Source: Flavobacteriales bacterium (GTDB taxonomy: Bacteria; Bacteroidota; Bacteroidia; CAIKAF01). Taken from it: a DNA stretch of 64,000 nt. Location: NCBI GenBank assembly GCA_026418175.1, contig JAOABX010000005.1:62001-126000 (forward strand). The letters are read 5' to 3'. The number at the start of each line of letters is the position of its first letter. The first letter of the stretch is position 1. This document shows, in pieces, positions 1 through 64,000 of this stretch. The notes below the pieces were generated by a model. The model was not told where the DNA came from. It was given only the letters and a program-made list of their open reading frames with translations, and did no database searches. A program made the position numbers and the translations under genes.

Positions 1-105
1 AGCAAATGCACCTCGGTAACTTGTGCTTTGAAAAAAAGGTGGTAAAGTCTGTGCTACAAAAGACAAACTGTAACAAACAAAGAATGCTGATAAAATTCTT
101 TTCAT
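1..105 (-). CDS. Secreted protein, N-terminal fragment (cut by window edge)
   Basis: Only the first 35 codons are in the window. They begin MKRILSAFF and give a hydrophobic signal peptide with a probable cleavage after SFVAQ, followed by the start of the mature protein ending at YRGAFA. The ATG lies 18 nt after a perfect TACTTTTG promoter element, which supports the start. It follows the TonB receptor on the same strand but has its own promoter. The short mature stretch recalls secreted Bacteroidota proteins with an N-terminal RGAF motif, but too little is present to name a family. Confidence 0.6.
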   Translation of the reverse strand, partial: MKRILSAFFVCYSLSFVAQTLPPFFQSTSYRGAFA

Positions 106-123
106 GATTTCAATTTTTTTTAG

Positions 124-152
124 CAAAAGTATTTGCTTAACGTTAAGTCAAA
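124..152 (-). promoter_or_regulatory. Bacteroidota-type promoter of the truncated secreted gene
   Basis: On the minus strand TTTG (149-152) is followed after 17 bp by TACTTTTG (124-131), an exact fit to the -33/-7 consensus TTTG/TAnnTTTG. The spacer holds a perfect 12-bp palindrome, CTTAACGTTAAG (136-147), a plausible operator. Confidence 0.7.
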
Positions 153-210
153 TGCAGGAAATTATTATATTAAAGTTAAGCAAGCAACCCTTGGAATGAA
201 CACAATTATT

Positions 211-3048
211 TTAAAACTTAAAACCTATAGAAAAGGATATTTGCTGACCAACCCGTTGGCGGATCATTAAATTATCAACGGAATCGTCATATACATTGTT
301 CAGATTATTATCCTGATAAAATATTCCGTCGTAAGCTATTAAATCTTTAAAGTTCAAACGCAATTCCAATGCTTTCTTAAGAAATGATTTAGTAATCTGG
401 ACGTCTAATATAGGACGTGGATTTTCAATGATGGATGGATAATAATAATTACCTACCGACCATATTCTTGGCCCAATATAATTAAATGACAAAGTAAAAC
501 CGAAATCATATTTTGAATCATTATATTGAATGGACGCATTGATGATATAAGGTGACTGACCTTGCATAGATCGTTGTTCTTCTGTTCCGGATAATGTATC
601 AGCAACATTCACATTTGAATAAATGTATGCAAAATTGCCAATCAAGCTTAATCCATCAAAAAATCTTGCATGACTGTTTGATAATAATGAACCAATATTC
701 ACTTTATATTCTAATTCTGCACCAGCTGCCAAAGCATATGGAACATTTATATACGTAAATGTTCGATTAGTAGCACCAGTAAACAATACTTTTTCAATAG
801 GATTTTCAAAATACTTAAAGAATCCACTTACAGATACAATTTGTCCACCTTGAGGATACCATTCAAAACGTAAATCAGCATTCGTAATTTTTGTTCTTTT
901 CAAATTTGAATTTCCGCCCGCCAGAGCAAAAATACTGTAATCGTAAAATGTAAATGGTGCCAATTCACGTGATTCTGGACGAGTAACCGTTTGAGAACCG
1001 GAAAGACGAATATTAAACTTAGGATGAAACCCATAAATTATATTAATTGATGGAAGAATATCATTCACGGTAGTATCCAAATTAATTGGTGTATCACCAG
1101 AAGTGTATGTGGTAAGGTTTTGTCTGAAACTTTCAAAGCGTGCCCCCCAAACAAATTTCAATTTATTATCAAAAAAAGAATTTTCGAGCTGGATATATCC
1201 GGCCGCTGTTGTAGCAAAATAGGCGTACGTATCAGATTTTCGTGTTACTTCTTTAATAACTAATCCTTGATTGCTAAAATGACTGCTTTGGAAAATAGTA
1301 TCAATAGCTGATACGGATATTTGTGGCATATCAGCACCACCTATACCATACGTAGTATACCCTAATACACGGGCTCCGAAATCACGGTCTTTATATTGTA
1401 AGTAGGAACCGATTTTTAATTCATGCCGCGTTGCTCCAATTTTAAAAGGATAACTAAAATCAAAGGTGCCTGAATAAATATTATCAATTTGATTAGAAAA
1501 GAATCTGGAAGCAATGGATTGTTGTACAGTACCCGAAAATGGTACAAAAAATGGTTGCAATGTATCGGTAGCATCTCTACGATATTGCAAGACTTTATAA
1601 TCTGGGATTATCCTATTCAAACGGCTGTATCCGGCTCCCCATTCAAATTTAATTTTTGATTTGGGTAAGGAATGTTCACCATTGAGGTGAGTAGATAATA
1701 ACATGTTTTGTGAGTAAAAGGTATTGTATGAACGAACATCAAATTGCTGATCTAAGATAATTCCTTCGCGGTAAGTATGCTGATCGTTAGTATTTACATT
1801 AAACATGTTTTTGAGGGTAATTCGGTTATTACTTCCATTGGGCTTGGATGAAATAAAGGCTACATTCCACAAAGCCCCCCATAGTGTATTAATGGTAAAT
1901 TGATTATCAAGATAACTTACCAACTTCCCCACCAAATCAAAATCATTACGTTCAATCTCTCTTCGGGTGAACATATTATTGTATGTTAACCCAAACACAC
2001 TTCCAAATTCTTTTTTTCCTGTAGTATTATCTCTTTTCGATTTGGGAATTAGGTTAAAATTATGCCCCATGGAATATTGAAAACTTAGTCCTGGGGAGGC
2101 TGAAATTTTTTTAACCGGGAAATTATTTTTAAGTAACCTTGCGTATTCAACCAATTTATCATTATTATTATTAGATGAATTTACCATTTCTTCATTGGAA
2201 GGGAAAGCAGCAGGTAATTGTCTAGTACCATCATCAATGCCAAAAAAGTCAGTACTTCCACCATTTTCTTTTCTAAATTCTGAAAACGTTGTTATGGTAT
2301 TAAAGGTGGTTCCTAACGAAATGGAATAATAATTCTTGTCAGGTATATTTTTGGTGCTTACTTGAATAATACCTCCAGCAAATTCACCGGTTAAAGATGG
2401 CATGGCTGTTTTAATAACTTTTAAGTCATTTAACAGTGCCGAAGGAAAAATATCGAAAGAAAAAGCTTTCCTGTCTGGTTCAGAGCTTGGCAATGGCGAA
2501 CCATTTATAAATGCAGCATTATACCTATCAGGCAAGCCACGAATAATCACAAAGTTATCCTGTATTGTTGCACCACTAACTCTACGTAAAACTTCGGCGG
2601 TATTTCTATCCGGGGTTTTTCTAATTGCTTCAGCACTAATCCCATCAAAAAGCACAACACTGTTTTTTTGCTCCAAAACCAGTGCTGAAGAGGTTTCTCT
2701 ATCAACTGTAGCCTCAATTACTACCTCACCCAATTCTTTTTCAGCCGATTGCAGAGTAATGTTTAAGGCAGTTATTTCCTTAGCCTTTACTACTACTCCA
2801 GGTATTACTTTTGTTTGATAAGAAATATAACTAACTTGCAAGTCATACGTTCCCGGTGCCAATTCTAATTTATACGTCCCATCAATATCTGTAGAGGTAC
2901 CTTTGGTAGATCCTTTTACCATGATAGCTACCCCAATTAATTCTTCTCCGGTGGATTGATCAACTACTTTGCCAGCTACAAAACCGTTTTGTGTAAATGA
3001 AATGATGGAAAATAAAATGGATGTAGCTAGGGCTAAAAGCTTTTTCAT
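211..3048 (-). CDS. TonB-dependent outer-membrane receptor with carboxypeptidase-regulatory domain
   Basis: A protein of about 945 residues with a signal peptide (MKKLLALAT to ISFTQ), a CarboxypepD_reg-like beta-sandwich at about 24-105 (motifs GKVVDQSTGEELIGV and GTYDLQVSYISY), a plug domain at about 125-235 (GISAEAIRKTPDRNTAEVLRRVSGA) and a long C-terminal barrel ending in the outer-membrane-type terminus SFSIGFKF. Such receptors take up large or scarce ligands using TonB energy; no SusD partner is adjacent, so the substrate is unlikely to be a typical glycan and is not identifiable here. The reading frame continues to a TTG at 3069, but that codon lies inside the -7 promoter box, so I start at the ATG at 3048. 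Confidence 0.93.
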   Translation of the reverse strand: MKKLLALATSILFSIISFTQNGFVAGKVVDQSTGEELIGVAIMVKGSTKGTSTDIDGTYKLELAPGTYDLQVSYISYQTKVIPGVVVKAKEITALNITLQSAEKELGEVVIEATVDRETSSALVLEQKNSVVLFDGISAEAIRKTPDRNTAEVLRRVSGATIQDNFVIIRGLPDRYNAAFINGSPLPSSEPDRKAFSFDIFPSALLNDLKVIKTAMPSLTGEFAGGIIQVSTKNIPDKNYYSISLGTTFNTITTFSEFRKENGGSTDFFGIDDGTRQLPAAFPSNEEMVNSSNNNNDKLVEYARLLKNNFPVKKISASPGLSFQYSMGHNFNLIPKSKRDNTTGKKEFGSVFGLTYNNMFTRREIERNDFDLVGKLVSYLDNQFTINTLWGALWNVAFISSKPNGSNNRITLKNMFNVNTNDQHTYREGIILDQQFDVRSYNTFYSQNMLLSTHLNGEHSLPKSKIKFEWGAGYSRLNRIIPDYKVLQYRRDATDTLQPFFVPFSGTVQQSIASRFFSNQIDNIYSGTFDFSYPFKIGATRHELKIGSYLQYKDRDFGARVLGYTTYGIGGADMPQISVSAIDTIFQSSHFSNQGLVIKEVTRKSDTYAYFATTAAGYIQLENSFFDNKLKFVWGARFESFRQNLTTYTSGDTPINLDTTVNDILPSINIIYGFHPKFNIRLSGSQTVTRPESRELAPFTFYDYSIFALAGGNSNLKRTKITNADLRFEWYPQGGQIVSVSGFFKYFENPIEKVLFTGATNRTFTYINVPYALAAGAELEYKVNIGSLLSNSHARFFDGLSLIGNFAYIYSNVNVADTLSGTEEQRSMQGQSPYIINASIQYNDSKYDFGFTLSFNYIGPRIWSVGNYYYPSIIENPRPILDVQITKSFLKKALELRLNFKDLIAYDGIFYQDNNLNNVYDDSVDNLMIRQRVGQQISFSIGFKF

Positions 3049-3066
3049 ATTGTACTTTTTATGGCG

Positions 3067-3111
3067 CAAAAGTACATCTAGCTTTTGGCAACCATATTAA
3101 CCTAATGTTAA
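3067..3111 (-). promoter_or_regulatory. TonB receptor promoter with TTAAC/GTTAA element
   Basis: TACTTTTG on the minus strand (3067-3074) is a perfect -7 element, 18 nt before the ATG. Upstream at 3097-3111 is an inverted repeat TTAAC-5 nt-GTTAA. Read on the minus strand it is also a direct repeat, TTAACA-5 nt-TTAATA. No good -33 TTTG is present, which would suit an activator-dependent promoter. Confidence 0.55.
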
Positions 3112-3142
3112 GTAAAAAATAAGATAATTTTAAAGCGAAGGG

Positions 3143-4495
3143 TTACTTGAAAATTGCAACATTTATTTGATCCATCCATTGTCGAACTAATTCTCTTACA
3201 CAAATATCTAGCAGTTCCTGATCTGTCTTTCTATCAGACGAAGCCTCAAAACGTGACCTCCATTTTCTTAAATCTGTTTGAGAAATATATCCCGTAGTTG
3301 GATAAAGATCTTCAATTACTCCATTATATTCAGCAAATTTTACCTGATTGATTACTGATTTTTGAATAAGATCAGAATAGGTTACTTCGCCATTAGTTGC
3401 ATTAAACAATCGATATCGAAAAGAAAGGGTTACCTGTACCTCTTCGGTTACTTCCTTATATTTTACTTCACGATACTGATAATTACTCATTTGTGTTCCG
3501 GTCCACTGATCCCAGTACAAAACCCGTTCACGTAAATACGCCACTTTTATTTCTTCTTTTCGGGGGGCTGGAGTATAGTTTAAAGAAGTTAGTGCACCAA
3601 TCATGTATCTCGAAACCTGTAAACTTTTAGCAACAGCCAATGCATCTTTATCAGAAATGGGTAAATTAACAGAAATATTAAGTTTCCTCATGGCATCAAA
3701 AACAGTTTCCCGATCGGCAACCTGAAGCAATTGATTGTGCTGTCTCTGAAATTCTGAATGCATCAAGCGATATACCTGATCAGCCAAAGAAAACTGACTA
3801 GTTTGGTTATCTAATGGAAAAATTACCAAACTAACCGAATAGGATTTTTTAAGTTCTTCCAAATATTTATCTGTATCTCTATACCCTTTGGAAATTGCAT
3901 CCACCTGTGAAAATGAATTATAGGCAATGGCATATTGCCTGCGCTGATAAGCATCCATAGCATTCATATAAATTGGATCTGCTTGAATAGCTGTACGTAG
4001 GCGACCTAAATTTTCATAGGTAGGATCCAATTTTTCTATTCGACGTAAAAAATCTGTAGCCAATGAATAATCCCGATTGTCAATAGCCCGAATAGCACTA
4101 TGATAGTATTCGCGACATAACTCTGCAACGCATTCTTTATATTTATTATGTAAATCAGAAGGGACTTCTAACGTTACTTTTCTCCTTTCCACATTTTTTT
4201 GCAACCTGTCTATTTCCTGATATTGGTCAATAGCCCTAGAATAATTTTTGGAAGTATAACTGATATTAAAATCCTCTACCAACTCATTCATGAGACGTTG
4301 TCCGGATTTTTTCATTCCCTTTTTAGCATCCTTATTTTCTGGATCGCGTAGTAAAGCTTCGTTATAATTTATAACAGCCTGTTCATAATTTCTGGATTTT
4401 TCAAATTTCTGAGCTCTTTTTATATATTGTTTAGCCCCATCACAAGAAGCAAACACAATTGATATTCCAAGTATCAGATATATTATTTTTTTCAT
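3143..4495 (-). CDS. TPR-containing lipoprotein
   Basis: A 450-residue protein with a lipoprotein signal (MKKIIYLILGISIVFASC, lipid-anchored Cys about 18). The N-terminal half contains tetratricopeptide-like helices (AQKFEKSRNYEQAVINYNEALLRDP is typical). The C-terminal half has alternating polar strands (YMIGALTSLNYTP, VQVTLSFRYRLFNATNGEVTYS) resembling periplasmic domains that compute a stress or cell-envelope signal. It probably acts at the outer membrane as a scaffold; no specific function can be assigned. Upstream lies the SUI1-like gene on the same strand with a 51-nt gap, so the two may be co-transcribed. Confidence 0.8.
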   Translation of the reverse strand: MKKIIYLILGISIVFASCDGAKQYIKRAQKFEKSRNYEQAVINYNEALLRDPENKDAKKGMKKSGQRLMNELVEDFNISYTSKNYSRAIDQYQEIDRLQKNVERRKVTLEVPSDLHNKYKECVAELCREYYHSAIRAIDNRDYSLATDFLRRIEKLDPTYENLGRLRTAIQADPIYMNAMDAYQRRQYAIAYNSFSQVDAISKGYRDTDKYLEELKKSYSVSLVIFPLDNQTSQFSLADQVYRLMHSEFQRQHNQLLQVADRETVFDAMRKLNISVNLPISDKDALAVAKSLQVSRYMIGALTSLNYTPAPRKEEIKVAYLRERVLYWDQWTGTQMSNYQYREVKYKEVTEEVQVTLSFRYRLFNATNGEVTYSDLIQKSVINQVKFAEYNGVIEDLYPTTGYISQTDLRKWRSRFEASSDRKTDQELLDICVRELVRQWMDQINVAIFK

Positions 4496-4546
4496 TCTAT
4501 TTTAATTCCAAATTCTTTTAACATAAAACAAAATTCATGCAAAAAT

Positions 4547-4882
4547 TTACCCCCCCGCCCTTTTGGCTTTATACCCCATTTCTGTGAGTAATGATACAAC
4601 TTTATCTGCAAGCTCTCCTTGAATAATGATTTCACCGTCTTTAGATGATCCGCCTACTCCGCATTTCACTTTTAATGCTTTTTCCAATGCTTTCAATCCA
4701 GATTCAGGCCCAATGTATCCACTTACTATGGTTGCAGCTTTTCCTCCCCGATGTTTTTTCTCAATTCGCACTTTTAAAATAAATTGACCGGGAACTTCTA
4801 CATTAAGTTCTTCATCTTCCTCTTTGAGTTTTTTAAGGTATTCAGGATCAGTAGAATAAACTATTTGGCTTTTATTTTTCAT
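4547..4882 (-). CDS. SUI1/eIF1-like translation factor (YciH family)
   Basis: A 111-residue protein with a charged N-tail and a SUI1 domain from about residue 37. The family core is visible: KKHRGGKAATIVSGY, then LKALEKALKVKCGVGGSSKDGEIIIQGE and a C-terminal DKVVSLLTEMGYKAKRAGG. Bacterial YciH proteins are homologues of eukaryotic initiation factor 1 and are thought to influence start-site fidelity, although the bacterial role is not settled. Length is normal for the family. Its last codons run through a C7 tract on the plus strand. It diverges from the gene at 4918 with only 35 bp between the two starts, so their promoters overlap. Confidence 0.93.
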   Translation of the reverse strand: MKNKSQIVYSTDPEYLKKLKEEDEELNVEVPGQFILKVRIEKKHRGGKAATIVSGYIGPESGLKALEKALKVKCGVGGSSKDGEIIIQGELADKVVSLLTEMGYKAKRAGG

Positions 4883-4891
4883 AAAAAAACT

Positions 4892-4899
4892 TAACTTTG
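4892..4899 (+). promoter_or_regulatory. -7 element TAACTTTG
   Basis: Perfect TAnnTTTG match 18 nt before the ATG at 4918, with TTTG at 4864-4867 as a candidate -33 (24-bp spacing, slightly long). The apparent TTG start at 4897 lies within it. Confidence 0.6.
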
Positions 4900-4917
4900 A
4901 AAACGAACTCCAAGAAT

Positions 4918-7716
4918 ATGAAAAAAATATTTACAACAATTGTTTTATCTTTCTTTTTTAGTTTTTTACATTATTCTCAAATTACAACAACCATAACTCC
5001 ACCCGCTAATTGTGTTCAAAATTTAGTTGGGCCAGGAGTACAATATTCAAATGTTTTAACCTTTGGATCAAATCTTAATTCATTTGCAACGTTTACTGGA
5101 GGTACATCTGTTGGATTAGGATTTAACAGTGGTGTTTATTTAACGAGTGGTAATATAAATTCTCAAGCTAACCTAAATAACCCACCTTCAACTTTAATAA
5201 GTCATGCAAATGGTGCTCCTGGCGATCCAACATTAAACTCGCTTGGTGCCGGCACAACCTTTAATGCGACTGTCCTTCAGTTTGATTTCGTACCAACAGG
5301 AGACACTATCAAATTTCGCTACATATTTGCATCCGAAGAATATAATTTTTATGTAAACAGTGGATTTAACGATGTTTTTGCATTCTTTCTAACAGGGCCT
5401 AACCCATCAGGGCCTGCCTATGTGAACACCAATATTGCATTAATACCTACTACAACTATTCCTGTTACAATAAACAACTTAAATAATGGGCAAGCCAGTG
5501 GCTGCGCATCTGGCCCTTGTGAATACTGTCAGTATTATGTAGATAATTTATGTGCAAACGGAAATTTTGCATACAACGGATATACGGTTGCTTTAACAGC
5601 CATCGCACCCGTTGTTCCTTGTCAAACATATACAATTAAGTTAGCGGTAGCTGATGTTGGCGATCAGATATTAGATTCTGGGGTATTTTTAGAAGAGGGA
5701 AGTTTCGTCAGTAATATTATTCAATCGAGCTCAAATATTAATTTTGGAGGCGTAGATACTTTGATGTTTGAAGGCTGTAGCCAGGCAACTATCACCATCG
5801 TTAGAACACCTGCTCTAACCAACGATACAATAATTTTTAATTATGGCGGCAATGCCTCTATGGGTATTGATTATAATATGTTACCCGATACATTGATATT
5901 TTCACCCGGAAATGATACTTTATTTTTAGTTGTAAATACCATTAGCGATAACTTTCAGGAGATGAATGAATTTTTATCAATCACCATCAATGCCGGAATA
6001 TGCTCTAACTATGTACCAATTAGCACAGTAAATTTATACATAATTGATGTTGATTCATTGACGCTTAATGCAGTGCCAGATTCAAGTATATGTGCCGGAG
6101 AGCAACTTACCTTGAATATGCAAGCTTCAGGAGGTACGATTTTTAATCAATATTTATGGATTGTGCCAGGTGTGGGTAATATTGCAAACGATACGGCGAT
6201 TGTTACACCCATTCAATCAGGTTATTACTATGCTGCCGCTACAGATATTTGTCTTCAAATTGTTCGATTAGATTCAGTATTTGTTACCGTTTTCCCAAGC
6301 CCACAAATTGTAACAAATCCCAATGAATTGTGTTCGGGGGTTTCTGCAGCCATTGGAGACCCCAATGGAAATACAAATTTAAACTGGGTATGGTCGCCGG
6401 CAACAAATCTTAATAATCCAAATATTCCGAACCCAATTTTTAATGCTAATTACATTGGAACAGACTCTTTGATTTTTATATACAATGTAGCTGTTGACTC
6501 TGCAGGCGTGGTCTGTGCATCAGATAGCGTAATGATTATTTTGTATCCCAACCCTCAACCAAATGTTACCCCAGACAGTATGGAAGTTTGTTTTCCACTT
6601 AGTGTTAGCTTAGATGCAGGGACAGGATATGCAGCATATCAATGGTCAAACGGAGTTACCAGTCAAACACAAAATGTAACTACCAGTGGCTGGTATATTG
6701 CCACTGTAACCGATGGAAACAACTGCCAGGGAAGAGATTCAGCTTATGTGGTAATTTATCCGCGGCTTACCTTTACGTTAAATGATGTAAATATCTGTAC
6801 CAATGTTTCAACAAATATTGGTTTTAATACCAATCAAAATCAATTCAATATTGTATGGACCCCGAATGATTATTTAAATAATGGGAATATTTCAAACCCA
6901 TTGTTTCAACAAAGCAATCCTGGTCCTAATCCGGTTACCTATACGTATGTTGTTACATCTGACTCGGCTGGGTTTGTATGCTATTCAGATACAATGAATG
7001 TAACGGTTTATCCGATTCCATCATTCAGCCTACCCAATGATACGGTTTATTTTTGTGAAAACAGTAATGTAACTATAGATGCTGGTAGCGGCTATGCTTC
7101 GTATTTATGGTCAAATGGCTTTTTAACACAATCCATTACAGTTAGTGACACCGGATGGTTTACTGTAACTGTAACAAGCAATATCTTATGTAGTAATATT
7201 GATTCCTCGTATGTTATAAAAATATATTTACCCAATTTCAATATACCTGATATAACCATTTGTGAAGGGGATACCGCTATTTTAACAACCCCATCGTGGC
7301 AGGGAAGCTTTTTATGGAACACCGGATCAACTGACACGCTATTACTTGTTACCCAAACAGGAACATATACTTTAACTATAACAAATTCATGCGGTACAGG
7401 TACTGATACTATTCAAGTGATAGAAAAGCCAAATGCTAATATTACACAACTCCCCAATGTATTTTCGCCCAATGGAGATGGCATGAATGATGAATACTAC
7501 ATAGCAGACCTTCAATTTGCAGAAGAATTTACTATACTGATTTACAATCGTTGGGGAAGATTGCTGTTTGAAACTAGCGATGCCAGCATTGTTTGGAAAG
7601 GTGAAGGTGACGGAAATAGCGAAGCAACTCTTGGAGTTTATTTTGCTGTACTCAAATACAAAAATTGTTATGGTGAAGAAAAAACGCTCAATGGGAATAT
7701 TCATTTATTTAGATAG
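4918..7716 (+). CDS. Secreted surface protein, choice-of-anchor L and Ig-like domains, T9SS type B signal
   Basis: About 932 residues. After a signal peptide (MKKIFTTIV to LHYSQ) comes a choice-of-anchor L domain over roughly residues 20-270: NFASGV-like loops, the signature FRYIFASEEYNFYVNSGFND and a Cys-rich loop CASGPCEYCQYYVDNLC. Several Ig-like/PKD-type modules with the pattern YQWSNGVTSQ...GWYIATVTD follow. The C-terminal about 85 residues (NVFSPNGDGMNDEYYI ... FTILIYNRWGRLLFE) are the gliding-motility-associated/T9SS type B sorting domain. It is likely exported by the type IX system and displayed on or released from the surface. No adjacent PorP/SprF-like partner, which often accompanies type B substrates, is present. 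Confidence 0.9.
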   Translation: MKKIFTTIVLSFFFSFLHYSQITTTITPPANCVQNLVGPGVQYSNVLTFGSNLNSFATFTGGTSVGLGFNSGVYLTSGNINSQANLNNPPSTLISHANGAPGDPTLNSLGAGTTFNATVLQFDFVPTGDTIKFRYIFASEEYNFYVNSGFNDVFAFFLTGPNPSGPAYVNTNIALIPTTTIPVTINNLNNGQASGCASGPCEYCQYYVDNLCANGNFAYNGYTVALTAIAPVVPCQTYTIKLAVADVGDQILDSGVFLEEGSFVSNIIQSSSNINFGGVDTLMFEGCSQATITIVRTPALTNDTIIFNYGGNASMGIDYNMLPDTLIFSPGNDTLFLVVNTISDNFQEMNEFLSITINAGICSNYVPISTVNLYIIDVDSLTLNAVPDSSICAGEQLTLNMQASGGTIFNQYLWIVPGVGNIANDTAIVTPIQSGYYYAAATDICLQIVRLDSVFVTVFPSPQIVTNPNELCSGVSAAIGDPNGNTNLNWVWSPATNLNNPNIPNPIFNANYIGTDSLIFIYNVAVDSAGVVCASDSVMIILYPNPQPNVTPDSMEVCFPLSVSLDAGTGYAAYQWSNGVTSQTQNVTTSGWYIATVTDGNNCQGRDSAYVVIYPRLTFTLNDVNICTNVSTNIGFNTNQNQFNIVWTPNDYLNNGNISNPLFQQSNPGPNPVTYTYVVTSDSAGFVCYSDTMNVTVYPIPSFSLPNDTVYFCENSNVTIDAGSGYASYLWSNGFLTQSITVSDTGWFTVTVTSNILCSNIDSSYVIKIYLPNFNIPDITICEGDTAILTTPSWQGSFLWNTGSTDTLLLVTQTGTYTLTITNSCGTGTDTIQVIEKPNANITQLPNVFSPNGDGMNDEYYIADLQFAEEFTILIYNRWGRLLFETSDASIVWKGEGDGNSEATLGVYFAVLKYKNCYGEEKTLNGNIHLFR

Positions 7717-8222
7717 GAAATTCTGTATTGGGCAGATTGAAAAAAATGCTTCACAATTTTGTAATTAATAGATGACCGTGGTTGTATAACATACAATGTT
7801 ATACTGTAATTATTTATAATTATATTTCTATAAAAACAAGTTAAACGCTTGTGCTTGTGATTTAATATTGCATAAATTCCATGATATTTCCCAATATCAA
7901 AACGTTCTTCCTCGGTTTTTTCTAGATGATTAGCTTTTACAAATTCTTTCAATATTTCATCATGATATTTTTTCCAATCATTTTTATACCTTTCTGTAGG
8001 TATTGACGCCATTAATTTTTTGCATTCAGCTACATAATGATTTCCTTTAGCATCATCTGCATATGCTCTGGAGATTATTATCTGTTGTATCGTCATTGTT
8101 GTATCATGATAAGCACTAGGAAATAAAACAGAAAAACCCTTCCCAGCACAAACCCATTTATATCGGGGGGCTGCTTGCAATCCAAGTCCTGAAATAATTA
8201 TTATTAAAATAATTCTAAACAT
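7701..8222 (-). CDS. Small secreted protein of unknown function
   Basis: 173 residues. The N-terminus MFRIILIIIISGLGLQA is a signal peptide; the mature part starts near PRYKWVCAGKGFSVLFPSAYHD. The rest is a mixed alpha/beta domain with short strands (YHGIYAILNHKHKRLTCFYRNIIINNYSITLYVIQP) that recalls small domains beginning with a strand of the form GFSVLFP, but I do not recognise the family. It converges on the 4918 gene and overlaps its 3' end by 16 bp. There is no obvious operon partner. Confidence 0.6.
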   Translation of the reverse strand: MFRIILIIIISGLGLQAAPRYKWVCAGKGFSVLFPSAYHDTTMTIQQIIISRAYADDAKGNHYVAECKKLMASIPTERYKNDWKKYHDEILKEFVKANHLEKTEEERFDIGKYHGIYAILNHKHKRLTCFYRNIIINNYSITLYVIQPRSSINYKIVKHFFQSAQYRISYLNK

Positions 8223-8285
8223 GTTTATTATTTTTATCTGTACCTTTACAAAGATAGAATTATTGAAATAGTGAAAATTGGTACT

Positions 8286-10148
8286 ATGAATAAGTTAGTT
8301 ATTCTTATAATTGGCATTGCCAATACTTTTAACTTACTTGTAAATGCACAACACTCTCCTACCCGAATAGTCTTTCCGCTTACTGCCAGTGCATCGATAT
8401 CAAATATTACTGATGATGGATGGAATGCAAGCATCCTAAGTCTGGAAATGAGGGATTACATGGGGAATCCTGACAAATTATTTTTAATGCAACAAAAGCA
8501 AAAAGTATCAACAAAATATCCGATTAAAAAATCAACAAGTTCAAACAAATCAGGTTCAATTCCAGCTCCCGTCATTAATACTGGATTTGATGGAAATCAG
8601 TTTAATAACAGTGTCCCTTTGGATAATTACTTAGCAGTTTCAGATAGCAATAAAATTGTATCTGTTTCAAATGTGCAATTCAGGGTTTATAGTACTGATG
8701 GTACAAGCCTTTTGAATAAAACATTGGCTCAATTTTGCCAACCTGTAGGTTTGGGTGGAATCAATAATGGTAAGTTTGATCCAAAAGTAATGTATGACCC
8801 AATAGAAGACAAATTTATTGCAGTTGTATTAAATGGATTCAATTCAACGTACAGTAAAATAATCGTTGCTTTTTCGCAAACTAATGACCCAACCGGAATT
8901 TGGAATTTTTATGTATTGCCAGGCAATCCGTTTAATGATACTACCTGGTTTGATTATCCAGCACTAAATATTACCGAAAACGAATTATTTATAACAGGAA
9001 ATCAGATACGTGAAAATGTGAGCTGGCAATTAGGTTTCAAACAAACTGTTATATGGCAAATTAAAAAGAAAGAAGGCTATGCTGGTTTGCCTTTGGTTAC
9101 AAACCTATGGAATGGGGTTGAATATAATGGAAGAAGAATCAGAAACTTGCATCCGGTAAAAGGAGGTTCTTCCATTCAGGGCCCTGGACAATATTTTTTA
9201 AGCAACCGAAATTTTGATATTCAAAATGATACATTATTTATTTTACATATCAATGATACAATTGATGCTCCTGGGCTTACATTAACAATTAATATGACGC
9301 ATACAGACAAGGCATATGGCGTTCCACCTAATGGAAGGCAAAAGGGAATAAACCGATATGCAGCAACAAATGATGGAAGAATTTTAACGGCATTTTATGA
9401 AAATGGGAAAATTCAATTTGCCTCCAATTGTATTGATACTAGTAACGGAAGAAGTGGAATTTTCTTTGGTATAATTTCCGGCGTAGATAATCAAAACTAT
9501 ACAGTTAATTCTACGATTATTTCGGTGGATACATTGGATTTTGGATATCCAAATTTATCATGGGTTGGGGAGGGAATTCAAGGTAGTCAATCCATTTTAT
9601 CGTTTGAACATACCGGCGAAAATCGTTTTCCGGGCATTTCCACCTTGTTTTATTCTGATGGCGAATTTTCAGATATTATTACTGTAAAGGAAGGAGTCGG
9701 CAATTTGATTGTTTTATCAGATACTATCGAACGTTGGGGTGATTATTTTGGTTCACAACCCGTTTACAACCGAAATGGCAAAATTTGGATTGCTGGAACG
9801 TATGGTAATGCAAGCAACCGCCATCAAACCTGGATTGCTCAAATAGATAATCCATACGGAGCAGAAACAAATATTCCAACCGTTCCACCGGCTCTTTCCT
9901 TGAATTTGTTTCCCAATCCTTCCTTTGAAATGGTTTACCTAACGGTTGAATTGCCTGCAACCGGAAATGTTAAAGTTGATTTATTAGATTTAAACGGAAA
10001 ATTTATTGACTCCATTTTTTATGGAAAAACAAAAATCGGGAAAAACCAATTTTCATTTAATGCAGCCCCTTTAGCTGCCGGCACCTATATTCTTCGGTTT
10101 ACTGTAGAAAGCTATCCAGCTGTTAATACCAAATTTATAAAGCAATAA
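8286..10148 (+). CDS. Secreted protein with T9SS type A C-terminal signal
   Basis: About 620 residues with a signal peptide (MNKLVILIIGIANTFNLLVNAQ). The central region (about 90-520) reads like a beta-propeller or sialidase-like fold, with recurrent GTYGNASNRHQTWIAQIDNP and DPIEDKFIAVVLNGFNSTYS-type strands, and no catalytic motif that I can identify. The last about 80 residues (LNLFPNPSFEMVYLTVEL ... LLDLNGKFI ... AAGTYILRF) are a classic Por secretion (type A) sorting domain. The GTG at 8271 is possible but the ATG at 8286 gives a cleaner signal peptide. It is the first gene of a possible run with the symporter 18 nt downstream. Confidence 0.85.
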   Translation: MNKLVILIIGIANTFNLLVNAQHSPTRIVFPLTASASISNITDDGWNASILSLEMRDYMGNPDKLFLMQQKQKVSTKYPIKKSTSSNKSGSIPAPVINTGFDGNQFNNSVPLDNYLAVSDSNKIVSVSNVQFRVYSTDGTSLLNKTLAQFCQPVGLGGINNGKFDPKVMYDPIEDKFIAVVLNGFNSTYSKIIVAFSQTNDPTGIWNFYVLPGNPFNDTTWFDYPALNITENELFITGNQIRENVSWQLGFKQTVIWQIKKKEGYAGLPLVTNLWNGVEYNGRRIRNLHPVKGGSSIQGPGQYFLSNRNFDIQNDTLFILHINDTIDAPGLTLTINMTHTDKAYGVPPNGRQKGINRYAATNDGRILTAFYENGKIQFASNCIDTSNGRSGIFFGIISGVDNQNYTVNSTIISVDTLDFGYPNLSWVGEGIQGSQSILSFEHTGENRFPGISTLFYSDGEFSDIITVKEGVGNLIVLSDTIERWGDYFGSQPVYNRNGKIWIAGTYGNASNRHQTWIAQIDNPYGAETNIPTVPPALSLNLFPNPSFEMVYLTVELPATGNVKVDLLDLNGKFIDSIFYGKTKIGKNQFSFNAAPLAAGTYILRFTVESYPAVNTKFIKQ

Positions 10149-10166
10149 ATACTGTACAAGGTTAGC

Positions 10167-11645
10167 ATGAGTGCAGAATTAATTTTAGGTATTATAGGGA
10201 GCTACTTTCTGCTGCTTATTATCATTTCTATTTTTACTAGTAAAAAAAGCTCAAATGCCACTTTTTTCACAGGAAACAGGCAATCTCCATGGTATTTGGT
10301 AGCCTTTGGCATGATTGGCGCATCTTTATCCGGTGTAACTTTTATCTCCATTCCCGGTAGCGTTGGAAATGACAACATGAGTTACATGCAAATAGTAATG
10401 GGTTATTTTGCTGGATATTTAATCATTGCATTGGTGTTACTTCCGTTGTATTACAAGTTAAACCTTACCAGCATTTATGGATATTTACAACAGCGGTTTG
10501 GCAACTATGCCTGGCGAACAGGTGCTTTTTATTTTTTGATATCCCGTCTTGCTGGTTCAGCCATCCGATTGCTTTTAGTAGCTAATGTATTGCATGCATT
10601 TGTATTTCAATCTTGGGGTATTTCGTTTGAGTCAACGGTTATAATTTCAATTGCACTCATATGGGTTTATACTTTTCGTGGTGGAATTAAAACAGTAGTT
10701 TGGACTGATACCCTTCAAACTTTATTCATGCTTGCAGCCGTAGGATTGACAATTGGTTTCATATGCTCAGCCATGAACATTTCATTGGTTGAAGCAATTC
10801 AAAAGGTAAAACAATCCCCTCTTTCAAACATGCTCTATTTTGATGATTGGAGAGCAGGAAATTACTTTTGGAAACATTTTATAGGAGGCATGCTTATAAC
10901 CATCTGTATGACAGGTTTGGACCAGGATATGATGCAAAAAAATTTAACGTGCAGAAATATTCACGAAGCACAAAAAAACATGTTGAGTTTTTCTATTACC
11001 CTAGTTTTTGTTAATTTATTTTTTCTATTTCTTGGAGCCATGCTTTATATTTTTGCTGCCAATCAAGGAATTGAACTACCCAAACATCCGAATGGCAGTT
11101 TTATAGCAGATCAGGTTTACCCTATTTTTGCATTAAAATCTAATATGGGCATGTTCATCGGAATTGTATTTATTCTTGGTTTGGTTGCCGCGGCTTATTC
11201 AAGCGCCGATGGCACATTAACAGCATTAACAACGAGCATTTACAATGATTTTTTAAATACAAATAATTATTCTGAAAATAAGAAAATAAGGGTTCGTAAA
11301 ATAATTCACATTATAGTTAGTCTTGCCATGCTGGCTACAGTTGTAATTTTTAAATATACCCTTACCAGCAGTGCAATCAAACAGGTTTTGTTTATGGCTA
11401 CCTTAACCTATGGGCCTTTGCTGGGACTATTTGCTTTTGGTATACTATCAAATAAAAAGCCCAGAGACCGTTGGATTCCGTTCATATGCATACTTTCGCC
11501 CGTTATATCTTATTTTATTAATACAAATTCTTCCGCTATATTTGGAGGATATCAAATAGGTTATGAATTATTGGCAATTAACGGCCTCATTACATATATT
11601 GGATTATCCTTGCTCAGTATAAAAAACAACCACTTACAAAACTGA
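10167..11645 (+). CDS. Sodium:solute symporter (SSS family)
   Basis: 492 residues with about 13 membrane segments. The N-terminus shows the SSS pattern: a first helix, then the loop FFTGNRQSPWYLVAFGMIGASLSGVTFISIPG, which carries residues that bind sodium and substrate in this family. A further signature is WTDTLQTLFMLAAVGL. This is a plasma-membrane sodium-coupled importer; substrates of Bacteroidota members include sugars, sialic acid, nucleosides and amino acids, and none can be chosen from sequence alone. Length is normal. It follows the 8286 gene by 18 nt, so the two may share a transcript. Confidence 0.93.
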   Translation: MSAELILGIIGSYFLLLIIISIFTSKKSSNATFFTGNRQSPWYLVAFGMIGASLSGVTFISIPGSVGNDNMSYMQIVMGYFAGYLIIALVLLPLYYKLNLTSIYGYLQQRFGNYAWRTGAFYFLISRLAGSAIRLLLVANVLHAFVFQSWGISFESTVIISIALIWVYTFRGGIKTVVWTDTLQTLFMLAAVGLTIGFICSAMNISLVEAIQKVKQSPLSNMLYFDDWRAGNYFWKHFIGGMLITICMTGLDQDMMQKNLTCRNIHEAQKNMLSFSITLVFVNLFFLFLGAMLYIFAANQGIELPKHPNGSFIADQVYPIFALKSNMGMFIGIVFILGLVAAAYSSADGTLTALTTSIYNDFLNTNNYSENKKIRVRKIIHIIVSLAMLATVVIFKYTLTSSAIKQVLFMATLTYGPLLGLFAFGILSNKKPRDRWIPFICILSPVISYFINTNSSAIFGGYQIGYELLAINGLITYIGLSLLSIKNNHLQN

Positions 11646-11676
11646 AAATCGGTTCGCAGGGTTAATTTTTAAATTT

Positions 11677-11684
11677 TACTTTTG
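11677..11684 (+). promoter_or_regulatory. -7 element TACTTTTG
   Basis: Perfect TAnnTTTG match ending 12 nt before the ATG at 11697. The expected -33 region has no clear TTTG. Confidence 0.5.
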
Positions 11685-11696
11685 TAAAAAATTTCA

Positions 11697-12866
11697 ATGA
11701 AAACATTCATTCATATTTATTGCTTTTTGATACTTTTTTTAGTGGGATGGAGCTGTAAAAGCGAAGCATATCAAGTTATTCATGTTACCAATAATCAAAC
11801 CTGTGAATCCAACGGAATTTTTTATTACCTTCCACGTACAGTTTTAGTAGCTGATGTTACAGTTAAAAAAACCACTTTTATTCCAGGGCCCTTGTATGAA
11901 TTTTCCGATAGTTATTTAGGTTATACAGGAATTTCAGAAAAGCAGGAAAAATATGAAATAGCCGAAATAAAATTAAGCACCAAATCAGAACCAGACCCTG
12001 ATCAGCTCTATTTCATTGAATTAAAAGATAAGCAGAAGGTTTTAATAGAATATGACAAAACAGGTATTATTCGAAAAGTAAATGAACTATCAACCAAAGA
12101 AGAAATCAATGCCAGGGAAACTGCTCTACAATATGAAAAAAAGGAAAAAGAAAAGCATGAAAAAAATATTACACTTATCAATTTGAAAGAGAAATTAGAT
12201 ACCATTTATACCCGCCAAATACACGAAGGCGGAGTAATAATTGAGAATCGTCAAATAGAAAGAGTATTGATTAAAAGTTCGAAACAAGAAAGCGCCAAGG
12301 ATGCCGTGAAAATGATTAATGAAATTCGCAGCCAAAAATACCGTTTAATTTCTTATAGCGATGAATTGGCTTATCCTGCTGCTACCCTCGAAGTAATGCT
12401 GAAAGAATTGAACAAACTTGAAAATGAATACCTAAACCTATTTCTTGGCACTTCGGAAGTTCAAACATTAACATACCAATTTGAATTCAGGCCTCATCCG
12501 GATAAGAAGGGCATACAACCATTTTTCAAATTCAGCCCTAATAAAGGTATTAACGATTCCTTAAAACTGATTATGGAAACAGTATATATACAACAGGAAC
12601 CAGCAGGTATCACACAAGGCGCTTCTCGATTTATTGCTGATCAACAAACAGAAAAAAAAGGTAACAAGAATACAGGAATTGTTTACAGAATTCCAGAAAC
12701 TTGTTTATTTAAAATCATTTTGAATAATCGGGTCATAGCACAACAAAATTTTGCAGTAGCTCAACTTGGAGTTTTACATGCTTTACCTGCAGAAAATCTT
12801 TCAAGTATTAAAGCACAATTTGACCCCACCACCGGGATGCTAATGCATGTGGGAACAAATCAGTAA
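11697..12866 (+). CDS. DUF4831 family protein
   Basis: 389 residues. The hydrophobic N-terminus ending GWSCKSEAY may be a lipoprotein signal, though the lipobox (GWSC) is poor. The segment GIFYYLPRTVLVADVTVKKTTFIPGPLYEFSDSYLG matches the N-terminal part of the DUF4831 family, a Bacteroidota envelope family of unknown function. A lysine/glutamate-rich coiled-coil-prone stretch (about 140-165) links to a second half that ends in beta-rich sequence (TGIVYRIPETCLFKIILNN). Its own promoter element lies just upstream, so it is probably monocistronic. The DUF name is from memory of the family pattern. Confidence 0.75.
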   Translation: MKTFIHIYCFLILFLVGWSCKSEAYQVIHVTNNQTCESNGIFYYLPRTVLVADVTVKKTTFIPGPLYEFSDSYLGYTGISEKQEKYEIAEIKLSTKSEPDPDQLYFIELKDKQKVLIEYDKTGIIRKVNELSTKEEINARETALQYEKKEKEKHEKNITLINLKEKLDTIYTRQIHEGGVIIENRQIERVLIKSSKQESAKDAVKMINEIRSQKYRLISYSDELAYPAATLEVMLKELNKLENEYLNLFLGTSEVQTLTYQFEFRPHPDKKGIQPFFKFSPNKGINDSLKLIMETVYIQQEPAGITQGASRFIADQQTEKKGNKNTGIVYRIPETCLFKIILNNRVIAQQNFAVAQLGVLHALPAENLSSIKAQFDPTTGMLMHVGTNQ

Positions 12867-12873
12867 AGCTTAT

Positions 12874-13080
12874 TTATTTCACTATTTTCATGATTTCAAT
12901 AAGAAAGTAGCCTAGCATTATTAATAAACAGGCATATACCAAAAGCATCACACCAAATCTTGCACGAATTTTTTCTCGCCTGCGGTACTGATGAATAGAA
13001 ACCAGCTTTTTATATTCATGCTTATGTTTTTTTTGATTCCCATCTTGTGAAGTATGAGAATCTAAATTTTTAGGTTCCAT
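12874..13080 (-). CDS. Small single-pass membrane protein
   Basis: 68 residues: a polar, His/Lys-rich N-terminus (KKHKHEYKKL), an arginine-rich patch YRRREKIRARF and one C-terminal membrane helix (GVMLLVYACLLIMLGYFLI). Positive charge next to the helix suggests the N-terminus is cytoplasmic. No family is recognised. It lies on the opposite strand between two plus-strand genes and ends 8 bp from the DUF4831 stop. Its reality rests on the coherent topology and an ATG start; it could be a spurious ORF. Confidence 0.5.
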   Translation of the reverse strand: MEPKNLDSHTSQDGNQKKHKHEYKKLVSIHQYRRREKIRARFGVMLLVYACLLIMLGYFLIEIMKIVK

Positions 13081-13297
13081 ATTCTAAATTACATTTTTTT
13101 CAAAAAACAAATGAAAAATTCAACCACATTCTTAAAATTTAAAATTTCTTTGAGGTAATAAATATTAAAAACTCATTATTCTGAATAGCATATTGAAAAA
13201 AACAAAAAATAATTTGTATTGACTTTCCTATTCATTTACCAAGAAAACTTAGATCATCTAATCATACAACTCGTCTGCTGTTTCTATGGAAAAATCA

Positions 13298-13305
13298 TAA
13301 CTTTG
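13298..13305 (+). promoter_or_regulatory. -7 element TAACTTTG
   Basis: Perfect TAnnTTTG match 10 nt before the ATG of the glycosyltransferase at 13316. The preceding 215 bp (13081-13297) are A/T-rich with no gene visible. Confidence 0.55.
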
Positions 13306-13315
13306 AAAAATTCAA

Positions 13316-14449
13316 ATGAAGAAGAAAATTATTGTTTCAGTAATCAACGATCTTGTAACTGATCAACGGGTAGCTAAAACCTGTAATACACTACACGATG
13401 CGGGTTATGAAGTAGTTTTAATTGGCAGAGTTCTACCTAACTCTCCTCCCCTACTTCCGAAGCCCTATAAACAAATTCGAATGAGACTACTATTTAATAA
13501 GGGGCCTTTATTCTATGCCTTTTTTAATATTCGTTTATTTTTCTATTTACTTACACATCGAGCTGATATTTTACATGCCAATGATCTTGATACATTATTG
13601 GCAAACTTCCTTGTTTCTAAAATCAAGAACAAGCCCTTGGTTTTTGATAGTCATGAATATTTTACCGAAGTGCCTGAACTACAGCATAACCTGTTTGCCA
13701 AGAAGACCTGGAAAGCCATTGAGCGTTTTATTGTTCCTAAACTTACCTATTGCATTACAGTCAATCAATCCATTTCCATGTTATTTAAACAAGAATACGG
13801 GATAGATTTTAAAGTTTTGAGGAATCTTCCTCCGGAATGTAAAATACAGGAAAAAGTAAGTAGTCATGTACTAAATTTACCCGAAAATAAATTTATCATC
13901 TTATTGCAAGGCAATGGAATCAATATCCATCGGGGCAGCGAAGAGCTTGTAGAGGCCATGGAGTATTTAGATGATTCCTTTTTACTTTTAATTATTGGAA
14001 ATGGTGATGTTATTCCTAAACTCAAAAAAATGACCGCTGAAAAAAACTTACAAAACCGAATTCATTTTATTGGAAGATTGCCCTATGATGAGTTAAAGAA
14101 ATATACAATAGTAGCTGATTTAGGAGTTACTTTGGATAAAGACACCAATCTAAATTACCGATTCAGTTTACCTAATAAGATTTTTGATTACATCCAGGCC
14201 GGAACGCCGGTATTATCTTCCAAATTACCTGAACTGGAAAGAATCATAAAACAATATGAAGTAGGCGAACTTGTAGATGAGGTTACTCCTAAAGCTATTG
14301 CAGCAAAGATTCAACAAATGTTTAACAATAAAGCGCAATTAACTCAATATTCTATAAACTGTAAAAAAGCAGCCGGCGAACTAACCTGGGAAAATGAAAA
14401 ATCAGTACTTATTGAGTTGTATTCATCCATTGAAAAAGATTATATGTAA
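13316..14449 (+). CDS. Family 4 (GT-B) glycosyltransferase
   Basis: 377 residues in two Rossmann-like halves. The N-half starts KIIVSVINDLVTDQRVAKTC and contains DILHANDLDTLLANFLVSK and VFDSHEYFTEVPEL. The C-half has the GT4-type nucleotide-sugar region: IILLQGNGINIHRGSEELVEAM, a glycine-rich turn LLIIGNGDVIPKLK, and LPNKIFDYIQAGTPVLSSKLPELERI with the acidic E preceding the donor ribose. It most likely transfers a sugar from a nucleotide-sugar donor to an envelope polysaccharide, glycolipid or glycoprotein at the cytoplasmic face. The stop TAA forms part of the promoter box of the next gene. Confidence 0.92.
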   Translation: MKKKIIVSVINDLVTDQRVAKTCNTLHDAGYEVVLIGRVLPNSPPLLPKPYKQIRMRLLFNKGPLFYAFFNIRLFFYLLTHRADILHANDLDTLLANFLVSKIKNKPLVFDSHEYFTEVPELQHNLFAKKTWKAIERFIVPKLTYCITVNQSISMLFKQEYGIDFKVLRNLPPECKIQEKVSSHVLNLPENKFIILLQGNGINIHRGSEELVEAMEYLDDSFLLLIIGNGDVIPKLKKMTAEKNLQNRIHFIGRLPYDELKKYTIVADLGVTLDKDTNLNYRFSLPNKIFDYIQAGTPVLSSKLPELERIIKQYEVGELVDEVTPKAIAAKIQQMFNNKAQLTQYSINCKKAAGELTWENEKSVLIELYSSIEKDYM

Positions 14450-14454
14450 CTTTG
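14447..14454 (+). promoter_or_regulatory. -7 element TAACTTTG at the end of the GT4 gene
   Basis: Perfect TAnnTTTG match whose TAA is also the GT4 stop codon. It lies 21 nt before the FKBP ATG at 14476; the apparent TTG start at 14452 is part of it. Confidence 0.55.
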
Positions 14455-14475
14455 CACTCAGAAAAAATATATTTC

Positions 14476-15189
14476 ATGAAACACATTATTATTACCGCGT
14501 CTGTGGCAGGCATTCTGTTTAGTGCATGCGGATCAAAAAATCAGGCACAACAATTGAAAAAACCCGAAACACTGGATCAAAAGGTAAGTTACGGAATTGG
14601 TTATGACCTGGGGAAAAACTTAAAAAATCAAGGCATTGAATTAGATGCTCAATTAGTTGCCCAAGGAATCATGGCAGCTTGGAATGATTCAGTAAAGCCA
14701 TTATTAACAGAAGAAGAAATGAATCAGGCATTTGCTCAGTTTCAACAGCAGCAAATGCAAAAAATGCAGCAACAAGTTCAACAACAAGCTGCAAAATATG
14801 AAGCTGAAGGGCAACAATTCATGGAACAAGAAAAAGCCAAAAACAAAAATTATAAAGTTACCCAATCAGGTATGATGTATTTGGTAAATAAAGAAGGGAA
14901 AGGAGAAAAACCTACCCTAAATAGCCAGGTTAAAGTTCACTACAAAGGGTACTTGATAGATGGAACTGTATTTGACAGTTCGTATGACCGCGGACAACCA
15001 GCAGTATTTCCAGTAAGCAATCTCATTAAAGGCTGGCAGGAAGCCTTAGTGATGATGAGTCCTGGTGCTAATTATAAACTTATTATACCAGCTAATCTGG
15101 CATATGGAAACAATCCTCCACCCAATAGTCCAATCAAAGCGGGCAGTACCTTAATTTTTGAAATGGAATTGCTCGAAATTGTGAAGTAA
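14476..15189 (+). CDS. FKBP-type peptidyl-prolyl isomerase, lipoprotein
   Basis: About 237 residues. A lipoprotein signal (MKHIIITASVAGILFSAC) puts it in the periplasm anchored to a membrane. Residues about 35-120 are the FKBP-N (MIP/FkpA-type) dimerisation helices (DQKVSYGIGYDLGKNLKNQG, then a Gln-rich coiled coil QFQQQQMQKMQQQVQQQ). The FKBP domain is at about 145-237: VKVHYKGYLIDGTVFDSSYDRG, FPVSNLIKGWQEAL, IPANLAYGNN, LIFEMELLEIVK. It catalyses cis-trans proline isomerisation and probably assists folding of exported proteins. A strong terminator follows. Confidence 0.95.
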   Translation: MKHIIITASVAGILFSACGSKNQAQQLKKPETLDQKVSYGIGYDLGKNLKNQGIELDAQLVAQGIMAAWNDSVKPLLTEEEMNQAFAQFQQQQMQKMQQQVQQQAAKYEAEGQQFMEQEKAKNKNYKVTQSGMMYLVNKEGKGEKPTLNSQVKVHYKGYLIDGTVFDSSYDRGQPAVFPVSNLIKGWQEALVMMSPGANYKLIIPANLAYGNNPPPNSPIKAGSTLIFEMELLEIVK

Positions 15190-15206
15190 GTGTTTGGAAA
15201 CTTTAT

Positions 15207-15240
15207 AAAAACCCAAACTTCGGTTTGGGTTTTTTATTTA
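15207..15240 (+). terminator. Rho-independent terminator with TTCG tetraloop
   Basis: ACCCAAAC-TTCG-GTTTGGGT followed by a T-rich tail, with A/T pairs extending the stem. The loop is the stable UUCG tetraloop. It ends the FKBP transcript and sits just before the next TonB receptor. Confidence 0.92.
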
Positions 15241-15263
15241 TTTTAGTTAAACACATTATACAC

Positions 15264-18155
15264 ATGAAAAAACATCTACTTTCAGTCTTCACAGTTTATT
15301 TATGTTTTGGTATAAACGCACAAATTATACGGGGAATAGTAAAAGATCAGGATACAAAAGAAGGATTGTTTGGAGTGAATATTATTGAAAAGGGAACTAC
15401 GAATGGTGTTTCGAGCGATTTTGATGGACAGTTTCAACTTAAACTCACTAAAGGATTGCCTACAGTGCTTGAAATTTCAGCACTTGGATACAAAAAGAAA
15501 GAAATACAGGTAAATTCTTTAAAAGATCAGTTACAAATTTTTATTGAAGCCGATCAGGTATTACTTGAAGAAATGCAAGTTAGTGATACCCGCATTACTG
15601 AAAAACAAAAGGAGGCCCCGCTAACCGTGGAATCTATGGATGCTATAGCGATAAAACAAACAGCTGCCGCATCGTTTTACGAAGGCCTTGGAGCATTGAA
15701 AGGAGTTGACCTTACCTCCGCCAGTATTGGATTTAAAATCATTAATACCAGAGGATTTAACAGCACTTCTCCAGTTCGAAGCTTGCAGCTTATTGATGGA
15801 GTAGATAATCAATCACCCGGTTTAAACTTTTCATTGGGTAACTTTTTGGGTGCATCTGAGCTTGATATTTTGAAAGTTGACCTGGTACAAGGAGCGAGTT
15901 CCGCATTTTATGGCCCTGGTGCATTCAATGGAGTCATTGCAATGAGTACCAAAAGTCCGTTTGATTTTCCTGGGCTCAGTGTATCATTAAAAGGTGGTGA
16001 ACGTAATTTATTTGAAGGAGCAATCCGTGTAGCAGAAAAATTTAAGGATAAAAAAGGATATGATCGGTTTGCATTTAAGTTTAATTTCTTTTACCTGCGT
16101 GCCGATGACTGGGAAGCCAATAATTACGATGCCTCTACAGATTCAAAAACAGGCCCGGGAAATCCCGGCGGATATGATGCTGTAAACATATACGGAGATG
16201 AAGCTTTAGCAAATGGCTATGATTTTTACACAGATTTATCATTACGTAAAGACCGGCCAGGATTGGGAATTTTTTACAGAGACGGATATCGGGAAGAAGA
16301 CTTGGTTGATTACAATACTGAAAATTTAAAAAGTGCTCTTTCTCTTCATTACATGACGCGCAAAAAAGTGGAAATTATGGTAGGTAGTAATTTTGGATAC
16401 GGTACAACCGTATATCAAGGTGAAAATCGTTATAGCCTGAGAGATATTTCTTTTCATCAAAACAAAGTTGAAATTAAACAGAAAGACAAATTTTTTGTGA
16501 GGGCTTACGCAACACATGAAAATGCCGGGAATACCTATGATGCAGTAGTAACAGCCTTTTTACTTCAAAACAACAATAAACCATTAGGGTCAGGATTTAA
16601 AAACTGGAACAATGATTATTTAAGTTATTGGGAAAATAATATTGCCTTTCAAAACAACGGTAGGCTTTATGACGCTTTTTTAGCATTGTATGGCTACCCG
16701 TTTCCCTCTTCATTTACTTCAGTAAATAATTACAATTTTGCTTTGGCCGATTCACTTCTTGGTTTACTAAGTGATTCATTGTATGCATGGCATCAAGAAG
16801 CCAGGAATTATGCAAATAATTTTACCCATGGAGGATTGTTCAGTCCTTATTTTGAACCCGGCACCTATTCTTTTGATACTGCTTTTGCAGGTATTACAAC
16901 TCGCCCCCTGGGACAAGGAGGTTCCCGCTTAATAGATTACAGCGCATTGTATCATGTTCATGGGGAATATAAATTTCGATTCAAACCTGGCAAAGACAAA
17001 GAAAAGTTATCAGGTTGGGATCGTTTTGTTAATGGGCTAAGCACCCTTGACTTTACCGTAGGAAGCAATTTTAGAATGTATACCCCCGATTCAAGAGGTA
17101 CTATTTTTTCTGATACGAATGGAGTAAAAATTATTAACTGGGAAGTTGGTGCTTACCTTGGAATTGAAAAACGCTGGGAGAAAATCAAAATTAATGGTAC
17201 CATAAGGGTTGATAAAAATGTTAATTTCCCGGTTCTTGTCAGTCCAGCATTTTCGTTGGTACATACCCCTCATAAAAATCATACTATCCGTTATAATTTA
17301 TCAAGTGGAGTGCGTAATCCAACACTGGCTGATCAATATTTATTTTACAATGTTGGAAGAGCAACCCTTCGCGGAAATATCACTGGATACGATTCATTAA
17401 TTACAGTTGAATCTTTTCAAGACTACATAAAAAACAATTTTGACCCTACCGTATTACGCTATATTAACAGTGGCAAAGACTCAACACGCATTGATCCGGT
17501 TCGCCCAGAACGGGTATATTCGGCAGAAATAGGATACCGGGGAATTATTTCCAACCGATTGTACATTGATGGAAGTTATTATTTTAGCTTATATCAAGAT
17601 TTCATTGGATACAAAGTAGGTATTGACGGTGATTTTGATATTATCGGATTTCCTACTGATAAAACCAAGGTGTATCGTGTAGCGACCAATGCCATAGAAA
17701 TAGTTTATACTATGGGATTCAGCACACAACTAAGCTATTATTTTGCTAAATATTTTACACTTAGCGGAAACTACACATGGAACAGGCTATACCGTACCGG
17801 AAATGATCCAATAATTCCTGCATTCAATACCCCGGAACATAAATTTAATATTGGTATAGATGGTAGAGATATACAGATGAAAATCGGGAAAGTTAAAATC
17901 AATAATTGGGGGTTCAACGTAAACTTCAAGTGGATAGACGGGTTTACATTTGAAGGCTCGCCCCAATTTACAGGAGCTATACCCTCTTACTATATGTTGG
18001 ATGCACAACTCAATTACACTCTGAAAAAGGCACACCTTACTTTCAAATTGGGAGCACAAAACCTAACTAACAATAAAGTATTTCAAGTATATGGCGGACC
18101 TAGGGTAGGCCGTATGATATACGGTTCGGTTCTTTTCGATTGGAATTTCAAATAG
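15264..18155 (+). CDS. TonB-dependent outer-membrane receptor
   Basis: About 963 residues: signal peptide (MKKHLLSVF to GINAQ), CarboxypepD_reg-like domain (IIRGIVKDQDTKEGLFGVNI ... EISALGYKKKEIQV), plug domain (LGALKGVDLTSAS, RGFNSTSPVRSLQLIDGVDN, DLVQGASSAFYGPGAFNGVI) and a 22-strand-type barrel ending NWNFK-like at VLFDWNFK. The plug signature is close to receptors for metal complexes or other small nutrients, but no substrate is certain. The long frame begins at 15225 inside the preceding terminator, so the start is the ATG at 15264. It is not followed by a SusD partner; the next gene is a secreted hydrolase-like protein 96 nt away. Confidence 0.93.
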   Translation: MKKHLLSVFTVYLCFGINAQIIRGIVKDQDTKEGLFGVNIIEKGTTNGVSSDFDGQFQLKLTKGLPTVLEISALGYKKKEIQVNSLKDQLQIFIEADQVLLEEMQVSDTRITEKQKEAPLTVESMDAIAIKQTAAASFYEGLGALKGVDLTSASIGFKIINTRGFNSTSPVRSLQLIDGVDNQSPGLNFSLGNFLGASELDILKVDLVQGASSAFYGPGAFNGVIAMSTKSPFDFPGLSVSLKGGERNLFEGAIRVAEKFKDKKGYDRFAFKFNFFYLRADDWEANNYDASTDSKTGPGNPGGYDAVNIYGDEALANGYDFYTDLSLRKDRPGLGIFYRDGYREEDLVDYNTENLKSALSLHYMTRKKVEIMVGSNFGYGTTVYQGENRYSLRDISFHQNKVEIKQKDKFFVRAYATHENAGNTYDAVVTAFLLQNNNKPLGSGFKNWNNDYLSYWENNIAFQNNGRLYDAFLALYGYPFPSSFTSVNNYNFALADSLLGLLSDSLYAWHQEARNYANNFTHGGLFSPYFEPGTYSFDTAFAGITTRPLGQGGSRLIDYSALYHVHGEYKFRFKPGKDKEKLSGWDRFVNGLSTLDFTVGSNFRMYTPDSRGTIFSDTNGVKIINWEVGAYLGIEKRWEKIKINGTIRVDKNVNFPVLVSPAFSLVHTPHKNHTIRYNLSSGVRNPTLADQYLFYNVGRATLRGNITGYDSLITVESFQDYIKNNFDPTVLRYINSGKDSTRIDPVRPERVYSAEIGYRGIISNRLYIDGSYYFSLYQDFIGYKVGIDGDFDIIGFPTDKTKVYRVATNAIEIVYTMGFSTQLSYYFAKYFTLSGNYTWNRLYRTGNDPIIPAFNTPEHKFNIGIDGRDIQMKIGKVKINNWGFNVNFKWIDGFTFEGSPQFTGAIPSYYMLDAQLNYTLKKAHLTFKLGAQNLTNNKVFQVYGGPRVGRMIYGSVLFDWNFK

Positions 18156-18222
18156 ATAGTTATAATTCTAATTGAAACAATGGATTTACTATTTGGGAAG
18201 AAATAATTGCTGATTGTTTTAT

Positions 18223-18230
18223 TAATTTTG
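18223..18230 (+). promoter_or_regulatory. -7 element TAATTTTG
   Basis: Perfect TAnnTTTG match 21 nt before the ATG at 18252. Candidate -33 TTTG at 18192 is 27 bp away, so the fit is partial. Confidence 0.5.
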
Positions 18231-18251
18231 AAAAAACGAAAATAAATAGAT

Positions 18252-19796
18252 ATGAAAAAAAAAATCGTTACACTTGCCTTATTCAGTGGTCTTTGGGGCT
18301 TCACATCAGCTCAAATTACCCGCTACCTGGATGATGTTTTTCCCAAAAGCGGTGTAGTAGTAACAAACAATGTAGTTTTTGGTGAAAATTACTATTTTTT
18401 AAATTATCCACCAGCACCGGCAGGCACCAGCTCCAGCAATCCAAAAGATACAGTTTTGTTGATGGATGTTTACCAGCCTTCAGCCACAGATACAGAAACT
18501 GAACGTCCGTTGGTAATTTTACTTCATACCGGTAACTTTTTGCCAAAATATATCAATGGTTCTACTACCGGAAATAATAAAGACAGCGCGATGGTTGAAT
18601 TGGCACATCGTTTTGCTATGAAAGGATATGTAGTGGCGGCACCCAACTATCGCTTGGGGTGGAATCCCTTAGCTCCTACTCAAACCGAAAGAACACGCCA
18701 AATATTAAATGCTGTTTACCGTGCCATTCATGATGCACAAACTTGCGTTCGGTTCTTTAAAAAAGATGCTGCAACAACTAATACCTTTAAAATTGATCCA
18801 AAACGCATTTTCTTGATTGGAAATGGTTCTGGCGGATACGTTTCCTTAGCATACGGCTTCTTAGATAAACAAAGTGAAACCCAACTTCCAAAGTTTTTAG
18901 ATGATAATGGAAATTCTGTGGTGAACCCTGCTTTGGTAGGCGATGTATATGGAATGGGTGGAACCTTTAATATTTATAATCATCCCGGATACTCTAACCA
19001 AGTGGCCATGATTGCTAATCTAGGTGGTGCCATGGGAGATATATCGTGGATGGATCAAGAATGGCCTCGTATTCCGGTAGCAGGTATTCATTGTCGTAAA
19101 GATCCGTTTGCTCCATTTGATAGTGGTAACGTAATTGTACCTGTTACCAATCAAGTGGTAGTGTATGTTCATGGCACAAGAACTGTAGTTGCAAAAGCTG
19201 TTCAGCAGCAATTAAACAAAATTTGGGTGGATCACAACTTTACTGATCCAATTTCTGCACGTGCTTATTCGTTAAATCCCAAAGCTACACACGAGGGGTT
19301 ATTCCAAATTGAAAGGCCAACAGCTCCTGGTGGTGAAGAAGCTTCTCCCTGGAACTGGTGGGATTCAACAACAGTTGTTGCCGAAGCAGCTTTGGTTGGA
19401 CAAAATGGTACAACTATTCATACCAACAGTTTAGCCACTAACCCTGATATGAGTAAAGCCAAAGCAATGGCATACATTGATACCATTGTAGGGTTTCTGG
19501 CTCCACGCATGTATTTGGTGGTGCAAGATCAAAGTGTGGGTATTGAGACCCAAGAAGAAATTGAGTTCAACATTTTTCCCAATCCTGTAACCGAGCAAAT
19601 CACCATCCAATTAAGTGGTAACGGTATTATTTATACCGTTGAGCTTCTTGATTTAAATGGCAGAGTGATTGTAAGAAAAGACAACATCATGTCAAATACA
19701 TATACTGCTGGCCGAAACGGAATTGCTTCAGGTACCTACATTTTACGAGTAATGAGTAACAAAGGAATTGTTACAGAGAAAATTTTAATTAAGTAA
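18252..19796 (+). CDS. Secreted alpha/beta-hydrolase-like protein with T9SS type A signal
   Basis: 514 residues. Signal peptide MKKKIVTLALFSGLWGFTSAQ, then an alpha/beta-hydrolase fold: LLMDVYQPSATDTETERPLVILLHTGNFLPKY, FAMKGYVVAAPNYRLGWNPL (oxyanion and strand regions), the elbow IFLIGNGSGGYVSLAYG and a late His candidate near KATHEGLFQIERP. The type A sorting domain is at about 440-514 (FNIFPNPVTEQITIQL, ELLDLNGRVIV, ASGTYILRVM). The elbow reads NGSGG rather than the usual GxSxG, so catalysis is not assured. Substrate unknown; carboxylester or polymer hydrolysis at the cell surface is a reasonable guess. A strong terminator follows. Confidence 0.82.
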   Translation: MKKKIVTLALFSGLWGFTSAQITRYLDDVFPKSGVVVTNNVVFGENYYFLNYPPAPAGTSSSNPKDTVLLMDVYQPSATDTETERPLVILLHTGNFLPKYINGSTTGNNKDSAMVELAHRFAMKGYVVAAPNYRLGWNPLAPTQTERTRQILNAVYRAIHDAQTCVRFFKKDAATTNTFKIDPKRIFLIGNGSGGYVSLAYGFLDKQSETQLPKFLDDNGNSVVNPALVGDVYGMGGTFNIYNHPGYSNQVAMIANLGGAMGDISWMDQEWPRIPVAGIHCRKDPFAPFDSGNVIVPVTNQVVVYVHGTRTVVAKAVQQQLNKIWVDHNFTDPISARAYSLNPKATHEGLFQIERPTAPGGEEASPWNWWDSTTVVAEAALVGQNGTTIHTNSLATNPDMSKAKAMAYIDTIVGFLAPRMYLVVQDQSVGIETQEEIEFNIFPNPVTEQITIQLSGNGIIYTVELLDLNGRVIVRKDNIMSNTYTAGRNGIASGTYILRVMSNKGIVTEKILIK

Positions 19797-19804
19797 TTTA
19801 CCCT

Positions 19805-19848
19805 ATAAAACAGAGGAGTTGAAATATTCAGCTCCTCTGTTTTTATAA
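19805..19848. terminator. Bidirectional terminator between converging genes
   Basis: AAAACAGAGGAG (19807-19818) pairs with CTCCTCTGTTTT (19832 onward), with an inner TGAA...TTCA extension. A tract on one side and T tract on the other suit termination from both the esterase-like gene and the response-regulator gene. Confidence 0.88.
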
Positions 19849-19856
19849 GTAAAGCA

Positions 19857-20519
19857 CTAAACAAGTAAAGATATTATTCGATATTTGCGTGCAAGATTAA
19901 CTGCTTCGATTTTATTGTGTACACGAAGCTTTTCATATATATTTTCAATGTGCTTTCTAACGGTTTTTGGACTGATAAACAACTTTTCAGCTATTTCTTG
20001 ATAATTTAGCCCTTGGGCGATATTTTCTAAAATTTCAATCTCACGCTTGGATAATTGATATTGATCAGATATTGAATTATCAATGGGTTTTCCAGTACGA
20101 ATTAATTGTAATGCTTTACGTGCTATTGAAGTTGACATAGGGGCTCCACCTTCCATGGCTTCATGAATGGCTTCATACAACGCCATGGGTTTTTCATCTT
20201 TCAACAAATAACCAGAGGCTCCAGCCATGATTGAATCAAAAATATGATGTTCGTCTTCAAAAACTGTAAGCATCAATACTTTTACTTCCGGAAATAACTC
20301 AGAGATGATTGCAGTAGCTTCTACTCCATTCATCTCGGGCATGTTTATATCCATCAAAATAAGATGTGGAATGGGACCTTTTTTTAATTTCTCAATTAAA
20401 TCATTTCCATTAGATGCTGTGTAAATACACTCCAATTCATCAAATAATTCCAAAGTATGTGCAATGGAATTTCGAAGATATTCTTGATCGTCGGCTACTG
20501 CAATTCGAATTTTTTCCAT
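19857..20519 (-). CDS. NarL/FixJ-family response regulator
   Basis: 220 residues. Receiver domain 1-120: acidic pair Asp10/Asp11, phosphoacceptor Asp57 in LILMDINMPEMNG, Thr in VLMLTVFED and Lys in SGYLLKDE. The LuxR-type helix-turn-helix occupies about 150-215 (QLSKREIEILENIAQGLNYQEIAEKLFISPKTVRKHIENIYEKL), with the usual Ser/Pro/Thr recognition helix. It lies 56 nt downstream of the histidine kinase on the same strand and is its obvious partner: phosphorylation would drive dimerisation and transcription control. Targets are not identifiable from the window. Confidence 0.95.
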   Translation of the reverse strand: MEKIRIAVADDQEYLRNSIAHTLELFDELECIYTASNGNDLIEKLKKGPIPHLILMDINMPEMNGVEATAIISELFPEVKVLMLTVFEDEHHIFDSIMAGASGYLLKDEKPMALYEAIHEAMEGGAPMSTSIARKALQLIRTGKPIDNSISDQYQLSKREIEILENIAQGLNYQEIAEKLFISPKTVRKHIENIYEKLRVHNKIEAVNLARKYRIISLLV

Positions 20520-20575
20520 ATTGAAATATCATATTTTATACAAAACTAATCAACATACCTGCCAGTATACATACG

Positions 20576-23500
20576 TCAATTGTCGTATTTATAAAAAACG
20601 CTGATTTGTGTTCCATTTCCGGGCATACTATTTATTTCAATCTTTGCATTAATTTCATTTGCTCTTTTCCTCATGTTTTTAAGCCCATTTCCAGTAATAA
20701 CTCCCGACATATCAAAACCTTTTCCTTCATCCTTAATTACTATCGAAAGATATTGATTTGTACTCTGTAAATCAATCATAATATTTTTAGAATTAGAGTA
20801 TTTCATCGCATTTTGCAATGCTTCTTGAACAACGCGATATAGATTAAGATAAACTATAGGATCAAGAGAAGGGTTATAATTAACAGAAATATTTAAATCA
20901 ATATTGTAATCTAATTCATTCACATACATTGTTGCCAGTGTTTTTATTTTTTCAGCTAATTCTAATACTTCGTACTTATCTTTACTTAAAGCAAAAATTG
21001 TTTCTCTCAAATGTTTCATTGTATTTCGGCTAAATTGGCTTAATTCTTCCAGCCGTTGCTTTTCCTTTTCAATATGCTGTGGTTTTAATCGAAATGTAAT
21101 ATTATCAAGAACATTTATGATATATGTTAACTGTGATCCAATGTTATCATGCAATTCTCTAGAAATTCGCTCTCGTTCTTCCTGCAAACGCATGTGGGTT
21201 TCAGCTAAACGCAACTTTCGCCTAAGTCGAATTGTAGCAATAGTACGAACTAAAAATATCAACAAAATGATAGAAATGCCTATAACAGTATATCGAAACA
21301 TTGAGGTTTGATAAAATGGCGGAATAACAGATATTGGTATTTGCAACATAGTTGGATACCAATCTTGGCCTGTAATACGATACTTTACTTGAAAAATATA
21401 TTTACCATAAGGAAGATTAGAATATAAAGCAGAACGTTGACTGTTATTCAAATAAATCCAATTCTGCTCATACCCTTGAAGCCTGTATGCAAACTGAATG
21501 TTTCCCTGATTTCTATAGTCTAATGCGGCAAATTCAAAAAAAACAGAACGAATACCTGGCTTCAATAAAATTTTTTCAGGATAAAAAAATTTACCAATTA
21601 CGTAATTTGTATCACGTAATGATAAATCTCTAAAATTAAATTTTATATCAGATAAAATGAGAGGAGATTCTGCTTCTGGCTTTGTAAAATGCTCCGGTTG
21701 AAACATAACAAATCCGCCTGTGCCACCAAACAAAATACATCCATTCGACATCCGATGCGATGAGTTCTGACTAAATTCTATGCCCTCTGTTACATCAATC
21801 ATGGAATACATTCTCACCCGGTGAGTATTCGGATCAAGCATGCCCACTGATGTATTTGTTGAAAACCAAATTTTATTAAAGTCATCAGGTACAAATGTAT
21901 ATACCACCTCATCCGATAATCCAAACCGATTATCAATTCTAAAAAATTTTTTTTGACTATCATTCCACCCACAAATCCCACCCCCTAAGGTTGATATCCA
22001 TAAATTCCCTCGATAATCATCGCATACAGATGATACAATAGGAAAACTAATTGAATTTGTATCCTGCTCATTATACGAATAATGAATCATTCTATTTGAG
22101 TCAGGAATAAATATTGACAGGCCATGAGCCTGGCATATATAAAGAGAAGAGCGTGATTTAGACCAATATGTACTTAAAACAAAATTATTATGTTCAGGCA
22201 AATATGTTGAAGGGAAAATGCAACGAAATTTCTCATCGGTACTTCGATAATATGTAATTCCGTTTTTTGATGAAAAATAAAGTTCTTCTGATTTGCCTGG
22301 TGCAATATGATATAATACATCATCAGTAATCTTGCAGCCATGGGTAGTATCAGCCAAATATTGTTTTATGCTACCAGTTACCTTGCTCAAACGAAAAATT
22401 CCTCCACCTGTAGTTGTAATCCATAATTGTTGTTTATTATCCAAGTATAAAGCTGATACCCGTTGTTTGATTTTATTTTGATATATTCTTCTTACTTTAT
22501 ATTTCCAATCTAACACCTCATTTCTTAGAATTACTTGTATTGGATGAGAAAATGAGACCTCCAACAATCCATCATCTACTCCTATCCATACACTTCTTTC
22601 ACTCATTGCATAAATTCCCCACACAACGGTTTCTTTGCTTGAAATATCAGAAGTTTTTAATGAAATATACTTAAATCTTGAAGTAAACGGATCATAAATA
22701 TTGATACCATTATATTCAGTACCAATCCACACCTGATTATTTTTCGTTTGAAAAATTGAAATAATTGAAGATGAAATAATTCCATCTCTACGATGTTTTT
22801 CAGGTAAAACATGAAAGATATCATTAAAATTATCTGGATTGATTATATAAATTCCATGTGATGTTCCTACCCAATATTTATTATCATTTGATTTAATAAT
22901 TGCATTTACTTTACAGGGAGCTCGTTCAGGAAGAATTCTTAAAAGAGTATTATTTTTATAAAAGTACAAACTACGATTAGTACCTATAAAAAATGTACTA
23001 GTATCTTTTGCTTCTAAAAACGAAGTAATATATTCCTCACTAGGAATTTTTATTGGATAACGAATGAAAGAACGATCATATCGAACCAGTAACACTTCCT
23101 CATTCGATAATAATGCAATGGAATGTTGGGTAGGGAAAAAGTTTTGGTACTTCACATCATCAAATATATTTAACTGAGAAGGAGATAATATATAATAGCG
23201 TAAAGTGGAAGCGTGAATAAGCAAAAAATCATTTTTCCGAGTAAGTACATACCCGCCCGGCAAAACAATGGTCTTAAAAAATGAATTATGAAATTCTCTT
23301 CGATTTTTATCAGGCCCAAAAAATCTCCTAAATGTATAAGTTGCCCGATCCATTCGATTCAATCCGTTTCGGGTTGCAATCCATAGATACCCCAACGAAT
23401 CTTCGGTAATATGAATAATAAAATTATCAGAAATGGAGGAAGTATCATTGGGCTGGTACTTAAAGTGACGAAATGAATATCCATTAAATAAATTCAAACC

Positions 23501-23704
23501 GTCTTGCGTTCCAATCCAAATCAATCCGTCTTTATCCTGATAAATGCAGTTTACTGTATTTTGTGATAACCCCCCCGCAATGGATATTTTTTTAAATCGA
23601 AATCCTTGTTGAGACAAACCAGATTGAAGAGTGATTAAAAAAAATAGAAATGTTACAAATAGCTTTTCAATATTCACCCTTTTATGTATTGGTGTAAAAA
23701 TCAT
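20576..23704 (-). CDS. Periplasmic beta-propeller sensor histidine kinase (HisKA_3 type)
   Basis: 1042 residues. Signal peptide (about 12-31), then two seven-bladed Reg_prop-type propellers built of repeats such as DGLIWIGTQDGLNLFNGYSF and NQVWIGTEYNGINIYDP, a Y_Y_Y domain (LQGYEQNWIYLNNSQRSALYSNLPYGKYIFQVKYR), one membrane helix (YTVIGISIILLIFLVRTI) and the kinase. The H-box ERERISRELHDNIGSQL puts the phosphorylated His at about 852; N-box QEALQNAMKYSN and G-box DEGKGFD, GNGLKNM, PGNGTQ complete the ATPase. Unlike hybrid Bacteroidota regulators it has no fused receiver or AraC domain, and the separate NarL-type regulator follows. The ligand is unknown; the neighbouring secreted proteins are candidates for control. 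Confidence 0.95.
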   Translation of the reverse strand: MIFTPIHKRVNIEKLFVTFLFFLITLQSGLSQQGFRFKKISIAGGLSQNTVNCIYQDKDGLIWIGTQDGLNLFNGYSFRHFKYQPNDTSSISDNFIIHITEDSLGYLWIATRNGLNRMDRATYTFRRFFGPDKNRREFHNSFFKTIVLPGGYVLTRKNDFLLIHASTLRYYILSPSQLNIFDDVKYQNFFPTQHSIALLSNEEVLLVRYDRSFIRYPIKIPSEEYITSFLEAKDTSTFFIGTNRSLYFYKNNTLLRILPERAPCKVNAIIKSNDNKYWVGTSHGIYIINPDNFNDIFHVLPEKHRRDGIISSSIISIFQTKNNQVWIGTEYNGINIYDPFTSRFKYISLKTSDISSKETVVWGIYAMSERSVWIGVDDGLLEVSFSHPIQVILRNEVLDWKYKVRRIYQNKIKQRVSALYLDNKQQLWITTTGGGIFRLSKVTGSIKQYLADTTHGCKITDDVLYHIAPGKSEELYFSSKNGITYYRSTDEKFRCIFPSTYLPEHNNFVLSTYWSKSRSSLYICQAHGLSIFIPDSNRMIHYSYNEQDTNSISFPIVSSVCDDYRGNLWISTLGGGICGWNDSQKKFFRIDNRFGLSDEVVYTFVPDDFNKIWFSTNTSVGMLDPNTHRVRMYSMIDVTEGIEFSQNSSHRMSNGCILFGGTGGFVMFQPEHFTKPEAESPLILSDIKFNFRDLSLRDTNYVIGKFFYPEKILLKPGIRSVFFEFAALDYRNQGNIQFAYRLQGYEQNWIYLNNSQRSALYSNLPYGKYIFQVKYRITGQDWYPTMLQIPISVIPPFYQTSMFRYTVIGISIILLIFLVRTIATIRLRRKLRLAETHMRLQEERERISRELHDNIGSQLTYIINVLDNITFRLKPQHIEKEKQRLEELSQFSRNTMKHLRETIFALSKDKYEVLELAEKIKTLATMYVNELDYNIDLNISVNYNPSLDPIVYLNLYRVVQEALQNAMKYSNSKNIMIDLQSTNQYLSIVIKDEGKGFDMSGVITGNGLKNMRKRANEINAKIEINSMPGNGTQISVFYKYDN

Positions 23705-23746
23705 GGTTGGCTTTTATTGAATGCTTTATTTTTCAAGCTATTCGTA

Positions 23747-23754
23747 CAAAGTTA
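23747..23754 (-). promoter_or_regulatory. -7 element TAACTTTG before the two-component operon
   Basis: Perfect TAnnTTTG match on the minus strand, 42 nt before the histidine kinase ATG. The rest of the 182-bp gap (23705-23886) is A/T-rich without a gene. Confidence 0.5.
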
Positions 23755-23886
23755 AAACTTTGATTGGATGATTGGAAGAACCAGCTCTACGGGTTTAATT
23801 AAAAAAAATGCCATTTATCGTATTAAATGATTTATGTAATTTAAAAAAAATTGATATAACCTAACCTAACCAACTACCACAGAATC

Positions 23887-24762
23887 TTAAGTTATTGGTA
23901 GTTTGTTTTTAGCAAATATTCTTTTTTCAGATACCAATGTTCCCGGTAAAGAAACCACAGCAGAAATGAGGAAAAAGAGAAGCGAAAACCCCACTCCGGT
24001 TTCAGGAATAACTCCCAACCATTTAGAGCCATAGACAAAAGTAAGTTCTCTGGCACCAACACCTCCTATTGTAAAAGGTAACGCAGAAAATACTGATGAA
24101 ATTAAAAACAATATCAACAATTCAGGAATGTCACTCTTAATATGCATGGCATGTAATATACTCCACGCAGCAAGTATTTGTAAACCTTGCACGATTAATG
24201 AAAGAAAGTAGCCTTTCCACAAGCTGGGCATAAAATCGGGGAATATAAACCTGGTTAATAATAAATAAAATGCAATTAATAAGATAAATAATAATAATGC
24301 TAATATCAAGCTTCCATGTATTGGAATGAAAATTAATAAAACATCTGCAAGAAAAAGTAATGCCATCATACCGGTAATTCGATCATATAAAACCGCAGAA
24401 GTTGTTTTCTTCCATGAAGAATGTAAATATTTATTCAATAACATTACTTTGTAAGCATCACCACCAATACCACCAGGCAAAAAAAGATTATAAAACATGC
24501 CTAGCCAATAAAGTAAGACTCCTTGACTTAAACTTAAATATGTTCCTATATTTTTAAAAAAAAGATTTAATCGTAATGCACTAAGGCCCTTAGAGGCAGC
24601 ATACAGAAAAAATGGTGGAATTAGCCATAAAAAATTAGAGGCATTTAAATTTGCTTTCAATGCTGTAATATCCGTTTTAATATAAGCGAGATATAGGCCG
24701 CTAATACTAATTACAGCCTTAATAAAAAACCACCCAACTGATTTAAATTTTTTTGTTGCCAA
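23887..24762 (-). CDS. Lysylphosphatidylglycerol synthase TM-region/UPF0104 family membrane protein
   Basis: About 291 residues with eight predicted membrane helices. The family motifs are present: AYIKTDITALKANL near the start, WLIPPFFLYAASKGLSALRLNLFFKNIG, NLFLPGGIGGDAYKVMLLNKY and a C-terminal FTIGGVGARELTFVYG. Members are the flippase-like domain of MprF and AglD proteins and often pair with GT2 enzymes in lipid-linked sugar transfer. No ATG precedes the first helix; a TTG at 24762 fits best (20-nt overlap with the GT2 gene) while another TTG at 24834 would give an odd basic extension and 92-nt overlap. It is the last gene of the unit. Confidence 0.85.
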   Translation of the reverse strand: MATKKFKSVGWFFIKAVISISGLYLAYIKTDITALKANLNASNFLWLIPPFFLYAASKGLSALRLNLFFKNIGTYLSLSQGVLLYWLGMFYNLFLPGGIGGDAYKVMLLNKYLHSSWKKTTSAVLYDRITGMMALLFLADVLLIFIPIHGSLILALLLFILLIAFYLLLTRFIFPDFMPSLWKGYFLSLIVQGLQILAAWSILHAMHIKSDIPELLILFLISSVFSALPFTIGGVGARELTFVYGSKWLGVIPETGVGFSLLFFLISAVVSLPGTLVSEKRIFAKNKLPIT

Positions 24763-25684
24763 TGTAACTTTCCTTGATACGATAAGGTTTTTTCTGCTGC
24801 GATTCGTAATAAGTACGCATTTGTATTTCAGCAATAAATCCGAAGGTAATAAGCTGTATGCCTCCTAATACTAACAAAATACCAAGTAGCAAAATGGGAC
24901 GCCCCCAAATATCGTGTCCTAAAATTTTTTCAATGAATAAATACATATTGATTATTACACCAATAGCCAATGTTATAAACCCTACTGTACCAAATAAATG
25001 CATTGGCTTTTGAAGGTATTTTTGAAAAAACAAAACTAACATCAAATCACTAATTACTCGAAATGTACGGCCAATACCATATTTTGAAACTCCTGCCATT
25101 CGTGGATGATGTTTAACAGGCATTTCTGTAATGCGAGCTCCTTGTAAATGAGCCAATACAGGAATAAATCGATGCAATTCGCCATACATATTTAAATTTT
25201 TGGCTATTTCTTTTTTAAAAACTTTTAGTGTACAACCATAATCTGATATATATACGCCGGTTAAATAACGAATGATTGCATTGGCAATTTTGCTGGGTAT
25301 TTTACGCAATATCATACCATCTTTACGCTTACTTCGCTTCCCTGCCACTAAATCCCAATTTTCTTTTTCTAATAATTCAACCATAGCTGGGATATCGGAA
25401 GGGTCATTCTGTCGATCACCATCTAGGGTAACAATGTAATCACCCTTGGCAGCTTCTATCCCGGCAGACAATGCATGTGTTTGTCCATAATTTTTTTGAA
25501 ACACAATCAAGTGAATAGTTTCATCATTCAATGCAAGAATGCGATGACAAGTTTGATCGGTTGAACCATCATCAACCAAAATAATTTCGTGTGAAAACTC
25601 AAGCAACGCTTGATGAATTTCAGATATTAATGGAACTATATTATCTTCTTCGTTTTTAAGTGCAATAACCAACGACAACTTCAT
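24743..25684 (-). CDS. GT2 glycosyltransferase, dolichyl-phosphate-sugar synthase-like, with C-terminal membrane helices
   Basis: About 313 residues. The catalytic GT-A domain (1-about 225) has LSLVIALKNEEDNIVPLISE, the nucleotide-binding ILVDDGSTDQT, DGDRQNDP with the metal-binding DxD-like motif, and KYGIGRTFRVISDL. Two C-terminal membrane helices (FGTVGFITLAIGVIINMY and LLLGILLVLGGIQLITFGFI) anchor it. This is the DPM1-like/ArnC-like architecture that loads a sugar onto a polyprenyl phosphate at the inner membrane. The start at 25684 gives a 4-nt ATGA overlap with the upstream gene; the extra MYC at 25693 is less likely. Confidence 0.93.
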   Translation of the reverse strand: MKLSLVIALKNEEDNIVPLISEIHQALLEFSHEIILVDDGSTDQTCHRILALNDETIHLIVFQKNYGQTHALSAGIEAAKGDYIVTLDGDRQNDPSDIPAMVELLEKENWDLVAGKRSKRKDGMILRKIPSKIANAIIRYLTGVYISDYGCTLKVFKKEIAKNLNMYGELHRFIPVLAHLQGARITEMPVKHHPRMAGVSKYGIGRTFRVISDLMLVLFFQKYLQKPMHLFGTVGFITLAIGVIINMYLFIEKILGHDIWGRPILLLGILLVLGGIQLITFGFIAEIQMRTYYESQQKKPYRIKESYIGNKKI

Positions 25685-26739
25685 GCAATACAATTATAAT
25701 ATTTAAAAAAGTTGACCAAAAATATGAATCGAATGGCCGTAAAAAAAGTCTCTTTAATATACTCCTGCTTATCAATTAAAACAAATCGCGGTTCAAAATA
25801 AATAGCATATTTTTTAAAAACATCATCGAACAAGCAAACAGAGACACATAGAATTGAAAATAGAAATTTATTTTTCAATCCAAACGTTTTTACATGATCA
25901 AACTCTTTTTCTATTAAAACGTCTATATAAAGAAGTTCTGATTTATTTTTAATATTTGAATATCTATCATGAACTGATTGCTCTGTCTTTAAATATCCAA
26001 AACAATAGGTTGATCCAAAATCTATTATCAAATTTTTACCAAGAAAATCTGATAACTTAAACAATTTATTGGTATCTAAAAAATCTGTATGCAAAAAATC
26101 AGTGACTGGCTTTACGGCTTTATTTTTATTGATTAATGAAATTATGTTTTTTAGATTTTTGTTTTTATAATTTTCCAAAAAATTATTTGAGAAGTTTAGA
26201 TTGGCTAATTGCAATGAATTTCGCTTGATATGATACACAATTTCATAATATAAAAAGTGAGGAACCAATGTTTTCATACTTGGAATAATTCCACATTTAT
26301 TAAATTTAGATTTAAGCAACGTGGCTTCATAATCGTTCAATGCTATTATTGAATCAACTGATGCAAACTGATAAACTTGATTTATTTGAAAAAATCTCCC
26401 TTCCAAATAAGCAACTAAAAAATCATAATATTGAACGTATGGAGCGGAACCTTCATAATAATATATTTCATTAATCTCATCTTCTAAAGTTTCACCTTGT
26501 ATCTTTAGCAAATCGCCCAGTGATTGAAGATTATTTTCATTCGAAAAGTAGTAATATAAAAAGGCTTCATCGTTTGCTATATTAATTGAGAATTTTTGAT
26601 TTATTACATACACTGAATCTTCTTTGCATGAATATGTATTATTTTCTTCGTACCACCATACATCCGGATAATTTGAAAAATTACAAGATAAATTGAATGT
26701 ATTATTTTCTAAAAATTGATAGGCCCGCTTATTTTTCAT
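25681..26739 (-). CDS. TlpA/thioredoxin-like secreted protein, probably damaged
   Basis: 352 residues, no signal peptide in this frame. The C-terminal half reads as a thioredoxin fold: DFLGKNLIIDFGSTYCFGYLKTEQS at the active-site position, then ELLYIDVLIEKE, and FKKYAIYFEPRFVLIDKQEYI with the cis-Pro before the last strands. The expected W..CxxC has become G-S-T-Y-C-F-G-Y, losing Trp and the second Cys. The N-terminal half (SVYVINQKFSINIANDEAFLYYYF) resembles domains seen in Bacteroidota TlpA proteins. A strong signal-peptide reading lies just upstream in another frame across a T7 tract, so the gene may be frameshifted. The TlpA call is from pattern only. Confidence 0.55.
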   Translation of the reverse strand: MKNKRAYQFLENNTFNLSCNFSNYPDVWWYEENNTYSCKEDSVYVINQKFSINIANDEAFLYYYFSNENNLQSLGDLLKIQGETLEDEINEIYYYEGSAPYVQYYDFLVAYLEGRFFQINQVYQFASVDSIIALNDYEATLLKSKFNKCGIIPSMKTLVPHFLYYEIVYHIKRNSLQLANLNFSNNFLENYKNKNLKNIISLINKNKAVKPVTDFLHTDFLDTNKLFKLSDFLGKNLIIDFGSTYCFGYLKTEQSVHDRYSNIKNKSELLYIDVLIEKEFDHVKTFGLKNKFLFSILCVSVCLFDDVFKKYAIYFEPRFVLIDKQEYIKETFFTAIRFIFLVNFFKYYNCIA

Positions 26740-26798
26740 GCTTGCACTAAAAAAAGAAAAAATATCAAGAAAGAAATAATTACAAATAAAATTTTCAA
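26740..26798 (-). pseudogene. Out-of-frame signal-peptide-like segment upstream of the TlpA-like gene
   Basis: Reading from TTG at 26796-26798 gives LKILFVIISFLIFFLFLVQA and then a stop overlapping the downstream ATG. One extra T in the T7 tract (A7 on the plus strand, 26749-26755) would fuse it as a secretion signal ending FSAS to the TlpA-like protein. The TTG also overlaps a near-match to the -7 element (TGACTTTG), so it may be chance hydrophobicity of a T-rich stretch. Confidence 0.35.
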
Positions 26799-26811
26799 AG
26801 TCAATAAATTA

Positions 26812-28758
26812 TTATTTAATTAAAATTAGTTTACCTGTGAACTGATGCAATGTTCCAAAATTATCTTTAACATAAATGCGATACACATATACACCCTGTG
26901 GAGTCTTTAACGGATCAGCACCTCCGATACTACCATCCCATCCATCGTTTATGTTTCTGGATTCAAATATACAACGCCCCCAACGGTCGTATATATACAT
27001 TTCAAAAGAGTTTTCCTGCAATCCTATACCTTTCACTTCAAATTTTTCATTTTTATCATCCTGATTTACTGTAAAAGCATTGGGTATAAACAATGAAAAT
27101 TCTGCAATTACATTAATTATCATAGTATAAGAGTCTTTGCACCCGTTTGCATCAAAGGCTGTAATGGTAACGGGATAGGAGCCTTCTCCACTGGTAAATT
27201 GATAAATAAAATTATCCTGATAAAAATTTTGTCCTTCAATTTCCCAAACAAAAGAAGTATAATACTGAGAAGCATTAAAAAAATGCGCATAGGGAAACAA
27301 TACATTCACCACCGGATTATCCACTGTAAAATAAGCCATCAATGTATCGTTTTCAATATTATTTACAACAATCAATGTATCTAACCAACAACCTAAATCA
27401 TCCGTTACTCGAATGTATAACAATGAATCGCCAACTGCACCCACATATACCGGATTGTTGGAAGTAATGTTTTGAAAATAATCTGTAAATGTATATTGAT
27501 AAGGGGGGGTTGTACCATTGACCAACACTGTTATTACGCCCACTCCTTTAGAACAAGTATCAGCTTGTTGAACTACCTGAAAACTAAAGCTTGTCGGGTC
27601 TGATACTGTTACATTGGCTGTGGCAGTGCACCCCTGTGCGTCTGTAACAGTAACCACATAGTTGCCTCGGGCTAAACCAGTTGCAGTTTGTGTATTTTGG
27701 GTCGCAGGATCGCTCCATAAGTATTGATACGGGCCAATCCCTCCAATAACATTTACGGTGGCCTGTCCGTTATCCACACCGCAATCTGCATCTACAACCG
27801 TAACACTAAGCATCATGGCATTGTAATTAAATGAGATATTGGGAGTTGAAGCATTGGCCTGATTTCCACAAATATCTTCAATCACTCCCGATATGGCTAA
27901 TGTAAAATTTCCACCAGAACTAATGGGTGGAGATAAAGCAAGCACATATTCTATAGAATATGCAGCCCCAGCTTGGCAGTCAATCCCTGTTGCGGATGTA
28001 ATGGTATAAGGGCCTCCGGGACCTGTAAATGAAAAATCAGAGGGCTGCACTGAATTACAAGCAATATTCTCAGAAAATGTTACGGTAATACTGCTGGCAT
28101 TGCAGTTCAGGTTAGGCTGAACTGAAACCAGGGATGGTGGAACGTTATCTGGCACTTGAGCCGTTGAATTGCTAAAATCTAGCCGATACCCATTAGTACT
28201 TTGTGAAAAATTTGAGATATATAGAACAAAACGCTGCCCTGCTGAAACATTAATGGTTGGTTCATCTTGCGGATTTGTTCCCCCATTGGCTCCTGTAATT
28301 CCATTATTTGTAGTATAACTGGAAAAATTACATTCTACTTCGAGTGATCCGTTAGTTTTAATATCAGAACAATCCGCATTGGTTAAATTAAATAGAGCCC
28401 AGTCATAATCATCAGTGGATACATAAGGAATAATATTAAAATGCAATATTCCGTTTGTTTGAACCGTAAACGTGTACCAAATTCCATTGTCTTCACCGGT
28501 AGCCAGGCAGGATAAAATACCGCTAATTTCGTTAGGAACATTATCTGGCGGAACATTAAGTACTGGTACATCATAACTTATTTGGCACACCGGTATGGCT
28601 CCCATACAATCTCCAGAAGATGCCTGAGCATATAAAAACCTTGTTGTTAGTTCTATTAAAAAAAGCAGAACTAACAGACAATGTGAAAGATATGAATATA
28701 ACGAGCCCAATATACTTATATTCAAATATACAAAATAATAGACACTTATAGAAAACAA
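26812..28758 (-). CDS. Secreted protein with Ig-like repeats and T9SS type B signal
   Basis: Up to 648 residues. The signal region has no clean ATG: TTG at 28758 or TTG further in (ILGSLYSYLSHCLLVLLFLIELTTRFLYAQ) are possible, and TATATTTG before the latter is a promoter-like box. The mature protein begins ASSGDCMGAIPVCQ, then a CUB-like or pre-peptidase C-terminal-like domain (GEDNGIWYTFTVQTNGILHFNIIPY), an SbsA-type Ig-like domain (VSVQPNLNCNASSITVTFSENI), SprB-like Ig repeats (VTVVDADCGVDNGQATVNVIGGIGPYQYLWSDPATQNTQTATGL) and the type B C-terminus (FIPNAFTVNQDDKNEKFEV ... MYIYDRWGRCIFE). Likely a surface or released protein. A G7 tract lies in the coding region. Confidence 0.85.
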   Translation of the reverse strand: MFSISVYYFVYLNISILGSLYSYLSHCLLVLLFLIELTTRFLYAQASSGDCMGAIPVCQISYDVPVLNVPPDNVPNEISGILSCLATGEDNGIWYTFTVQTNGILHFNIIPYVSTDDYDWALFNLTNADCSDIKTNGSLEVECNFSSYTTNNGITGANGGTNPQDEPTINVSAGQRFVLYISNFSQSTNGYRLDFSNSTAQVPDNVPPSLVSVQPNLNCNASSITVTFSENIACNSVQPSDFSFTGPGGPYTITSATGIDCQAGAAYSIEYVLALSPPISSGGNFTLAISGVIEDICGNQANASTPNISFNYNAMMLSVTVVDADCGVDNGQATVNVIGGIGPYQYLWSDPATQNTQTATGLARGNYVVTVTDAQGCTATANVTVSDPTSFSFQVVQQADTCSKGVGVITVLVNGTTPPYQYTFTDYFQNITSNNPVYVGAVGDSLLYIRVTDDLGCWLDTLIVVNNIENDTLMAYFTVDNPVVNVLFPYAHFFNASQYYTSFVWEIEGQNFYQDNFIYQFTSGEGSYPVTITAFDANGCKDSYTMIINVIAEFSLFIPNAFTVNQDDKNEKFEVKGIGLQENSFEMYIYDRWGRCIFESRNINDGWDGSIGGADPLKTPQGVYVYRIYVKDNFGTLHQFTGKLILIK

Positions 28759-28903
28759 ATAGTTGTATGTACAGTACTTATAAACGAACCTGTGTGTATA
28801 TTGTTATTAATTTCGTTCTGGTTAGTATTTAAAAATGGTGATATAACATACAGTATTTATAACTTAGCGCACAGAAAATCATAAAATTTAAACTATAAAA
28901 CGT

Positions 28904-29845
28904 ATGAAAATTACCGTAGTAGGTGCCGGAGCCGTAGGTGCTACCTGTGCAGATAACATTGCTAGAAAAGAGCTTGCTGAAGAAGTAGTATTGCTCGACA
29001 TTAAAGAAGGGTTAGCCGAAGGGAAAGCATTGGATATGCTTCAAACAGCTTCTCTATTAGAATTTGACACCCGTATTACCGGAAGTACAAATGATTATTC
29101 AAAAACCGCAAACTCTGATGTGGTAGTGATTACCTCCGGTGTACCACGTAAGCCCGGAATGACCCGCGAAGAACTGATAGGAATTAATGCCGGCATTGTA
29201 AAAAATGTTACGGAAAACATCCTGAAGCACTCTCCCAATGCAATCATCATCGTTATATCAAACCCGATGGATACCATGACTTACTTGGCTTTAAAAACCA
29301 GTGGAATTCCTAAAAACCGCATTATTGGTATGGGGGGAATTTTGGATAGCGCCCGTTTTAAGTGTTACTTAAGCCAGGAGCTACATTGTTCACCAAATGA
29401 TTTGCATGCCGTGGTTATTGGAGGGCATGGTGATACAACGATGATCCCATTAATTCGTATGGCTACACTAAATGGTACTCCTGTTACAACCATGATAAGC
29501 GAGGAAAAACAAAAGCAAATTGTAGCCGATACAATGGTAGGGGGAGCCACTTTAACCAAATTAATTGGAACCTCCGCTTGGTATGCACCGGGAGCAGCAG
29601 GTGCTTTATTGGTAGAAAGCATTGTAAGAGATCAGAAAAAAGTTTTTCCATGTTGCGTTTACCTAGAAGGCGAATACGGACAAAAAGACATTTGTCTGGG
29701 TGTACCCGTAGTAATTGGTCGCAACGGTTGGGAAAAAATAATAGATTATAAACTCAATGACGAAGAGCAAGCTTTATTTAATAAAAGTGCTGATGCCGTA
29801 AGAAATATGAATGAAGTATTGACTACGCTTGACGTTAATGCATAA
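28904..29845 (+). CDS. mdh: Malate dehydrogenase
   Basis: 313 residues, LDH/MDH superfamily. N-terminal Rossmann motif VVGAGAVGATCADNI; substrate-binding loop VPRKPGMTREEL with the Arg pair; NPMDTMTYLALKTSGIPKNRIIGMGGILDSARFK; catalytic His in VVIGGHGDTTMIP. The MDH-type Arg in PRKPGM favours oxaloacetate over pyruvate. It interconverts malate and oxaloacetate with NAD in the TCA cycle. The reading frame starts at an ATG; TAACTTAG at 28860-28867 is a partial -7 match 36 nt upstream. A terminator follows, so the gene is probably monocistronic. Confidence 0.97.
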   Translation: MKITVVGAGAVGATCADNIARKELAEEVVLLDIKEGLAEGKALDMLQTASLLEFDTRITGSTNDYSKTANSDVVVITSGVPRKPGMTREELIGINAGIVKNVTENILKHSPNAIIIVISNPMDTMTYLALKTSGIPKNRIIGMGGILDSARFKCYLSQELHCSPNDLHAVVIGGHGDTTMIPLIRMATLNGTPVTTMISEEKQKQIVADTMVGGATLTKLIGTSAWYAPGAAGALLVESIVRDQKKVFPCCVYLEGEYGQKDICLGVPVVIGRNGWEKIIDYKLNDEEQALFNKSADAVRNMNEVLTTLDVNA

Positions 29846-29868
29846 GCACATTTAAAATAAAACAAATG

Positions 29869-29900
29869 AAAAAAGCTGTCTAAATAAGGCAGCTTTTTTA
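29869..29900 (+). terminator. Rho-independent terminator after mdh
   Basis: AAAAGCTGTC (29871-29880), loop TAAATAA, then GGCAGCTTTTTT, giving a stem with one G-U pair and a T tail. Confidence 0.88.
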
Positions 29901-29934
29901 TCTTTACAAGATATTCAACATTCATAATCATTTC

Positions 29935-31071
29935 ATGAATAAAAACCTTTACATATATAAAATTTATTCCCTACTTGGGATACTCATTTCAAGCCTTCAT
30001 GCACAAACTTTTGTTGATAGTATAAATCATCAATCATATACCCGCTATTTTAGAGTTCATTTGCCTTTAGGATATAATCCATCCTTCTATTATCCATTAG
30101 TACTTAATTACCATGGTTATACTTCTAATGCCTTACAGCAGGAATTATATACCGGCATGAGTACATTAGCAGATGAGCAAAATTTTATCGTGGTATATCC
30201 TGATGGCATTGCTAATTCTTGGAACGTAGGCTTTTTACCACAACCATATTTTTCAGGAATAGATGATGTGGGTTTTACTAATACCTTGCTAGATACTTTA
30301 ATTGCACGCTATTCTATTGATACAAGTAAAGTGTATGCCTGCGGCATGAGTAATGGGGGATATATGAGTTACCGTTTGGCCTGTGAACTAAGCCATCGAA
30401 TTACTGCCATAGCCTCAGTTACAGGGTTAATGACTGATAGTACTTCCTATTATTGTAATCCTCCGCGTTCTGTACCTGTATTACAAATTCATGGTACAGC
30501 TGACCCGATTGTTAATTATAATGGAATTCCTGGTTCCCTAAGTGTTAATGAGACTCTTACTTTTTGGGCAAATCATAATAGCTGCGGAAATACAACAACT
30601 ACTATTAATATATCAAATAATAATACAAATGACTTTAGCACGGTTGAACAAATTGATTATACAGGATGCAGCAGTTGCGGTTGGATTCGCTTTTTTAAAA
30701 TACAAGGCGGTGGACATACCTGGCCCGACGGAGCTGTAGATATCCCTAGCTATGGGCCTACCAATCGAGACATTAATGCAACCCGTGAAATCTGGAGTTT
30801 TTTTCAAATGCATAGCATGCCTTGCTATGTTAGTATAAAAGAAGAATTTACTGAACAAATAAAGATTTTCCCTAACCCTGCTTCTGAAATTATTCAAGTA
30901 CATTCTGAATATCCAATTGAGCGAATCACACTAATGGATATGTCAGGGAAATGTTTGTTGCAATCTTCAACGAATGAATTACACGTTGCAAATTTACAAT
31001 CTGGCATATATTTGCTTTCAATTGTAACAATTCACAGTAATTATACAGTACGTTGGATTAAAAGCCCTTAA
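29935..31071 (+). CDS. Secreted PHB depolymerase/feruloyl-esterase-like (LpqC family) with T9SS type A signal
   Basis: 378 residues. Signal peptide ending SSLHAQ. Esterase domain about 22-285: PLVLNYHGYTSNALQQE, FIVVYPDGIANSWNVGF, DTSKVYACGMSNGGYMSYRLACEL with the nucleophile Ser in GMSNGG, VPVLQIHGTADPIVNYNG with the Asp, and a late His in IQGGGHTWPDG. This is the canonical set for the PHB-depolymerase/LpqC-like family, which cleaves ester bonds in polymers or plant phenolic esters. C-terminus IKIFPNPASEIIQVHSEYPIERITLMDMSGK ... LQSGIYLLSIV is a T9SS type A signal. It is likely an extracellular enzyme. Substrate is not fixed by sequence. Confidence 0.9.
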   Translation: MNKNLYIYKIYSLLGILISSLHAQTFVDSINHQSYTRYFRVHLPLGYNPSFYYPLVLNYHGYTSNALQQELYTGMSTLADEQNFIVVYPDGIANSWNVGFLPQPYFSGIDDVGFTNTLLDTLIARYSIDTSKVYACGMSNGGYMSYRLACELSHRITAIASVTGLMTDSTSYYCNPPRSVPVLQIHGTADPIVNYNGIPGSLSVNETLTFWANHNSCGNTTTTINISNNNTNDFSTVEQIDYTGCSSCGWIRFFKIQGGGHTWPDGAVDIPSYGPTNRDINATREIWSFFQMHSMPCYVSIKEEFTEQIKIFPNPASEIIQVHSEYPIERITLMDMSGKCLLQSSTNELHVANLQSGIYLLSIVTIHSNYTVRWIKSP

Positions 31072-31104
31072 AAAGAAGCATAATTTTAACAGATATAAAA
31101 AACC

Positions 31105-31572
31105 ATGCAAATTGAAATAGGAAAACCCGCTCCACCATTTAGGTTATTTAATACCGAAAAACAGGAAATTTCTCTTGAAAATTTGAAAGGCAAAAATGTG
31201 CTACTGCATTTTTTTCCGCTGGCCTTTACCAGTGTTTGTACAGCGCAACTCTGCAATGCCCGTGATAATTTAACTATTTACAATTCCATGAATTGTGTAG
31301 TGCTTGGTATATCTGTTGACTCATTATTTTCACTTGCCGAGTTTCGTAAACAACAACATTTGAATTTCGATTTACTAAGCGATTTTAATAAAACCACAAT
31401 CCGTGATTATGGACTGGTCATTGAAGATTTTGCTTTTGGAATGAAAGGTGTTAGTAAACGCGCCGCCTTTCTTTTAGACAAAGAGGGTATTGTGCGCTAT
31501 GCTGAAATAACGCCATCGCCGGCAGATCAACCCAATTATCTGGCTATTCAAGAGGCTTTAGCCAAACTATAA
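31105..31572 (+). CDS. Peroxiredoxin (PrxQ/BCP or AhpE-like)
   Basis: 155 residues, thioredoxin fold. N-terminal GKPAPPFRLFNTEKQEISLENLKGKNVLLHFFPLAFTSVC contains the AhpC/TSA signature, with peroxidatic Cys45 in FTSVCTAQLC and a candidate resolving Cys50 five residues on, the PrxQ/BCP spacing. Downstream VLGISVDSLFSLAEF and LLDKEGIVRYAEI complete the fold. The enzyme reduces hydrogen or organic peroxides with thioredoxin-type donors in the cytoplasm. It follows the esterase by 33 nt and may be cotranscribed. Confidence 0.92.
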   Translation: MQIEIGKPAPPFRLFNTEKQEISLENLKGKNVLLHFFPLAFTSVCTAQLCNARDNLTIYNSMNCVVLGISVDSLFSLAEFRKQQHLNFDLLSDFNKTTIRDYGLVIEDFAFGMKGVSKRAAFLLDKEGIVRYAEITPSPADQPNYLAIQEALAKL

Positions 31573-31648
31573 ACAGTTTTTAAATTGTATATAGTTTCAT
31601 GTAAAGGATGAATTTCTCCCCATTTACTTTTTCATTCAAAAAAATTTT

Positions 31649-31656
31649 TACATTGG
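31649..31656 (+). promoter_or_regulatory. -7-like element TACATTGG
   Basis: Seven of eight match to TAnnTTTG, 18 nt before the transhydrogenase ATG at 31675. Confidence 0.4.
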
Positions 31657-31674
31657 ATTAAAAATTACCCGATT

Positions 31675-32802
31675 ATGATTATTGGTGTACCCAAAGAGCT
31701 TAAATCGCGTGAAAATCGTGTAGCCTTAACACCCGATACTGTAAAAGACTTGATAAAAAAAGGGTTTACAGTTCATGTTGAAAATGAAGCCGGTATAGGT
31801 TCATTTATTACGAATGAGGCCTATCAGGCAGCAGGTGCCACAATTAAAACTAAAGATGAAATATATCGTGAAAGCGATACTATTTTAAAAGTTAATGCCC
31901 CACAACCAGATGAAATACGCATGATGAAGCGGGGTGCATGCTTGTTAAGTTTTATGTGGGCAGCTACCAACCCTTCATTGGTCGAAGCCTGTGTGGATGC
32001 TGGTATTAGTGCATTTTCCATGGATGCCATTCCCCGTATTTCCAGGGCTCAAAAAATGGATGCTTTGTCATCGCAGGCAAATTTAGCCGGATACAAAGCT
32101 GTATTAATGGCAGCCGATAAAATAGGTAAAATTTTACCAATGATGACAACTGCTGCCGGAACCATACGGCCCGCCAAAGTAGTAATATTTGGAGCCGGAG
32201 TTGCCGGGTTGCAAGCGCTTGCTACTGCAAAACGACTTGGTGCAGTTGTTGAAGTAACGGATATTCGGCCTGAAACCAAGGAACAAGTAGAATCATTAGG
32301 TGGAAAATTTATTACTGTGGAAGGTGATGACTCTATAATAATTGAAGGTGGATATGTAAAAAATGTAAGTGAAGATTTTTTAAAAAAACAGCAGGAAACC
32401 GTTGCCCGTCATGTCAAAGAAGCTGATATTGTAATAACTACAGCGTTAATTCCCGGCAAAAAAGCCCCATTGCTTGTAACAGAAGATATGGTAAAAAGTA
32501 TGCGGTTTGGCTCCGTTATAGTTGATATGGCCGTAGAGCAGGGCGGTAATGTGGCCGGCAGCGAATTAAATTCTACCGTAGTAAAGCATGGAATTACAAT
32601 TATTGGCGAAAGTAATATCCCCTCTTTACTACCGATGAATGCCAGTGATTTGTATGCAAAAAATATCGTTGCTTTTTTACTTCACCTGGCCACACCAGAA
32701 GGATTCAAATGGGAAATGGAGGAAGAAATTACCAAAGGTTCACTTATCACCCATCAGGGAAATCCTGTACATCCTAGTGTACTTAGAACACAACATGCTT
32801 AA
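31675..32802 (+). CDS. pntA: NAD(P) transhydrogenase alpha subunit, domain I (PntAA)
   Basis: 375 residues, alanine dehydrogenase/PNT-like. IIGVPKELKSRENRVALTPDTVKDL at the N-terminus; the NAD-binding Rossmann motif VVIFGAGVAGLQALATAKRLGAVVEVTDIRP; then VIVDMAVEQGGNVAGSE. It is the NAD(H)-binding soluble domain of proton-translocating transhydrogenase, which uses the proton gradient to reduce NADP with NADH. The alpha subunit is split in this organism: this ORF holds domain I only, and the membrane part is the next gene 27 nt downstream. First gene of a three-gene operon. Confidence 0.95.
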   Translation: MIIGVPKELKSRENRVALTPDTVKDLIKKGFTVHVENEAGIGSFITNEAYQAAGATIKTKDEIYRESDTILKVNAPQPDEIRMMKRGACLLSFMWAATNPSLVEACVDAGISAFSMDAIPRISRAQKMDALSSQANLAGYKAVLMAADKIGKILPMMTTAAGTIRPAKVVIFGAGVAGLQALATAKRLGAVVEVTDIRPETKEQVESLGGKFITVEGDDSIIIEGGYVKNVSEDFLKKQQETVARHVKEADIVITTALIPGKKAPLLVTEDMVKSMRFGSVIVDMAVEQGGNVAGSELNSTVVKHGITIIGESNIPSLLPMNASDLYAKNIVAFLLHLATPEGFKWEMEEEITKGSLITHQGNPVHPSVLRTQHA

Positions 32803-32829
32803 TTTTAATCCAAAAATTTATAAATAAAT

Positions 32830-33138
32830 ATGGAAACTATCTGGCAATTTATTATTGAAAACAAAGAAATTTTCTACTTCGTGATTTTGGCTGTTTTTGT
32901 AGGTGTAGAAGTCATTGGAGGAGTGCCCACCGTTCTTCATACCCCTTTGATGAGCGGAGCTAATGCCATACACGGAGTAGTTATTGTAGGTGCTATTTAC
33001 GTCATGCTAAATGTTGATCCTACCAACTACCTATCGTTGGCCCTTGGATTTTTAGCCGTATTTCTAGGAACACTTAATGTGGTGGGGGGGTTTGCAGTTA
33101 CTGATCGCATGTTGGAAATGTTTAAAAAGAAAAAATAA
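32830..33138 (+). CDS. NAD(P) transhydrogenase alpha subunit, membrane part (PntAB)
   Basis: 102 residues with three or four membrane helices: FYFVILAVFVGVEVIGGVP, then VLHTPLMSGANAIHGVVIVGAIYVM, where the HTPLMSGANAIHG motif is diagnostic of the 4-TM segment of transhydrogenase, and LALGFLAVFLGTLNVVGGFAVTDRML. It forms part of the proton channel with PntB. Normal length for the split form. A G7 tract lies inside the VVGG codons. Confidence 0.95.
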   Translation: METIWQFIIENKEIFYFVILAVFVGVEVIGGVPTVLHTPLMSGANAIHGVVIVGAIYVMLNVDPTNYLSLALGFLAVFLGTLNVVGGFAVTDRMLEMFKKKK

Positions 33139-33179
33139 TAAAACTTTAAGGATTCAATTACTTCAATAATTTTTAATCT

Positions 33180-34568
33180 ATGATGAATCAAAGCCTACTT
33201 GAAATAGCCTATCTCATCGGTTCCGTAACTTTTATTGTTGGATTAAAAATGATGGGAAATGCTAAAACGGCAAGAAATGGCAATCTGATTGCTGCAGCTG
33301 GAATGTTCATCGCCATTGTTGGAACCATTGCATTACACGATAAGCCAGTAACACCATTAATCTACGGGCTTATTTTTAGTGCCATTGCATTAGGTTCTGT
33401 AGTTGGCTGGATGGCTGCGAAGAAAGTACAGATGACCAAAATGCCTGAATTGGTTTCAATGTTTAATGGCATGGGAGGTGCCTGTGCAGCCTTGATTGGA
33501 CTTATGGAATTTCAGCATAATGTAGGTAACACGGGATCTATGATTACAATCATTGCAGGTACAGTAATCGGGAGCGTTTCATTTTCCGGAAGTATTATTG
33601 CATATTTAAAATTAAATGGCACCATGAATAAACCACTCCGTTTACCATCTTATAATATAATTAATACAGCAGTACTTATCGGAGTAATTTTATTTGGTGC
33701 ATGGATTATTTATAGCGATACTGCCGAAATGGCAATTGTTTATGCATTATTTGCTATTGCAATCCTGTATGGGGTTTTATTTACTGTTCCAATTGGTGGT
33801 GCTGATATGCCGGTAGTAATCTCTTTACTTAATTCATTTACCGGATTAGCCGCAGCATTTGGCGGTTTTTTGTATGACAACAAAATCATGCTTACCGGCG
33901 GTATTTTAGTTGGTTCTGCAGGAACGTTACTTACCCTAGTGATGTGTAAAGCCATGAATCGCCCCTTGAGTAACGTGATATTTGGAGCATTTGGAGAGGG
34001 AACTGCTTCCTCAGGCGGCCCAGAAGTAAAAGGTTCTATCAAAGATGCATCTGCTACAGATATTGCCATTCTAATGAATTATTCCAAAAAAGTAGTTATT
34101 GTTCCCGGCTACGGATTGGCTGTTGCTCAAGCACAACATGTAATTCATGAATTAGAACAACTATTAGAGGAACGCGGGGTAGAAGTAAAATATGCCATCC
34201 ACCCGGTAGCCGGACGCATGCCCGGACATATGAACGTATTATTGGCAGAATCGAACGTAGCTTATGAAAAGCTGGTAGAAATGGAAGATATTAATCCTGA
34301 ATTTGAACAAACTGATGTAGTATTGGTTGTTGGTGCCAATGATGTAGTAAATCCAGCAGCAAAAACAGATCCTTCTTCTCCCATTTATGGAATGCCTATC
34401 TTGGAAGTTGATAAGGCAAAACATATTATTGTGAATAAACGCAGCATGAGTGCTGGGTATGCTGGAATTGATAACTTGCTATTTTATGACCCCAAATGTA
34501 GCATGTTTTTTGGTGATGCAAAAAAAGCCCTTACTGAGTTGGTTAATGAGTTAAAAAATTTGTCTTAG
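33180..34568 (+). CDS. pntB: NAD(P) transhydrogenase beta subunit (PntB)
   Basis: 462 residues. About eight membrane helices (1-265) with the conserved His in LALHD-type position (VGTIALHDK) and ELVSMFNGMGGACAALIGLME, which is the proton-channel region; then the C-terminal NADP-binding domain III (VVIVPGYGLAVAQAQHVIHEL, KYAIHPVAGRMPGHMNVLLAES, VVLVVGANDVVNPAA, KRSMSAGYAGIDN). The three ORFs give a complete enzyme, likely important for NADPH supply. MM at the start leaves two adjacent ATGs possible. Confidence 0.96.
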   Translation: MMNQSLLEIAYLIGSVTFIVGLKMMGNAKTARNGNLIAAAGMFIAIVGTIALHDKPVTPLIYGLIFSAIALGSVVGWMAAKKVQMTKMPELVSMFNGMGGACAALIGLMEFQHNVGNTGSMITIIAGTVIGSVSFSGSIIAYLKLNGTMNKPLRLPSYNIINTAVLIGVILFGAWIIYSDTAEMAIVYALFAIAILYGVLFTVPIGGADMPVVISLLNSFTGLAAAFGGFLYDNKIMLTGGILVGSAGTLLTLVMCKAMNRPLSNVIFGAFGEGTASSGGPEVKGSIKDASATDIAILMNYSKKVVIVPGYGLAVAQAQHVIHELEQLLEERGVEVKYAIHPVAGRMPGHMNVLLAESNVAYEKLVEMEDINPEFEQTDVVLVVGANDVVNPAAKTDPSSPIYGMPILEVDKAKHIIVNKRSMSAGYAGIDNLLFYDPKCSMFFGDAKKALTELVNELKNLS

Positions 34569-35007
34569 CTCTTAATTTGCACTTTTGTTAAATATTATAT
34601 GAAGTTAATAGCAATTCTATTGGTTTTTTTTGACTGTAAAATCAATAATAGATGTCATATTAATGGTGTTAGAGTCTAATCCAATAAGTTGCAATGAGCT
34701 ATTTTCATATGCATTACCTGACTGATGGTCATGAAAACAAAACTGGAAGTAAAAAAAAACTATGATATAGAACCATACTACCCCTTTGAGATTTGCTTTA
34801 CAAGGGGATTAGAGTGTTTGTTTGAAATATTTTCATTAAGAAAAAAACTTTTTAATATTCCTCAAAATAATTGCAAACATCCATGTGTATTTCATTTTCA
34901 ATTTATACTTGAATACTTGAAATCACCAAAATTTGTAAAACTATACTTTCAACGTCTATTGCATAAATTAAATTGCTTATTATTTCTTGTTAAACATATT
35001 AAACAAT
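34569..35007 (+). other. 439-bp gap with no supported gene
   Basis: A/T-rich sequence between pntB and the HMA-like gene. A 26-codon ORF at 34599-34679 (MKLIAILLVFFDCKINN) and a 124-codon ORF at 34725-35099 exist, but the latter overlaps the real signal peptide in another frame and neither resembles a family. No terminator with a clear hairpin is seen after pntB. Confidence 0.6.
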
Positions 35008-35358
35008 ATGATCATGAGATTCATACAATTATTTATTTTTATAATGACTTTCATAATTACTACAACGAATTCCGTTTTTTCTCAAAACAACAGAATTGAT
35101 ACAAATCGCGATAGCCTAAAAACATTCACTATTAAAGTGAAAGGTATAAGTTGTTCAATGGATTTATCCATGATTTCAGCCAATGTTGAAAAATTACAAG
35201 GAGTGATTCGTTGTAAGCCTCTTAAACAAGGCCCTACATCTACCTTTGAAATTACATACAATCCATCCAAGGTTAGCGAAAATGAAATTTTTTTAGCAAT
35301 TGAAAATACCGCAAGTTGCGAAAATCCTGATGAACGACCTTATAAAGTAAAACAATAA
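35008..35358 (+). CDS. Secreted heavy-metal-associated (HMA)-like domain protein
   Basis: About 116 residues. Signal peptide MIMRFIQLFIFIMTFIITTTNSVFSQ, then a ferredoxin-like HMA fold: TFTIKVKGISCSMDLSMISANVEKLQGV with the metal loop, FEITYNPSKVSENEIFLAIENTA at the end. The usual GMxCxxC is GISCSMD: one Cys remains, with Met two residues on, which could still favour Cu(I) or another soft metal. Other cysteines at VIRCKPL and ASCENPDERP are noncanonical. It precedes a TonB receptor (gap 42 nt) and an MFS transporter, which suggests metal delivery or sensing in the periplasm. The TTG at 34987 is out of the signal-peptide pattern. Confidence 0.72.
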   Translation: MIMRFIQLFIFIMTFIITTTNSVFSQNNRIDTNRDSLKTFTIKVKGISCSMDLSMISANVEKLQGVIRCKPLKQGPTSTFEITYNPSKVSENEIFLAIENTASCENPDERPYKVKQ

Positions 35359-35400
35359 TCTACAGAAGTCTGAATTATATGATACTTTAATAAAAGTATA

Positions 35401-37632
35401 ATGAAAATACATCTGTTATTTATTGGATTATTATTCCCCTCGTTCATATTCGCTCAAACCATTACAGGAAAAGTAACTAATAGTAAAAATGAACCACTAA
35501 TAGGAGCCAGCGTTTATTGGCTAAGCAATGGACGAGGAGTAATAACCAATAATGAAGGAGATTTTAAAATTGAAATTGATACTTCAAGGGTTAAGAAACT
35601 TATTGCCAGTTATGTTGGCTATAAAGCTGACACGATTCAAATAAAGGATCAGATACTAGTTTTATTTCGATTAGAAGAAAAACAAGCATTAAATGAAATA
35701 ATTGTAAAGGATCAACGCGATGGAGTAATTATTTCAGACATCAATCCTATTAAAACCGAACAAATCACACAGACAGAATTAAAAAAAGCTGCCTGTTGCG
35801 ATCTGGCCGGATGTTTTGAAACACAAACCACAGTACAACCTCAAACCACTAATGTACTAATCAATTCAAAAGAACTTCGTATTCTGGGTTTATCAGGAGT
35901 ATACAATCAAATACTGATTGACGGATTCCCTATGATACAGGGGCTTTCATATACGTACGGAATCAGCACTATTCCCGGAACATTGGTAGATAATATTTAT
36001 GTTTCAAAAGGAGCAAACAGTGTATTACAAGGATTTGAAAGCATCAGCGGACAAATAAATGTAGAAACCAAAGAACCTGACCAAACCGACCGCCTGTTTC
36101 TCAATGCTTACATGAATAGCTTCCTTGAAAAACATTTCAATGCAAACTATACAATCAAACAAAAAAAATGGAGCAATCTGACAGCTTTTCATACGGTACA
36201 ACCAGCCAATAAAATTGATCGGGATGCAGATAGTTTTCTGGATCTTCCGAGGCTTACACGCTACCTAATATCAAACAAATGGAAATACGGAAACGAAAAA
36301 GATTGGGGATTTTACAGCAAAATCGGTTTACGATTCTTCAACGAACAACGAATCGGGGGGCAAACTTCATTTGATGTTGAAAGTGATAAAGGCAGCTCTA
36401 CTACCTACGGGCAAAGCGTCAGCATCAATCAACCGGAAATATGGACAAAATCAGGATTCAGGATTAATGACAAACATAATATTGTTTTATTCGCTTCCGC
36501 ATTTCATCAACAGCAACAATCATTTTTCGGAACAGTTAAATATAATGCACAACAAACCAGCTTTTACAGTAACATGCAATATGAACTAAATTATGGCAAA
36601 CATGGGCTGAAAACGGGAATCAGCTATCGCTATCTAAACCTCCAGGAAATTGTCTCTTTTACTGATACAACATTGCCCAGAACCTATGCAGGAACCTACC
36701 ATCGAATAGAAAATATACCCGGCCTATTTGCTGAGAACACCATGCGTTTTTGGAGTAATAAACTCACCTGGATCGCAGGTATACGTGCTGATTATCATAA
36801 TCAATTTGGATTTCATTTTACACCAAGAACTCTATTGAAGTATGATATAGCTTCAAAAACCATTGTACGAGCGAATATTGGTACGGGATGGCGGACAGTT
36901 AACTTTTTTAGCGAAAATATCGGATTATTGGCAAGTTCTAGAAACATAATATTTGAAGAAGAACTTCATCCTGAAAAGGCTGTAAACTTCGGTATTAACT
37001 TTACGCAAAAATTTGAAACTAACGATCTGAATTTTTCAGGATATTTTAGTGCAGATTATTACAGAACTGATTTTCAAAATCAAGTATTTCCTGATTACGA
37101 TACTGATCCAACAAAAGCGATTATTAAAAACTTTACAGGCACAAGTGTAAGTAATGGAGTTCAGGCTGAACTATATCTGAAAATATACCGGCGATTTGAA
37201 CTGAAAGCAGGTTATAACTTTCTGGACGTTTACCGAATTGTAGGAGGTACCAAACAGTTGTTTCCATTCAATGCCATGCATAAAGTAATTACAACGCTAA
37301 GTTATAAGCCACTATCAAACAAATTTCATATTGATATGAACATCCATTGGTATGGTAAACAGCGGCTGCCTGATACAAAATCAAATCCAGCAGAGTTTCA
37401 ACGTCCTGATTTTTCAGAGCCATACACTATTGTAAATGCTCAATTTACTTATACCTTAAATAATTTTGAAATATATGTCGGTTGTGAAAATTTGCTGAAT
37501 TTCCGCCAAATACAGCCAATCATTAGCTGGCAAAATCCATTTAGTCCTTACTTTGATACTTCATCAATTTGGGGGCCTACAAGAGGGTGGGAGGCTTATA
37601 TCGGAGTGCGATTTGTATTAAATGATAAATAA
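35401..37632 (+). CDS. TonB-dependent receptor of the metal-associated cluster
   Basis: 743 residues, a short receptor: signal peptide to IFAQ, CarboxypepD_reg-like domain (ITGKVTNSKNEPLIGASVYW), plug (ELRILGLSGVYNQILIDGFPMIQGLSYTYGIS, SKGANSVLQGFESISGQINVETK) and barrel ending WEAYIGVRFVLNDK. At about residues 137-145 is KKAACCDLAGCFETQ, a Cys-rich segment before the plug that recalls receptors linked to heavy-metal-associated proteins. It is likely to import a metal complex, but the substrate is inferred from neighbours only. Confidence 0.9.
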   Translation: MKIHLLFIGLLFPSFIFAQTITGKVTNSKNEPLIGASVYWLSNGRGVITNNEGDFKIEIDTSRVKKLIASYVGYKADTIQIKDQILVLFRLEEKQALNEIIVKDQRDGVIISDINPIKTEQITQTELKKAACCDLAGCFETQTTVQPQTTNVLINSKELRILGLSGVYNQILIDGFPMIQGLSYTYGISTIPGTLVDNIYVSKGANSVLQGFESISGQINVETKEPDQTDRLFLNAYMNSFLEKHFNANYTIKQKKWSNLTAFHTVQPANKIDRDADSFLDLPRLTRYLISNKWKYGNEKDWGFYSKIGLRFFNEQRIGGQTSFDVESDKGSSTTYGQSVSINQPEIWTKSGFRINDKHNIVLFASAFHQQQQSFFGTVKYNAQQTSFYSNMQYELNYGKHGLKTGISYRYLNLQEIVSFTDTTLPRTYAGTYHRIENIPGLFAENTMRFWSNKLTWIAGIRADYHNQFGFHFTPRTLLKYDIASKTIVRANIGTGWRTVNFFSENIGLLASSRNIIFEEELHPEKAVNFGINFTQKFETNDLNFSGYFSADYYRTDFQNQVFPDYDTDPTKAIIKNFTGTSVSNGVQAELYLKIYRRFELKAGYNFLDVYRIVGGTKQLFPFNAMHKVITTLSYKPLSNKFHIDMNIHWYGKQRLPDTKSNPAEFQRPDFSEPYTIVNAQFTYTLNNFEIYVGCENLLNFRQIQPIISWQNPFSPYFDTSSIWGPTRGWEAYIGVRFVLNDK

Positions 37633-37689
37633 AATAAATTTAAAAAACACATTCATCAATACAATAGAGCATATTAATAAATCAACTTT

Positions 37690-37697
37690 TACATTAG
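37690..37697 (+). promoter_or_regulatory. -7-like element TACATTAG
   Basis: Seven of eight match to TAnnTTTG, 16 nt before the TTG start of the MFS gene; the TonB-receptor stop is 57 nt upstream. Confidence 0.35.
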
Positions 37698-37713
37698 TGT
37701 AAAAAAAAATCAA

Positions 37714-38883
37714 TTGAAAAATATTTCGAAAACAGTTTGGATTCTATCATGGGTAAGTTTATTTGCAGATACAGCCAGTGAAATGCTGTATCCTGTAATG
37801 CCAGTTTATTTAAAAACAATTGGATTCTCGATGTTGTTAATTGGAATCCTAGAAGGCATAGCTGAAGCAACAGCAGGCTTAAGTAAAGGATATTTCGGAA
37901 AATTATCAGATAATACCGGGAAACGTACTCCGTTTGTTCAACTTGGTTATACACTTAGTGCAATTTCAAAACCCTTAATTGTTTTATTTGCATATCCACT
38001 ATGGGTGTTTTTTGCTCGTACACTTGACCGGCTTGGAAAAGGAATTCGAACTGCTGCCAGAGATGCTTTACTTTCAGAAGAATCAACCCCACAAACCAAA
38101 GGGAAAGTATTTGGGCTTCACCGATCCATGGATACATTGGGAGCAGTAATTGGACCTTCCCTTGCACTCATCTATCTGCATTTTTATCCACAAAATTATG
38201 TTACACTGTTTTATATTGCATTTATTCCGGGTATTGCGGCTGTAATTACATCTTTACTACTTAAAGATAAAAAAATACTCCAAAATAAATTCTATCAAAA
38301 AACATCATTTTTTTCCTTCTTCCAATATTGGAAAGTAAGCTCATTAAACTATAAAAAAGTTGTTATCGGCTTATTATTATTTTCCATATTTAACAGTTCA
38401 GATGTATTTCTTTTGCTAAAAGCTAAAGAATCGGGAATAAGCGATTCTTTATTAATTGGTATATACATTTTTTATAATCTTATTTATGCATTATTTGCAT
38501 TTCCATTAGGAATTATTGCAGATAAAACAGGATTAAAAAAAATTTTTTTATTTGGCTTGATATTATTTGCAATAGTGTATGCAGGTATGGCCTTTAATGA
38601 ACTTCCATATATGTTTTATATTTTGTTTTTTATGTACGGCATTTATGCTGCATCAACCGAAAGTATATCCAAAGCATGGATAACTATTATAACAGATAAA
38701 AAAGATACGGCTACTGCCATTGGAATGTTTTCCTCCTTACAAAGTATAGCAACATTAGCAGCCAGCAGCTTAACCGGGTTAATATGGCATTTTTGGGGTG
38801 CAGAAACAGCATTATTGATTTCAGCCGGAGGAACTATATTGGTGATAATTTTCTTCTTGTTTTTTGTAAATAATTCAAAGTAA
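37714..38883 (+). CDS. Major facilitator superfamily transporter
   Basis: 389 residues, 12 helices. The first helix begins NISKTVWILSWVSLFADTASEMLYPVMPVYLKTIGF; loop 2-3 carries KLSDNTGKRTPFVQLGY and the MFS signature region DRLGKGIRTAARDALLS is unusually close to nitrate/polyol-type MFS. The frame opens at TTG and no ATG occurs before helix 1 begins, so TTG is accepted; a -7-like box sits 16 nt upstream. The direction of transport and substrate are unknown; its position downstream of the HMA/TonB pair suggests metal or metal-complex transport, but no metal-binding motif is evident. Confidence 0.88.
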   Translation: MKNISKTVWILSWVSLFADTASEMLYPVMPVYLKTIGFSMLLIGILEGIAEATAGLSKGYFGKLSDNTGKRTPFVQLGYTLSAISKPLIVLFAYPLWVFFARTLDRLGKGIRTAARDALLSEESTPQTKGKVFGLHRSMDTLGAVIGPSLALIYLHFYPQNYVTLFYIAFIPGIAAVITSLLLKDKKILQNKFYQKTSFFSFFQYWKVSSLNYKKVVIGLLLFSIFNSSDVFLLLKAKESGISDSLLIGIYIFYNLIYALFAFPLGIIADKTGLKKIFLFGLILFAIVYAGMAFNELPYMFYILFFMYGIYAASTESISKAWITIITDKKDTATAIGMFSSLQSIATLAASSLTGLIWHFWGAETALLISAGGTILVIIFFLFFVNNSK

Positions 38884-38930
38884 TTTTATTATAGGTAATG
38901 CTATATTAAAAACTTTCGTTTGACGGAAAA

Positions 38931-38961
38931 GTTGATAATTTGGAAATGATGTTTAATTTTG
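38931..38961 (+). promoter_or_regulatory. Promoter of the histidine operon leader
   Basis: GTTG (38931-38934), 19 bp, then TAATTTTG (38954-38961). The -7 is a perfect TAnnTTTG, the -33 matches three of four. The leader peptide starts within 5-10 nt downstream. Confidence 0.65.
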
Positions 38962-38965
38962 CCTT

Positions 38966-39019
38966 ATGATTATGAATTTGTCTTTGCATTATCACTTTCA
39001 TTGCTTCCCTAATGGGTAA
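38966..39019 (+). CDS. Histidine operon leader peptide (HisL-like)
   Basis: A 17-residue ORF, MIMNLSLHYHFHCFPNG then TAA, with His codons CAT/CAC/CAT at residues 8, 10 and 12. A second ATG at 38972 would give 15 residues and leaves a more usual 10-nt distance from the -7 element. Ribosome stalling at the His codons when charged tRNA-His is low would leave the stop-codon region free to pair. It lies directly after a good promoter and before the terminator hairpin, the complete context of ribosome-mediated attenuation. No Shine-Dalgarno is seen, normal for the phylum. Confidence 0.85.
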   Translation: MIMNLSLHYHFHCFPNG

Positions 39020-39088
39020 GCTTAAGTGGTATTGCAATTAAAGCATACGCACAAAGGCTTACCAATTTTGGTAAGCCTTTGTTGTTTT
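39011..39088 (+). promoter_or_regulatory. Attenuator: antiterminator and terminator hairpins of the his operon
   Basis: Terminator: CAAAGGCTTACC (39052-39063), loop AATTTT, GGTAAGCCTTTG (39070-39081), a perfect 12-bp stem followed by TTGTTTT. Antiterminator: GGTAAGC (39015-39021), overlapping the leader stop codon, is exactly complementary to GCTTACC of the terminator 5' arm (39057-39063), and flanking bases add A-U and G-U pairs with one mismatch. Stalling at His codons should favour the antiterminator; a ribosome at the stop codon covers 39015-39021 and lets the terminator form. Confidence 0.85.
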
Positions 39089-39300
39089 GAAGTGAACATA
39101 AATGCAAACATAATGTTAAACATGCAGCCTCAACTTACATGGTATAGGAAAAAGTACAACTATGGATTGGCAAGAAAAAGAAGTGGTGTGGCAAGAGACT
39201 TACCAATTCTATGGGAAGAGAATCCTAAGCGCAATAATAAAAGTCTGGTACAAATCCTATTGAGGATAAGACGGTACAAACTGCTCTAAAAATTAATTCT
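39089..39300 (+). other. 212-bp spacer between attenuator and hisG
   Basis: No supported gene. A 33-codon ORF (39162-39263, MDWQEKEVVWQ) and an 87-codon ORF (39026-39289) are visible but match no family. CTTACCAATT from the terminator (39059-39068) recurs at 39199-39208. Confidence 0.55.
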
Positions 39301-40158
39301 ATGGATAAACTTAAAATTGCACTACAAAAATCAGGAAGACTTCATGAAGATTCGGTAAAATTGCTGAAAGAATGTGGAATTGATATCAGTAATGGTTTAA
39401 ATAAATTAAAAATTGAAGCTGAAAATTTTCCATTGGAAGTATTCTTTTTTAGGGATGATGATATACCTCAATATGTGGAAGAAGGTATTGCTGATGTAGG
39501 AATTGTAGGCGAAAATGTTCTAGTAGAAAAACAAGCGCTGGTGGATGTGATTGAACCTTTAGGTTTTGGTAAATGTAGATTATCTATTGCAGTTCCAAGA
39601 GCGGCAGCATATGATAGTTTGAATTGGCTGAATGGGAAAAGAATTGCAACCAGTTATAAAAATTTACTGCTACAATTTTTAAAGAATAATAACATCGAAG
39701 CTGAAATACATGAAATAAGCGGATCGGTGGAAATTGCTCCTAGTATAGGTTTAGCGGATGCTATTTGTGATTTGGTAAGTACGGGTAGTACATTATTTAG
39801 TAATGGTTTGAAGGAAGCCGAAACGGTATTTAAGAGTGAAGCTGTATTAATAGCACACAAACAACTCAGTGATGAAAAACAGCATTTATTAAACAAACTT
39901 TTATTTAGAATAAAAGCTGTAAAAAAATCAAAACATAATAAATACATATTACTAAATGCCCCCAATGAAAAGTTAAATGCCATCTGCCATATCTTGCCTG
40001 GTATAAAAAGCCCAACAATATTGCCTTTGGCAGAACCAGGCTGGAGTTCTGTACATTCAGTAGTGCATGAAGATCATTTTTGGGAAATCATTGAACAGTT
40101 GAAAGCCGAAGGCGCCCAAGGAATATTAGTAATACCTATTGAAAAAATGATTGTATGA
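39301..40158 (+). CDS. hisG: ATP phosphoribosyltransferase, long form (HisG)
   Basis: 285 residues, so the long form with a C-terminal regulatory domain. LKIALQKSGRLHEDSVKLLKECGI at the start; GIADVGIVGENVLVE; phosphate-binding EIAPSIGLADAICDLVSTGSTLFSNGL; C-terminal regulatory part from about 215 (PTILPLAEPGWSSVHSVVHEDHFWEIIEQLKAEGAQGILVIPIEKMI). It catalyses the first step of histidine synthesis, ATP + PRPP to phosphoribosyl-ATP, and is normally feedback-inhibited by histidine through the C-terminal domain. First structural gene after the attenuator; 4-nt overlap with hisD. Confidence 0.97.
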   Translation: MDKLKIALQKSGRLHEDSVKLLKECGIDISNGLNKLKIEAENFPLEVFFFRDDDIPQYVEEGIADVGIVGENVLVEKQALVDVIEPLGFGKCRLSIAVPRAAAYDSLNWLNGKRIATSYKNLLLQFLKNNNIEAEIHEISGSVEIAPSIGLADAICDLVSTGSTLFSNGLKEAETVFKSEAVLIAHKQLSDEKQHLLNKLLFRIKAVKKSKHNKYILLNAPNEKLNAICHILPGIKSPTILPLAEPGWSSVHSVVHEDHFWEIIEQLKAEGAQGILVIPIEKMIV

Positions 40159-41444
40159 TACAAGTAATCGCCTATCCTGAAACTACACAATGGAAAAGCT
40201 TAGTACAGCGTCCGGTACTTGACAGAGAAGATTTAACTAACCGGGTAAAAGATATGCTGGAAGATGTGCGCCTAAATGGAGATGATGCAGTACTAAACTA
40301 TACCCGCATGTATGATTATGCAAATGCTAAATCTTTGCGAATAGAAGCATCCGACTTCAAAAAATCGGTAGAAAATGTGTCTGAAAATTTAAAAATAGCC
40401 ATTGAAATGGCTATTCTAAATATCCAAAAATTTCATTCAACACAACATGAAATAGAACATGTAATAGAAACCATGCCGGGAGTGAAGTGTTGGCGTAAAA
40501 GTGTAGCCATCGAGAAAGTCGGATTATATATTCCGGGAGGAACAGCCCCTCTATTCTCAACCCTGCTTATGTTGACCATTCCGGCACAAATTGCTGGTTG
40601 CAATGAAATTGTAGTCTGTACTCCACCCGACAAAAATGGTCGAATTGCGCCTGAAATTCTATATTGTGCCCATCGTTTGGGCTTGCAACAAGTATTTGCC
40701 TGCGGTGGTGTACAAGCCATAGGTGCCATGGCTTTTGGAACAGAAACTGTACCCGCAGTTTATAAAATTTTTGGCCCCGGTAATCAATACGTAACCGAAG
40801 CCAAACAACAAATTCAAAGCTGGGGCGTAGCCATTGATATGCCTGCAGGCCCGTCGGAAGTATTGGTTATTGCAGAGCCTGATGCAAATTCATCATTTAT
40901 TGCAGCTGATTTATTATCGCAGGCTGAACATGGAGCCGATTCACAAGTAATTTTACTCACTAACGATGAAAAGTTAGCATTACTTGTTCAGCAAGAATTA
41001 CAACATCAAATTAATGTATTACCAAGAAAAGAAATAGTACACAGAGCACTTAAAAATAGCCGATGCATTATATTAAACAATCGGGATGAGATGATTGAAT
41101 TTAGCAATATGTATGCCCCTGAACATTTAATCATTCATGCAAAAGATACGGCATGGTATGAAAATCGCATTAAGAATGCAGGTTCGGTATTTTTAGGAGC
41201 TTACACACCGGAAAGTGCCGGCGATTATGCCTCTGGCACAAACCATACATTGCCGACCAATGGTTATGCCAGAAACTATAGTGGTGTATCATTGGATAGT
41301 TTTGTACGAAAAATCACATATCAACAAATTACTACAGAAGGTTTAAAAGCATTAGGTAATACTATAATAGAAATGGCCAGAGCAGAACATTTGGAAGCTC
41401 ATGCCCAAGCAGTTGAAATACGAATGAATACATTAAAACAATGA
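40155..41444 (+). CDS. hisD: Histidinol dehydrogenase (HisD)
   Basis: 429 residues. Family signatures: VGLYIPGGTAPLFSTLLMLTIPAQ, EIVVCTPPDKNG, ACGGVQAIGAMAFGTETVP, IFGPGNQYVTEAK, DMPAGPSEVLVIAEPDA, DLLSQAEHGADSQVILLT with zinc-binding Gln and His, MYAPEHLIIH and GDYASGTNHTLPTNG. It oxidises histidinol to histidine in two NAD-dependent steps, the last of the pathway. ATGA overlaps join it to hisG and hisC. Confidence 0.98.
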   Translation: MIQVIAYPETTQWKSLVQRPVLDREDLTNRVKDMLEDVRLNGDDAVLNYTRMYDYANAKSLRIEASDFKKSVENVSENLKIAIEMAILNIQKFHSTQHEIEHVIETMPGVKCWRKSVAIEKVGLYIPGGTAPLFSTLLMLTIPAQIAGCNEIVVCTPPDKNGRIAPEILYCAHRLGLQQVFACGGVQAIGAMAFGTETVPAVYKIFGPGNQYVTEAKQQIQSWGVAIDMPAGPSEVLVIAEPDANSSFIAADLLSQAEHGADSQVILLTNDEKLALLVQQELQHQINVLPRKEIVHRALKNSRCIILNNRDEMIEFSNMYAPEHLIIHAKDTAWYENRIKNAGSVFLGAYTPESAGDYASGTNHTLPTNGYARNYSGVSLDSFVRKITYQQITTEGLKALGNTIIEMARAEHLEAHAQAVEIRMNTLKQ

Positions 41445-42499
41445 TGAAGATAGAAGATGTATTAGAATTGGTTCGTCCAAATATTAAGCAACTTACTCCC
41501 TATTCATCTGCTAGGGATGAATACAAAGGCGAGGTCGGAATTTTTTTGGATGCCAATGAGAATTCCTTTGGATCACCGATAGATCCATGTGTCAATCGTT
41601 ATCCAGACCCCTTGCAAACTCAAGTTAAAAAAAAATTAGCAAGTATAAAAAACATTTATCCTGATCAAATTTTCTTGGGAAATGGCAGCGATGAATCCAT
41701 CGATGTATTGCTGCGAACGTTTTGTAAGCCCGGGCAAGATGAAGTCATTATTCTTCCTCCAACCTACGGCATGTATGAAGTGGCTGCAAAAATTCATGAA
41801 TTGCAAGTAAAAAAAATATTATTGGATGATACATTTCAACCGGATGTAACAGAGATATTAAATCAATTTAATTCAAATACCCGCATGATCTTTTTTTGCA
41901 GCCCGAACAATCCAACGGGAAATTTGATGGATTATGATCGAATTAAAATTGTATTAGAAAAATTTAAAGGAATTGTAGTGGTAGATGAAGCTTATATAGA
42001 TTATGCTAAATCTTCATCCTGGATTCAGGAATTAAAAAACTACCCTCATTTAGTAGTTTTACAAACCTTTTCTAAAGCCTGGGGATTAGCAGGTATTCGG
42101 GCAGGTATGGCTTTTGCACACCCACAAATCATTACTATTTTAAATAAAGTAAAAATGCCCTATAATGTAAGTTCAATTACTCAAAAATATTTGCTTGAGG
42201 CTATGAATAATCAAGCATTTGTTGAATTTGCCATTCAACAAACAATACAGGAAAAAACTCATCTAATTCAAAGATTGCAACAATTTAAATCAGTAAAAAC
42301 CATCTACCCATCGGATGCAAACTTTTTGTTGGTTAAAATGAATCAGGCTGATGAGGTATATCAACAATTAATTGAAAAGAAAATCATTATCCGCAACCGT
42401 AGTCGAGTAGAAAAATGTAATAATTGCCTTCGTATTACCATTGGTAAGCCTCATGAAAATAAGGCATTGTTAGAAGCATTATCACAAATAATAAACTAA
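41441..42499 (+). CDS. hisC: Histidinol-phosphate aminotransferase (HisC)
   Basis: 352 residues, fold-type I PLP aminotransferase. DANENSFGSP near the start; phosphate loop NGSDESIDVLL; substrate loop PTYGMYEVAA; CSPNNPTGN with Asn; VVDEAYIDY; PLP Lys in FSKAWGLAGIRAG; C-terminal RNRSRVEKCNNCLRITIGKP. It transfers the amino group from glutamate to imidazole acetol phosphate. Adjacent ATGs MM allow a one-codon shift of the start. Confidence 0.97.
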   Translation: MMKIEDVLELVRPNIKQLTPYSSARDEYKGEVGIFLDANENSFGSPIDPCVNRYPDPLQTQVKKKLASIKNIYPDQIFLGNGSDESIDVLLRTFCKPGQDEVIILPPTYGMYEVAAKIHELQVKKILLDDTFQPDVTEILNQFNSNTRMIFFCSPNNPTGNLMDYDRIKIVLEKFKGIVVVDEAYIDYAKSSSWIQELKNYPHLVVLQTFSKAWGLAGIRAGMAFAHPQIITILNKVKMPYNVSSITQKYLLEAMNNQAFVEFAIQQTIQEKTHLIQRLQQFKSVKTIYPSDANFLLVKMNQADEVYQQLIEKKIIIRNRSRVEKCNNCLRITIGKPHENKALLEALSQIIN

Positions 42500-42507
42500 A
42501 AAAAGCA

Positions 42508-43632
42508 ATGTATAGTATGAATAAACCACGCATATTATTCATTGATCGCGATGGAACATTAATCAAAGAACCACCAATCACTTTTCAGGTGGATCATTTC
42601 GATCAGTTGGAATTTTTACCCGGAGTGATTCGTCATTTGGGAAACATTGCACAATCAAGGCAATACCGATTGGTAATGGTAACTAACCAAGATGGACTTG
42701 GAACAGAAAATTATCCGGAAGAGCGTTTTTGGCCTATTCAACGACTCATCATTCGCATATTGGAAGCTGAAGGAATTCATTTTGATGAGGTACATATTGA
42801 CCGTTCCTATCCACATGAAAATTTACCTACCCGAAAACCAGGAACAGGTATGTTAACTCATTTTTTAAATGGAGAGTATGATATAGAAAATTCATTTGTA
42901 ATTGGAGATCGGTTAACAGATGTGATGTTGGCAAAAAATTTAGGTTGTAAATCTATTTTTATTCACAACTATGATAATCCACAACAATCAGAAATACCAA
43001 TCGACTTCATTGCCTTTCATTGGAAAGAAATTGAAGAGTATTTACTACACCCCCCGAGAATAGCTAGTGAACATCGAAAAACCAACGAAACAGAAATAAA
43101 GGTTGAAATAAATTTGGATGGAACCGGAAAATCATCTATCCACACCGGTATTGGATTTTTTGATCACATGTTGGAACAAATTGCCCGACATGGTAAAATA
43201 GACATAATGATTCAAGCAAACGGCGATTTACATATTGATGAACACCATACCATTGAAGATACTGGAATTACATTAGGTAAAGCTTTTACAAAAGCCATGG
43301 GAAATAAAATGGGGATGGAACGATATGGATTTATTTTACCCATGGATGATTGCTTGGCTCAAGTTGCGGTTGATTTTGGTGGTAGGCCCTGGATTGTTTG
43401 GAATGTTGATTTTAAACGCGAAAAAATTGGAGATATGCCCACCGAAATGATTTTTCACTTTTTCAAATCATTTAGTGATGCTGCAGCTTGTAATCTCAAC
43501 ATTCAGGCTGAAGGCCAAAATGAACACCATAAAGCAGAAAGTATTTTTAAAGCATTTGCAAAAGCCTGCCGCATGGCACTGAATCGAGATACAAAATCCA
43601 AAGAACTCCCCACAACAAAAGGAATCGTATGA
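42508..43632 (+). CDS. hisB: Bifunctional histidinol-phosphatase / imidazoleglycerol-phosphate dehydratase (HisB)
   Basis: 374 residues. N-terminal HAD phosphatase 1-165: LFIDRDGTLIKEPP with DxD nucleophile (FIDRDGT), VMVTNQDGLGTENYPEERF, KPGTGM, VIGDRLTDVMLAKNLG. C-terminal IGP dehydratase about 185-374: SIHTGIGFFDHMLEQIARHG, DEHHTIEDTGITLGKAF and DDCLAQVAVDFGGRPW, with metal-binding His clusters. The fused form occurs in enterobacteria and Bacteroidota. It performs steps 7 and 9 of the pathway. The ATG at 42517 is an alternative start. Confidence 0.97.
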   Translation: MYSMNKPRILFIDRDGTLIKEPPITFQVDHFDQLEFLPGVIRHLGNIAQSRQYRLVMVTNQDGLGTENYPEERFWPIQRLIIRILEAEGIHFDEVHIDRSYPHENLPTRKPGTGMLTHFLNGEYDIENSFVIGDRLTDVMLAKNLGCKSIFIHNYDNPQQSEIPIDFIAFHWKEIEEYLLHPPRIASEHRKTNETEIKVEINLDGTGKSSIHTGIGFFDHMLEQIARHGKIDIMIQANGDLHIDEHHTIEDTGITLGKAFTKAMGNKMGMERYGFILPMDDCLAQVAVDFGGRPWIVWNVDFKREKIGDMPTEMIFHFFKSFSDAAACNLNIQAEGQNEHHKAESIFKAFAKACRMALNRDTKSKELPTTKGIV

Positions 43633-44219
43633 GTAATACATTGGTAATGATTGATAATTACGATTCGTTTACCTACAATTTGGTACATTATATTGAAATG
43701 TATTGGGATGGAGAATTGGCAGTCATGAAAAACGATGCTATAGATTGGGATGTATTAGAACAATGCTTTGGCATCATACTGTCTCCGGGTCCTGGATTAC
43801 CCAATGAATCTGGCATGCTGATGAAAGCAATCAACCAATACTTTTATCAAAAACCTATATTAGGTGTTTGCTTAGGGCAGCAAGCATTAGCCGAAGCTAC
43901 AGGAGCTCAATTAAAAAATTTATCAAATGTTTATCATGGTGTAGCAACACCAATTAAATTAATGAATATAAAACATCCTTTGTTTAAAGATTTACCTCCA
44001 ACTATTTCAGTTGGTAGATACCATTCTTGGGTAATTGATCAATCTACATTAGGAAATATGTGGGAAATTTCTGCTATAGATGAGAATAATGAAATTATGG
44101 CTATTCAACATAAAACTTATCCTGTATGCGCTGTACAATTTCATCCTGAATCAGTGCTAACACCAAATGGGAAAAAAATGATTGAAAACTGGATTAATAG
44201 TTTATATAAACACCCATGA
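43629..44219 (+). CDS. TrpG/PabA-like glutamine amidotransferase inside the his operon
   Basis: 196 residues, class I glutamine amidotransferase of the anthranilate/aminodeoxychorismate synthase component II type. N-terminal MIDNYDSFTYNLVHY, SPGPGLPNESGM; nucleophile Cys81 in GVCLGQQALAEATG; catalytic His172/Glu174 in AVQFHPES. In the elbow the common GVCLGHQ is GVCLGQQ. The triad is intact, so it should release ammonia from glutamine for a chorismate-using partner (TrpE or PabB), neither of which is in the window. It joins hisB and hisH by 4-nt ATGA overlaps, so it is a full member of the operon. Confidence 0.9.
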   Translation: MSNTLVMIDNYDSFTYNLVHYIEMYWDGELAVMKNDAIDWDVLEQCFGIILSPGPGLPNESGMLMKAINQYFYQKPILGVCLGQQALAEATGAQLKNLSNVYHGVATPIKLMNIKHPLFKDLPPTISVGRYHSWVIDQSTLGNMWEISAIDENNEIMAIQHKTYPVCAVQFHPESVLTPNGKKMIENWINSLYKHP

Positions 44220-44800
44220 AAACTGTCATTATTCAATATAACGCCGGGAATATCACTTCTGTGAAAATTGCTTTAGAAAGACTTGGTGTTTCCTATACCT
44301 TGAGCAATGAAGCAGAAATTATACAACAAGCCGATCGGGTCATATTTCCCGGTGTGGGGGAAGCCTCTTCAGCGATGAAGTATTTACAAGAGCGCAATTT
44401 AGATCTGGTGATTCGTTCGCTCAAACAACCGGTATTGGGAATTTGCTTAGGGATGCAATTGCTATGCCGTTATTCAGAAGAGGGGAACACCCAATGCCTA
44501 GGTATCATTCCAACCGATGTAAAAAAATTTAATAATCAACTTAAAGTACCTCAAATCGGTTGGAATACGATCAATACTTTAAATGATTCAATATTTAATA
44601 ATATCCCAGAAAATGCTTTTGTATATTATGTTCATGGATATTATGTTCAGAAAAATGATTATACCATTGCAACAACCACGTATGGCTTAGATTATTCAGC
44701 AGCCATTCGTAAAGAAAAGTTTTGGGGGGTACAATTTCATCCTGAAAAATCAGCACAAATCGGAGAACAAATTCTAAAAAACTTTTTATCCTTTTCATAA
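44216..44800 (+). CDS. hisH: Imidazole glycerol phosphate synthase glutaminase subunit (HisH)
   Basis: 194 residues. IIQYNAGNITSVKIALERLG and FPGVGEASSAMKYL set the HisH family; nucleophile Cys77 in GICLGMQLLC; His175/Glu177 in GVQFHPEKS; YYVHGYYV is the HisH-specific loop. It supplies ammonia to HisF. It overlaps the TrpG-like gene by 4 nt and hisA by 1 nt. Confidence 0.96.
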   Translation: MKTVIIQYNAGNITSVKIALERLGVSYTLSNEAEIIQQADRVIFPGVGEASSAMKYLQERNLDLVIRSLKQPVLGICLGMQLLCRYSEEGNTQCLGIIPTDVKKFNNQLKVPQIGWNTINTLNDSIFNNIPENAFVYYVHGYYVQKNDYTIATTTYGLDYSAAIRKEKFWGVQFHPEKSAQIGEQILKNFLSFS

Positions 44801-45537
44801 TGGAAATAATACCTGCAATTGATATTATAGATGGAGCTTGCGTTCGTTTAACACAAGGCAATTACCATGAAAAAACTATTTATGCTTCAAATCCTTTAGA
44901 AGTTGCCAAACAAATGGAAGATCATGGAGTAAAATCGTTGCACTTAGTAGATTTAGATGGAGCCAAAAAAGGAAAAATCATACATTTAAAAGTATTAGAA
45001 ATCATTGCCAAAAACACCTTATTAAAAATTGATTTTGGAGGAGGTGTAAAAACAGTTGAAGATGCCAAAAACATAATAGAAGCTGGGGCTCATTGGGTAA
45101 CCATCGGTAGCTTAGCTGTAAAACAACCAGAAACCATGATGAAAATAATTAATGCAATAAGCACTGAAAAAATAATGTTGGGAGCGGATGTAAAAAATGA
45201 ATATTTGCAAATTCACGGATGGCTTGAAAATACAGATATAACGGTTTACCAATTCATAGAAAAATATAAAAATCTTGGTATTCAACGTTTTTTTTGTACA
45301 GACATTTCAAAAGACGGAATGCTGGAAGGCCCTGCTATTGATTTATATCGAAAGATATTAAAACAATTCCCCGAAATTTATTTCATAGCGAGTGGAGGAG
45401 TAACATCCCTTAACGATTTGCAAAACTTAAAATCCATTGGTTGCAAAGCAGCGATTGTAGGAAAAGCCATCTATGAAGGTCACATTCGCTTATCTGAAAT
45501 TCAAACCTGGAATCAACAAAATAAAAGCACATGTTAG
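44800..45537 (+). CDS. hisA: Phosphoribosyl-formimino-AICAR-phosphate isomerase (HisA)
   Basis: 245 residues, TIM barrel. [90 protein letters not shown] and [14 protein letters not shown] cover the phosphate loops and the two catalytic Asp (AIDII and TDISKDG). Performs the Amadori rearrangement of ProFAR. Ends with a 7-nt overlap with hisF. Confidence 0.97.
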
Positions 45538-46289
45538 CAAAACGAGTCATTCCATGTTTAGACATTAAAGACGGTCGTACAGTAAAGGGAACCAATTTTG
45601 TAAATCTTCAGGATGCCGGTAATCCGGTAGAATTAGCCATTCGTTATGTACATGAACAAGCTGATGAATTAGTTTTTCTGGATATTACAGCTACACACGA
45701 AAACCGAAGTACTCTGTATCAATTGGTGCATGAAGTAGCTTCGTGTGTAAACATTCCTTTTACTGTAGGGGGTGGTGTTCGCAGCATTGACGATGTAAAC
45801 ATGTTATTAAAACAAGGTGCAGATAAAATTTCCATCAACTCAGCAGCTGTCAGAAATCCTACCTTAATTACAACATTAGCAAAAGAATTTGGCAGCCAAT
45901 GTATTGTTTTGGCTGTTGATGTTAAAGAAGCCATCCCGGGAAATTGGTTCGTATATTTAAACGGAGGCCGCATAGCCACTGAAATAGATGCTATTTCATG
46001 GATTCAAGAAGCTGTTGATCGTGGTGCCGGTGAAATCTTATTAACTTCCATGGATCATGATGGAACCAAAAACGGATTTGCAATAGAACTAACCCGTAAA
46101 ATATCTGAATCTGTTACTGTACCGGTAATTGCGTCAGGCGGAGCAGGTAATATGAAACATTTTGAAGAAGTTTTTAAAATTGGAAAAGCTGACGCAGCAT
46201 TGGCTGCCAGCGTTTTCCATTTTCAGGAAATAACAATTCCTGAGCTGAAACACTATTTATCCAAACATCAAATACCCGTTAGAATATGA
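45531..46289 (+). CDS. hisF: Imidazole glycerol phosphate synthase cyclase subunit (HisF)
   Basis: 252 residues, TIM barrel. [21 protein letters not shown] with catalytic Asp, [74 protein letters not shown] with the second Asp, and [13 protein letters not shown]. It closes the imidazole ring with ammonia from HisH, giving IGP and AICAR. Overlaps hisA by 7 nt and hisIE by 4 nt. Confidence 0.97.
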
Positions 46290-46885
46290 AACCTAATTTT
46301 ACCAAATATCCCGATGGATTAGTACCTGTGATTATTCAAGATGCCAATACCCGAGCCGTACTTATGCTGGGCTATATGAATGATGTAGCTTGGGAAAAAA
46401 CCCAAAATGAAGATGTTATTACTTTTTACAGCCGAAGCAAGCAACGATTATGGACCAAAGGCGAAACATCCGGAAATTATTTAATTAAAAAACAAATTTT
46501 ACTCGATTGTGATCATGATTGCATTTTAATTCTTGCTGAACCGCAAGGAGCGGTTTGCCATACCGGTTCTGATACATGCTTTGGTGAAAGTAATTGTGGA
46601 AATTTTCTAAAACAATTGGAAAAAATTATTGAAGATCGAAAACTACAAAGAGATTCCAACTCATATACCGCCACTCTTTATGCTAAAGGAACCTCTAAAA
46701 TAGCACAAAAAGTAGGTGAAGAAGCGGTTGAATTGATTATTGAAGCCATGCAAAGTAATGATGAGCAATTTCTGAATGAAGCAGCCGATTTACTCTTTCA
46801 TTACCTGGTACTACTTCATCAGCGTAATAAGAATTTGGAAGATGTAATCAAAATACTTCATTACAGGCATTCAAAAACAAAATAA
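46286..46885 (+). CDS. hisI: Bifunctional phosphoribosyl-AMP cyclohydrolase / phosphoribosyl-ATP pyrophosphatase (HisIE)
   Basis: 199 residues. HisI domain 1-about 105: [65 protein letters not shown] with zinc Cys/His. HisE domain about 110-199: [21 protein letters not shown] and [17 protein letters not shown], the MazG-like helices. The fusion performs steps 2 and 3 of the pathway. It is the last gene of the operon; no clear terminator hairpin follows. Confidence 0.97.
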
Positions 46886-46950
46886 TATTATCTACAGATT
46901 TTTTAATTATTATGACCGCAGAATTATATTTTTACAATTTGTTTTAAAAC

Positions 46951-48420
46951 ATGAAAAAATTTCAGTTACTCATCATTTGCCTGTCAATTCATTTTTTCAC
47001 ATTTGCATTGCTCCATGCTCAAGATTGGCTAGGCTATCATACTAGCACCTATGCCGGAATTCAAGGCATTCATGTAAACCCGGCATTGATTACCGGCTCT
47101 AATTACAAGAAATTTGATATAAGTATTGTAGCTGCTCATGCCAACTTGTCGAATGATTTTTTATATTTTGATGCGGCAACGATTACTAATCCAAACATAT
47201 TTTCTCGATCAGACTTTTTTGATACGTACGTAAGGCAAAACCTGAATGGAGCTACTAAAAACGCCATGTTGAATGCAAATATCCAAGGGCCGGCGTTTTT
47301 ATATCAATTCACTCCCTATGATGCCATTGGATTTTCACCCAGAGTACGTGCTTTTGCAAATATAGACCGATGGGATGAAAACTTTGCTAAATTAGTAGTT
47401 GAAGAATTGAATTATCCACCCAATTGGAATAATCAGATATCCCGACAGTTTATGAGTGCTACCGCCCAAGCATGGGTTGAGTATGGCATCACTTACGGCA
47501 GAATCATTTATGCAGATGAAAAACATACCATCAAAGGAGGAATTACTGCCAAACTATTACAAGGGCTAGGAGCCGGTTACCTAACATTTACTGATTATTC
47601 ATACAATTTCTATAATGACCAGGTAATGGGTATTTATGATACATATGCCAGTTTTGGTATGAGTCAAAATGTGCAGGACCAAGAATTCAGGTTTGGGTTT
47701 GAAGGAGGGCCTGGCTTTGGTATGGACATAGGTTTTACCTATGAGTTTAAACCAAATAGCATTTATGGTAAAACTGGGTTGATTCGACCAAGAAAAAGCT
47801 CCTATGGAAGAGAAACAGGAATTTGGGCCAAAGATGAAACACGCTATAAGTTTAAGGTAGGCATTTCATTTAATGACATTGGCGGTTTAATGTATGCTAA
47901 ATCAACCAACAGCCGGGATTTTTATGCAAATGTAGATAGCCTCCCATTATCTGTTTTTGATAATGTGAACGGGCCGGCTTCATTAGCTCAAACCCTCCAG
48001 GCTGTATTTGTGCAATCTAATAATCATTCCAACTTTTTCATTGATTTACCTACGCATCTTCATCTGTTTTTTGACTATCGAATTGACAAAGGATTTGCAG
48101 TTCATACCTCATTGATGCTACCATTTAATCACGGTATTTTTGACCATCATAAAAATCATTACATTTATCAATTGGCCGTTACTCCACGTTGGGAATCAAA
48201 GTGGTTTGGCATTTATCTGCCGTTATCATTTAATGAATATCTGCTTTATAATTTAGGAATATCTTTTCGTTTAGGACCTTTGGTGATTGGAACTGGAGAT
48301 ATATTAGGCACATTAATGAAGCGTGAATATGCCAGTTTGGATGTACATATGGGATTACGCTTAATCTTCCCCAAAAAAACTAAAAAAGTTAACCGTTCTA
48401 AATGTCCAACTTATCTTTGA
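46951..48420 (+). CDS. DUF5723 family outer-membrane protein
   Basis: 489 residues. Signal peptide ending LLHAQ; mature start DWLGYHTSTYAGIQGIHVNPALITGSNYKKFDISI is the DUF5723 signature, a beta-barrel family resembling PorV/FadL-like proteins of Bacteroidota. Repeated amphipathic strands (GFEGGPGFGMDIGFTYEF, RYKFKVGISFNDIGGLMYAKS) and the end SLDVHMGLRLIFP support a barrel. Function unknown; some PorV-like relatives serve in T9SS. TACAATTTG upstream is an imperfect -7 element. Confidence 0.78.
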   Translation: MKKFQLLIICLSIHFFTFALLHAQDWLGYHTSTYAGIQGIHVNPALITGSNYKKFDISIVAAHANLSNDFLYFDAATITNPNIFSRSDFFDTYVRQNLNGATKNAMLNANIQGPAFLYQFTPYDAIGFSPRVRAFANIDRWDENFAKLVVEELNYPPNWNNQISRQFMSATAQAWVEYGITYGRIIYADEKHTIKGGITAKLLQGLGAGYLTFTDYSYNFYNDQVMGIYDTYASFGMSQNVQDQEFRFGFEGGPGFGMDIGFTYEFKPNSIYGKTGLIRPRKSSYGRETGIWAKDETRYKFKVGISFNDIGGLMYAKSTNSRDFYANVDSLPLSVFDNVNGPASLAQTLQAVFVQSNNHSNFFIDLPTHLHLFFDYRIDKGFAVHTSLMLPFNHGIFDHHKNHYIYQLAVTPRWESKWFGIYLPLSFNEYLLYNLGISFRLGPLVIGTGDILGTLMKREYASLDVHMGLRLIFPKKTKKVNRSKCPTYL

Positions 48421-48497
48421 TATGTTAATCTATTTTTTTTGATTTTAGTTGGTGATTTCACCTTTTCCTCTACTTTTGAAATCCAAATTATATCTCC

Positions 48498-49886
48498 ATG
48501 ATTACGATTATTATTGTATTATTTGTTTTAGGCTATTTAGCCATTGCGTTGGAACATCCCCTGAAAATAAACAAAACAGCACCTGCTCTATTAACAGGAG
48601 TATTAGTTTGGACAGTGTTTGCTGTATTCAGTCCCACTGAAGGTATTCTTCAATCAGAAGGTTTTTTACGATTTGTTCGTAATTTACAAATAGAAAACCC
48701 TACACAATTTGCCAAATTAGATGAACATGGATTATATCTGCATTTTGTTGGTCATGAATTGAATCATCATCTAGGAAAAATTGCTGAAATTTTATTCTTC
48801 CTTTTAGGTGCGATGACAATTGTTGAACTTATTGATGCCCACCAAGGATTTAAAGTAATCACCAATAGAATTACTACTACCGATACAAGAAAATTATTAT
48901 GGATATTATCATTCATTACATTTTTCATGTCTGCTGCATTAGATAATTTAACTACAGCTATTGTAATGGTATCTCTGCTTCGCCGATTGATACATAATGC
49001 AGAACAGCGGAAATTTTTTGCCGGTGTCGTAATTATTGCAGCGAACGCTGGTGGTGCATGGAGTCCTATTGGTGATGTAACCACTACCATGTTATGGATT
49101 GGTGGACAAATTACAGCGGCAAACATAATCATCACTTTAATTATTCCCAGTTTAATTTGCTTAGCTGTGCCATTGCTTTTCCTCACTTTTCGACTAAAAG
49201 GAAAAGTAACCCGTGCAGCCTACGATTATGAAGGCCAAAAAGAAGTGGAAAAAATAAAGGGGAGCCGTACAATGTTTGTCGTTGGCTTAGGTGCATTATT
49301 GTTTGTACCGGTTTTCAAGACTATTACACATCTACCTCCTTATTTAGGAATGTTACTCGGATTAGGAGTTGTTTGGATTGTATCTGAGCTTATTCACATT
49401 GATGAGGAAGAAGAACAGAAAAAAAGCTACACTGCCATTCATGCATTAAGTAAAATTGATACATCGAGCGTATTATTCTTCCTTGGAATTTTGATAGCCA
49501 TTGGAGCTTTAGAATCAACCCATGTATTAAACAGACTTGCGGAAGCAATGGATAAAACCATTGGTAATTTAGATATCATTGCCATTTCTATCGGTTTACT
49601 TTCTGCAATAGTAGACAATGTGCCGTTAGTAGCCGCTGCGCAAGGAATGTATGATATAGCCACATATCATACTGATCATAAAATTTGGGAATTTATTGCC
49701 TATACTGCCGGGACAGGAGGTAGTGTACTCATAATTGGTTCTGCAGCAGGAGTTGCCGTAATGGGAATGGAAAAGATTGACTTTTTTTGGTATATTAAAC
49801 GGATTAGTTTATTAGCCTTGCTCGGATATTTTGCCGGTGCTGTTGCTTACATGCTAATACATCCAATCTTTGCAGTCTCTCACTAA
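48498..49886 (+). CDS. nhaD: Na+/H+ antiporter NhaD family
   Basis: 462 residues, about 11-13 helices, ion-transporter (IT) superfamily. Diagnostic segments: HELNHHLGKIAEILFFLLGAMTIVELIDAHQGFKVI, SFITFFMSAALDNLTTAIVMVSLL, VVIIAANAGGAWSPIGDVTTTMLWIGGQI and GLLSAIVDNVPLVAAAQGMYD, the two antiparallel DN/ANAGG re-entrant segments. It exports sodium in exchange for protons, matching the sodium-driven symporter elsewhere in the window. The 63-codon ORF at 48449 is a shadow. Confidence 0.95.
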   Translation: MITIIIVLFVLGYLAIALEHPLKINKTAPALLTGVLVWTVFAVFSPTEGILQSEGFLRFVRNLQIENPTQFAKLDEHGLYLHFVGHELNHHLGKIAEILFFLLGAMTIVELIDAHQGFKVITNRITTTDTRKLLWILSFITFFMSAALDNLTTAIVMVSLLRRLIHNAEQRKFFAGVVIIAANAGGAWSPIGDVTTTMLWIGGQITAANIIITLIIPSLICLAVPLLFLTFRLKGKVTRAAYDYEGQKEVEKIKGSRTMFVVGLGALLFVPVFKTITHLPPYLGMLLGLGVVWIVSELIHIDEEEEQKKSYTAIHALSKIDTSSVLFFLGILIAIGALESTHVLNRLAEAMDKTIGNLDIIAISIGLLSAIVDNVPLVAAAQGMYDIATYHTDHKIWEFIAYTAGTGGSVLIIGSAAGVAVMGMEKIDFFWYIKRISLLALLGYFAGAVAYMLIHPIFAVSH

Positions 49887-49892
49887 TTTCTA

Positions 49893-50819
49893 TCAAAGCT
49901 TCTGCATAAGGTATTGATACATGTTCAGCATAGATTCAATATCTTTCTTATGTACTTTTTCATTGGGTGAATGCACTTGTTCTTCAGGTGCTCCAATAAA
50001 GCACCAATCTACCGGATAAGGGCTTTGCTGTATATATCCACCATCGCTACTACCGGCACTTTCTACTTCCAACTGAAATAATATGCCTGATTCTAAAGCC
50101 AGATTGATTATTTTATTAAGGTAACTTCTTCGAGGTATTCCTCGGTCACGCATGGAAATAACAACTCCATTTCCAGGCTGTACCCCTTCTGTTGCCCAGG
50201 TTATATCACAAATTAGAGCTTGTGTTACATTTAATTGCTCTACCATGTAACGCGTTAAAAAACCTACACTGCCTCCTCCATGTTCTTCATACGTGCTAAA
50301 AACCAATAATCCATGCTCTAATGTTTCAGCCAGTTTTAATGCTATCCAAACACCTAGCCGATTATCCATATAACAACATTGAACAAAATCATCTGTTTCG
50401 TGCCAGTGAGGTTTAAAAATTAATTCTGTTCCCCGCTCAATCTCACGATGATATTGAGCCCGAACTTTACCATTTTCAATATCATTATGAATGATGCATT
50501 TTATTTCACCCATCGAATCATTACCAATCAACTCAATGCCATCATCTGTAACCGGACCGCCTATCCGTATCAATTCATTATTGTACCCTACGGTAAACCC
50601 AATTGAATCCATATGGGCAAATACAGCTGTTCGTGGATTCCCAAATTTTAGTATCAAACAATCCTGAAATGCCTTACCGGAAATTATTTCAGGCTGTACT
50701 TTCCATTGAGAAGAATGCTGGTAAACATAATCAGTAATAAACTCTTTCATGGGGGCTTCATTGCCCGAGGGTGCCTTTATCTGACATAATTGCTTAAGAA
50801 GAGAATATTTCGTACTCAT
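49893..50819 (-). CDS. M42-family (glutamyl/aminopeptidase-like) zinc peptidase
   Basis: 308 residues. Metal ligands are visible: AVFAHMDSIGFTVGY with first His/Asp, EEHGGGSVGF with Glu-Glu, ICDITWATEGV with Asp, and VHSPNEKVHKKDI with the last His. NEAPMKEFITDYVY at the N-terminus and ESAGSSDGGYIQQ match M42/M20-type enzymes. It likely trims peptides in the cytoplasm (no signal peptide). Slightly shorter than most M42 members (about 340-360). TATCTTTG at 50824-50831, 4 nt from the ATG, suggests a leaderless transcript. The gene converges on nhaD with 6 bp between. Confidence 0.85.
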   Translation of the reverse strand: MSTKYSLLKQLCQIKAPSGNEAPMKEFITDYVYQHSSQWKVQPEIISGKAFQDCLILKFGNPRTAVFAHMDSIGFTVGYNNELIRIGGPVTDDGIELIGNDSMGEIKCIIHNDIENGKVRAQYHREIERGTELIFKPHWHETDDFVQCCYMDNRLGVWIALKLAETLEHGLLVFSTYEEHGGGSVGFLTRYMVEQLNVTQALICDITWATEGVQPGNGVVISMRDRGIPRRSYLNKIINLALESGILFQLEVESAGSSDGGYIQQSPYPVDWCFIGAPEEQVHSPNEKVHKKDIESMLNMYQYLMQKL

Positions 50820-50823
50820 TAGC

Positions 50824-50831
50824 CAAAGATA
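50824..50831 (-). promoter_or_regulatory. -7 element TATCTTTG, near-leaderless
   Basis: Perfect TAnnTTTG on the minus strand whose last base lies 4 nt before the ATG at 50819. Transcription would begin at or within a few bases of the start codon. Confidence 0.4.
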
Positions 50832-50950
50832 CCAAAGCGTTTAAATACGAACGATGATTCTTAATTCTTATACTTATAATTTCCAAGTAAATAAAAACGT
50901 TTTCATGTTAATTATGAAAAAGAAGGCATGTAACTTTCAACAATACTATT

Positions 50951-50958
50951 TAACTTTA
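50951..50958 (+). promoter_or_regulatory. -7-like element TAACTTTA
   Basis: Seven of eight match to TAnnTTTG, 17 nt before the ATG at 50976; it also contains the false ATG at 50958. Confidence 0.45.
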
Positions 50959-50975
50959 TGTTTGTTTTTTGTAAG

Positions 50976-52292
50976 ATGATAAGAAAATTATGGATATTAT
51001 GTAGTTTATTATTTTGGCAAATACAACTCAATGCCCAAATCAATGATGATTTTCAGCGTGGGGTTGTTGTACTTGCCAATGGTGATACCATTCAAGCCGA
51101 TATAAAACAAGTACGGGAAGATCGATTTTCAAAATCTATAACCATTATTCGTTTGGGTAGCAATGAGCAGGAAAAACTCTCTCCTAAAGAGGTTTCATAC
51201 TTTCGATTTGGAGAAGAAGAATACGTTACCAAAGTTGTAGATGGCAAAGAGTACTTTTTGCGAAGAATAATACATGGAGAAGCCAGCCTTTATGAATTTA
51301 GCTTTCGGGAGAAAAAAGGAGGTAAATACCAAATTATTACTCGTTATTTTGTAGAAAAACGAACATCAAAGCAATGGGCAGAAATTACTGCTAAAACTTT
51401 TAAAAATGAAATGAGCAATTTCTTTAGTGATTATAAAAGTTTGGCAGATAAAATTACCGACAGGTATTATACCTATAAAGAAAAAGAAGCTGTGGTAGAA
51501 GATTATAACGAATGGGTAAAACAAGGTAAACCCGGAAATACCTGGCGAATTGAAGACGGAAACTTTACCCGTCCTGAAAATGAATACAAGGAAAAAGAAA
51601 AAGTGATAAATCGGGAATCCAGGAAATATAATTCAGGGATTTACGGTTCCCGATGGGGGATTGATATTCCTCTTTTCGCTAGTTATGGGTTTGTATCGTA
51701 TCCGGAGCAACTCAATGCTGCCGTTATTACCAAAAGCAATGGATTTGGTTACGATGTAGGTATCGGAGCCCGTGTAAATGCACTTCCAACGTTAACGATC
51801 CGTGCTGGGCTTCATTTTTGGAATAAGCGATTTCATTCATATTTTCTTGCCTATGACCCCAACGACAATCCTCCACAAACCTATCAGGTAGATGAATTTG
51901 GCACCATTCATTATGCAGGAATTTATGCCATAGCAGATTACGAAGTGAATAATGTAGTGGTAGGCGGTGGTTTTACTTTTTCATTTTGGAACATGTACCG
52001 GGCTGATTTTAGAATTAAAAATAGCAACGGAAGCCTTGTTGGGGGGGATGAAAATGTAGAAGAATCAATTTTGGCCAATCGTTTTAATCATCAGTTTGAT
52101 TTTATTTTACATTTTGGATACAAATTTAATTTACTAAATAATCAACTGAAAATCAAACCTATGTTTCAATACATTATGCCCATGGTACCATTATTTGAAT
52201 TTTCTAACCCATCGCTTCAAGGCATGTCGGTTACCGGGTATCTTGTACAATTAGGAATTATTACTGATATTGGATTTAAAGTAAAGAGTTAA
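50976..52292 (+). CDS. Outer-membrane-type beta-barrel protein of unknown function
   Basis: About 438 residues. Signal peptide MIRKLWILCSLLFWQIQLNAQ. The N-terminal 150 residues contain GVVVLANGDTIQADIKQVREDRFSKSITII, a motif typical of a small Bacteroidota family that reports on secreted or surface protein properties but has no known role, followed by a basic coiled linker (KEKEAVVEDYNEWVKQG). From about 225 there are amphipathic strands (SRWGIDIPLFASYGFVSY, TIRAGLHFWNKRFHSYF, VVVGGGFTFSFWNMYRADF, QFDFILHFGYKFNLL) ending FKVKS, consistent with a barrel. No domain recognised. A G7 tract lies near residue 355. Confidence 0.7.
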   Translation: MIRKLWILCSLLFWQIQLNAQINDDFQRGVVVLANGDTIQADIKQVREDRFSKSITIIRLGSNEQEKLSPKEVSYFRFGEEEYVTKVVDGKEYFLRRIIHGEASLYEFSFREKKGGKYQIITRYFVEKRTSKQWAEITAKTFKNEMSNFFSDYKSLADKITDRYYTYKEKEAVVEDYNEWVKQGKPGNTWRIEDGNFTRPENEYKEKEKVINRESRKYNSGIYGSRWGIDIPLFASYGFVSYPEQLNAAVITKSNGFGYDVGIGARVNALPTLTIRAGLHFWNKRFHSYFLAYDPNDNPPQTYQVDEFGTIHYAGIYAIADYEVNNVVVGGGFTFSFWNMYRADFRIKNSNGSLVGGDENVEESILANRFNHQFDFILHFGYKFNLLNNQLKIKPMFQYIMPMVPLFEFSNPSLQGMSVTGYLVQLGIITDIGFKVKS

Positions 52293-52345
52293 TAGTATTT
52301 TGTAGTGTTTTTCTAATTGTTAATCATTTTTTGATAATCTGAATT

Positions 52346-52374
52346 GGGGAATCCCCGCTGAATGGTTATTTTCG
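52346..52374 (+). promoter_or_regulatory. sucD promoter with 11-bp inverted repeat
   Basis: ATTG at 52343-52346, 20 bp, then TATTTTCG (52367-52374), seven of eight to TAnnTTTG. GGGGAATCCCC (52346-52356) forms a perfect inverted repeat directly after the -33 and could be an operator. Confidence 0.4.
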
Positions 52375-52398
52375 TGGCTCAAATAAAAACGAGCATCC

Positions 52399-53277
52399 AT
52401 GAGTGTATTAGTTAACAAACATTCCAAAGTAATTGTACAGGGATTTACCGGCAATGAAGGTACCTTTCATGCGGGTCAAATGATTGAATTCGGAACCAAT
52501 GTAGTAGGCGGGGTAACACCAGGAAAAGGTAGCCAAAAGCATTTAGATAGACCTGTTTTTAATACTGTAGCGGATGCCGTTAAAGAAACCGGCGCTGATG
52601 TATCCATTATTTTTGTGCCTCCAGCCTTTGCAGCTGATGCTATCATGGAAGCAGCCGATGCCGGTATTGGAGTAATTGTATGTATAACAGAAGGAATTCC
52701 TACCAAAGATATGATTATGGCCAAAGAATACTTACGTGATAAAAAATCACGATTAATTGGCCCTAACTGTCCAGGTATTATTACTGCCGGAGAAGCCAAA
52801 GTTGGCATCATGCCAGGTTTTGTTTTTAAGCCGGGACGAATTGGTATTGTTTCTAAATCAGGAACTTTAACGTATGAAGCGGCTGACCAGGTAGTTAAAG
52901 CAGGATTGGGTATTTCAACTGCCATTGGAATTGGAGGTGACCCAATTATTGGAACAACTACCCGCGAAGCAGTAGAATTATTTATGAACGATCCGGAAAC
53001 AGATGCCATTGTCATGATAGGAGAAATTGGAGGAGGAATGGAAGCCGAAGCAGCCCGTTGGATCAAAGATAATGGTACCAAGCCAGTAGTAGGATTTATT
53101 GCCGGACAAACCGCTCCTCCCGGACGCCGCATGGGGCATGCCGGTGCTATTGTTGGTGGTGCTGAAGATACAGCCGCTGCAAAAATGAAAATTATGCGTG
53201 AATGTGGTATTCATGTGGTTGATTCTCCAGCAATTATTGGCAAAACTGTAGCTAGTGTTCTAAAAGTAACAGCATAA
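52399..53277 (+). CDS. sucD: Succinyl-CoA ligase alpha subunit (SucD)
   Basis: 292 residues. CoA-binding Rossmann domain with [34 protein letters not shown], then [53 protein letters not shown] and the phosphohistidine in [17 protein letters not shown]. It makes succinate and GTP/ATP from succinyl-CoA with SucC in the TCA cycle. sucC is not adjacent, a common arrangement in Bacteroidota. A terminator follows, so it is monocistronic. Confidence 0.97.
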
Positions 53278-53296
53278 AAAAGAATGCTTATGTTAG

Positions 53297-53334
53297 AAGC
53301 CACCGCACATACCTTGACGGTGGCTTTTTTATTT
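53297..53334 (+). terminator. Rho-independent terminator after sucD
   Basis: AAGCCACCG (53297-53305) pairs with CGGTGGCTT (53318-53326), 9 bp, with a T6 tail. Confidence 0.92.
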
Positions 53335-53399
53335 GTAAATCAATCGGATATCACTGAACCAATAGCTACCTTTACTGTTTCTTTCAAAAACTCATAAAA

Positions 53400-54434
53400 A
53401 TGATAACAAATCAGTGGTACATCGTATGTTTTACAGAAGAGCTAAAAAAAGGAAAACCCATTCAGAAAAAAATCGTAGGAAAAGAAGTAGTAGCTTTTCA
53501 AACAGTTAACGGTAAAATTTATGTATTGGAAGATCGCTGTTGTCATCGAAACGTTCATCTCTCTTTAGGATATATTAAGGGCGAATATATTAAATGCGGT
53601 TATCATGGCTGGGAATTTAATGGGAACGGACAATGTACTTACATCCCATCGTTGCCCCCGGATGAAAAAATACCCAAAACAGCATGCATTAAGGCTTATT
53701 CCGTTCAAGTAAAATACAAGGCCGTTTGGGCTTGGTTTGGGGATGAAGAAAAGAAAGACGAGGTGCCATTACCCCCTATGCATGAAATGGAACAATGGCC
53801 AATTGTTTTTAATTATCATGCAATAAGAGCCAACATAAAGCTGGTAGCCGAAAGTTTATTTGATGCATATCATATCAACCACGTGCATCGCAACAGTATC
53901 AAAACTTTTATGGGGAACCTACATGATGAAAAATTGAATTTCAATCTGCGGGTTACAGATACTTCATTAGAAGGCAATTATGATCGTGCCAACGAAGGCA
54001 GTTTATTTGAGAAAATATATTTTGGATTTAGTAAAACAGTTGATACCCATTTTGGCTACTGGTTTCCTCATACCAGCAAGCTGGATTTAAGATTTAAGAA
54101 ACACTTTACCATGCCTGCCCGGCAAATGGTGATTTATGAGCATTTTTATGAAATTGATGAAGAGCATGTAATGATGATTCAAATAACAACCTGGCATAAT
54201 ATTTTTCGCTTTAATCCTTGGTTTGCCAAGTGGTTTATGCTGAAAAAAAGCATGCGAATTGTGGAAGAAGACATTGCTTTTCTTGAAAGCAATAAACATT
54301 GGCATGAACAAGCTAATCATCGTGATTTACTTATCAAAAGCGATGAAGTAACATTTGAATTTACACGGCTATGGAATAAAAACATCCAAAAGTATGGAAA
54401 CACTGCGCAGGAAAATCAGACAAAAGCTGAATAA
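53400..54434 (+). CDS. Rieske-type aromatic-ring-hydroxylating oxygenase alpha subunit
   Basis: 344 residues. N-terminal Rieske domain with CxH/CxxH pairs: Cys47, His49 (DRCCHR) and Cys66, His69 (IKCGYHGW), binding a [2Fe-2S] cluster. The catalytic domain has ESLFDAYHINHVHRNS, with Asp155, His158 and His163 typical of the mononuclear iron site (DxYHxxxxH), and a late EEDIAFLES acid as possible third ligand. Such oxygenases hydroxylate or demethylate aromatic and isoprenoid substrates with an electron donor; none is adjacent. It overlaps the next FAD gene by about 41 nt, so the two act together, most likely in carotenoid or related lipid oxidation. Confidence 0.9.
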   Translation: MITNQWYIVCFTEELKKGKPIQKKIVGKEVVAFQTVNGKIYVLEDRCCHRNVHLSLGYIKGEYIKCGYHGWEFNGNGQCTYIPSLPPDEKIPKTACIKAYSVQVKYKAVWAWFGDEEKKDEVPLPPMHEMEQWPIVFNYHAIRANIKLVAESLFDAYHINHVHRNSIKTFMGNLHDEKLNFNLRVTDTSLEGNYDRANEGSLFEKIYFGFSKTVDTHFGYWFPHTSKLDLRFKKHFTMPARQMVIYEHFYEIDEEHVMMIQITTWHNIFRFNPWFAKWFMLKKSMRIVEEDIAFLESNKHWHEQANHRDLLIKSDEVTFEFTRLWNKNIQKYGNTAQENQTKAE

Positions 54435-55896
54435 TTACGAATATACACTTAATCATCCAGATACTTCTCTTCCCTACTGTATAGAACATCCCAAAAAAGT
54501 GGCAGTAATTGGGGGAGGAATTGCTGGAATATCCGCTGCCTGTAACCTGGCTGAACGTGGTTTTGATGTTCATCTCTTTGAAAAAAATGCTTTTTTAGGT
54601 GGAAAAATTGGCTCTTGGGAATTTGGGTCAAACGGTGAAAAGCTACGCACTGAACATGGCTTTCATGCATTTTTCCGGCAATATCATAACCTGAGAGATT
54701 TTTTAAAAAAACTGGGAGCAGATAAGCATCTCATCCCCATTGATGATTATGTCATTCTATTTGATAAAAATCAAAAACAAGGATTTAAAGGGCTGAATTG
54801 CATTCCTGGACTAAATATTTTGGATTTGAGAAAACATGGTGTATTTAATTTTTTTACGTTTATCAATCCTTTAAGTATTCCGTTTCTGAATTTACTAAAA
54901 TTTGATTTTGAAAAGACCTATAAAAAATTTGATGGTGAAAGTTTTGAATCCTTTGCAAAAAGAACCATGATGCCCAAAAAAATGCGTATTGTGTTTAACT
55001 CCTTTGCCCGGGCATTTTTTGCAGAACCTGAAGATATGAGTATGGCAGAACTCATCAAAAGCTTCCATTTTTATTTTTTAAGCAATGAAGATGGCTTATT
55101 ATATGATGTATTGCATGATGATTTTCAATATACTTTTATCAGGTATTGCGAAGATTTTTTAAATAAACACAATGCTAAAATCTGGTATAATACTCCCATT
55201 CATGAACTAGAGAAAACAGAAGAAGGGTTTATGGTTCATGGAAGAAAGTTTGATTATTGTATCATTGCCAGCGATGTAAAACATACACGTCGCTTGATTG
55301 AAAAAAGCAAAGGGCTAGAAAATTGGCCAGAAGTTACATCTAAATTTACTACTTTAAAAAATAGTGGAAGGTATGCTGTTTGGCGATTATGGACAGACAA
55401 ATTTGAACATGATGATAATTTACCATTTTTCATTTTTACAGACCGTTTGAAATGCTTAGACAGTATTACGCTTTATCATAAAATGGAAAAAACATCGGCC
55501 GAATGGAGCTATCAAAACAAAGGCGGAATTTTTGAATTGCATTGTTATGCTGTTCCTAAAGATTTGATAAAAGATGAAGATATTAAAGAAGCCATGCTCT
55601 TTGAATTATTGCATTACATGCCGGAATTAAAAGGCCTGAAAATAATTCATGAATATTTTCAGCATCGGGACGATTTCCCGGCATTTCATGTAAACCAATA
55701 CAAAAACAGGCCAGAAATAAAAACTGGAATTCCGGGCTTGTATGCTGCCGGTGATTGGGTAAAAATGAACAATTGTACCATGCTGATGGAAGCAGCTTAC
55801 ACTTCGGGAGCTTTAGCAGCAAACTATATTTTCAGCGAAGAGGGATTGCAAGAGAATCCATTACGCTCTGTACCTACCAAAGGATTGTTGGCTTGA
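54394..55896 (+). CDS. FAD-dependent carotenoid-type desaturase/oxidoreductase
   Basis: About 500 residues. METLRRKIRQKLNNYEYTLN leads into the FAD Rossmann motif VAVIGGGIAGISAACNLAERGFDVHLFEKNAFLGGKIG; EHGFHAFFRQYHNLRDFLKKLG is the desaturase substrate-side signature seen in carotene desaturase, isorenieratene synthase and squalene-type amine oxidases; the C-terminal GIPGLYAAGDWVKMNNCTMLMEAAYTSGALAANYI binds FAD. The earlier ATG at 54355 would overlap the Rieske gene by 80 nt, so I prefer 54394. The pair suggests modification of a polyene or isoprenoid lipid. Exact substrate unknown. Confidence 0.85.
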   Translation: METLRRKIRQKLNNYEYTLNHPDTSLPYCIEHPKKVAVIGGGIAGISAACNLAERGFDVHLFEKNAFLGGKIGSWEFGSNGEKLRTEHGFHAFFRQYHNLRDFLKKLGADKHLIPIDDYVILFDKNQKQGFKGLNCIPGLNILDLRKHGVFNFFTFINPLSIPFLNLLKFDFEKTYKKFDGESFESFAKRTMMPKKMRIVFNSFARAFFAEPEDMSMAELIKSFHFYFLSNEDGLLYDVLHDDFQYTFIRYCEDFLNKHNAKIWYNTPIHELEKTEEGFMVHGRKFDYCIIASDVKHTRRLIEKSKGLENWPEVTSKFTTLKNSGRYAVWRLWTDKFEHDDNLPFFIFTDRLKCLDSITLYHKMEKTSAEWSYQNKGGIFELHCYAVPKDLIKDEDIKEAMLFELLHYMPELKGLKIIHEYFQHRDDFPAFHVNQYKNRPEIKTGIPGLYAAGDWVKMNNCTMLMEAAYTSGALAANYIFSEEGLQENPLRSVPTKGLLA

Positions 55897-55899
55897 AAA

Positions 55900-56484
55900 C
55901 TACTTTAACCTGCTTTCTACTAAATAACAAATAATATGGCCAATGAGTATGTGCATCTCCTGAATACGTGATGTGATATCTGATGGGACTATAATACTTA
56001 CATCACAAATTTCCGATATATCACCGCCTTCTTTTCCTGTTAGGGCAATGGTTTTACATCCCATAATTTTAGCTTTTTCCAAAGCCTTGGTAACATTGGG
56101 ACTTTTTCCCGAAGTAGAAATACCAATACATACATCATTTTTTTTGGCCAATGCCTCCAACTGCCTGGAAAAAACATTGTCAAATCCAAAGTCATTACTT
56201 ATGCTTGTAATAGAAGCTGAGCCAGCCGTAAGTGCAATGGCAGGTAATCCTTTGCGTTCCATTTGATACCTCCCGGTAAATTCAGCAGCCAAATGCTCTG
56301 CATCAGCTGCACTGCCTCCGTTTCCAAAGAAAAAAATGGTGTTTCGTTTTTTGGCTGCTTCCAGGCAAATATCAGCAGCTTGTAAAATTTCTGATTGAAG
56401 TACATTCAGACATTTTTCAGTGAGCAATTTATGCTCATTGAATTCATCTACAATATACTGAGCAGCAGTTGCTAACTTTTCCAT
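55900..56484 (-). CDS. gmhA: Phosphoheptose isomerase (GmhA, SIS domain)
   Basis: 194 residues. IFFFGNGGSAADAEHLAAEFTGRYQMERKGLPAIALTAGSASITSISNDFGFDNVFSRQLEAL is the GmhA signature with the substrate and zinc-binding motif; VCIGISTSGKSPNV and IALTGKEGGDI complete the SIS fold. It converts sedoheptulose 7-phosphate to D-glycero-D-manno-heptose 7-phosphate for LPS or surface-layer glycans. Overlaps hldE1 by 13 nt. Converges with the FAD desaturase with 3 bp between. Confidence 0.93.
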   Translation of the reverse strand: MEKLATAAQYIVDEFNEHKLLTEKCLNVLQSEILQAADICLEAAKKRNTIFFFGNGGSAADAEHLAAEFTGRYQMERKGLPAIALTAGSASITSISNDFGFDNVFSRQLEALAKKNDVCIGISTSGKSPNVTKALEKAKIMGCKTIALTGKEGGDISEICDVSIIVPSDITSRIQEMHILIGHIICYLVESRLK

Positions 56485-57443
56485 AGTTCATTCAATTCAT
56501 CCAATTTAACAGGCACTGTACCCGCTTTAGATACCACTGTTCCGGCAGCTAAATTAGCAAGTTTTATTGCTTCTATTTCATTCCAACCGGCAGCAATAGT
56601 TGCTGCTAAAACAGCAATTACCGTGTCTCCAGCTCCACTTACATCATACACTTCACGAGCTTGTGCAGCAATATGCTTCATTGTTTTACCATTAACAAAA
56701 GTCATACCTTTATCCGATCGGGTAATCAGTATTGCAGGCATTCCGGATGCTTTCAATGCTTTTTTCGCAGCTTTTTCAACTTCGTCATTCGTATTTAAAA
56801 TCGGTATTCCTAAATATTCCCCCAATTCTTTCAAATTGGGAGTAATGTAATCGGCACCGGCATATTTTTTCCAATCGGATGATTTGGGGTCAACCAACAC
56901 CGGAATTTGCTTTTTATTACAATATGCAATAAGTTTTTTAATAAGCTTTGAATGCACAGTACCTTTGGCATAATCAGAAATAACCAGCACATCATGTAAG
57001 CCAATTAAACCTTCGGTGATATCTAATAAAGAGCGAATTTCATCTTCGTCCAACGAAATAATTTTTTCCCGGTCAATACGTACCACCTGCTGATGGCCGG
57101 CAATAATTCGTGTTTTAGTAATGGTAGGCTCTTCCACTTCCAGCAAAATACCGTCTATATCATATTTTTCAGCCAATAGTTTAACATTTTCAGCATCCTC
57201 ATCTTTTCCAACCAATCCGATAAGAGTTACTTTTGCCCCAAGCGAAGCTAAATTCATCGCCACATTACCAGCTCCTCCTAAATTCATGAAAGTTTTATCT
57301 ATATGAACAATAGGTACCGGCGCTTCGGGAGAAATTCGGGGGGCATGACCCAACAAGTATTTATCCAGCATCACATCTCCCAATACTAATACCCTGGAAG
57401 ATGAAAAATCAAGAGGTGATTGATTGTTTTTTTTATTTGGCAT
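56472..57443 (-). CDS. D-beta-D-heptose 7-phosphate kinase (PfkB family, RfaE1/HldE1 domain)
   Basis: 323 residues, ribokinase-like. VLVLGDVMLDKYLLGHAPRISPEAPVPIVHIDKTFMNLGGAGNVAMNLASLGAKVTLIGLVGKDEDA is the family N-terminus; ATP site YDVSGAGDTVIAVLAATIAAG carries the catalytic Asp. It phosphorylates heptose 7-phosphate to the 1,7-bisphosphate. Only the kinase half is here; the HldE adenylyltransferase half and the GmhB phosphatase are not in the window, so they must lie elsewhere. TACTTTTG at 57451-57458, 7 nt upstream, is a near-leaderless promoter for this two-gene unit. Confidence 0.93.
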   Translation of the reverse strand: MPNKKNNQSPLDFSSSRVLVLGDVMLDKYLLGHAPRISPEAPVPIVHIDKTFMNLGGAGNVAMNLASLGAKVTLIGLVGKDEDAENVKLLAEKYDIDGILLEVEEPTITKTRIIAGHQQVVRIDREKIISLDEDEIRSLLDITEGLIGLHDVLVISDYAKGTVHSKLIKKLIAYCNKKQIPVLVDPKSSDWKKYAGADYITPNLKELGEYLGIPILNTNDEVEKAAKKALKASGMPAILITRSDKGMTFVNGKTMKHIAAQAREVYDVSGAGDTVIAVLAATIAAGWNEIEAIKLANLAAGTVVSKAGTVPVKLDELNELWKS

Positions 57444-57450
57444 AATGTAT

Positions 57451-57458
57451 CAAAAGTA
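57451..57458 (-). promoter_or_regulatory. -7 element TACTTTTG before the heptose operon
   Basis: Perfect TAnnTTTG on the minus strand, 7 nt before the hldE1 ATG at 57443, so the mRNA would have a very short leader. Confidence 0.5.
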
Positions 57459-57534
57459 CAAAACATATCTGGGGAAATAAAAGCAAGAAAAAACTTTCAT
57501 TTCTGCATATGAAAAGTTTTAGGAAATTCGTGGT

Positions 57535-58383
57535 GTGTTTTCGCGTCCGGGGATAAAATATATTTTGCTTGCCACGATTTTTTTTCAACTCATGAATACG
57601 TGTGTAAAGTTTGTTCCACATATCCCCGCACATCAAATCATCTTCTTCCGTTCCATAATTTCACTAAGCGTTAGCTTTATTCATCTAAAATTACTCAACA
57701 TCCACCCTTGGGGCAACAATAAAGTGGCGCTTATTTTAAGAGGTATTTTTGGCATGGCCAGCCTTACTGCATTTTTTATAACCTTACAACGAATGCCGTT
57801 GGCTACAGCAGTTACTATTCAATACCTATCTCCCATTTTCACCATCATTTTCGCAACATTTATTCTAGGCGAAAAATCAAACCCTTTACAATATCTATTT
57901 TTTATTATTTCATTTGCAGGCGTTGTAATTGTAAGGGGATTTGATGATCGAATAGCAACCAACGATTTGATGTTGGGTATTTTATCTGCCATGTTTTCTG
58001 GTTTGGCATATAATATGATTCGAAAATCACGTAACTCAGAACATCCGATTGTTGTTGTATTTTATTTTCCGTTGGTGGCCTTACCAATCATTAGTGTATG
58101 GTGTTTAACTGAATGGGTAAACCCGGTGGGATGGGACTGGTTGTTTTTAATATTTACTGGCATTTTCACTCAAATTGCTCAGGTATTTATGACCAAAGCG
58201 TATCAATTAGAAAAGGCATCCACAATATCCGGCTTACAATACTTGGGGTTGATTTATTCACTCAGTATTGGATATTTTATTTTTGATGAAACCTATTCAT
58301 GGCTTAGCTTGGTTGGAATGACCTTAATTGTATCTGGCATTTTATTTAATTTATTATATGAAAAACTAAAAACTAAAAACTAA
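57535..58383 (+). CDS. EamA/DMT-superfamily transporter
   Basis: 282 residues with ten membrane helices in two EamA repeats (1-135 and 145-280): IKYILLATIFFQLMNTCVKFVPHIPAHQIIFFRSIISLSVSF and TGIFTQIAQVFMTKAYQLEKASTISGLQYLGLIYSL are typical. The frame opens at a GTG (57535) after an in-frame stop at 57520-57522; no ATG precedes the first helix, so GTG is accepted. It probably exports an amino acid or metabolite. The stop overlaps the start of the next gene by 1 nt (TAATG). Confidence 0.88.
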   Translation: MFSRPGIKYILLATIFFQLMNTCVKFVPHIPAHQIIFFRSIISLSVSFIHLKLLNIHPWGNNKVALILRGIFGMASLTAFFITLQRMPLATAVTIQYLSPIFTIIFATFILGEKSNPLQYLFFIISFAGVVIVRGFDDRIATNDLMLGILSAMFSGLAYNMIRKSRNSEHPIVVVFYFPLVALPIISVWCLTEWVNPVGWDWLFLIFTGIFTQIAQVFMTKAYQLEKASTISGLQYLGLIYSLSIGYFIFDETYSWLSLVGMTLIVSGILFNLLYEKLKTKN

Positions 58384-59189
58384 TGAACATTCATTTCTCT
58401 GGAAACATAAAAAAAATGCGAGCACAATTACAGGAGCCGGTACTTTATCATTGGGAATTGGGAACTCAACTCATTGAAATGAATACATTGATTGGAAAAA
58501 GAATTAAAATTCAATTTGAAAACCAAATCAATTGCACGGTATGTGGTAATATTACTCCCAAAGCATATGGACAAGGATTTTGCTACACCTGCTTTACTGA
58601 ATCTCCCGAAAACTCTGAATGTATAGTAAAACCTGAACTTTGTGAAGGTCATTTAGGCAAAGGACGGGATGCTCAATGGGAATATGAGCATCATGTAAAA
58701 GAACATTATGTTTATCTGGCACTATCCAGTGGAGTAAAAGTGGGTGTAACCCGCGGCACACAAGTGCCTACCCGGTGGATTGATCAGGGAGCGAATGCTG
58801 CTATTGTATTTGCAAAAACACCTTACCGTAAACTGGCAGGTTTGATTGAAGTGGAGTTAAAAAAATACGTTACAGACAAAACAAACTGGCAGGCTATGCT
58901 TAAAAATCATGTAAACGAAGATACCGATCTAATAGCTGAAAAACTACAACTGTCAGAACTGCTCCCTTCATATCTTAAGTCTTATTTAGTACCATCAAAC
59001 GAAATTACATATATACATTATCCTGTAATATCATATCCTGAAAAAGTAAACAGTCTTTCATTAGATAAAACACCAGTGATAGATGGAACATTAATAGGAA
59101 TTAAAGCACAATACCTGATTTTTGAAGGAGGACAAGTGTTCAATATTCGAAATTCGACCGGATATAAAATAAGCTTAGAAGCTAATTAA
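58383..59189 (+). CDS. DUF2797 family zinc-binding protein
   Basis: 268 residues. FENQINCTVCGNITPKAYGQGFCYTCF is a four-Cys zinc ribbon; CEGHLGKGRDAQWEYEHHVKEHYVYLALSSGVKVGVTRGTQVPTRWIDQGA is a DUF2797/GIY-YIG-related signature with conserved Tyr and Arg. The role is unknown; the fold suggests binding to nucleic acids, though nuclease residues are not certain. It is joined to the EamA gene by a 1-nt overlap. A strong terminator follows. Confidence 0.88.
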   Translation: MNIHFSGNIKKMRAQLQEPVLYHWELGTQLIEMNTLIGKRIKIQFENQINCTVCGNITPKAYGQGFCYTCFTESPENSECIVKPELCEGHLGKGRDAQWEYEHHVKEHYVYLALSSGVKVGVTRGTQVPTRWIDQGANAAIVFAKTPYRKLAGLIEVELKKYVTDKTNWQAMLKNHVNEDTDLIAEKLQLSELLPSYLKSYLVPSNEITYIHYPVISYPEKVNSLSLDKTPVIDGTLIGIKAQYLIFEGGQVFNIRNSTGYKISLEAN

Positions 59190-59194
59190 AAAAT

Positions 59195-59220
59195 AAAAGG
59201 GGGTATAATCCCCCTTTTTA
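59195..59220. terminator. Strong bidirectional terminator
   Basis: AAAAGGGGG (59195-59203), loop TATAAT, CCCCCTTTTT (59210-59219), a 9-bp stem with A and T flanks. It separates the DUF2797 gene from the converging giant repeat protein. Confidence 0.92.
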
Positions 59221-59244
59221 AAATTACACTATGATTCACTAAAC

Positions 59245-62200
59245 TTATTTTATAACCACTTTCTGCACGGTTCCATGTTTTTGTTCTCTAATGAAATACA
59301 TGCCTGCAGGTAATAATACTTTTACCTCGTATGGATAGGAATAAACTTCATAAACTCCTAGCATCTTTCCACTCATATCCATCAGCTCATATACTGCTGG
59401 CTGAGTTCCCTGAATAAAGAAATGTCCTTCATTCGGATTGGGATAGATACCCCAATGCCAATCTGTATTTTCATCATCCAGAGAAAGCCCCACAATATCA
59501 TAACAAGCGGTTGTATCTATACATCCATTAAGTATTACTACAGCAGCATACGAACCATTAGCTGTAGCTGTATATGTTTGTGATACTTCACCCAAAATAG
59601 CTGAATTGTTTGAACAATTTAACCACTGATAAGCAGCTCCACCCTGAAGCGAGGTCAGAACAGTACCTGTTTGTAGTACAGCAGTATTAGGCATGCTATT
59701 TACCATTACCATATGGCTAACCGTTGTATTACAAAGCCCATTATTGACAGTTACCGTATAGTAACCGGCATGGCTTGTAGTAACGCTATTTATTACCGGA
59801 TCTTCCAAATTGGATGTAAAGCCATTGGGCCCACTCCATGTATATGAAACCATGCCAGAAGGTATTGTATTAAATGATAGAGTTTCACCTTCACATAGCG
59901 GTGATTGGAACGTTACACTTACCTGTGGCCCTTGATAAACATTTACATACAATACATCATTGTCAGTACATCCATAAACGTTTGTTACCGTTACAATATA
60001 ACTTCCTTCCATTAGTTCTGTTGCACTAGGGATACTCGGATTCTGGAGATTTGAGCTATAATTGCTTGGTCCCGTCCATTGATATCCAGCATATCCAGAA
60101 GGAGAAACAGATAATTGAATAGTTTCTCCATCACATACAGCCGTAGTACCGGACACAGTAATATTTGGTCGTGGATAAACTTGCATGAAGATTGAATCTG
60201 TATCAGTACATCCATAAATGTTCATTACGTGTAACACGTAATAACCCGAAGCCAATGTATCCACTTGGGGTATAGAAGGATTTTGCAATGGACTATTAAA
60301 ATTGTTAGGGCCTGTCCATTGATAAGTAGCCATTCCATTAGGTGTTGAAAACAACTGCAGAGTTTGTCCTTCACAGAATACCGTATTGTTTACAATTGAA
60401 ATTTGAGGATGTGCGCTTATAAATACTTGTGTTTGAGTACTTGCAGAACATCCATACATATTACTTACTGTAACAAAATAGGTACCTTGCATGGCTGTAG
60501 TAGCAGAGTCAATTATCGGATTTTGGTCTGTAGAGCTAAACCCGTTAGGCCCTGTCCATTGATAATTCATTCCAGCAGGATTTGCAAAAAGCAATAAGTC
60601 ATCGCCTACACATAATATAGGAGCGTTTGTTGTTGCATTAGGTAAAGGAGCAGGGTTAACCGTAATGCTAAATGATGTCTGGCTATTACATCCGCTAGCA
60701 TTTGTTGCTGTTAAAAAATATGCCCCAGAATGATACCCTTGCAATCCATAAATCCATGGATTTTGCTGTGTTGATATAAAGCCATTAGGTCCTGTCCATA
60801 AATAATTGCTTGCACCTGAGCCAGCTGTTAGTTGCACACTATCGCCTGCGCAATAATTATTTTGACTATTCAGAATCTGTGCAACCGGTTGTGTATTTAC
60901 CTGGATATAAATTGAGTCTTTGGCCGTATAACTACAATTTCCAGTATAGCCTGCCACTAACTTATACCAACCGCTATTTGCAACTTGAGCCGGACTAATG
61001 TACACGTTTTGATTAGTAGATACATATCCTCCGGGACCAGTCCAATTGTAGTAATGTAAATTGCTGGGAGAGGTGTTGATGGTAATTGCATTGCCCTCAC
61101 AAATATTATTACTTCCTGATAAATTTAAGGTAAAGCTACCGCCTCCAATATTCACATTAGTTTGTGTTGTAGCACCACATCCATTTGAATTAACTGCCTG
61201 TACTATATAATTACCGGCATTAGAAATGTTTACCTGATTGATTTGAATCGATTGTGTCGTTGCAGAAAATCCATTAGGCCCAGTCCATTGATAAGTTAAT
61301 CCATTGGGTACCACATTTAAATTTAAGGTATCATTCAAACATAAATTAGTATTCCCTAAAATAGCAATGGTGGGTGAAGGATTTATACCACTAACGATTA
61401 CTGTATCTTTTGAAAAACAGCCTCCTGGATTAGTAGCTGTTACAATGTACATACCATTATGACTAATATTTGATGAAGCAATAACAGGATTTTGAGTAGC
61501 CGATACAAATCCATTGGGTCCAATCCAACTGTAACTACCGGCGCCCGAAGGATTAGCAAACAGTAAAAGCGACTGGCCTTCACACGTAGGAATTGTAGCC
61601 GAAGCATTTACTACGGGTAAAGGATTAACAAAAACATTAATTAATGCCGAATCCACACATCCCCCAATACCTGTAACGATTACTTTATATTGGGTACTTG
61701 TAGTTGGTGACGCCTTGGGATTACTGATACTAGCATTACTTAAACCGGTTACTGGCAACCATTGATATGATACGCCACCATTTACGAATAATTGTGCAGA
61801 GTCGCCTGTACAAATATTAACATTGTTGCTATACGATGAAATTGGTTGAGGATAATGTTGAATAACAATGCTATTGGTTCGCGTACAATTATTCGCATTT
61901 GTTACTGTTACAGTATATGTACCCGGATTAGCCACCGTAATGGATTGAGTAGTGGCATATGTATTCCAATAATACAAAGTATCAGCAGAATTAACCGTAA
62001 GCTGCACATTTCCTCCCGGACAGAATATGGTGGGACCACTGCTTGTGATTAAAGGAACTGCTGGTAAATTATGAACTGTTACTTGTACAGTATCTTTTGC
62101 AATACAATTATTGGAATTAGTAACAGTAACTATATATTGGCCTGATGAGCTAACTGTTATTGCCGAAGTTGTATGGCCGGTGTTCCATTGATAAGAAACA

Positions 62201-63978
62201 AATCCATTTCCTGCATTGAGGGTTACCTGATTTCCTTGACAGAACGCCAACGGTCCGGATGGATTAATATTTACATTTACTGGTGTTTGCTGTACTTGTG
62301 TAAATGCAGAAAAAACCCCACATCCATTATTGTCTATGGCATATACCCGGTAGTAACCGATTGTATCTGCTTGGTAGGTTTGTCCTGTTCCAACAATGGT
62401 TCCTCCCCTAAACCAAGTGTATGAAGAAAAACCAGGAGTAGCAGTAAAATTTACAATATTACCCGGACAAATTTGTTGAGTGGTATTTGGAGAAATAGAA
62501 ACAACCGGAGGACTTGCACATGGTAAAATCTTAACTACTGTTCGAAATACAGGCCCCCATTGATTGTTGGCTCCTTTAACCCGGACATTTAGAACCTGAA
62601 ATCCAGTATCCGGGAAAAAATTCCAGCTCTGCTTAAGCGCTTCTATAGCATTATTAAAATTACCATCTAATGCAAGCAATGGAAACCCATTTCCTTGTCC
62701 AGGATCGGTATTAAAGAAAAATTCACCCTGTTTTACTAAAATATTTCTTTTCGGTAATGAATCCGTTACTTGCAATATTGTTCTAAATACCGGCCCCCAT
62801 GTACCTAAGGTATCACGTACCCGAACATGTAAAATATGATTCCCTAATCCAGGTGCAGTCACTGAACGTAAGGCAGTTTCAATCGCATCGCTAAAGTTTC
62901 CATCAAACGCAAGTAATGGTGTGCCATTACCCGCTCCAGGATCGGTATCAAAAAATAATTCACCGCTTCTAATACGTATTGGACGTTTGGCTAAAAGATC
63001 AGACACATGAATAACCGTTCGAAACGTAGGCCCCCACGTTCCGGCATGGTCTCGCGTTCTAATATGCAATACATGATTACCTAAGCCAGGTAAACTACCA
63101 TTTTGTGTTACGCTTTCTACAGCATCATTAAAGTTTCCGTCAAAAGCCAACAAAATATTTCCATTCCCCTGGCCGGGGTCTGTGTTCCAAAAGTATTCAG
63201 CTTGACTTACCCTGATATTGCGAACATTGAGCGGATCGGTAACATTCACGATAGTTCGGAATACAGGCCCCCAAGTACCGGAATGGTCTTTTACACGAAC
63301 ATGCAGCGCATGCATCCCTATTGATGGTGCTGGGCTATTTCTTACAGCTGCCTCAATAGCATCGTTAAAATTACCATCGAACGCAAGCATGATGATTCCA
63401 TTTCCTGCACCCGGATCATTATCCCAAAACATCTCCGCTTCAGCAATTCTGATATTTCTTACAGATAAAGGATTAACCACATTTACTACATGTTTATACG
63501 TAGGACCCCATGTACCGTTATTATCCTGAACACGCATATGTAGCACATGCATACCTATAGTTGGCGAAGGTACTATTCCAGATGAAAGAACTTCAATTGC
63601 ATCATTAAAACTTCCATCTAAGGCAAGAAATGCCGTACCATTTCCAACACCGGGATCAGTATCCCAAAAAAACTCCCCGGCATTTACATTAATACTTCTA
63701 AGTGTAAGTGATGTAGTGGTATGAAATACATATCGGAAAACAGGCCCCCAAGTACCCACACTATCCCTAACACGAACATTGAGTGTATGAAAACCTGGAG
63801 ATCCGGGAGATATCCCATTTTTAAACAACGCTTCAATGACTGAATTGATGCTTCCATCCACTGCATTAACGGGAGTGCCAAGACCTACACCGGGATCTGT
63901 ATCAATGAAATATTCAGCTTGGCGCAATCCGCGTTGGGCTATAGTTGTTCCAAATGCAAACAACCATAACATCCACAT
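59245..63978 (-). CDS. Giant secreted repeat protein with T9SS type A signal (5' end may lie outside window)
   Basis: 1577 residues as far as the first ATG. The signal region is MWMLWLFAFGTTIAQ, but the frame continues upstream to the window edge (ATKKYILMWML), so the real start may be outside. From about residue 18 to 490 six repeats of about 78-80 residues share A-E-Y/F-F-W-D-T-D-P-G-x-G-N-G ... L-A-F-D-G-N-F-N-D-A-I-E ... H-V-L-H-V-R-V-R-D ... G-T-W-G-P-V-F-R. Then about 12-13 Ig-like modules (pattern FCxGxxVxLxAGxGFxSYQWxxG ... SGxYxVTVTN), and a C-terminal type A sorting signal (IYPNPNEGHFFIQG ... MSGKMLG ... AGMYFIRE). Probably a surface adhesin or long extracellular scaffold. Confidence 0.9.
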   Translation of the reverse strand: MWMLWLFAFGTTIAQRGLRQAEYFIDTDPGVGLGTPVNAVDGSINSVIEALFKNGISPGSPGFHTLNVRVRDSVGTWGPVFRYVFHTTTSLTLRSINVNAGEFFWDTDPGVGNGTAFLALDGSFNDAIEVLSSGIVPSPTIGMHVLHMRVQDNNGTWGPTYKHVVNVVNPLSVRNIRIAEAEMFWDNDPGAGNGIIMLAFDGNFNDAIEAAVRNSPAPSIGMHALHVRVKDHSGTWGPVFRTIVNVTDPLNVRNIRVSQAEYFWNTDPGQGNGNILLAFDGNFNDAVESVTQNGSLPGLGNHVLHIRTRDHAGTWGPTFRTVIHVSDLLAKRPIRIRSGELFFDTDPGAGNGTPLLAFDGNFSDAIETALRSVTAPGLGNHILHVRVRDTLGTWGPVFRTILQVTDSLPKRNILVKQGEFFFNTDPGQGNGFPLLALDGNFNNAIEALKQSWNFFPDTGFQVLNVRVKGANNQWGPVFRTVVKILPCASPPVVSISPNTTQQICPGNIVNFTATPGFSSYTWFRGGTIVGTGQTYQADTIGYYRVYAIDNNGCGVFSAFTQVQQTPVNVNINPSGPLAFCQGNQVTLNAGNGFVSYQWNTGHTTSAITVSSSGQYIVTVTNSNNCIAKDTVQVTVHNLPAVPLITSSGPTIFCPGGNVQLTVNSADTLYYWNTYATTQSITVANPGTYTVTVTNANNCTRTNSIVIQHYPQPISSYSNNVNICTGDSAQLFVNGGVSYQWLPVTGLSNASISNPKASPTTSTQYKVIVTGIGGCVDSALINVFVNPLPVVNASATIPTCEGQSLLLFANPSGAGSYSWIGPNGFVSATQNPVIASSNISHNGMYIVTATNPGGCFSKDTVIVSGINPSPTIAILGNTNLCLNDTLNLNVVPNGLTYQWTGPNGFSATTQSIQINQVNISNAGNYIVQAVNSNGCGATTQTNVNIGGGSFTLNLSGSNNICEGNAITINTSPSNLHYYNWTGPGGYVSTNQNVYISPAQVANSGWYKLVAGYTGNCSYTAKDSIYIQVNTQPVAQILNSQNNYCAGDSVQLTAGSGASNYLWTGPNGFISTQQNPWIYGLQGYHSGAYFLTATNASGCNSQTSFSITVNPAPLPNATTNAPILCVGDDLLLFANPAGMNYQWTGPNGFSSTDQNPIIDSATTAMQGTYFVTVSNMYGCSASTQTQVFISAHPQISIVNNTVFCEGQTLQLFSTPNGMATYQWTGPNNFNSPLQNPSIPQVDTLASGYYVLHVMNIYGCTDTDSIFMQVYPRPNITVSGTTAVCDGETIQLSVSPSGYAGYQWTGPSNYSSNLQNPSIPSATELMEGSYIVTVTNVYGCTDNDVLYVNVYQGPQVSVTFQSPLCEGETLSFNTIPSGMVSYTWSGPNGFTSNLEDPVINSVTTSHAGYYTVTVNNGLCNTTVSHMVMVNSMPNTAVLQTGTVLTSLQGGAAYQWLNCSNNSAILGEVSQTYTATANGSYAAVVILNGCIDTTACYDIVGLSLDDENTDWHWGIYPNPNEGHFFIQGTQPAVYELMDMSGKMLGVYEVYSYPYEVKVLLPAGMYFIREQKHGTVQKVVIK
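62485..63925 (-). repeat. Six tandem protein-coding repeats of about 78-80 residues
   Basis: Consensus xxxEYFWDTDPGxGNGxxLLAFDGNFNDAIExx...GxHVLHVRVRDxxGTWGPVFRTxVxVxDxLxxRNIxV. Each has a DxDPGxGxG loop that could bind calcium. The copies diverge, so they are old rather than recently amplified. Confidence 0.85.
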
Positions 63979-64000
63979 GAGTATATATTTTTTGGTTGCC

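Follow-up and report, generated by a model that had tools for sequence, protein, structure and literature searches.

The window examined here is a stretch of 64,000 nucleotides from a Flavobacteriales bacterium (contig JAOABX010000005.1, positions 62,001 to 126,000 of the forward strand). Between an MFS gene (37714-38883) and hisG, it contains a promoter, a short open reading frame (ORF) with three histidine codons and an intrinsic terminator, and these are followed by the genes of a histidine operon. The features of the locus are as follows, with the source of each RNA segment given in parentheses.

38931-38934, plus strand: -33 element GTTG (consensus TTTG), 19 bases from the -7 box
38954-38961, plus strand: -7 box TAATTTTG (TAnnTTTG) for the primary sigma factor (sequence)
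38966-39019, plus strand: predicted His leader peptide ORF of 17 codons, encoding MIMNLSLHYHFHCFPNG*; His-rich ORFs precede hisG in the class
38984-38997, plus strand: segment 1, covering His codons 8 and 10 and forming the 5' arm of the protector hairpin (RNA folding; kept in relatives)
39003-39021, plus strand: inner part of the protector (39003-39009 with 39014-39021), holding most of segment 2 (RNA folding)
39015-39023, plus strand: segment 2, the antiterminator strand GGTAAGCTT across the stop codon, pairing with 39055-39063 (co-variation)
39024-39037, plus strand: 3' arm of the protector, AAGTGGTATTGCAA (RNA folding)
39051-39082, plus strand: intrinsic terminator, made of segment 3 (39051-39064) and segment 4 (39069-39082) (co-variation)
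39083-39089, plus strand: U-rich tract TGTTTTG, the expected 3' end of a short RNA
39301-40158, plus strand: hisG, which opens the operon and is separated from the terminator stem by 218 bases
40155-46885, plus strand: rest of the operon, with hisD, hisC, hisB, a PabA/TrpG-type amidotransferase, hisH, hisA, hisF and hisIE

The ORFs of the operon overlap at their ends or lie a few bases apart. Since the pathway genes after hisG are so tightly packed, a single decision taken ahead of hisG would govern expression of the entire pathway. The bifunctional hisB (HAD and IGPD) and the amidotransferase were assigned by Pfam, and the other his gene names were recognised from the protein sequences and are presumed to be correct. 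The PabA/TrpG-type glutamine amidotransferase gene (43629-44219) is located between hisB and hisH, inside the his operon, and two chorismate-binding genes are found elsewhere in the genome.

The stretch that separates the terminator stem from hisG (39083-39300) is the longest among 83 leaders, in which the other distances range from 12 to 117 bases. It holds no promoter box, and specifically none of the sigma-A type is found from the terminator up to hisG. The genome has no second copy of this stretch, its 55-aa ORF matched no Pfam family, and its likeness to the leader is not convincing, with a local alignment score of 29 compared with 35-41 for the best shuffles. A match on the minus strand was discarded, being the terminator palindrome itself.

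Upstream of the leader ORF, the arrangement GTTG-19-TAATTTTG constitutes a sigma-A-type promoter, which bears out the Bacteroidota type assigned to it in the initial annotation; the TTTG consensus of the -33 element is the one quoted in PMC7366714. The -7 box is the sole TAnnTTTG box on the plus strand between 38801 and 39310. The 17-codon ORF reported previously, with histidine at codons 8, 10 and 12, was confirmed in the sequence, where these codons occupy 38987-38989, 38993-38995 and 38999-39001 and the stop codon TAA occupies 39017-39019. Three His residues within five codons are what is expected of the leader of an attenuator, and translation of this ORF is predicted. A second in-frame ATG at 38972 (codon 3) makes a peptide of 15 rather than 17 residues possible.

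The terminator between the leader ORF and the first gene, as an attenuator would have it, is the one terminator-like site in 38800-39400, compared with 0.1 expected. Its stem is a perfect helix of 14 bp, 39051-39064 with 39069-39082; the hairpin itself had been recognised in the initial annotation, which made it slightly too short at 12 bp. The U-rich tract that follows is broken by a G. Over the stop codon of the leader, the seven bases GGTAAGC (39015-39021) are the exact complement of GCTTACC (39057-39063) in the 5' arm of the terminator, just as had been noticed, and the full 2:3 helix comprises 9 bp, including a U-G and a U-A pair (39015-39023 with 39055-39063). This antiterminator and the terminator are mutually exclusive, and a ribosome located at the stop codon would mask the antiterminator strand. 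The leader RNA of 142 bases folds at -50.2 kcal/mol (z = -6.6 against shuffles), and the window's own 2:3 pairing is marginal when set against shuffles (p = 0.055).

Comparison with related genomes provides the broader evidence. A search for HisG in 295 genomes of the class yielded about 900 bases upstream of each of 120 hisG genes, which together with the window make 121 regions. His-rich ORFs, defined as 7-45 codons with at least three His in eight codons, were present upstream of hisG in 107 of the 121 regions, compared with 19 on the opposite strand, and raising the requirement to at least four His in eight codons left 91 regions versus one. In this strand comparison, histidine stands out from all other amino acids, and nearly all the His-rich ORFs end less than 300 bases from hisG. 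In 83 regions the leader is followed by a terminator with an energy of -9 kcal/mol or below; its stem is GGCTTACC-like in 42 and CGTCTGA-like in 20, and other types such as CCCGCC, CCCCATCGG and GCCACGCT also occur. An antiterminator strand that extends over the stop codon, which had been considered unusual, is found in 51 of the 83 relatives. Outside the class, a His-rich ORF is present in 11 of 20 further regions of the phylum, and the element is therefore either older than the class or has spread. Classical ribosome-mediated his attenuation thus appears as the rule in this class, and it extends to other classes of the phylum.

The two halves of the switch have also changed in concert, as the end of the leader varies together with the type of terminator stem. 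The pairings of leaders with their own terminators sum to -1170 kcal/mol, compared with a mean of -894 kcal/mol (sd 26) and a best value of -994 kcal/mol in 2000 re-matchings. The 2:3 pairing reaches a p of 0.05 against shuffles in 48 of the 83 regions; because the leaders are related, shuffles alone give no probability, and slid controls, which keep this relatedness, agree with them. In an alignment of 38 leaders of the GGCTTACC type (A1), 86% of the cells of helix 2:3 are paired, with 11 double changes, e.g., U-A to C-G in eight sequences, and the slid controls reach 25-49%. Helix 3:4 is paired in 88% of the cells of the same alignment and shows 28 double changes. Related his leaders, which the initial annotation had suggested as the place to look, therefore carry both the His-rich ORF and the antiterminator/terminator pairing in a conserved, co-varying form.

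A further structure involves the His codons themselves. The ribosome-free leader (38966-39048) folds at -25.4 kcal/mol, with 38984-38988 paired to 39033-39037, 38990-38997 paired to 39024-39031 and, inside these, 39003-39009 paired to 39014-39021. Over the 83 regions, terminator-free folds pair 68% of the His-codon bases with downstream sequence, compared with 32% after shuffling of the downstream part, and 81 of the 83 relatives pair at least 40% of these bases downstream in the ribosome-free fold. The co-variation of the protector helix is weaker (59% of cells paired; 36-44% in slid controls), partly because the alignment is gapped there. The codon region thus forms the protector hairpin of an attenuator, with less co-variation behind it than behind the other two helices. 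These data bear on the reduced scheme of the initial annotation, according to which a single short pairing decides the outcome and no separate pause or protector hairpin is needed, so that 2:3 and 3:4 alone would make a two-state switch. This scheme is in keeping with 2:3 and 3:4 being the best conserved pairings, but it is at odds with the strong protector over the His codons of the window and of nearly all relatives, and we judge it unlikely. A protector that covers the His codons and is general in relatives instead argues for the classical layout of 1:2, 2:3 and 3:4 pairings.

The behavior expected from this classical layout was reproduced by RNA folding, assuming a ribosome footprint of 13 bases downstream of the first base of the A-site codon. 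If segment 4 is absent and the ribosome is held at any one of the three His codons (8, 10 or 12), the 2:3 helix forms with a hairpin inside, at -20.9 kcal/mol each time. A ribosome placed on the stop codon leaves only the terminator and its flanking stem to form, and in the fold of the window RNA with no ribosome the terminator forms as well. When segment 4 is present, the terminator beats 2:3 in every fold; since it always wins once all the RNA has been made, the switch must be kinetic and decided during transcription. Classical attenuators likewise reach their decision kinetically.

We interpret the element in the window as a ribosome-mediated transcription attenuator of the histidine operon, with a probability of roughly 0.93. 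The ribosome-mediated attenuation proposed in the initial annotation is very likely right, as its His-codon leader, the competition of 2:3 with 3:4 and the control of the his operon are conserved and co-varying in relatives. While the elements, their class-wide conservation and their co-variation are direct results of comparison and computation, from them we infer the following course of events in the cell. RNA polymerase would start at about 38966, and a ribosome would load on the leader ORF. When charged tRNA-His is ample, the ribosome would reach the stop codon and cover segment 2 (39015-39023), the terminator at 39051-39082 would form, and transcription would end near 39088. When charged tRNA-His is scarce, the ribosome would stall at His codon 8, 10 or 12 and open the protector, leaving segment 2 free to pair with 39055-39063 ahead of the synthesis of segment 4; the terminator would then fail to form, and the his genes would be transcribed. 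If no ribosome were present, the protector would keep segment 2 to itself and the terminator would form.

Other readings of the same elements carry far less weight. The hairpin might be a mere terminator of the upstream MFS gene, with the His codons present by chance; it does sit in the intergenic gap, where it would halt read-through from upstream, but it starts about 168 bases past the MFS gene and behind a promoter box of its own, and dozens of relatives have, upstream of hisG, a His leader that shares its terminator core, AAGGCTTACC..GGTAAGCCTT, which makes this origin highly improbable. Histidine could also be sensed by a T-box, a riboswitch or an RNA-binding protein, with the ORF being incidental, since a terminator/antiterminator switch taken alone would fit such sensors equally; we give this hardly any credence, as searches of the window and of 20 relatives gave no Rfam family at threshold, and in the leader peptides of relatives nothing is as constant as the runs of His codons, the remainder being variable.

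Not all members of the class follow the same arrangement. In the family designated f40 (L110-L116, L119 and L122), His leaders such as MKLTLNHHLHLHHRR are present with no strong terminator before hisG; the terminator there may be weaker, or control may work differently. A variant in which the leader governs hisG translation or ribosome re-initiation, rather than transcription, may accordingly exist elsewhere; in the window, where 281 bases, with a strong terminator among them, separate the leader stop codon from hisG, we regard this form of control as very unlikely. In another family, f43, all five genomes with hisG (L118, L120, L121, L123 and L124) are devoid of a detectable His-rich leader, and this pattern may represent a clade-wide loss or replacement. 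The his operon is also patchy closer to the window: HisG was found in 2 of 16 genomes of the family of G000, both belonging to one genus. G003 is the only other family genome with hisG, and its contig stops 86 bases short of this gene, so the nearest comparison is absent, and a wider search of genome contigs gave four loci only. PheA and IlvD, sought in G000 with sister attenuators in mind, gave no match, and there was a single HMGL-like match; the group of G000 seems to be without several amino-acid pathways.

The position of the promoter raises the possibility that the attenuator is read from an mRNA with no 5' untranslated region. For F. psychrophilum, PMC9723704 places the TAnnTTTG box at -12 to -5 and puts leaderless mRNAs at about 5.5%. 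Because this box spacing was applied to the window, the predicted +1 falls on 38966, the A of the leader ATG, and this exact position of the transcription start is as conditional as the spacing from which it is derived. With a gap of 4 bases between box and start codon, the mRNA is therefore predicted to begin with the leader start codon. Among relatives, this gap is mostly 4-20 bases, being exactly 4 in six of them and below 4 in none. It should be noted that the leader finder takes the ATG nearest to the His codons and consequently sets the window's start at 38972 (gap of 10), the gap of 4 for the start at 38966 having been counted by eye. The leader mRNA of this genome and of a few relatives may thus start at the leader's own AUG, and initiation at the second ATG (38972), which would leave a 5' UTR of 6 bases, deserves equal consideration. 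If the leader is truly leaderless, it would offer a test of how ribosomes load and keep pace with the polymerase in the absence of a 5' UTR.

For enterobacteria, textbooks describe how a His leader peptide attenuates the his operon, and the classical principle comes from E. coli. The HisL leader of E. coli and Salmonella (RF00514) follows the same logic as the window element, with a His-codon leader, protector, antiterminator and terminator before hisG. HisL contains a run of seven His codons, whereas the window has three spaced ones, together with another RNA sequence, a Bacteroidota promoter and perhaps a leader AUG with no 5' UTR ahead of it. The difference in sequence from proteobacterial HisL, anticipated in the initial annotation, is reflected in the absence of RF00514 matches at threshold in the window and 20 relatives, and of any match up to an E of 10 in the window. 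It is conceivable, with the odds somewhat against it, that the Bacteroidota his attenuator is an RNA family of its own, with an origin separate from that of proteobacterial HisL, and that it is leaderless here and in some relatives, the ribosome loading directly on the 5' end without a ribosome-binding site. The best sub-threshold Rfam match in the window is Phe_leader (RF01859), whose model is covered in full by 38965-39085, at 34.9 bits and E = 0.00046. Both share the same kind of attenuator layout; the window remains under the 55-bit threshold of that family and carries His rather than Phe codons, so it is not counted as a member.

Similar elements have been described within the phylum and beyond. 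PMC9723704 (2021) presents indications that leader peptides attenuate amino-acid operons in F. psychrophilum, and it describes a structured element before hisG that is conserved in other Flavobacteriaceae and has no Rfam family. That element shares phylum and gene with ours, which belongs to another group. Leader-like sORFs are mentioned in B. thetaiotaomicron (PMC7366714), and Lopatovskaya et al. (2010), in the form cited in PMC4833913, carried out a comparative prediction of leader-peptide attenuation that included sites before hisG in gamma-proteobacteria. The principle is therefore long known, and the attenuator of the window is a good but not surprising find. What may be new is its spread over the class and beyond, wider than we found described, its place outside the existing Rfam families, and a promoter placement that suggests a leaderless start.
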